Shown: positions 1 through 20,226 of the stretch, one piece after another | Layout of the letters: each line of letters starts with the position of its first letter | Numbering within the stretch: the first letter of the stretch is position 1 | IMG/VR virus record: IMGVR_UViG_3300027907_000063 | Location: 1-20,226 of that record | Origin: a virus | Reading direction: 5' to 3' (one strand) | Length of the DNA: 20,226 nt | Made by a program: the position numbers and the translations under genes | Notes under the pieces: generated by a model | Told to the model about the DNA's origin: nothing | Seen by the model: the letters and a program-made list of their open reading frames with translations, nothing else | The model's database searches: none

Positions 1-2
1 TG

Positions 3-92
3 GCCTACGCCTTGATGCTCATCATGGTCGTGTACTGCGCGGGGGCGGTGCTCGGCGTCTTCGTGGTCGGATTTAGGAACGTTGCGGGGTAG
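3..92 (+). CDS. C-terminal end of a small membrane protein (partial)
   Basis: The frame is open from the window edge and stops at TAG 90-92, giving 29 residues. They are almost entirely hydrophobic (ALMLIMVVYCAGAVLGVFVV) and end in a short tail, GFRNVAG. This is a single membrane-spanning helix. The start lies upstream of the window, so family and length are unknown. Small membrane proteins are common in phage lysis clusters, and the next genes are of the same kind, but no function can be assigned. Confidence 0.5.
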   Translation, partial: AYALMLIMVVYCAGAVLGVFVVGFRNVAG

Positions 93-126
93 ACATTGGG
101 TTGCCCATGGCGCAAGATCACTCCCC

Positions 127-183
127 GATGGAGCGAGCGTCGGCTTCCGTGAATCTCTGTGGGCCTCGACAGCCCGCTCCATC
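127..183 (+). terminator. Imperfect hairpin between the first membrane gene and the next small genes
   Basis: A perfect 9-bp inverted repeat (GATGGAGCG at 127-135, CGCTCCATC at 175-183) encloses shorter inner pairings, GC/GC and GTCG 139-142 with CGAC 167-170. It lies in a 131-base stretch (93-223) without a convincing gene. There is no T-tract after it. In high-GC bacteria such hairpins often act as terminators or protect mRNA ends. The role is inferred from structure and position only. Confidence 0.4.
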
Positions 184-223
184 ATTGATCCACCAGCTCA
201 CCCGTTGCGAATGACGTAATGAG

Positions 224-382
224 TTGCAGATCCCGATCGAACTCGTTCTCGGGCCATCTGGGGCCGTCGTCGTGCTCTTCCTATGGGTCCTCGACCTTCG
301 ACGGCAGAACGCTGCCCTCACCGACCGCCTCAACCGGATCGTCGATGCTCTTGAGGTCGCTCTCAAAGACTCGAAGAAGTGA
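224..382 (+). CDS. Small membrane protein with a coiled-coil tail (52 aa)
   Basis: The proposed start is TTG 224, with only a weak Shine-Dalgarno in front; the stop is TGA 380-382. The N-terminal half is a hydrophobic helix (residues about 5-23, IELVLGPSGAVVVLFLWVL). It is followed by a charged stretch with heptad-like spacing (NAALTDRLNRIVDALEVALK). One membrane helix plus a short cytoplasmic coiled coil is typical of small holin-like or accessory lysis proteins, but the family is not recognised. The stop overlaps the GTG of the next ORF, which supports its reality. The start codon is uncertain. Confidence 0.5.
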   Translation: MQIPIELVLGPSGAVVVLFLWVLDLRRQNAALTDRLNRIVDALEVALKDSKK

Positions 383-552
383 AGCTGCCTGAGGTGTTCG
401 AGCGCCTGCTCGGGCGAGAGGGGTCGAAGCGTGCCTTGGAGCACGCCGACGACGTGACCGCCCGCGTCGAGGCCATCCGCGTCGTGGTCGTTCCGAAGAA
501 CCGCCGCGCCCTCGCCGAGATCCGCCGTCTTGAACATGCTGCCCGCCAGTGA
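379..552 (+). CDS. Small charged hypothetical protein (57 aa)
   Basis: GTG 379 overlaps the previous TGA (GTGA), and its own TGA 550-552 overlaps the next GTG in the same way. The product is rich in Arg, Glu and Ala (for example FERLLGREGSKRALEHADD and NRRALAEIRRLEHAARQ) and is probably mainly helical, without membrane segments or cysteines. Overlapping junctions at both ends are the main evidence for translation. The opposite-strand ORF over the same bases (118-537) is taken as a shadow. Function unknown. Confidence 0.5.
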   Translation: MKLPEVFERLLGREGSKRALEHADDVTARVEAIRVVVVPKNRRALAEIRRLEHAARQ

Positions 553-848
553 CGCCGCTCGTCCTCCTGACGATCGTGGTGATCTTCGTGGCGACGCCGC
601 TTTCGATCGGGGCCTCGGCCTTCTGCTGGCAGCTCTACCGTGAGGACCAGGCCAATCGCCTGTCGCTGGTCATCGCCGCCGTGGTCACGGCCACGACCCT
701 CGCCGGCGTCCTCCTGGCGATCCCCTCGATGTTCTACGTGATCGGCCAGCCCGCGCCGTTCTCCGGGCAGCTCGTCCTCGTGGCGATCGACATCCTCCTG
801 CCGGCCCCGATCGTCATCGCGGGCTATCTGCGCTGGTTGCGTAGATGA
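549..848 (+). CDS. Small integral membrane protein (99 aa)
   Basis: GTG 549 is coupled by a GTGA overlap. Three hydrophobic segments are visible, at about residues 4-27, 40-63 and 73-92, separated by short charged loops (QLYREDQANR after the first). The tail is RWLRR, so the C-terminus is probably cytoplasmic. It sits in a run of membrane proteins just upstream of the beta-helix and endolysin genes, so a role in lysis or membrane modification is possible. No family signature is recognised. Its TGA overlaps the next ATG (ATGA). Confidence 0.6.
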   Translation: MTPLVLLTIVVIFVATPLSIGASAFCWQLYREDQANRLSLVIAAVVTATTLAGVLLAIPSMFYVIGQPAPFSGQLVLVAIDILLPAPIVIAGYLRWLRR

Positions 849-2005
849 CCAACCTCGACCGGATCAAGAAGCTCGAGGCGTGGCAGGCATCGCACACCAT
901 CGAACACACCTCCAAGCCGCTGCACCTCCACGAGACGCCGCCGCCCGATCCGCCGCCGGACCCCGGAGTCCGCCCGTTCCCGGCCCCGGTAACGCCCACG
1001 ACAGTCCAAGCCCCGGCGTCCGGCGATCTGCACGTCTTCCTCGCCGCTCAGGCGAACGGGAGCTACGTCAAGTGCCCGCCGGGGTCGGTCTACGACTGGC
1101 CGAAGGGCGTGCTCCTCCAAGGTCGGCAGCATCTCGTCGTGGACATGACCGACTGCAAAGTTCTGCTGAAGACCCCCGGCGGCAACAGTGACCCGGCGGC
1201 GCGGGCCTCGGCGTTCATGCTCAAGGACTCCCATGACATCCGTTTGCTTCTGCCCGAGGTCATCGGCAACAACCCGGACACGTCAAACATCTTCGTCCCC
1301 GGCAACGAGGGCCAGCACGTCCTCTCTCTGAACGGCTGGGCCAGCACCGGGCCATCGTGGAACGTCGAGGTGACGGGCGGCAAGGCGTCCCACATCTACG
1401 GCGACTTCGCGTATCTCGAGGGCCGTAACGGCCTGGACTTCGCGCCGTCGCACCACGTCTGGATCCACGGCACCAACGCCGAATACATCGGGCGCAACCA
1501 GGTCAGCTCGATCAACGTCAACGACCTTCTCGTCGAGGGCAACGACTTCACCCGCTCTGGCGGGGCGGTCTGGGACATTGAGCCGAACTACGCCGCGGAG
1601 CAGGTCAAGCGCAACACGCTGCGAGGCAACCGGGTCGGGACGTTCGGGCACATGAGCCAGTTCGATGCGTGGTTCACGGTCTGCGCCTTCGTCTACGCGA
1701 CCCCGGTCGAGGACATCGTGATCGACGACAACGACGTGGCCGGGAACCCCTCGGCGGGCAAGACGCAAACGCCGCGCGCTCTGAACTCCAAGATCATCGG
1801 CAAGTACACGACCGGCGCAGGGGTTCGCCAGAAGCGGGTGACGTTCACCAACAACCGCACAGCCCTCCCTGTCGCCGGCCCCGCCGGCGCTGATGGCGTC
1901 CTGTACTTCAAGGACATCGACGGCGTGACCGTCCAGGGCAACGTCCAACCCCTGACCTCGGGGCAGCTCGCCTACTTCGTCAACTGCACCGGCATCGTCC
2001 AGTGA
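845..2005 (+). CDS. Parallel beta-helix (pectate-lyase-like) protein, candidate phage appendage or depolymerase
   Basis: The 386-residue product starts at ATG 845. After a charged N-terminal helix and a Pro-rich linker (about residues 25-58), the rest shows the repeating pattern of right-handed beta-helix proteins: short strands ending in Asn or Gly turns, such as VEVTGGKASHIYG, VWIHGTNAEYIG, LLVEGNDF, IVIDDNDVAG, VTFTNNRT and VTVQGNV. Folds of this kind occur in phage tailspikes, polysaccharide lyases and carbohydrate-binding appendages. Catalytic residues cannot be assigned by eye. There is no signal peptide. It lies next to the endolysin rather than in a tail module, so a virion-borne or secreted glycan-degrading enzyme are both possible. 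The Pro-rich linker suggests an N-terminal anchor and a separate C-terminal domain. Confidence 0.75.
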   Translation: MTNLDRIKKLEAWQASHTIEHTSKPLHLHETPPPDPPPDPGVRPFPAPVTPTTVQAPASGDLHVFLAAQANGSYVKCPPGSVYDWPKGVLLQGRQHLVVDMTDCKVLLKTPGGNSDPAARASAFMLKDSHDIRLLLPEVIGNNPDTSNIFVPGNEGQHVLSLNGWASTGPSWNVEVTGGKASHIYGDFAYLEGRNGLDFAPSHHVWIHGTNAEYIGRNQVSSINVNDLLVEGNDFTRSGGAVWDIEPNYAAEQVKRNTLRGNRVGTFGHMSQFDAWFTVCAFVYATPVEDIVIDDNDVAGNPSAGKTQTPRALNSKIIGKYTTGAGVRQKRVTFTNNRTALPVAGPAGADGVLYFKDIDGVTVQGNVQPLTSGQLAYFVNCTGIVQ

Positions 2006-2247
2006 TTGACGAGTCCCGGTCATCGCCGGACGGGGAGGGGCGTGGCAGTTACGCCGACGAGCCTGATCCGGCCCCGCTTCCCGGCGAGCGGGCCTTGGGC
2101 TATCCGAGTGGGCTGCGGGCGGCGCTAATCGGACTGCCCCAAGGGGTCTACATCGGCGCGAACCGCTACGACACGGACGACGCGCATGTCCTCCACCTGT
2201 GGAACGACAAGGGCGAGTCCTTCGACATCGAGGCGAGTAAGTCATGA
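2002..2247 (+). CDS. Small hypothetical protein (81 aa)
   Basis: GTG 2002 overlaps the TGA of the beta-helix gene. The first 30 residues are Pro, Glu and Asp rich and look disordered. The remainder (residues about 36-78, with GVYIGANRYDTDDAHVLHLW and GESFDIEAS) alternates hydrophobic and polar residues like a small beta domain. No cysteines or membrane segments are present. It is coupled to the next gene by an ATGA overlap. No family is recognised; a small partner of the beta-helix protein is possible from position alone. Confidence 0.55.
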   Translation: MIDESRSSPDGEGRGSYADEPDPAPLPGERALGYPSGLRAALIGLPQGVYIGANRYDTDDAHVLHLWNDKGESFDIEASKS

Positions 2248-2354
2248 CCGACCACCACGACGCCGGCCTCATGCCCTTCGTCCTGTCGATCCTCGGCGTG
2301 GGCTTCTTCCTGGGCCTCGTCGTTGGCGTCATCGCCGGGATGGTGGTGGGCTGA
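2244..2354 (+). CDS. Single-helix membrane mini-protein (36 aa)
   Basis: ATG 2244 overlaps the previous stop, and TGA 2352-2354 overlaps the endolysin start (TGATG). After a short polar N-terminus (MTDHHDAGLM) the protein is one long hydrophobic helix with Gly spacing (FFLGLVVGVIAGMVVG). A Gly-rich single membrane span directly before a peptidoglycan hydrolase gene fits a pinholin-like or lysis accessory peptide. That is inference from size and position. Confidence 0.55.
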   Translation: MTDHHDAGLMPFVLSILGVGFFLGLVVGVIAGMVVG

Positions 2355-3088
2355 TGTTCCTCAGCATTCCCCAACCCCAGTTTGACGGCGTTTCGGGGTC
2401 CTACCAGCAGCTCAACTGCGGCCCAGCGGTGTGCACAGAGCTCATCAACCTCTGCTCGGTCGACGCGCTGCGTATCCCGCCGAAGAAGATCCGCACGGCA
2501 TCGGGGGATACCTCCGGTGGCATCGAAGGCGGGCTCCTGGCGAAGACCGTCAACCAGCTCACCGGCTACCTGTACCCGTTCACCTACCAGCGGTTCACCG
2601 ACTGGAAGGCCGTTCTCGCCACCCTCGACCATTCCTCGGTCGGCATCATCATCAACTGCGCGAAGACGGTGCGGACCCCGTACCGTACCAACTCGTTCAC
2701 CGGCTTCCACTGGATCACCATCGCCGGAGGAACCATCAAGGACGGGACCGTCAAGTACGAAGACCCCGGCACCACCCTCGCAGGTTGGCAGCGGATGCCG
2801 CTGAAGCTCCTCAAGGAAGCAAGCGACTTCGCCGGGAGTCATTGGGTCCTCGTCTCGCCGCCCACCGAGGACACCGACAAGGAAGCAACGAGCAGGGTCC
2901 CGATCCGCGCCGGGCCTTCTAAGGATGACCGGGTACTTGCGCGTCTCGATAAAGGTGAGACGATCCACGTCGTCAAGACCACCAAGGGCGGGCCTTGGAC
3001 CCGTGCGGACGGCACGCAGGCGCACGGTTGGCACGTTGTCGAGCACAAAGGCAAGCGAGCGTTCGTGAAAGGGGAGGGCCTGCGGTGA
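2354..3088 (+). CDS. C39-fold cysteine peptidase with C-terminal SH3 domain, candidate endolysin
   Basis: ATG 2354 was chosen because of the TGATG coupling and because the upstream in-frame extension overlaps the membrane mini-gene. The 244-residue product has the C39-like catalytic pattern: QQLNCGPA with Cys22 near the N-terminus, GFHWITIAGG with His119, and KYEDPG with Asp137. The order Cys, His, Asp and the spacing fit papain-fold C39 proteins used by phages as cell-wall peptidases. Residues about 180-244 look like a bacterial SH3 domain (VPIRAGPSKDDRVLARLDKG, then GWHVVEHKGKRAFV), a usual cell-wall binding module. No signal peptide is seen, so release would need a holin. A virion-associated peptidase is the alternative. 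Confidence 0.75.
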   Translation: MFLSIPQPQFDGVSGSYQQLNCGPAVCTELINLCSVDALRIPPKKIRTASGDTSGGIEGGLLAKTVNQLTGYLYPFTYQRFTDWKAVLATLDHSSVGIIINCAKTVRTPYRTNSFTGFHWITIAGGTIKDGTVKYEDPGTTLAGWQRMPLKLLKEASDFAGSHWVLVSPPTEDTDKEATSRVPIRAGPSKDDRVLARLDKGETIHVVKTTKGGPWTRADGTQAHGWHVVEHKGKRAFVKGEGLR

Positions 3089-3219
3089 AGCGTGGTGGCC
3101 GGACATTGCTAGGGGTGTCACCCCCGGTTCGGTTCGCAACGTCCGGCGCACGCCGATCAGGCAAGCCCGATCCATTCGGCGGTGACGAAATCCGCCTTAG
3201 AAGGAGTATCGCACAATGA
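3085..3219 (+). CDS. Small basic ORF bridging endolysin and acidic protein (44 aa), uncertain
   Basis: GTG 3085 overlaps the endolysin stop (GTGA), and its TGA 3217-3219 overlaps the next ATG (ATGA), so it fills the gap exactly as the neighbouring genes do. The product is Arg-rich with no recognisable domain (VKRGGRTLLGVSPPVRF at the start). The same DNA can form a strong nested hairpin at 3098-3147, and the next gene has its own good ribosome binding site (AAGGAG at 3201-3206). The interval may therefore be non-coding RNA structure instead, or both. Confidence 0.4.
   Translation: MKRGGRTLLGVSPPVRFATSGARRSGKPDPFGGDEIRLRRSIAQ
3098..3147 (+). terminator. Nested stem-loop downstream of the endolysin
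   Basis: GCCGGACATTG (3098-3108) pairs with CAACGTCCGGC (3137-3147) over 11 positions with one A-C mismatch. Inside lies a second stem, GGGG 3112-3115 with CCCC 3121-3124. No T-tract follows. It could terminate or attenuate transcription after the endolysin, or shape mRNA stability. It overlaps the small basic ORF. Confidence 0.45.
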
Positions 3220-3359
3220 CCGACGATCCCCAGAGCCCGGTGGAGGAGTCCATCGAAGACCCCGATCTCCAGGATGACTCGTCGGACCTCCCTCCAGCCC
3301 TGGAGGGCAACGAGGACGACGACGACTCCGAAGAGAAGCAAGACCAGCAGACCGGCTAA
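3216..3359 (+). CDS. Small very acidic protein (47 aa)
   Basis: ATG 3216 follows a good Shine-Dalgarno, AGAAGGAG, which supports active translation. About 20 of the 47 residues are Asp or Glu, with a run DDDD and only one or two Lys, so the protein should be disordered and strongly negative. It has no hydrophobic core. Acidic mini-proteins of phages can be DNA mimics, inhibitors or scaffolding helpers, but nothing in the sequence selects among these. It precedes the holin candidate, whose ribosome binding site overlaps this gene's stop codon. Confidence 0.55.
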   Translation: MTDDPQSPVEESIEDPDLQDDSSDLPPALEGNEDDDDSEEKQDQQTG

Positions 3360-3371
3360 GGAGGAAAGAGG

Positions 3372-3731
3372 ATGGAACTGCCCGATCTCACCAACCTACC
3401 GCTCACGGCGCTGTTCACGTATCTCCTGATCATCGCGGCGATCGACGTCGGCTTCAACATCGTCCTCTCGATCGTCCACCAGAACTTCTCCGCGATCTAC
3501 GTCGCCGACTTCCTGCGGACGCACATCCTGCTCCGCGTGTTCGTCATCGGCGTCCTCGGCATCTTGGGTCACGGCGTGGAAGGGCTCGGCGTGCCGGCCA
3601 TCCCCGCAGTCGCCCTCGCCGCAACAGGTGGCCTCGCGGCCTACGCCATCGAAACCATCGCCTCCCTGCGGGAAGGCCTCACCGACACCAGCCCCGCACC
3701 TTCACCCCCGACGCCGACTCCAGAGGGCTAA
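3372..3731 (+). CDS. Candidate phage holin (119 aa, three membrane helices)
   Basis: The strongest Shine-Dalgarno in the lysis region, AAGGAGG at 3358-3364 with 7-base spacing, precedes ATG 3372. Three hydrophobic helices are visible, at about residues 11-35, 50-69 and 74-96. The first contains charged or polar residues (AAIDVGFNIV) and the last is Ala and Gly rich (VALAATGGLAAYAIETIASL). The C-terminus is a short Pro/Thr tail (SPAPSPPTPTPEG). Length, helix number and position near an endolysin fit a class I-like holin, which would permeabilise the inner membrane. No specific holin family is recognised with certainty. Confidence 0.6.
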   Translation: MELPDLTNLPLTALFTYLLIIAAIDVGFNIVLSIVHQNFSAIYVADFLRTHILLRVFVIGVLGILGHGVEGLGVPAIPAVALAATGGLAAYAIETIASLREGLTDTSPAPSPPTPTPEG

Positions 3732-4262
3732 GTGGCGAATGTCTACCGGAAGGCAACGAAGAGCGTCCACCGCTCCATTCTCGAAGGCGGAGCTCGGTTC
3801 GACGTCCTCGAGTGCAATCTCGACCCAGGCGGTCGATGGGGCCCTGTGGTACTTCCCGGGCCCCGATGCTCGCTATGTTTCGGTAGACCCCCTGTACGTG
3901 GGACCAGACGCAAGGTCGGTGCGACCGCCATCGGCGCATCGGGATCCGTACTGGTCGCGGCTGCTCTCATTGCTCTACAGGCTTCACCGGTGAGTTCCCC
4001 AACCCCGTCGTATCTCGCATCCTTCGCAGCGGTAGGAAGTGTCCCTCCCGCCGCTTCCGTGACGCCGGGGCCGTCGGAGGCTCCCCCCGGTCCTTCGGCG
4101 ACCCCGGCGCTCACGCCCGAGCCAAGTAGGAATGTCATTTACATTCCGACGCAGCGTCCGATAGAAACCGACGCCCCAACGAAGCCCCCGACCCCGGAAC
4201 CGACCTGCTTCCATCCTGGACTCAACCACGGCGTAGACGAATGTAGGTGGCCGCACAACTGA
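3732..4262 (+). CDS. Membrane-anchored protein with Pro/Thr-rich extracytoplasmic region (176 aa)
   Basis: GTG 3732 abuts the holin stop. The basic N-terminal region (residues 1-61, with CSLC at 46-49 and RGTRRK just before the helix) is followed by one membrane helix at about 62-84. A long linker rich in Pro, Ser, Thr and Ala then leads to a short Cys-containing end (TCFHPGLNHGVDECRW). Positive residues before the helix predict an N-in, C-out anchor with an extended tail crossing the wall. A spanin-like or wall-spanning lysis accessory is a reasonable guess given the holin next door. An internal start nearer the helix cannot be excluded, since the first 60 residues look less protein-like. 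Confidence 0.55.
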   Translation: MANVYRKATKSVHRSILEGGARFDVLECNLDPGGRWGPVVLPGPRCSLCFGRPPVRGTRRKVGATAIGASGSVLVAAALIALQASPVSSPTPSYLASFAAVGSVPPAASVTPGPSEAPPGPSATPALTPEPSRNVIYIPTQRPIETDAPTKPPTPEPTCFHPGLNHGVDECRWPHN

Positions 4263-4408
4263 TGGACGCGATCGACAGGGCCGTGGAGTCGCTCGCTAAG
4301 ACTCGGGCTGAGAAGCTTCAAGAGAAGCGGATCAGGTTCGCCCTGCTCCTTGCCCGGGAGCGCGCGTTCCATCGGTACGGGCTGTGTTCATCATGGAGGC
4401 CACAATGA
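4262..4408 (+). CDS. Small basic helical protein (48 aa)
   Basis: ATG 4262 overlaps the previous stop (TGATG), and its TGA 4406-4408 overlaps the next ATG. The product begins MDAIDRAVESLAKTRAEKLQ and continues with KRIRFALLLARERAFHRYG, so it is probably one long amphipathic helix rich in Arg and Lys. No domain is recognised. Coupling at both ends is the main support. Confidence 0.5.
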   Translation: MDAIDRAVESLAKTRAEKLQEKRIRFALLLARERAFHRYGLCSSWRPQ

Positions 4409-4536
4409 GCATTGACCTGATCCTGCAAATCGTCGGTCTGATCTGCTTCGTCCTGGCAGCGGTGAACGTCAAGGTCGGCACCCTCAACCTCGTTGCGGCC
4501 GGCCTCGCCTTCTGGCTTCTGAGCGTTATCCTGTGA
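4405..4536 (+). CDS. Two-helix membrane mini-protein (43 aa)
   Basis: GGAGG at 4395-4399 lies 5 bases before ATG 4405, which decides this start over the in-frame ATG 4393. Two hydrophobic segments (residues about 4-20, LILQIVGLICFVLAAV, and 26-43, LNLVAAGLAFWLLSVIL) are joined by a short turn with a single Lys, NVKVGT, giving a hairpin in the membrane. Its TGA overlaps the GTG of the next gene. Similar two-helix mini-proteins are common in phage genomes; the role is unknown. Confidence 0.6.
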   Translation: MSIDLILQIVGLICFVLAAVNVKVGTLNLVAAGLAFWLLSVIL

Positions 4537-4775
4537 GTAAGTCCTACGACCGTCTAGCGCAGGCGACGGAGGACTTCACGGCGACCCTCTATACCCTCGC
4601 TCGGATCTACGACGTCGGGAACCAGCTACTCAGGTCCGGTGCACCCGTCAAGCCTCCCCTCCCAGTGATCGAGTACGGCGCGAGGATGTGGGCCGACCGC
4701 CACGTCATCGGTCTAGGCTGGGCCCTGCTCGCCACGGTGTTCGTCGGGCTGCTGCTTCTCGTGTGGCCCCGATGA
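4533..4775 (+). CDS. Tail-anchored membrane protein carrying a capsid-like peptide (80 aa)
   Basis: GTG 4533 is coupled by a GTGA overlap. Residues 16-35 read TATLYTLARIYDVGNQLLRS. The major capsid protein of this same phage has TATMYTLARIYDVANQFLRS at its residues 245-264, so 17 of 20 positions are identical and the other three are conservative. After a Pro-rich link (APVKPPLPV), residues about 58-78 form a C-terminal membrane helix (IGLGWALLATVFVGLLLLVW) ending in Pro-Arg, so the capsid-like part should face the cytoplasm. In HK97-type capsids this segment usually leads into the helix after the conserved serine-rich strand. Function is unknown; tethering or sensing capsid subunits at the membrane is a hypothesis. 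Confidence 0.6.
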   Translation: MSKSYDRLAQATEDFTATLYTLARIYDVGNQLLRSGAPVKPPLPVIEYGARMWADRHVIGLGWALLATVFVGLLLLVWPR

Positions 4776-4846
4776 TCGTTGCCATCTGGCACCACTACAC
4801 TTCGGGCGTCCAGCTCTACCTGCTCCGCGTTGCGTGGGTTCACTGA
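4772..4846 (+). CDS. Very short ORF (24 aa), uncertain
   Basis: ATG 4772 overlaps the previous TGA (ATGA), and its TGA 4844-4846 overlaps the next ATG (TGATG). The peptide MIVAIWHHYTSGVQLYLLRV continues with AWVH and is hydrophobic and aromatic. Its support is only the chain of overlapping stop and start codons, which would let ribosomes pass from gene to gene. It may be a translational bridge rather than a functional peptide. Confidence 0.3.
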   Translation: MIVAIWHHYTSGVQLYLLRVAWVH

Positions 4847-5025
4847 TGGCCGAATGGGTGAAGATCAGATCGTGGCATTTGCAGAAGCCGGCAATGGACA
4901 AGCCGCGCTTCGCAGGGATCCAGACCCTTTGCGGACGCTGGGCAGACCCTGACGCAGAGCAGACCGACGACCGCCCGCAGGGGAAGACGTGTGAGACGTG
5001 TCTGCGGATCAAGGTGGGTCGGTGA
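4846..5025 (+). CDS. Small zinc-finger-like protein (59 aa) before the terminase
   Basis: ATG 4846 is preferred to the in-frame GTG 4834 because of the TGATG overlap. His11, Cys29 (TLCGRW) and the pair Cys49-x-x-Cys52 (KTCETCLRI) could form one zinc site. Compact proteins with this H...CGR...CxxC layout are often found near phage structural or DNA genes and may bind DNA or proteins. Whether it helps the terminase is inference from adjacency only. Its TGA overlaps the GTG of the small terminase gene. Confidence 0.6.
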   Translation: MAEWVKIRSWHLQKPAMDKPRFAGIQTLCGRWADPDAEQTDDRPQGKTCETCLRIKVGR

Positions 5026-5426
5026 GCGGGGAACGCAACTCGAAGATGACTGACCAGCGGGTCGCTGCGGCGATCAAGGCGCTGGAGTACGGCTGCACGC
5101 GGCGAGCCGCTGCGGGTGCTGCGGACGTCACCGCTCCGACCTTCTATCGCTGGATGGAGGACGAAACATTCCGTAACGCCGTAGAAAAGGCCGAGCAGAA
5201 GGCCGAGGCTGCGTATACCGCTGCGGTGGCGAACGCGGTGCCGACGAACTGGCAGGCTGCGGCGTGGTGGCTCGAGCGGCGCAAGTACAGCGACTACGCC
5301 CGCCGCGATCAGGTGAACGTCTCGGTGGATCTCCAAGCGGTCATTCGGCAGGTGGCATCGGAGCTCGGCGTCGAGGAGTCCGAGGCCATCGCCGAGGCCG
5401 AGCGGATCCTGTCGGGTGGTAAATGA
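5022..5426 (+). CDS. terS: Terminase small subunit
   Basis: GTG 5022 is chosen because it forms a GTGA overlap with the preceding gene, giving 134 residues; GTG 4998 would run through the zinc-finger gene. The N-terminal part resembles the helix-turn-helix DNA-recognition domain of small terminases (AAAIKALEYGCTRRAAAGAA, then DVTAPTFYRWMEDETFRNAV). An Ala/Glu-rich oligomerisation helix follows (VEKAEQKAEAAYTAAVANAV), then NWQAAAWWLERRKYSDYARRD, a sequence typical of this family. The acidic C-terminus should contact the large subunit. The protein selects viral DNA for packaging. The next gene is the large subunit, with an ATGA overlap. Confidence 0.85.
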   Translation: MSGERNSKMTDQRVAAAIKALEYGCTRRAAAGAADVTAPTFYRWMEDETFRNAVEKAEQKAEAAYTAAVANAVPTNWQAAAWWLERRKYSDYARRDQVNVSVDLQAVIRQVASELGVEESEAIAEAERILSGGK

Positions 5427-6781
5427 CCCTGCTGTCCCGCGTCGACCCGGAGACGGCGCATAAGGCGCTGGTCGCCGGCGCGCTGACGGTCAAGTACCGC
5501 AAGCTCCAAGCAGCACAGCGTCTCGAACAGCGGCCGCCCTACGACTGGCAGATCCCGCCACCGCAGCCGTGGGACGTCTGGCTCCTCCTCGGCGGTCGAG
5601 GCTCAGGGAAGACGGAGGCCGGCGCACGCTACGTCAACGATCACGCCAACGGTGCGCCTTGCCTCGAAGGCAAGACGCCGCACCGCATGGCGATCGTCGC
5701 CCCGTCCCACGATGACGCCGTGAACACCTGCGTCCGTGGTGAGACTGGGCTGCTACGGATGAACTCGATGATCCGCTTTCGTCCTGGAGCGAGCCTGACC
5801 GCAGCGCTGACGTGGCCGAACGGCGCAGAGGCGGAGCTGTTCGGGACCTTCGCCCCGGAGGACGTCGAACGATTCCGTGGGCCGCAGCACTGCCTCATCT
5901 GGGGCGACGAGTTCGCGGCGTGGCGGAAGCTCGAGGAGTCCTGGGACCTGATGCAGCCAGGCCTCCGTCTCGGTGACCACCCCAAGGTCATGCTGACCAC
6001 GACCCCGAAGCGGCGACCTCTTCTGAGGAAGCTCATCGCAGAGCCCACCACGGCAGTCACCAGGGGCAAGACGAGCGAGGCCTACGGCCTGCCGGCGGAT
6101 CGCGTCGCGGCGCTGTACTCCCGCTACGGCGGGACCACGCAGGGCCGCCAGGAGCTCGACGCCGAGATCATCGACGACGTGGACGGTGCGCTGTGGGTTC
6201 GGGACCTGATCCTCTTCGGAGCCGCGCCGGTCGTCTATCCTCAGGGCGTCGAGAAGCCCGACCTCGCAAGGATCGTGGTCGCAGTGGATCCAGCGGTCAG
6301 CAACAACGCCGACAGCGACGAGACGGGCATCGTGGTCGTTGGCCTCGGCAGCGATGGTCGGGGCTACGTCCTCGACGACCTGTCCTGCCGCGCCACGCCG
6401 GCGGACTGGGCGCGCAGGGCGGTCGCTGCGCTGAAGGATTACTCCGCCGACCGCATCGTGGCCGAGGCGAACAACGGCGGCGACTTGGTGTCCACGGTGA
6501 TCGGCGCAGTGGACCCGCTCGCCCCCGTTACGCTTGTCCACGCAAGCAGAGGCAAGCGAACCAGGGCAGAGCCGGTCGCTGCGCTCTACGAACAGGCACG
6601 GATCACCCACGTCCACCCGTTCCCCGAGCTCGAGGACCAGATGTGCAGCTACACCGGAGCCGTGGGCGAGGAGTCCCCAGACCGTCTCGACGCCCTCGTC
6701 TGGGGCCTGTCAGAACTCTTCGGCATCCGCGCCGGTGACGACAAGGTGTGGGGCTCCGGTCCCGTCTGGGGCCAGGCGTGA
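5423..6781 (+). CDS. terL: Terminase large subunit
   Basis: The 452-residue product is the DNA-packaging motor. The ATPase domain has Walker A at 57-64 (GGRGSGKT), Walker B with catalytic acid at 157-163 (CLIWGDE) and the coupling motif TTTPKR at 192-197. The C-terminal RNase H-like nuclease has its acidic residues in VAVDPAV (Asp289), IVAEANNGGD (Glu348) and SPDRLDALVWG (Asp420 or Asp423). Length and motif order are normal for a Terminase_6-type protein. It acts with the small subunit and docks on the portal. Unusually, the portal does not follow directly: a minus-strand gene ends 2 bases after this stop. Confidence 0.93.
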   Translation: MTLLSRVDPETAHKALVAGALTVKYRKLQAAQRLEQRPPYDWQIPPPQPWDVWLLLGGRGSGKTEAGARYVNDHANGAPCLEGKTPHRMAIVAPSHDDAVNTCVRGETGLLRMNSMIRFRPGASLTAALTWPNGAEAELFGTFAPEDVERFRGPQHCLIWGDEFAAWRKLEESWDLMQPGLRLGDHPKVMLTTTPKRRPLLRKLIAEPTTAVTRGKTSEAYGLPADRVAALYSRYGGTTQGRQELDAEIIDDVDGALWVRDLILFGAAPVVYPQGVEKPDLARIVVAVDPAVSNNADSDETGIVVVGLGSDGRGYVLDDLSCRATPADWARRAVAALKDYSADRIVAEANNGGDLVSTVIGAVDPLAPVTLVHASRGKRTRAEPVAALYEQARITHVHPFPELEDQMCSYTGAVGEESPDRLDALVWGLSELFGIRAGDDKVWGSGPVWGQA

Positions 6782-6783
6782 TC

Positions 6784-7011
6784 CTACTTGTGGCGGCGAG
6801 TCGGCTTCGGAACTGGGCGGAACTCCGGGACGTAGCCGGTCAGTTCGTGTCTCAGCGCAGCGACCTTCTTCTGTGCCTCCAACTCCGCAACCGCGTCACT
6901 GATCCACGCCCCGACGTAGGCGCTGCGCGAAAGGCTTTGTGCCGCAGCGCGCCTGCCCAAGCCCGCCCAGTCCTCATCCGACAGCCAGATCACCCGTCGC
7001 TTTACGGCCAC
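6784..7011 (-). CDS. Ribbon-helix-helix transcription regulator
   Basis: This minus-strand gene starts at GTG 7011-7009, 5 bases after a near-perfect ribosome binding site (AGGAGGT at 7023-7017), so the longer 92-residue reading is rejected. The 75-residue product has a basic beta strand (KRRVIWLS, residues 4-11), helix A (DEDWAGLGRRAAAQ) and helix B (SRSAYVGAWISDAVAELEAQ). This is the CopG/Arc fold, in which two strands of a dimer enter the DNA major groove. The C-terminus is basic (RPVPKPTRRHK). It is the only gene on this strand in the window. A two-copy 14-bp repeat in the gap to the portal start is a likely operator, suggesting autoregulation and perhaps control of the portal operon. Confidence 0.75.
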   Translation of the reverse strand: MAVKRRVIWLSDEDWAGLGRRAAAQSLSRSAYVGAWISDAVAELEAQKKVAALRHELTGYVPEFRPVPKPTRRHK

Positions 7012-7026
7012 GTGGCACCTCCTACC

Positions 7027-7054
7027 TACAACGTAGCACGTACAACGGTGCACG
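7027..7054. repeat. Tandem 14-bp direct repeat, candidate operator of the ribbon-helix-helix protein
   Basis: TACAACGTAGCACG (7027-7040) is followed immediately by TACAACGGTGCACG (7041-7054), with 12 of 14 positions identical. It lies between the divergent starts of the regulator (GTG 7011, minus) and the portal (ATG 7056, plus). Ribbon-helix-helix dimers commonly bind tandem short repeats. The repeat ends two bases before the portal ATG, where a Shine-Dalgarno would be expected and is not seen. Confidence 0.55.
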
Positions 7055-7055
7055 T

Positions 7056-9170
7056 ATGACACTATCGGAGTGGGACGAGACCCCGTGGGCCGGCGTGGCG
7101 GTCGCTGAGTCGGTTCGCGTGGAGTCCTCCGCAGCCACCGTCAAGGCTGCCCCGACGGGCGACTTCGCGGCGCACATCATGTACGGCAACTTCCTCGACC
7201 GCCGCAACTCCTCCCCCCAGGCGATCATGCGCCGCGCCCAGGTGGCGTTCCATCGCAACCCGTGGATCGGCACGGCCGAGACGGTCGTCACCCGCCGGGT
7301 GGCGGGGCTGCCGTGGCACCTCGAGGACGCCGAGGACGAGGAGTACGAAGAGCCGTTCCCGGCCCCGGTCAAGGCTGCCTTCGACCTCCTGGAGAAGCCG
7401 CAGGCCAAGCTGCCACCGGAGATGCGCGACCCGGGGCTCCTGACGCGCCGCGCGCTGATCTCCCTGACCAGCCGGCACATGGGCCTGTGCAACCTCGCCT
7501 ACTGGTTCCTCGACCAGCCCGACATCAACGGCTTGCCGCTGGCGCTGCTCTACGTCAACCCGGCGCGCGTCTGGCCGAGCGTCACGCAGACCGGGCGGAT
7601 CACGGGCTGGGTCGTCGACCCCCACGACGAGTACGGCAACGGCGGAACACCGCTCGCCCTCAACGAGCTCTTGCCGTTCTACCTCAACCCGCCGGACCAC
7701 GGACCCTACGGCTCAGGCCTCTTCGAGCGCGTCATGCTGAAGGTCCAGATCACGACCCTCGCCGACCAGCACGCGGCCTACGTCCTCGGCACCGGCGGCC
7801 GTCTGGCAGGCATCGTCAGTCCCAAGGAAGGCACGATCCCCCAGGAGCAGTACGACTCGCTGGTCAAGGAGTTCCGCAACGTCAACGAGGCCCCTGACGC
7901 AGCGAAGCGGACGACGATCATGCGCGGCCCGATCGACTTCACCAAGACGGCGGCGTCGCCGAACGAACTTGACCTGATCGAGCTTGACAAGATGAACCGC
8001 GACGACATCTTCGCGGTCTGGGGCGTGCCGCCCTCGCAGGCTGGTGTCAGTGGGCAGCGCGTCGGCCTGAACTCCGGGGACATGCTCGGCCACGAGGAGG
8101 CAGTCCTCATGCAGGGCGCTGTCCACGACCGCGTGGTGGCGATCAGGGAGACGGTCCAGTTCGGCCTCTTGGACCGTTGGCTGAGCGTCGGCACGACGAT
8201 CGACCTCGAGATCGAGGAACCGGAGTTCGATGACAAGGGCCCGATGTTCGAGATCGCGGCGAAGGCGCTGAACCTCCCGTTGACCAACCTCGAGCGCCGC
8301 GATCTGGTGGGGCTGGCTCCATTCGGCGACGACCGCGACGAGGAAGTCTGGCTGCCGGCCCTCCTGCAGCCCGCGTACCAGTCGACGACCAACGGGCCGC
8401 TCCTGCCACCGACCACGCCACCTACCGCCACGGCAGCCACGCCGAAGATCGGCGCTCCGCTGCCGCCTGAGGCCAAGGCGTCGAAGCGCGAGTTCTTGGG
8501 GCTTCGCAGGTCCATCAGCGCCCGCTGGGTGCCCGCGGTGCGCCGCGTCGTGGCGAAGGTGCTCGCGGACCAGCGCCAGGACGTCGCGGCCAAGGTCCGC
8601 AGCGCATCGGCAGCGGAGATCGAGCGCCACCGCAAGGACGCCAAGCACTGGATGACCAGCGGCAAGGAGGCGGACCGGCTGCGGAAGGTTCTCGCCCCGG
8701 TCCTCGCGGGCATCGCTGAGGCTGTGGCGGGGCGGACCAACGACCTCCTGAAGGATGCCCGCCCGACCAAGGCCGACCCGTTCACCGACACCGTGGTCCA
8801 GTTCGTCCTGTCCAAGATCGGCGAGCGGATCATCGGCATCACCGCGACGACGCAGGACGCCGTGGCCAACGCCATCGCCCAAGGCTTCGACCAGGGCTGG
8901 AGTCCGGCGCAGATCGCCAACTCGATCGAGACGCTGCCGGCCTTCGACCCAACCCGCGCGGAGCTCGTCGCCCGAACCGAGACGATGTTCGCCTACAACG
9001 ACGCCGCGTTGACCTCGTACCGCGAGTTCGACGTCAAGGAGGTCGAGGCGATCGATGGCGACAAGGACGACGAGTGCGCGTCCCGCGACGGACAGACGTT
9101 CCCGGTCGATGAGGCCTTCGGGATCCAGGACCATCCCAACGGAACCCTTGACTGGCTGCCGGTGCTGTGA
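7056..9170 (+). CDS. Portal protein fused to a MuF-like head morphogenesis domain
   Basis: ATG 7056 ([13 protein letters not shown]) is chosen because upstream frame translation would cross the regulator and repeats. No Shine-Dalgarno is visible, so the start, or its mode of initiation, is unusual. Of 704 residues, about 1-430 match an HK97-type portal, with the diagnostic segment [15 protein letters not shown] followed by the long helix [17 protein letters not shown] Pro/Ala/Thr linker (about 445-470) leads to a helical domain and a SPP1 gp7/Mu gpF-like end ([19 protein letters not shown], then [14 protein letters not shown]). The usual C-x-C-x-x near the family's C-terminus is replaced by [12 protein letters not shown]. 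The portal forms the dodecameric DNA gate. The fusion would place one MuF domain per portal subunit inside the procapsid. Confidence 0.88.
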
Positions 9171-10040
9171 GCGGTAACGGTGCCAGGTACTACCTCAGCG
9201 TCGATGACACGGGCTCGATGGTCTTCGTCAAGCCGGAGTTCATGCCGGGGAATGGCGGCGTCGGTTCGGTGGGTCCTGCGGGTCCTGCCGGCGATGTGGG
9301 TCCGCAGGGGCCCGTTGGCCCAACTGGGTCACAAGGTCCGAAAGGGGATCAGGGCGACCCCGGCGCAGAGGGCCCGTCCGGTCCCCAAGGTAATCCCGGT
9401 GTCGCAGGTCCAGAAGGTCCGGCTGGGCCTGCCGGTCCCACCGGTGACGATGGCCCGCAGGGAGCCACTGGCCAGCAGGGACTTCAGGGAGTTCAGGGCA
9501 ACCCTGGAACGCAGGGCATCCAAGGCGTCGCCGGAGACCCCGGTCCCGCTGGCGCTGACGGAGCTGCTGGCGCTACGGGAGATCAGGGCCCGCAGGGTAT
9601 CCAAGGCATCCAAGGACTCCCCGGGAGCGCAGGCGCTCAGGGCATACAGGGCGTCAAAGGCGACACCGGCAACGCCGGAGCACAAGGCATCCAAGGGGAT
9701 CCAGGGCATCCAAGGCGTCGCCGGAACCAACTGGACGCCCGTCCACACCGTCCTCGCCGACGACACGCTGGCCCTCGCCCTCGCCGTCAACACGTCGGTA
9801 CGACTCACCGTGACCGCCAACCGCACGCTGACGACTACCGTGCCCGTGGCAGGCTCAATGCGCCGTGTCCTCATCCTCACCGCTGGCTCTTCGAGTTTCA
9901 CGATCACCTTCGGCTCAGGGTTCAAGCCGACTGGGACGCTGGCGACCGGGACGACGGCGGCCCGAGTCTTCGTCCTCAACTTCATCAGCGACGGCACGAA
10001 CCTCTACGAAGCCGGACGTACCGCAGCAATGGTGGCCTAG
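9167..10040 (+). CDS. Collagen-like fibre protein with a +1 frame break
   Basis: GTG 9167 overlaps the portal stop. The N-terminal 30 residues ([20 protein letters not shown]) look like an attachment domain. About 48 uninterrupted Gly-X-Y triplets follow from residue 33. At 9695-9708 (AAGGGGATCC context) the frame must move by +1 to continue the triplets and reach a C-terminal beta-rich domain of about 100 residues (starting [20 protein letters not shown]) that ends at TAG 10038-10040. Read through with one base skipped it is 290 residues. Without the shift an Arg/Pro-rich tail would run to 10315 across the protease gene, which is implausible. Collagen repeats with a globular trimerisation head are typical of phage fibres. 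The position beside portal and protease suggests a head fibre. Programmed shift, phase variation and sequence error are all possible. Confidence 0.7.
9512..9725. repeat. Pair of identical 24-bp repeats in the collagen region, 190 bp apart
   Basis: The 24 bases at 9512-9535 and 9702-9725 are identical; both encode QGIQGVAG but sit in different frames relative to GTG 9167. Their offset of 190 bp is not a multiple of three. The frame break lies between them, at 9695-9708 or at the edge of the second copy. Related shorter motifs (GGCATCCAAGG) recur at several other places in the region. Confidence 0.8.
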
Positions 10041-10796
10041 ATGAAGACCCTACAACCGATCAAGGCAGCGCCGATCGACGACGACGCCTTCCGCCTCCTG
10101 GCGTTCCCGTTCACCGGGCCGATCCCCAAGGCAGGGACGCGGGGCGTCGACCTCGACGGCGAGTTCTTCAGTCAGCGGACGGACATCAAGGCCGACTGGC
10201 TGCCCTTCCGCCCGACCGACTGGCACCACGGCGCAGACCCGACGAAGGTCATGGGCCGGACGGTCATCGGCAAGGCTGTCGACCTCGGCAGTCTCGATGG
10301 CCCCGGCGAACCTGATGAGGAGGGCTGGTGGGTCACCGTCTGGCTCGAGCAGGGCCAGAAGCGGCTTGACCTCATTCGCCGACTCGCGGAGCGTGGGGCC
10401 CAGATCTTCGGCAGCTCCGAGTCCGTCCCAGGCCTCACGAAGAAGGCCGCCGACGGCGAGATCCTCGTCTGGCCGTACTGGCGTCAGACGCTCTCGACCT
10501 CGCCCCAGAACACCCACTCCGTCATCCGCCCGCTGAAGGCCACGCTCGATGAGATCGAGGCCGCCGGCGAGCACCCCAATTCGTCCTTCTGGTTCGACCT
10601 CGAGGCTGCCTTGCGTGCCCTCGCGCCCTCCCTTCGAGTGCCCTCGTTGAGCGCATTCGACGCGAAGGCCGGGCGTGTGCTGTCGGCTGCCAACGAGACC
10701 GATCTCAAGGAAGCGCTGGAGGCCCTGCGTGCCGGTCTCGACCGGCTCGATCAGGTCGTCCGACGCCAACCCGACTACCAACCCAAGCTGGAGTAG
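10041..10796 (+). CDS. Prohead protease (capsid maturation) with scaffold-like C-terminus
   Basis: ATG 10041 abuts the stop of the collagen-like gene. The 251-residue product lies directly before the capsid gene, the standard place for the maturation protease. A beta-rich N-terminal domain contains the His pair of TDWHHGAD (62-63) followed by the strand [11 protein letters not shown]. The Ser-rich segment [10 protein letters not shown] (120-129) corresponds to the nucleophile region of the herpesvirus-like (S78/U35) proteases. [20 protein letters not shown] matches the usual strand-helix between them. The C-terminal part (about 215-245, with [19 protein letters not shown]) is a coiled coil, as in proteases that also act as scaffold. 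It would cleave scaffold and the capsid N-terminus. The family match is by pattern, since the residues are not in the commonest context. Confidence 0.75.
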
Positions 10797-10801
10797 AACC
10801 A

Positions 10802-12226
10802 ATGGATCCCATCACAACCGCGGTCACTGGCGGCGAGCAGCCGTCGGTGGACGTGGCGACGGCGATCGGAACCGCTGCGAAGCGGCTCGACGAGATCGCC
10901 GACGAGATGGCCAAGGCCAAGGGCGTCGACAACGCCCGGTTTGCTGAGCTCAAGGCAGAGCAGGACGCCCAGGCGTCCACCCTGTCCGAGCTCAAGACGA
11001 AGGCCGATGAGGACCGGCGCGAGTCGGAGCTCAAGGGTGCCATCGACGCTGCCGCCGAGTGGCGACAGTTCGCCAACGACTTCCGCGCCCCGTCGAAGGC
11101 CGGCTTCATCGCCGGTGGTGGCCCGTCTGCGAAGAAGGGCTACACGAAGGGCGACTTCCTGTTCGCCGTCCACGAGGCCAACTCGCGGGACGCGGAGCGG
11201 CAGGCCGTCGGCAAGGCGCTCCTCGCCGACCTCAACAAGGCCGCGCCGACCTACGGCATGGACGCCAAGGCGTTCCTGTCCGAGGAGAGCTGGGGCAAGG
11301 CAACGCTCGGCACGACCGACGCGACGGGTGGCTGGATCATCCCGAACGCGATCGTGGACGAGTTCATCACCCCGGCAGCGGTCTCGAACATCTACCGCAC
11401 GATCATGACCGTCGTCCCCGGCGTCACGGCGACAGCGGTCGACATCCCGTTCCGCAACGCGGCGCGGACCTCGGCTGTGATCGCCGCTGCCGGCGACACC
11501 AAGGAGAACCTGTCGCTGGCCTACCAGGGCTACACGGCGACGATGTACACCTTGGCCCGCATCTACGACGTCGCCAACCAGTTCCTCCGCTCCTCACGGG
11601 GCGCGGCGGAAGCGGACGTTCTCCAGGAGCTGGCCGCGGCGTTCGCGGCGGGCGAGTCGGACTACATCCGCGAGGGCACGGGCACGAGCCAGCCGTTCGG
11701 CTACACGCCGGCGCTGACCAACGGCCCGTCGACGTTCACCTCGACGTTCTCGTCACCGTCGGACTCGACGGTGGCAGGTTCCATCGCAGCGGCCATCTCG
11801 GTCGCGGCTGGTGCCCTCGCCGGTCGTGGCGTGGTCCCGACGGCAGCCGTCCTCTCGGCGACCGCCTACTGGAACATGCTCCGACAGGGCTCCGACTCAG
11901 CGGGCTTCTGGTTCGCCACGCAGGAGCGCAATCCGGCCAGCGTTCGCCCCGGCACGCTGGTCAGCCCGTTCGGCATCCCCGTCTACGCAGACGCGGCGTC
12001 GAACCTCAAGGGCACCTCGACCGTCATCGACAACCTCGTCGTGGCCGACTGGAAGAAGTTCAAGGTGTACTTCGGCCAGAGCTACCGCGTCGACTCGTCA
12101 GACGAGGCGGGAACCCGCTGGGACACCAACCTCACCGGCTTCCGCGGTGAGGAGGAGATGGGCTTCGACGCACGCCCTGCGGTGTACGCCGGCTACGCCC
12201 AGCTCTGCACCGACGTCATCCCGTAA
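10802..12226 (+). CDS. Major capsid protein, HK97 fold
   Basis: The 474-residue product starts at ATG 10802, 5 bases after the protease stop. Residues about 20-90 are a charged coiled coil (KRLDEIADEMAKAKG, then ELKTKADEDRRE), the delta or scaffold domain usually removed by the protease. The mature part follows, with LGTTDATGGWIIPNAIVDEF at 169-188, the start of the shell domain in many HK97-type capsids. Then come PFRN, the strand-helix TATMYTLARIYDVANQFLRS at 245-264, the spine-like helix DVLQELAAAFAAGESDYI and the typical GTGTSQPFGYTPAL. Late motifs WFATQERNPASV and GIPVYAD also fit. A 20-residue part recurs in the membrane protein at 4533-4775. A hairpin after the gene may limit read-through to the sugar cassette. 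Confidence 0.92.
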   Translation: MDPITTAVTGGEQPSVDVATAIGTAAKRLDEIADEMAKAKGVDNARFAELKAEQDAQASTLSELKTKADEDRRESELKGAIDAAAEWRQFANDFRAPSKAGFIAGGGPSAKKGYTKGDFLFAVHEANSRDAERQAVGKALLADLNKAAPTYGMDAKAFLSEESWGKATLGTTDATGGWIIPNAIVDEFITPAAVSNIYRTIMTVVPGVTATAVDIPFRNAARTSAVIAAAGDTKENLSLAYQGYTATMYTLARIYDVANQFLRSSRGAAEADVLQELAAAFAAGESDYIREGTGTSQPFGYTPALTNGPSTFTSTFSSPSDSTVAGSIAAAISVAAGALAGRGVVPTAAVLSATAYWNMLRQGSDSAGFWFATQERNPASVRPGTLVSPFGIPVYADAASNLKGTSTVIDNLVVADWKKFKVYFGQSYRVDSSDEAGTRWDTNLTGFRGEEEMGFDARPAVYAGYAQLCTDVIP

Positions 12227-12233
12227 AGCAGTC

Positions 12234-12268
12234 GTGGGGCCGGTTACCGGAGCTGGGACCGGCCCCAC
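12234..12268 (+). terminator. Perfect 11-bp hairpin after the capsid gene
   Basis: GTGGGGCCGGT (12234-12244) and ACCGGCCCCAC (12258-12268) are exact reverse complements with a 13-base loop, beginning 7 bases after the capsid stop. No T-tract follows, as is common in high-GC genomes. A strong ribosome binding site (AGGAGGT, 12277-12283) comes next. It may act as a partial terminator or as an mRNA 3'-end stabiliser that raises capsid output over downstream genes. Confidence 0.7.
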
Positions 12269-12287
12269 CAACCCTCAGGAGGTACAC

Positions 12288-12474
12288 ATGGCAACGAAGT
12301 CCAAGAGCCTGAAAGAAGGCCGTGGAGGCTGAGGTCGACAAGGCCGCCGACGAGGCGGAGAACGAGCAGACCATCGACCAAGGCCCCGAGGAAGCGGAAG
12401 AGAACGTCCAGGATCTGCCGACCAACGCGCGCAGTCACCTGGTAGGGGATCACCGCGTTGCTGACCGAGGTTGA
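12288..12474 (+). CDS. Small acidic protein after the capsid, split by a +1 frame break
   Basis: AGGAGGT lies 5 bases before ATG 12288, an excellent initiation site, yet the direct frame stops after 14 codons at TGA 12330-12332. Moving +1 at CTG AAA GAA (12309-12317) continues into an open, highly charged frame to TGA 12472-12474. The result is about 61 residues: MATKSKSLK, then KAVEAEVDKAADEAENEQ, and further Glu-rich sequence. The downstream part is biased towards Glu, Ala and Asp, unlike random frame. Position after the capsid would suit a decoration, scaffold-like or assembly factor, but no family is recognised. A one-base insertion, a sequencing error or programmed +1 slippage on AAA-G could explain it. 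It overlaps the methyltransferase start by 17 bases. Confidence 0.5.
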
Positions 12475-13153
12475 CGACTTCCGCACCCGCGACGGGACGA
12501 CGGACGCGAGCGCCGTCTACGCACTGGCCGCTGACGAGTACCGACTTTCCCATCGTCGGTTCAGTGGCTGGGCGATTGACGTCGGGGCGCACATCGGGAC
12601 GGTGGCGATCAGCCTTGCCCGCCAGAACCCCGGGCTCCGGGTGATCGCGGTCGAGGCCGTGCCGGAGAACGCCGACCTCCTCGAGCACAACGTGGACGTG
12701 GCGCGCCTGAGAGAGCGGGTGAGTGTGGTCAGGGCATGGGCGGGCAGCCCGAACGACCTGACCGGCGTCTGCCACTACGGCTACCGTCACCGCGAGTCGG
12801 AGAACGACGGTTACGTCCGGGCGCACCGCTACGTTGGCGGGACCTTCGGCGACACCGGCGACCCGGAGTTCAGCCTCGAGCTCCCGGCGATCTCGCTCGA
12901 TAGCCTCATGGCGAAGTACAGCATCGATGACGTGGCGCTCATCAAGATCGACTGCGAGGGCTGCGAATGGGCCTTCCTCGACTCGCCTAGCATCGGACGG
13001 GTGGAGACGATCGTTGGCGAGTACCACGGCGGGCTGTCCGGCCAAGAGGCACCGCAGGTCCGGCTGCTCGATCTCCTCGGTGCCACGCATACCGTCCACT
13101 TCTGGAACCCTGACGAGACGGTGATCGGGTTGTTCGAGGCGCAGCGAGCATGA
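12458..13153 (+). CDS. FkbM-type SAM-dependent methyltransferase, copy 1
   Basis: TTG 12458 is the likely start: the frame has a stop at 12443, no ATG precedes the conserved domain, and a GTAGGGG-like site lies upstream. The 231-residue product has the Rossmann SAM site AIDVGAHIGTVAISLA (39-54), the ribose-binding acid in IAVEAVPENADLL (Glu66) and the family motif IKIDCEGCEW (162-171). FkbM enzymes methylate hydroxyl groups, often on sugars of surface glycans. Its best relative in view is the second copy at 14489, with the same motif DCEGCE. The ATGA overlap with the following glycosyltransferase points to joint action on a glycan. The N-terminus before residue 30 is not conserved between copies. 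Confidence 0.8.
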   Translation: MLTEVDDFRTRDGTTDASAVYALAADEYRLSHRRFSGWAIDVGAHIGTVAISLARQNPGLRVIAVEAVPENADLLEHNVDVARLRERVSVVRAWAGSPNDLTGVCHYGYRHRESENDGYVRAHRYVGGTFGDTGDPEFSLELPAISLDSLMAKYSIDDVALIKIDCEGCEWAFLDSPSIGRVETIVGEYHGGLSGQEAPQVRLLDLLGATHTVHFWNPDETVIGLFEAQRA

Positions 13154-14250
13154 CGAACCTGCTGATCCTGTCGAGCCACTCGATCCTGGAGTACGACGAC
13201 CTTCGGCTGTTCCACCGTCTCGGGTACGACGTGTTCATGCCCGGCGGCTACTCCAATCCATCGAAGCCCGGCGAGACGATGCGCCCCGCGCTGCCAGAGG
13301 TGCCGTACCGTGCTGAGCTCGACGACCTCTGCCAGGAGCAGCGGGAGCGCCACGCGGGCCAGCCGACCGACCACGGCATCATCGACTGGGCCAAGGCCGA
13401 TCTCCACCCGATGCTCATCGACTGGGCCGACATCATCATGGTCAACTGCTTCCCGGAGTCGTGGATCGGGGGCAACTGGAACCGGATCCGCGAGAAGCGG
13501 GTCATCTGGCGGACGATCGGCCAGTCCAGCCCCCTGACCGAGCACGAGATGAAGCGCTTCGAGGGCTTGGAGATCGTCCGCTATTCGCCCGCCGAGAAGC
13601 GGGCCTTCGAGCCGCTCGGCGTGTTCGCCGGCGAGGACGCGATGATCCGGTTCGGCAAGGACGCCGACGACTATGGGCCGTGGACCGGGACGATCAACCG
13701 CATCGGCAACGTCAGCCAGAACCTCGACGTTCGCGGTGACCACTGCGGCCTTGACTTCTGGCGCGAAGCGACGGCAGGGCTCCCGACGAAGCCTGCCGGC
13801 CTCGGCTCCGAGCGCCTGCCGAACGGCACCGGGACGCTGACCTTCGATATGCTCCGCGACTACTATCGCCGCATCCGCTGTCTGCTGTATATGGGCACGC
13901 AGCCGGCGTCCTACACGCTCTCGCTCATGGAGGCGATGCTGACCGGGACGCCGACCCTCTCGATCGGTCCTGACGGGATGTGGATGCCGCGCCTCTTCGA
14001 AGGTCACGAGCTCGCGCCGTGGACGGCCCAGGACGCCGCGTCAGCGCGAGTCTGGTGTCAGGCGACGCTGGCGCACGACCCGGACGCTGTTGGCGATACC
14101 GGCGTGTCTCCGCGCGAGGAAAGCGAGCACATCCGAAAGCGCGGCATCGAGTTGTTCAGCTACGACGTGGTTGGCCCGCAGTGGGTCGACTTCCTGGGGT
14201 TCCCGTCGACGCAGAGCGTCGAGGCGCGGCTCATGGGATCGGCGGCGTGA
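13150..14250 (+). CDS. Glycosyltransferase-like protein 1 (GT-B type)
   Basis: ATG 13150 overlaps the methyltransferase stop. The 366-residue protein starts with a Rossmann-like strand and loop (NLLILSSHSILEYDDLRLFH, then GYDVFMPGG) and a second acceptor-side element (DWADIIMVNCFPESW, 91-105). The C-terminal half has the nucleotide-sugar side pattern SYTLSLMEAMLTGTPTLSIG (254-273), equivalent to the E-A-x-x-x-G-x-P region of GT-B enzymes. It probably transfers a sugar to a virion or host surface component. The sugar donor cannot be told. Overall layout recalls the second glycosyltransferase (15205-16266), which also follows an FkbM gene. Confidence 0.65.
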   Translation: MTNLLILSSHSILEYDDLRLFHRLGYDVFMPGGYSNPSKPGETMRPALPEVPYRAELDDLCQEQRERHAGQPTDHGIIDWAKADLHPMLIDWADIIMVNCFPESWIGGNWNRIREKRVIWRTIGQSSPLTEHEMKRFEGLEIVRYSPAEKRAFEPLGVFAGEDAMIRFGKDADDYGPWTGTINRIGNVSQNLDVRGDHCGLDFWREATAGLPTKPAGLGSERLPNGTGTLTFDMLRDYYRRIRCLLYMGTQPASYTLSLMEAMLTGTPTLSIGPDGMWMPRLFEGHELAPWTAQDAASARVWCQATLAHDPDAVGDTGVSPREESEHIRKRGIELFSYDVVGPQWVDFLGFPSTQSVEARLMGSAA

Positions 14251-14489
14251 ACCCCATTCGCGCTAGGTGGAACCCACCCGACAGCGACTACGGCTATTCG
14301 GTCCTGCTGCTTGAGGTGCGTCACGACAATCTCGCGGCCCTCATCTGCCTCCAAGTGACCGTGCCGAACGTGCCTTGGCCAGACCTCGTGGGCTTTGATA
14401 GCGAACATCGGACTCTGGCGGCTGGTACGACGTTTTGGGTAGCCCGTGAGTCGGTGCTCGTGGATGTGCGCGAGAGGGTGGCCGTCTGA
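14247..14489 (+). CDS. Small hypothetical protein in the sugar cassette (80 aa)
   Basis: GTG 14247 overlaps the stop of glycosyltransferase 1 (GTGA), and its TGA 14487-14489 overlaps the next ATG (TGATG). The product is mainly alternating beta-type sequence (YGYSVLLLEVRHDN, LICLQVTVPN, TTFWVARESVLVDVRERVAV), without membrane helix or known motif. Codons around it are like those of its neighbours. A small beta domain acting as adaptor for the glycan enzymes is possible, but only position suggests it. Confidence 0.55.
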   Translation: MNPIRARWNPPDSDYGYSVLLLEVRHDNLAALICLQVTVPNVPWPDLVGFDSEHRTLAAGTTFWVARESVLVDVRERVAV

Positions 14490-15208
14490 TGTACGAGATC
14501 CTCGAGGGCAACTGGCAGACGCCCGGCGGGCATACCGCGCACTTCCGCTACCGCGCCGACACGAACGACTGGAACACGATCAGCGCCTGTCTCGTCAACG
14601 CCCTGACCGGCTCTGATGGTGACGAGTATCACCTACCGCAGGGATTGTCAGGGTGGGCGCTGGACCTCGGCGCGCACATCGGCGCGGTGACCGTGGGCCT
14701 TGCGCTGGACAACCCCGATCTACGGGTGGTGGCCATCGAGGCGGTGCCCGCCAACGTCACGCTGCTGCGGGCGAACATCGCGCTCAACGGCCTCGAGGAT
14801 CGCTGCACGGTCATGGCCGGCGCAGCGTGGTCGTCCGGTCGCAGCACCACCCGCATCGAGTACGGCTACGAAGGCACCGAGACGGCCACCCACAACGCCT
14901 TCATCGGGTCCGTCAGCCCGTGGCTGGAGAAGGTCGAGCGCCAGTACACCAACGTCCCCACCGTGACGCTGCGCCAGGCGCTCGCCGCTACGGATGGTAC
15001 GGGCTTCGTCTGGGTCAAGTCCGATTGCGAAGGCTGCGAGCATCGTTTCCTCAAAGGCCCCGGCCTCGCCAAGGTCGGCCAGATCGAGGGTGAGTGGCAC
15101 CGCCGCGACGGCAGCCCGGAGGCGTTCGCGGCGCAACTTGCCAAGACGCACGACGTCCAGTGGACCGAGGGCATCGGTGGCGGACCGTTTACGGCGGTAC
15201 GGCGATGA
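14489..15208 (+). CDS. FkbM-type SAM-dependent methyltransferase, copy 2
   Basis: ATG 14489 is translationally coupled. Over 239 residues it shows ALDLGAHIGAVTVGLAL (57-73) for SAM binding, VAIEAVPANVTLL (81-93) with the acidic residue, and VKSDCEGCEHRFLKG (176-190). These blocks match copy 1 almost position by position, for example GAHIG, IEAVP or VEAVP, and DCEGCE, so the two are paralogs. The N-terminal and central parts differ, which suggests different acceptor sugars or hydroxyl positions. It is followed by a second glycosyltransferase with an ATGA overlap, repeating the gene order of the first pair. Confidence 0.8.
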   Translation: MYEILEGNWQTPGGHTAHFRYRADTNDWNTISACLVNALTGSDGDEYHLPQGLSGWALDLGAHIGAVTVGLALDNPDLRVVAIEAVPANVTLLRANIALNGLEDRCTVMAGAAWSSGRSTTRIEYGYEGTETATHNAFIGSVSPWLEKVERQYTNVPTVTLRQALAATDGTGFVWVKSDCEGCEHRFLKGPGLAKVGQIEGEWHRRDGSPEAFAAQLAKTHDVQWTEGIGGGPFTAVRR

Positions 15209-16266
15209 TCCGCGTCCTGACCGACGGCAGCCACCACGCCGACCTGTACGAGTCGCTGGTGATGCTCTTCGAGGATCGCTTCGGCTGGGAGCTCTACCGC
15301 CCGTCGGGGATGGAGTATTGGGACGAGGGCTTCTGGAACTGGGAGCGGCACATGCCCCACGGCGAACCCGTGGCCCGGCAGTACCTCGAACGCTGGGGTT
15401 CGGACCGCGACATGGGCGACTTCTGGGAGCGTGACGATCACGTCCACCCCGGCCGCGTCCTGAAGTCCTTGACGCTGCAACAGGTCCGCGATCTGCGGCC
15501 CGACGTCATCATCGCCACGCTTGCCGAGAACGAGGAGGGCTTGCACCGGCTGGCGAAGGAGGTCGGGGCGAAGTTCGGCATCCAGCTCGGCAATCAGGGC
15601 ACCGTGAACCGCTACGACCTCGCGGACTTCAGCCTGATCTCAACGTCACGGGACGGCTACCCCTGGACGCCGTATGTCATCTACCGGCAGGAGTTCAGTC
15701 TCACCGACTTCCGCTTCGAGTACCCGCCGACCGACCGGACCTACGTTGGGACGTGGGTCCAGGTCCTGCCCTCGGATGAGACGGAGTACAACCGCTTCCT
15801 CGCCCTCGCCCGGGATCTCCCCGAGCTCCGGCTCCGCTACCACGGCCACGTCGGACAGGTTGATGACTATTGGGGCGGGAACGTTGCAACCACGCGCGAG
15901 GTGGCGGCGCAGATGCGCTCCGCCGGCGTGGGACTGCACTTCAAGCGCTGGTCCGACGGCTACGGTCACGTCATCCATAACCTCTTCGCAACGGGCAAGC
16001 CGGTCGTTGCAACGGCGAGCTACTACGAAGACAAGCTCGCGGGGCCGCTCTTCGTCGAGGGCGTTACGTCGTTCGATGTCCAGCGCCACACCCATCAGGA
16101 GGCGGTCGACTTCATCCGCCGGCTCTCGGTCGATGACGACCTCCACCAGCGGATGTCGGAAGCCTCCCACGCTCGCTTCAACGAGATCGTGAACTTCGAC
16201 GCCGAGGCGAGCGAGATCAAGTTCATGCTCGACAACGTGCTCAGCGATCGAGCGGTGGCGGCGTGA
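15205..16266 (+). CDS. Glycosyltransferase-like protein 2 (GT-B type)
   Basis: ATG 15205 is chosen over the earlier in-frame start because of the ATGA overlap and because the upstream extension would be Arg-rich shadow sequence. The 353-residue product begins with MIRVLTDGSHHADLYESLVM and a sequence of the form FGWELYRPSG, comparable to GYDVFMPGG in glycosyltransferase 1. The C-terminal nucleotide-sugar side contains WSDGYGHVIHNLFATGKPVV (249-268), the usual G-x-x-x-x-x-x-x-A-x-G-x-P pattern of GT-B enzymes, and GPLFVEG. Two central segments (LRPDVIIATLAENEEGL and VGTWVQVLPSDETEYNRFL) fit domain cores. Donor and acceptor are unknown. Confidence 0.65.
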   Translation: MIRVLTDGSHHADLYESLVMLFEDRFGWELYRPSGMEYWDEGFWNWERHMPHGEPVARQYLERWGSDRDMGDFWERDDHVHPGRVLKSLTLQQVRDLRPDVIIATLAENEEGLHRLAKEVGAKFGIQLGNQGTVNRYDLADFSLISTSRDGYPWTPYVIYRQEFSLTDFRFEYPPTDRTYVGTWVQVLPSDETEYNRFLALARDLPELRLRYHGHVGQVDDYWGGNVATTREVAAQMRSAGVGLHFKRWSDGYGHVIHNLFATGKPVVATASYYEDKLAGPLFVEGVTSFDVQRHTHQEAVDFIRRLSVDDDLHQRMSEASHARFNEIVNFDAEASEIKFMLDNVLSDRAVAA

Positions 16267-16427
16267 TTGACTGGTGCGGTATCCTCGCCTCGGATGTCGG
16301 TTCAAATCCGGCCCGTAGGTTCGTCCAGTTGGGGCGACCCCACGAAGTAGCTCAGGGCCTCCGGGCTCAGGTAGAGCAACCCCGACAAGCCGCTGCGAAA
16401 GCAGAAAAGGCGGGGGCGCGCCCGTGA
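16263..16427 (+). CDS. Small ORF with tRNA-like DNA (54 aa), uncertain
   Basis: GTG 16263 overlaps the stop of glycosyltransferase 2 (GTGA), and TGA 16425-16427 overlaps GTG 16424 of the next gene, so the ORF exactly fills what otherwise seems a 157-base gap. The peptide starts MIDWCGILASDVGSNPARRF and ends in an Ala/Lys/Glu helix (RQAAAKAEKAGARP). However, the strings VGSNP and VAQ...VEQ are what translated tRNA T-arms and D-arms give, and such signatures are present in the DNA. Coding is favoured by perfect coupling at both ends; a tRNA-derived spacer is the alternative. Confidence 0.4.
   Translation: MIDWCGILASDVGSNPARRFVQLGRPHEVAQGLRAQVEQPRQAAAKAEKAGARP
16296..16378 (+). other. tRNA-like signatures in swapped order
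   Basis: GTCGG TTCAAAT CCGGC (16296-16312) is a complete T-arm with canonical loop. Downstream, TAGCTCAGG (16348-16356) and TAGAGCA (16372-16378) are the two sides of a canonical D-arm, split by a 15-base insert that repeats GCTCAGG. The T-arm therefore precedes the D-arm. A small hairpin (TGGGG/CCCCA, 16330-16342) lies between them. I could not build matching acceptor or anticodon stems, so no functional tRNA is called. Confidence 0.35.
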
Positions 16428-17680
16428 GGATTCAGTTTTGGGGAGATTTGGCCGGCACCGGCTTCGGAACGGTCACCCGTGACCTCGGCATCGCGCTCCT
16501 CAACGCCGGCCACGACGTGCGGTTCGTCAGCCAGAACGACCTGGAGAACCTCGAAGAGCCGTTCTTGTCGCGGACCTTCGAAGTTACCCCCGAGCTCGTC
16601 GACCAGGACGTGGCGATGGTCCTCGGCGAGAAGTCGTCGCTGTCGCTGTCGGTCGAAGGCATCCTGAAGCTGATCCGCGGCGAGCTCTGGCAGGACGGCT
16701 GGCGTCCCGAGGCGGCGATCGTCCTCGGTGACTTCGTGAACGTCCGGCGGATGGTCATGTCCGACGCCGAGACCGCATCGGCGTTCGCCTCGCTGCCGAC
16801 CTACCACTACGTCCCGATCGAAGGCGTGGACCTCCCGCCGTCTTGGCTTGGCCTGTGGCAGATCCTCCACCCGATCGCCATGAGCGAGTTCGGCGCGGAC
16901 CAGATCGAGCGCGTCATCGGCAGGCGGCCGCCGGTCGTCTACCACGGCGTCGACACCGAGCAGTTCCGGCCCGTCTCACCTGAGAAGCCGCTGTACCTCG
17001 AGACCGAGAGCGGCACGATCAAGCTCCGCACGAAGGCCGAGTGCAAGCGCTTCTTTGGGTCCGATCCCTCGCAGCCGTGGATCCTGCGAACGGACAGGTT
17101 CATGCCCCGCAAGCGGTACGCCTCATTCCTGCGGTCACTGGCTCCGGTCCTGGAGGCCCGGCCGGACGTGAAGCTCGTCATCCACTGCCGCTCGACCGAC
17201 GAGGGCGGGCACCTCTACGACCTGTTCACCAAGTACCCGTCGCACATCGCCCGGCGAATGCTCGTCACCGGCTTCCACGACAAGATGGGCGGCGCGCCGC
17301 GGGACATCCTGACGGCGCTGTACAACGGTGCCGACGTGTACGCCTCCAACTCCGCAGAGGGCTTCGGGCTGACGATCGCCGAGGCTCTGGCGTGCGGCGT
17401 GCCCGCCGTGGGCATGGATTACTCGGCGGTCACTGAAGTCATCGGGCCGGCTGGCCTGCTTGCGCCGGTCGACCGGCTCGATGACAACGAATACGACCAC
17501 GCTTGGGCGACGGTCAACGAGGCAGCGTTCGGCCACCAGGTCGGGGCCCTCCTCGATGACGAGCTGCGCCGACGCTCGCTCGGTCGGAAGGGCGTTCACC
17601 ACGTCCGCGAAAACTTCTCCTGGAAGCGGGCAGCGCAGCAGTTCGCGCAGGCGATGGGGCAGATGGAGGCCGTGGCATGA
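16424..17680 (+). CDS. GT4-family glycosyltransferase
   Basis: The 418-residue product starts at GTG 16424 (MRIQFWGDLAGTGFGTVTRD), with an N-terminal Rossmann domain whose Gly-rich loop GTGFG binds the acceptor. The C-terminal domain has the RTDRFMPRKR donor-phosphate segment (222-231), LVIHCRSTDEGG (251-262) and the EX7E motif SAEGFGLTIAEALACGVPAV (310-329; Glu312 and Glu320). A strand of the form VVYHGVDTEQFRPV at 171-184 is also diagnostic for GT4. It is the clearest of the three glycosyltransferases in the cassette. Enzymes of this type add hexoses from nucleotide sugars. Its ATGA overlap with the head-tail connector gene ties sugar transfer to the virion assembly operon. Confidence 0.85.
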   Translation: MRIQFWGDLAGTGFGTVTRDLGIALLNAGHDVRFVSQNDLENLEEPFLSRTFEVTPELVDQDVAMVLGEKSSLSLSVEGILKLIRGELWQDGWRPEAAIVLGDFVNVRRMVMSDAETASAFASLPTYHYVPIEGVDLPPSWLGLWQILHPIAMSEFGADQIERVIGRRPPVVYHGVDTEQFRPVSPEKPLYLETESGTIKLRTKAECKRFFGSDPSQPWILRTDRFMPRKRYASFLRSLAPVLEARPDVKLVIHCRSTDEGGHLYDLFTKYPSHIARRMLVTGFHDKMGGAPRDILTALYNGADVYASNSAEGFGLTIAEALACGVPAVGMDYSAVTEVIGPAGLLAPVDRLDDNEYDHAWATVNEAAFGHQVGALLDDELRRRSLGRKGVHHVRENFSWKRAAQQFAQAMGQMEAVA

Positions 17681-18354
17681 CCATGTTCGTGACTGCGGCG
17701 TCCGTCCGCGAGTACCTCGCCCTGAACTCCACGCCGTCGGACTCCAAGTACAGCGACGCCACCATCGGGTCGAACATCCGGTCCGCCACGAACTCGCTCG
17801 AGCGCCACACCGGACGGCGCTTCGAGGATGTCACGGCGACGCTGAAGTTCACGACCAACGGCGCGGCGTTCGTGTCCATCCCCGGGCTGCGGACGGCAAG
17901 CTCGGTGACCCTCCAGTCCTCGAGCCTCACAGCCGACTCGACGTACTGGCTCATCCCTGACAGCCAGCAGACCGGCGTCTACACCGGACTCCAGCTCCGG
18001 GCATGGGGCACCGGCAACCGGGGCGGGCCGTGGTGGCTGTCCAACCCCGAGTGGTTTGATCGCAACCTCGACAGCCCGTGGAACCCGGCGAACATGGCCG
18101 GCGGAGGGGCGACGAGCCTGCCCAATGACCTCGTGGTCGCTGGCGACTGGGGCTACACCGAAGAGCTCATGCCGGAGTCTGTCCGCCACGCCGTCAAGGT
18201 TCTCGCGGCGTACTACACGAAGCGGCCCGACGCCATCCTGTCGGGCGGGATCACGACGCCGGACGGGAACACGTTCGACCTGACCCGCTATCCGGTCGAG
18301 GTCCAGGACTTCATCCGTGAGTGGAAGGTCGGCCCGGAGGTGACCGGGCTGTGA
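17677..18354 (+). CDS. Head-tail connector protein
   Basis: ATG 17677 overlaps the glycosyltransferase stop; ATG 17683 is an alternative two codons on. The N-terminal part has the helical connector pattern (TAASVREYLALNSTPSDSKY, then a helix ending NSLERHTGRRF), in which the H-T-G-R-x-F segment is frequent in gp6-like adaptors. A beta domain follows (FVSIPGLRTASSVTL). The C-terminal helix VRHAVKVLAAYYTKRPDAIL is also characteristic. With 225 residues it is longer than minimal adaptors because of a Gly/Trp-rich insert at about 105-145. It would bind below the portal and close the filled head. Confidence 0.75.
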   Translation: MTMFVTAASVREYLALNSTPSDSKYSDATIGSNIRSATNSLERHTGRRFEDVTATLKFTTNGAAFVSIPGLRTASSVTLQSSSLTADSTYWLIPDSQQTGVYTGLQLRAWGTGNRGGPWWLSNPEWFDRNLDSPWNPANMAGGGATSLPNDLVVAGDWGYTEELMPESVRHAVKVLAAYYTKRPDAILSGGITTPDGNTFDLTRYPVEVQDFIREWKVGPEVTGL

Positions 18355-18818
18355 GCTTCTACCTCCAGGGTGGTCCGCAGCTCCAGCGTCGCCTGACCGC
18401 GCTACGGGAGGGGCAGAAGGACATTCTGCGTAACGTGGGACTCGCGGCGGTTCGCGAGGCCAAGATCCTCGTGCCTCGACGGACGGGCAACCTTGGGCGA
18501 ACGATCCGCGTTGGGGGATTGACCGACAGCTACGTCGAAGTCCGGGCCGGTGGGACTTCCGTTGTCGGTTACGCTGCCTACGTGGAGTTCGGCACCCGCG
18601 CACACTTGATCGTTCCCCGAACCAAGTCGATCCTCGCGTGGGGCGGATCCCGGACGCTCGGTGGGCGTCTGCGGAAGGGCAGTCGCGCGACGATCTTCGC
18701 TCGCCGCGTCAACCACCCCGGCACCAAACCAAAGCCGTTCCTGATCCCCGGCATCGAGAAAGCCATCCGCATGGTCGGTCTGTCTGATCTGGTTCGTCGC
18801 TGGAATGGGGCCGCCTGA
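18351..18818 (+). CDS. HK97 gp10-like neck/tail-completion protein
   Basis: GTG 18351 is selected for its GTGA overlap; the longer in-frame reading extends into the connector gene. The 155-residue product has the family's elements: an N-terminal helix (GPQLQRRLTALREGQKDILR), KILVPRRTGNLGRTI (the P-x-x-T-G-x-L motif), a strand with VVGYAAYVEFGTRAH, and near the C-terminus KPKPFLIPGIEKAI. These are typical of HK97 gp10 and related neck or tail-completion proteins. It sits between the connector and the tail terminator, as expected. Confidence 0.82.
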   Translation: MSFYLQGGPQLQRRLTALREGQKDILRNVGLAAVREAKILVPRRTGNLGRTIRVGGLTDSYVEVRAGGTSVVGYAAYVEFGTRAHLIVPRTKSILAWGGSRTLGGRLRKGSRATIFARRVNHPGTKPKPFLIPGIEKAIRMVGLSDLVRRWNGAA

Positions 18819-19280
18819 ATGGCTGCGAACACGACCGCCAGAGCTGCCGTCGTGGCGAAGGTGAAAGCCGTCCTCGTCGCCCGCCAGACGGCCAGCCCGA
18901 CGCTCCTGCGAGCGGTCTACAACGCCCGCCCGGGATCATTCCCGGAGACGCCCTGCGCCTTCATCGCGGGTCGGTCGGAGACGATCAACTACACCGGACA
19001 GGTCCGGCAGCGAGTGTTCACCGGGCTCGAGGTCGTCCTCGTCGACACGCTCAACGACTCGATCGAGACCGAGGACCGGATGGACATCCTCGTTGACCTC
19101 CTCGTCGACGACTTCTGGAACGCCACGCCGTTCTACTCGGGCGGCGGCCAGGTGCTTCTCGGGTCGATCTCTGATGCCGATGTCGTCCTCACGGGCGAGC
19201 AGGCCGTGACCTATCGCGGCGCGGTCCTGTCCTTCGGCAATCCATCCAACCCGACCTTCGTTTCCGAGGGTCGCCCTTGA
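18819..19280 (+). CDS. Tail terminator-like protein
   Basis: ATG 18819 directly follows the stop of the gp10-like gene. The 153-residue product starts with an Ala/Val-rich helix (TARAAVVAKVKAVLVARQTA), followed by strands including ETPCAFIAGRSE and FTGLEVVLVDT. A helix with EDRMDILVDLLVDDFW and a last strand VTYRGAVLSFG complete it. This alpha/beta layout and its position before the tail tube gene fit tail terminators (gpU-like), which cap the tail tube and join it to the head. Sequence similarity cannot be tested here, so the call rests on gene order and secondary-structure pattern. Confidence 0.6.
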   Translation: MAANTTARAAVVAKVKAVLVARQTASPTLLRAVYNARPGSFPETPCAFIAGRSETINYTGQVRQRVFTGLEVVLVDTLNDSIETEDRMDILVDLLVDDFWNATPFYSGGGQVLLGSISDADVVLTGEQAVTYRGAVLSFGNPSNPTFVSEGRP

Positions 19281-19304
19281 TGTAACCCACTGATCGTCCT
19301 TCCG

Positions 19305-19361
19305 TCCGCACCGCATCTCCTGAGGTCAGGGCACGGGCCTCCCCTTCGCACCGCATCACCT
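19305..19361. repeat. 17-bp direct repeat in the leader of the tail tube gene
   Basis: TCCGCACCGCATCTCCT (19305-19321) recurs as TTCGCACCGCATCACCT (19345-19361), with 15 of 17 positions identical and 40 bp offset. Both lie in the 97-base non-coding gap before the tail tube gene, one of the few true gaps in the window. They could be a promoter-linked or regulator binding element, or a remnant of local duplication. Confidence 0.6.
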
Positions 19362-19377
19362 TTCGGAGGACAACCCC

Positions 19378-20226
19378 GTGACTGTCTCAGCGATCGCCGG
19401 CGCAGTTCGCCAGCGCTTCAATCAGGTCGGCATCCAGTCCGTCCTCGGAACCGCCGTCACACCGACGCGCCGCGTTCCCTGGCGAGGCGTCCCGACCTAC
19501 CAGCCCAACATCACCGACCCGGACATCGACGTCGGGTCGCTCGATCCGGTCGTCTTGCCCTACCCGATGGCGGTCGACGCGGACTGGAACCCCACCGGAC
19601 CCCTCGACTTCGACAACGCCGCCATCCGCCTCAGCGCGGCACTGAAGGGCGGTGTCGCAGGCTCCACGGCCTCGGGTGCCACGACGTGGACCTACCAGGT
19701 CGCCTCGCTGACCTCCGACGTCTTCGACGTCTACACGGTCCAGCACGGCGACGACACCGAGGCGACCGATGCCATCACCGCGTTCGGCGGCGTGATCGAC
19801 GTCTTTGAGGAGACACTGCCCGAGGACGGCGGGCCGTGGACGATCAACGACCAGTGGATCTTCGCCGGCGAGACGTTGGGCCAGAACGCCACCGACGGCA
19901 TCGTCATCGACGACAGCCCGGAGTGGGTCTTTGGCACCGACACCGCGTTCTTCAAGGACTCGGTGGCGGGTTCCATTGGTATCACCCAGTGGTCCGACAT
20001 CCACTCGGCGTCGATCACCATCTCCAACAACCTCGACCGGAAGCGCTTCCACAACGGCTCGAACACCCGCTTCCAGCTCGCCGGCTTCGGCCGCGGGCCT
20101 CGGCAGATCGAGCTCGTCATCACCGCCGCGAAGAGCGCCACATCGATCGCCGAGCGGGCGACCCACGACGACGGCGCGCGGGTCAAGCGGTTCTTCAAGA
20201 TCTCAACCACCTCGACCGAGCTGATC
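19378..20226 (+). CDS. Major tail tube protein (3' end outside window)
   Basis: GGAGGA at 19365-19370 lies 7 bases before GTG 19378, and the frame stays open to the window edge (283 codons). The sequence is rich in beta strands with few Cys or charged clusters (for example WTYQVASLTSDVFDVYTVQH, DVFEETLPEDGGPW, ASITISNNLDRKRF). This fits tail tube subunits of siphoviruses, which stack into hexameric rings. The order terminator, then tube, supports it. The opposite-strand ORF at 19387-20166 is a shadow. The gene has its own leader with repeats, which suits a protein needed in large amounts. Confidence 0.75.
   Translation, partial: MTVSAIAGAVRQRFNQVGIQSVLGTAVTPTRRVPWRGVPTYQPNITDPDIDVGSLDPVVLPYPMAVDADWNPTGPLDFDNAAIRLSAALKGGVAGSTASGATTWTYQVASLTSDVFDVYTVQHGDDTEATDAITAFGGVIDVFEETLPEDGGPWTINDQWIFAGETLGQNATDGIVIDDSPEWVFGTDTAFFKDSVAGSIGITQWSDIHSASITISNNLDRKRFHNGSNTRFQLAGFGRGPRQIELVITAAKSATSIAERATHDDGARVKRFFKISTTSTELI

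What the first reader, a model, noticed from the sequence alone, without database searches (positions are those of the whole stretch)
12458..17680. Glycan-building and methylating cassette inside the head operon
Two FkbM methyltransferases, three glycosyltransferases and two small ORFs are all coupled by stop/start overlaps and lie between the capsid and head-tail connector genes. Their translation is linked to the connector by an ATGA overlap. Phage glycosyltransferases that modify virion proteins have been described in other phages; an operon with O-methyl capping enzymes in this position suggests an assembled, methyl-capped glycan on capsid or fibre. This could mask the virion or alter adsorption. 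The alternative is host surface glycan modification against superinfection.
Basis: partly seen in the sequence, partly recalled or inferred. Interest (0 to 1): 0.65.

Follow-up and report, generated by a model that had tools for sequence, protein, structure and literature searches.

The report
Sugar-building gene cassette in phage head
An uncultivated phage carries sugar-transfer and methylation genes wedged between its coat-protein gene and its head-tail connector gene, and relatives keep this slot filled while swapping its contents, which suggests the phage particle wears a changeable sugar coat, although no sugar has been measured.

Summary
Between the HK97-type capsid gene (MCP) and the head-tail adaptor lie two FkbM methyltransferases, three glycosyltransferases and two small ORFs, chained by 1-4 nt stop/start overlaps. 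GT1 and GT2 were identified as glycosyltransferases here by AlphaFold and Foldseek (GT-B fold, GT4-like).

The slot is conserved. In IMG/VR loci fetched with MCP alone, 35 of 35 that reach the adaptor carry GT3 between MCP and adaptor (26 clusters at 70% MCP identity). GT3 overlaps the adaptor start by 4 or 1 nt in 42 of 54 loci. GT3 diverges in step with MCP and adaptor (r about 0.6). GT1 and GT2 do not (r about 0.2), and elsewhere they are replaced by other glycosyltransferases, sugar-nucleotide enzymes and methyltransferases.

No membrane-bound or lipid-linked sugar machinery was found. Best reading: a fixed glycosyltransferase plus an exchangeable module that assembles a methylated glycan on a virion protein, probably the capsid. 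Target and chemistry are untested.

Mycobacteriophage Corndog is the closest precedent in organisation; searches with four of the five enzymes found no homologue there.

Extra: a covarying RNA hairpin follows MCP at the cassette boundary; in a sister clade it is combined with a helix enclosing the methyltransferase start codon.

The parts
10802..12226 (+). Major capsid protein (MCP), HK97-type; upstream flank of the slot
   Evidence: PF05065 65.3 bits over cut-off 24.2; phrog_10 major head protein
12234..12268 (+). Perfect 11-bp G+C-rich RNA hairpin 7 nt after the MCP stop
   Evidence: Stem search and fold -30.3 kcal/mol, z -1.7; comparable hairpins after MCP in 62-67% of relatives against 4-5% of background windows
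12458..13153 (+). MT1, FkbM-type methyltransferase (TTG start)
   Evidence: PF05050 3.3e-14, 53.8 bits over cut-off 22.7; SAM motif and DCEG motif conserved in relatives
13150..14250 (+). GT1, GT-B glycosyltransferase with no Pfam family
   Evidence: AlphaFold pLDDT 89.8; Foldseek 7qsg 4.6e-10, BshA, PimA; 13-row alignment
14247..14489 (+). 80-aa ORF of unknown function overlapping GT1 and MT2
   Evidence: Overlap by sequence; no hit in the first related loci
14489..15208 (+). MT2, FkbM-type methyltransferase, paralogue of MT1 (34%)
   Evidence: PF05050 2.9e-12
15205..16266 (+). GT2, GT-B glycosyltransferase
   Evidence: AlphaFold pLDDT 90.7; Foldseek PglA 2.1e-10, HepE, MshA; Pfam below cut-off
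16263..16427 (+). 54-aa ORF overlapping GT2 and GT3 by 4 nt each, lying in tRNA-like DNA
   Evidence: T-arm motif at 16299 and D-arm motif at 16348
16424..17680 (+). GT3, GT4-family glycosyltransferase, the invariant member of the slot
   Evidence: PF13692 6.9e-13 over cut-off; invariant E312-x7-E320; between MCP and adaptor in 35/35 loci
17677..18354 (+). Head-tail adaptor, translationally overlapped by GT3 (ATGA); downstream flank
   Evidence: phrog_442 2e-13; 42/54 relatives with 4- or 1-nt overlap
18351..18818 (+). HK97 gp10-like / Neck1 protein
   Evidence: PF04883 and phrog_5, scanned as 18321-18815

Best explanation
The slot between MCP and adaptor is a virion-glycosylation locus with a fixed and a variable part. 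GT3 is inherited with the head genes and its gene overlaps the adaptor gene. I infer that it attaches a sugar to, or works closest to, a virion protein, most likely the abundant capsid protein. The variable module (here MT1, GT1, MT2, GT2) extends the glycan from host nucleotide sugars and O-methylates it. The module is swapped between phages, so surface glycans would differ between lineages, much as bacterial O-antigen loci differ. Shown here: enzyme families or folds, slot conservation, gene overlap, exchange, and no detected lipid-linked or membrane sugar machinery. Inferred: glycosylation itself, the target protein, the order of sugars, methyl capping, and the benefit to the phage.
For: 35/35 MCP-fetched loci that reach the adaptor have GT3 between them, in 26 clusters at 70% MCP identity. 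GT3 overlaps the adaptor in 42/54 loci. Identity correlations: MCP-GT3 0.59, adaptor-GT3 0.66, MCP-adaptor 0.61, but MCP-GT1 0.20 and MCP-GT2 0.16. Slots without GT1/GT2 hold other glycosyltransferases, epimerases, nucleotidyltransferases and methyltransferases. A second clade has the same order. No transmembrane segment; no GtrA or lipid-linked initiating transferase in 34 records, controls ringing. Corndog precedent (PMC4351075).
Against: No virion protein has been measured. The MCP has no obvious Ser/Thr-rich tail by eye. Related loci share ancestry, so 35/35 is not 35 independent events. Enzymes could ride in a late operon yet act elsewhere. Contigs are incomplete, so partner genes may lie outside them. 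GT1 and GT2 lack a clear EX7E motif, so their catalysis is uncertain.
Confidence: 0.6

Rival explanations
1. The enzymes modify host surface glycans during infection or lysogeny to block superinfection or change the receptor, like seroconversion genes.
For: Phage-encoded host-glycan modification is well known (general knowledge). Integrases occur in 3 of 30 related records, so some members may be temperate. Relatives of GT1 and GT2 also occur in large phages in loci where this MCP was not detected.
Against: No GtrA (PF04138) and no lipid-linked initiating transferase (PF02397) in 34 records, with controls ringing. No membrane segment in any cassette protein. Position locked between MCP and adaptor and GT3 co-inherited with head genes.
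Confidence: 0.15
2. The cassette glycosylates modified bases of the phage DNA.
For: Virus-encoded glycosyltransferases that hypermodify DNA are known (Pyle 2024, cited in PMC12619734). One structural neighbour of GT2 is a DNA alpha-glucosyltransferase (1y6f).
Against: Thymidylate synthase family in only 1 of 30 records; no Tet/JBP match, though that control was silent. FkbM O-methyltransferases and the sugar-nucleotide enzymes of relatives fit a glycan better.
Confidence: 0.08
3. Virion glycosylation, but of a connector, tail tube or fibre protein rather than the capsid protein.
For: GT3 is coupled to the adaptor, not to MCP (42/54 overlaps against 0/36 for MCP-MT). Tail-tube glycans are reported in mycobacteriophages (PMC12619734 and PMC10877033).
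Against: Overlap may simply set a low, connector-like enzyme level. The adaptor is expected to be buried and present in few copies (general knowledge).
Confidence: 0.25

Closest known systems
Corndog / Cluster O mycobacteriophage O-methyltransferase and glycosyltransferase set (gp35-gp38)
   Same: An O-methyltransferase plus glycosyltransferases inside the virion structural operon; its authors proposed capsid modification (PMC4351075)
   Different: Lies between portal and protease, not between MCP and adaptor; tblastn with GT1, GT2, GT3 and MT2 found no mycobacteriophage hit
Che8 and other Cluster F1 mycobacteriophage virion glycosylation (Freeman 2023, read only through citing papers)
   Same: Phage-encoded glycosyltransferases reported to modify capsid and tail tube
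   Different: In the F1 phage Maravista the glycosyltransferases are near the 3' end of the genome; here they are inside the head operon, overlapping the adaptor gene, and fixed in the lineage
Bacterial O-antigen / capsule loci
   Same: Works like them: fixed flanks with exchangeable glycosyltransferases and sugar-nucleotide genes in between
   Different: GtrA-type and lipid-linked initiating transferases were sought and not found; flippase and polymerase not tested; an analogy only, not a member
GT4-family GT-B glycosyltransferases (BshA, PimA, PglA, 7qsg)
   Same: GT3 by sequence, GT1 and GT2 by predicted fold
   Different: GT1 has no Pfam family; GT1 and GT2 lack a clear EX7E motif in their alignments

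Membership tests
FkbM methyltransferase (PF05050) | Profile score above the curated cut-off | tested here: met
   53.8 and 47.5 bits against 22.7
FkbM methyltransferase (PF05050) | O-methylation of a sugar or similar hydroxyl | not testable with these tools
   No acceptor known
GT4 / GT-B glycosyltransferase: GT3 | GT4 profile above cut-off and EX7E motif | tested here: met
   PF13692 49.5 bits over 27; E312 and E320 invariant in 15 rows
GT4 / GT-B glycosyltransferase: GT1 and GT2 | GT-B fold | tested here: met
   AlphaFold pLDDT about 90; Foldseek E 1e-10 to GT4 structures
GT4 / GT-B glycosyltransferase: GT1 and GT2 | Pfam GT cut-off and EX7E motif | tested here: not met
   GT1 no hit, GT2 17.2 bits against 25; no clear EX7E pair conserved. 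So: GT-B by fold, GT4 membership unproven
Corndog-type virion glycosylation set | O-methyltransferase and glycosyltransferases inside the structural operon | tested here: met
   PMC4351075
Corndog-type virion glycosylation set | Homologous enzymes in the same place (portal to protease) | tested here: not met
   Different slot; GT1, GT2, GT3 and MT2 have no mycobacteriophage hit by tblastn
Corndog-type virion glycosylation set | Glycan found on virion proteins | not testable with these tools
   Needs mass spectrometry
Gtr-type seroconversion cassette | GtrA flippase and membrane glycosyltransferase | tested here: not met
   PF04138 in 0 of 34 records with working control; no transmembrane segment by hydropathy
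DNA hypermodification cluster | Tet/JBP oxygenase or hydroxymethylase with glycosyltransferases | tested here: inconclusive
   PF12851 0 of 30 but its control was silent; PF00303 in 1 of 30

The most novel reading that the evidence does not exclude
A whole lineage of phages keeps a 'serotype locus' in its head operon: one obligatory glycosyltransferase inherited with the capsid and coupled to the adaptor, plus a recombining glycan module. The boundary with the capsid gene is marked by an undescribed structured RNA; in a sister clade a helix encloses the Shine-Dalgarno and start codon of the first cassette gene, so enzyme output would be set by RNA folding. Virion glycosylation would then be a core, diversifying trait rather than an occasional accessory.
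Probability: 0.4. Interest if true: 0.75.

Novelty: new variant of a known kind. Interest (0 to 1): 0.55.

Why it matters
Virion glycosylation has been reported in few phages. A lineage in which every checked member keeps a glycosyltransferase beside its capsid gene, and swaps the rest, would make it a core trait and raise the question of what selects for sugar variety on a phage particle. It also supplies an enzyme family without a Pfam entry and a candidate regulatory RNA.

Tried and rejected
Permuted tRNA between GT2 and GT3: T-arm and D-arm motifs are present but in the wrong order. ARAGORN (also on doubled sequence), Rfam and fold energy are negative; by eye the acceptor and anticodon strands do not match. 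A search for its unusual D-arm in IMG/VR returned only matches that look like coding sequence. Judged tRNA-derived debris. The radC, Betaproteobacteria-1 and sR22 Rfam hits are below gathering score. Megablast and most tblastn searches in cultured phages gave nothing (only weak GT hits in two cyanophages for GT3), so no isolate is at hand. Host: MCP homologues in 2 of 400 Chloroflexota genomes, one on a small contig with host genes and an integrase; I treat Chloroflexota as a lead only. Sigma-70 promoter and U-tract terminator scans found no more than shuffles. The Tet/JBP search is not counted as absence because its control was silent. The genome record is only 20 kb, so lysis and lifestyle genes of this phage were not seen.

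Full report
What is there. The window is a 20,226-base IMG/VR virus record of 63-70% G+C. On the + strand it runs terminase small and large subunits, portal, a probable protease or scaffold gene, major capsid protein (MCP), the cassette, head-tail adaptor, Neck1-like protein and tail genes. The cassette is MT1, GT1, an 80-aa ORF, MT2, GT2, a 54-aa ORF and GT3. MT1 and MT2 are FkbM methyltransferases and paralogues of each other (34%). GT3 is a GT4-family enzyme. GT1 has no family and GT2 only sub-threshold hits. Structure predictions for both were confident (pLDDT 89.8 and 90.7), and Foldseek matched them to GT-B enzymes over most of their length: 7qsg (methylmannose polysaccharide mannosyltransferase) first for GT1, PglA first for GT2. 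Every junction from MT1 to the adaptor is a 4-nt or 1-nt overlap.

Conservation of the slot. Profiles of terminase, portal, protease-like gene, MCP, adaptor, Neck1, GT1, GT2, GT3 and MT were run on 127 loci plus the window. Among loci fetched with MCP alone, so not chosen for glycosyltransferases, 35 of 35 that extend to the adaptor have GT3 in between; 16 end without a detected adaptor. The 35 fall into 26 clusters at 70% MCP identity, with pairwise identity down to 30%. In 42 of 54 loci GT3 overlaps the adaptor by 4 or 1 nt, against 7 of 50 for portal to protease-like gene and 0 of 36 for MCP to MT; the way starts were chosen favours overlaps, but equally for all pairs. A GT1 scan added a second clade, with MCP recognisable only by profile (about 1e-75), in the same order MCP-MT-GT1-GT2-GT3-adaptor. 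It also found 60-116 kb phages with GT1, in several cases with GT2 and MT, in loci where this MCP was not detected. Neighbours there are mixed: one pooled set (L186 and L198) gave epimerase, glycosyltransferase, tail-fibre and virion-structural hits; L182 gave DNA methyltransferases and HNH genes.

Fixed and variable parts. Pairwise identities across 29 full loci correlate strongly for MCP-adaptor (0.61), MCP-GT3 (0.59) and adaptor-GT3 (0.66), but weakly for MCP-GT1 (0.20) and MCP-GT2 (0.16). For example GT2 of L012 is 71% identical to the window's while MCP is 40%, and L016 has 64% in MCP but 37% in GT2. Where GT1 and GT2 are absent, the slot holds other enzymes. Of 89 unassigned slot ORFs from 26 loci, 17 hit GT2-family glycosyltransferases, 5 NAD epimerases, and others nucleotidyltransferases, FdtA, hexapeptide transferases, KASIII, SDR or methyltransferases. 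GT3 is on average more conserved (50%) than MCP (44%) or adaptor (43%), so it appears to be under firm selection.

What it probably does. The enzymes lack membrane segments by hydropathy. No GtrA and no initiating lipid-linked transferase was found in 34 records, with controls ringing. A lipid-anchored envelope glycan is therefore less likely than a protein-linked one made in the cytoplasm, where phage heads assemble. Position and co-inheritance with head genes point to a virion protein. Corndog, with an O-methyltransferase and three glycosyltransferases between portal and protease, is the nearest precedent, and its authors proposed capsid modification (PMC4351075). Virion glycosylation in mycobacteriophages is reported by Freeman 2023, which I could not read and know only through papers that cite it. 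That GT3 is the protein-proximal enzyme, and that methylation caps the chain, are inferences.

Boundary RNA. A perfect 11-bp hairpin lies 7 nt after the MCP stop (12234-12268). Hairpins scoring 10 or more occur there in 62% of 64 clade-1 loci and 67% of 18 clade-2 loci, against 4-5% of random windows of the same contigs. Perfect stems of 8 bp or more were absent after MT, GT1, GT2 and adaptor and rare after GT3 and the protease-like gene. Stem sequences differ between loci, so structure rather than sequence is kept. In clade 2 a motif was delimited by hand in 14 loci. A helix of 10-14 bp in all but one has a loop with GAGCGC or GCGAGC, complementary to two downstream copies. In nine of the 14 the second copy lies in the loop of a helix that encloses the Shine-Dalgarno and, in all nine or just after it, the start codon; that helix covaries (CACGG/CCGTG, CATAGG/CCTATG, GTAGG/CCTAC, CCATGG/CCATGG). 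For four others the script preferred a pairing that joins the two copies, and L155 did not fit the first helix. The start codon is the MT start in 13 of 17 loci. Loop-downstream complementarity over both clades exceeds permuted pairs (mean 4.58 vs 3.70, sd 0.11), though relatedness inflates this. Rfam has no match at gathering score in eight of these loci. In the window only the first hairpin is evident. A plausible role is to hold enzyme output below that of the capsid protein; this is a hypothesis.

Verdict. The organisation is a new variant of phage virion glycosylation, conserved across an uncultivated lineage. Glycosylation itself, its target and its purpose are unproven.

Noticed in passing
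window 12234-12268; clade-2 loci L140, L144-L148, L151, L154, L157, L158, L162, L167, L170 just after MCP: Conserved, covarying RNA hairpin after the MCP gene. In clade 2 its loop is complementary to two downstream copies, one beside the Shine-Dalgarno and start codon of the first cassette gene. No Rfam match; candidate new regulatory RNA.
   Followed up: partly
window 16267-16423: tRNA-like debris: T-arm motif GGTTCAAATCC followed, in reverse of tRNA order, by a D-arm motif TAGCTCAG...GGTAGAGC. Lies between GT2 and GT3, flanked by GTGA on both sides, and was not found in relatives, which mostly join GT2 and GT3 directly; looks like an insertion.
   Followed up: partly
window 12288-12474: Small acidic ORF after MCP whose reading frame is interrupted near 12320; relatives such as L010, L020 and L023 have an ORF with a similar start there. 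Sequencing error or decay cannot be told apart.
   Followed up: no
L018 1-8695: Chloroflexi MAG contig with a cysteine desulfurase end, MnmA, a tyrosine recombinase, a terminase-small-like gene and an MCP homologue but no large terminase or portal between: possibly a capsid-carrying satellite-like element or a decayed prophage.
   Followed up: partly
L056 14130-15903; L072 5397-7433: KASIII (FabH-like) and short-chain dehydrogenase genes inside the glycan slot, suggesting acyl or unusual sugar chemistry in some members.
   Followed up: no
L182, L186, L188, L190, L195, L198, L203: GT1 relatives, mostly with GT2 and some with MT, plus extra glycosyltransferases in 60-116 kb phages, in loci where no homologue of this MCP was detected.
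   Followed up: partly
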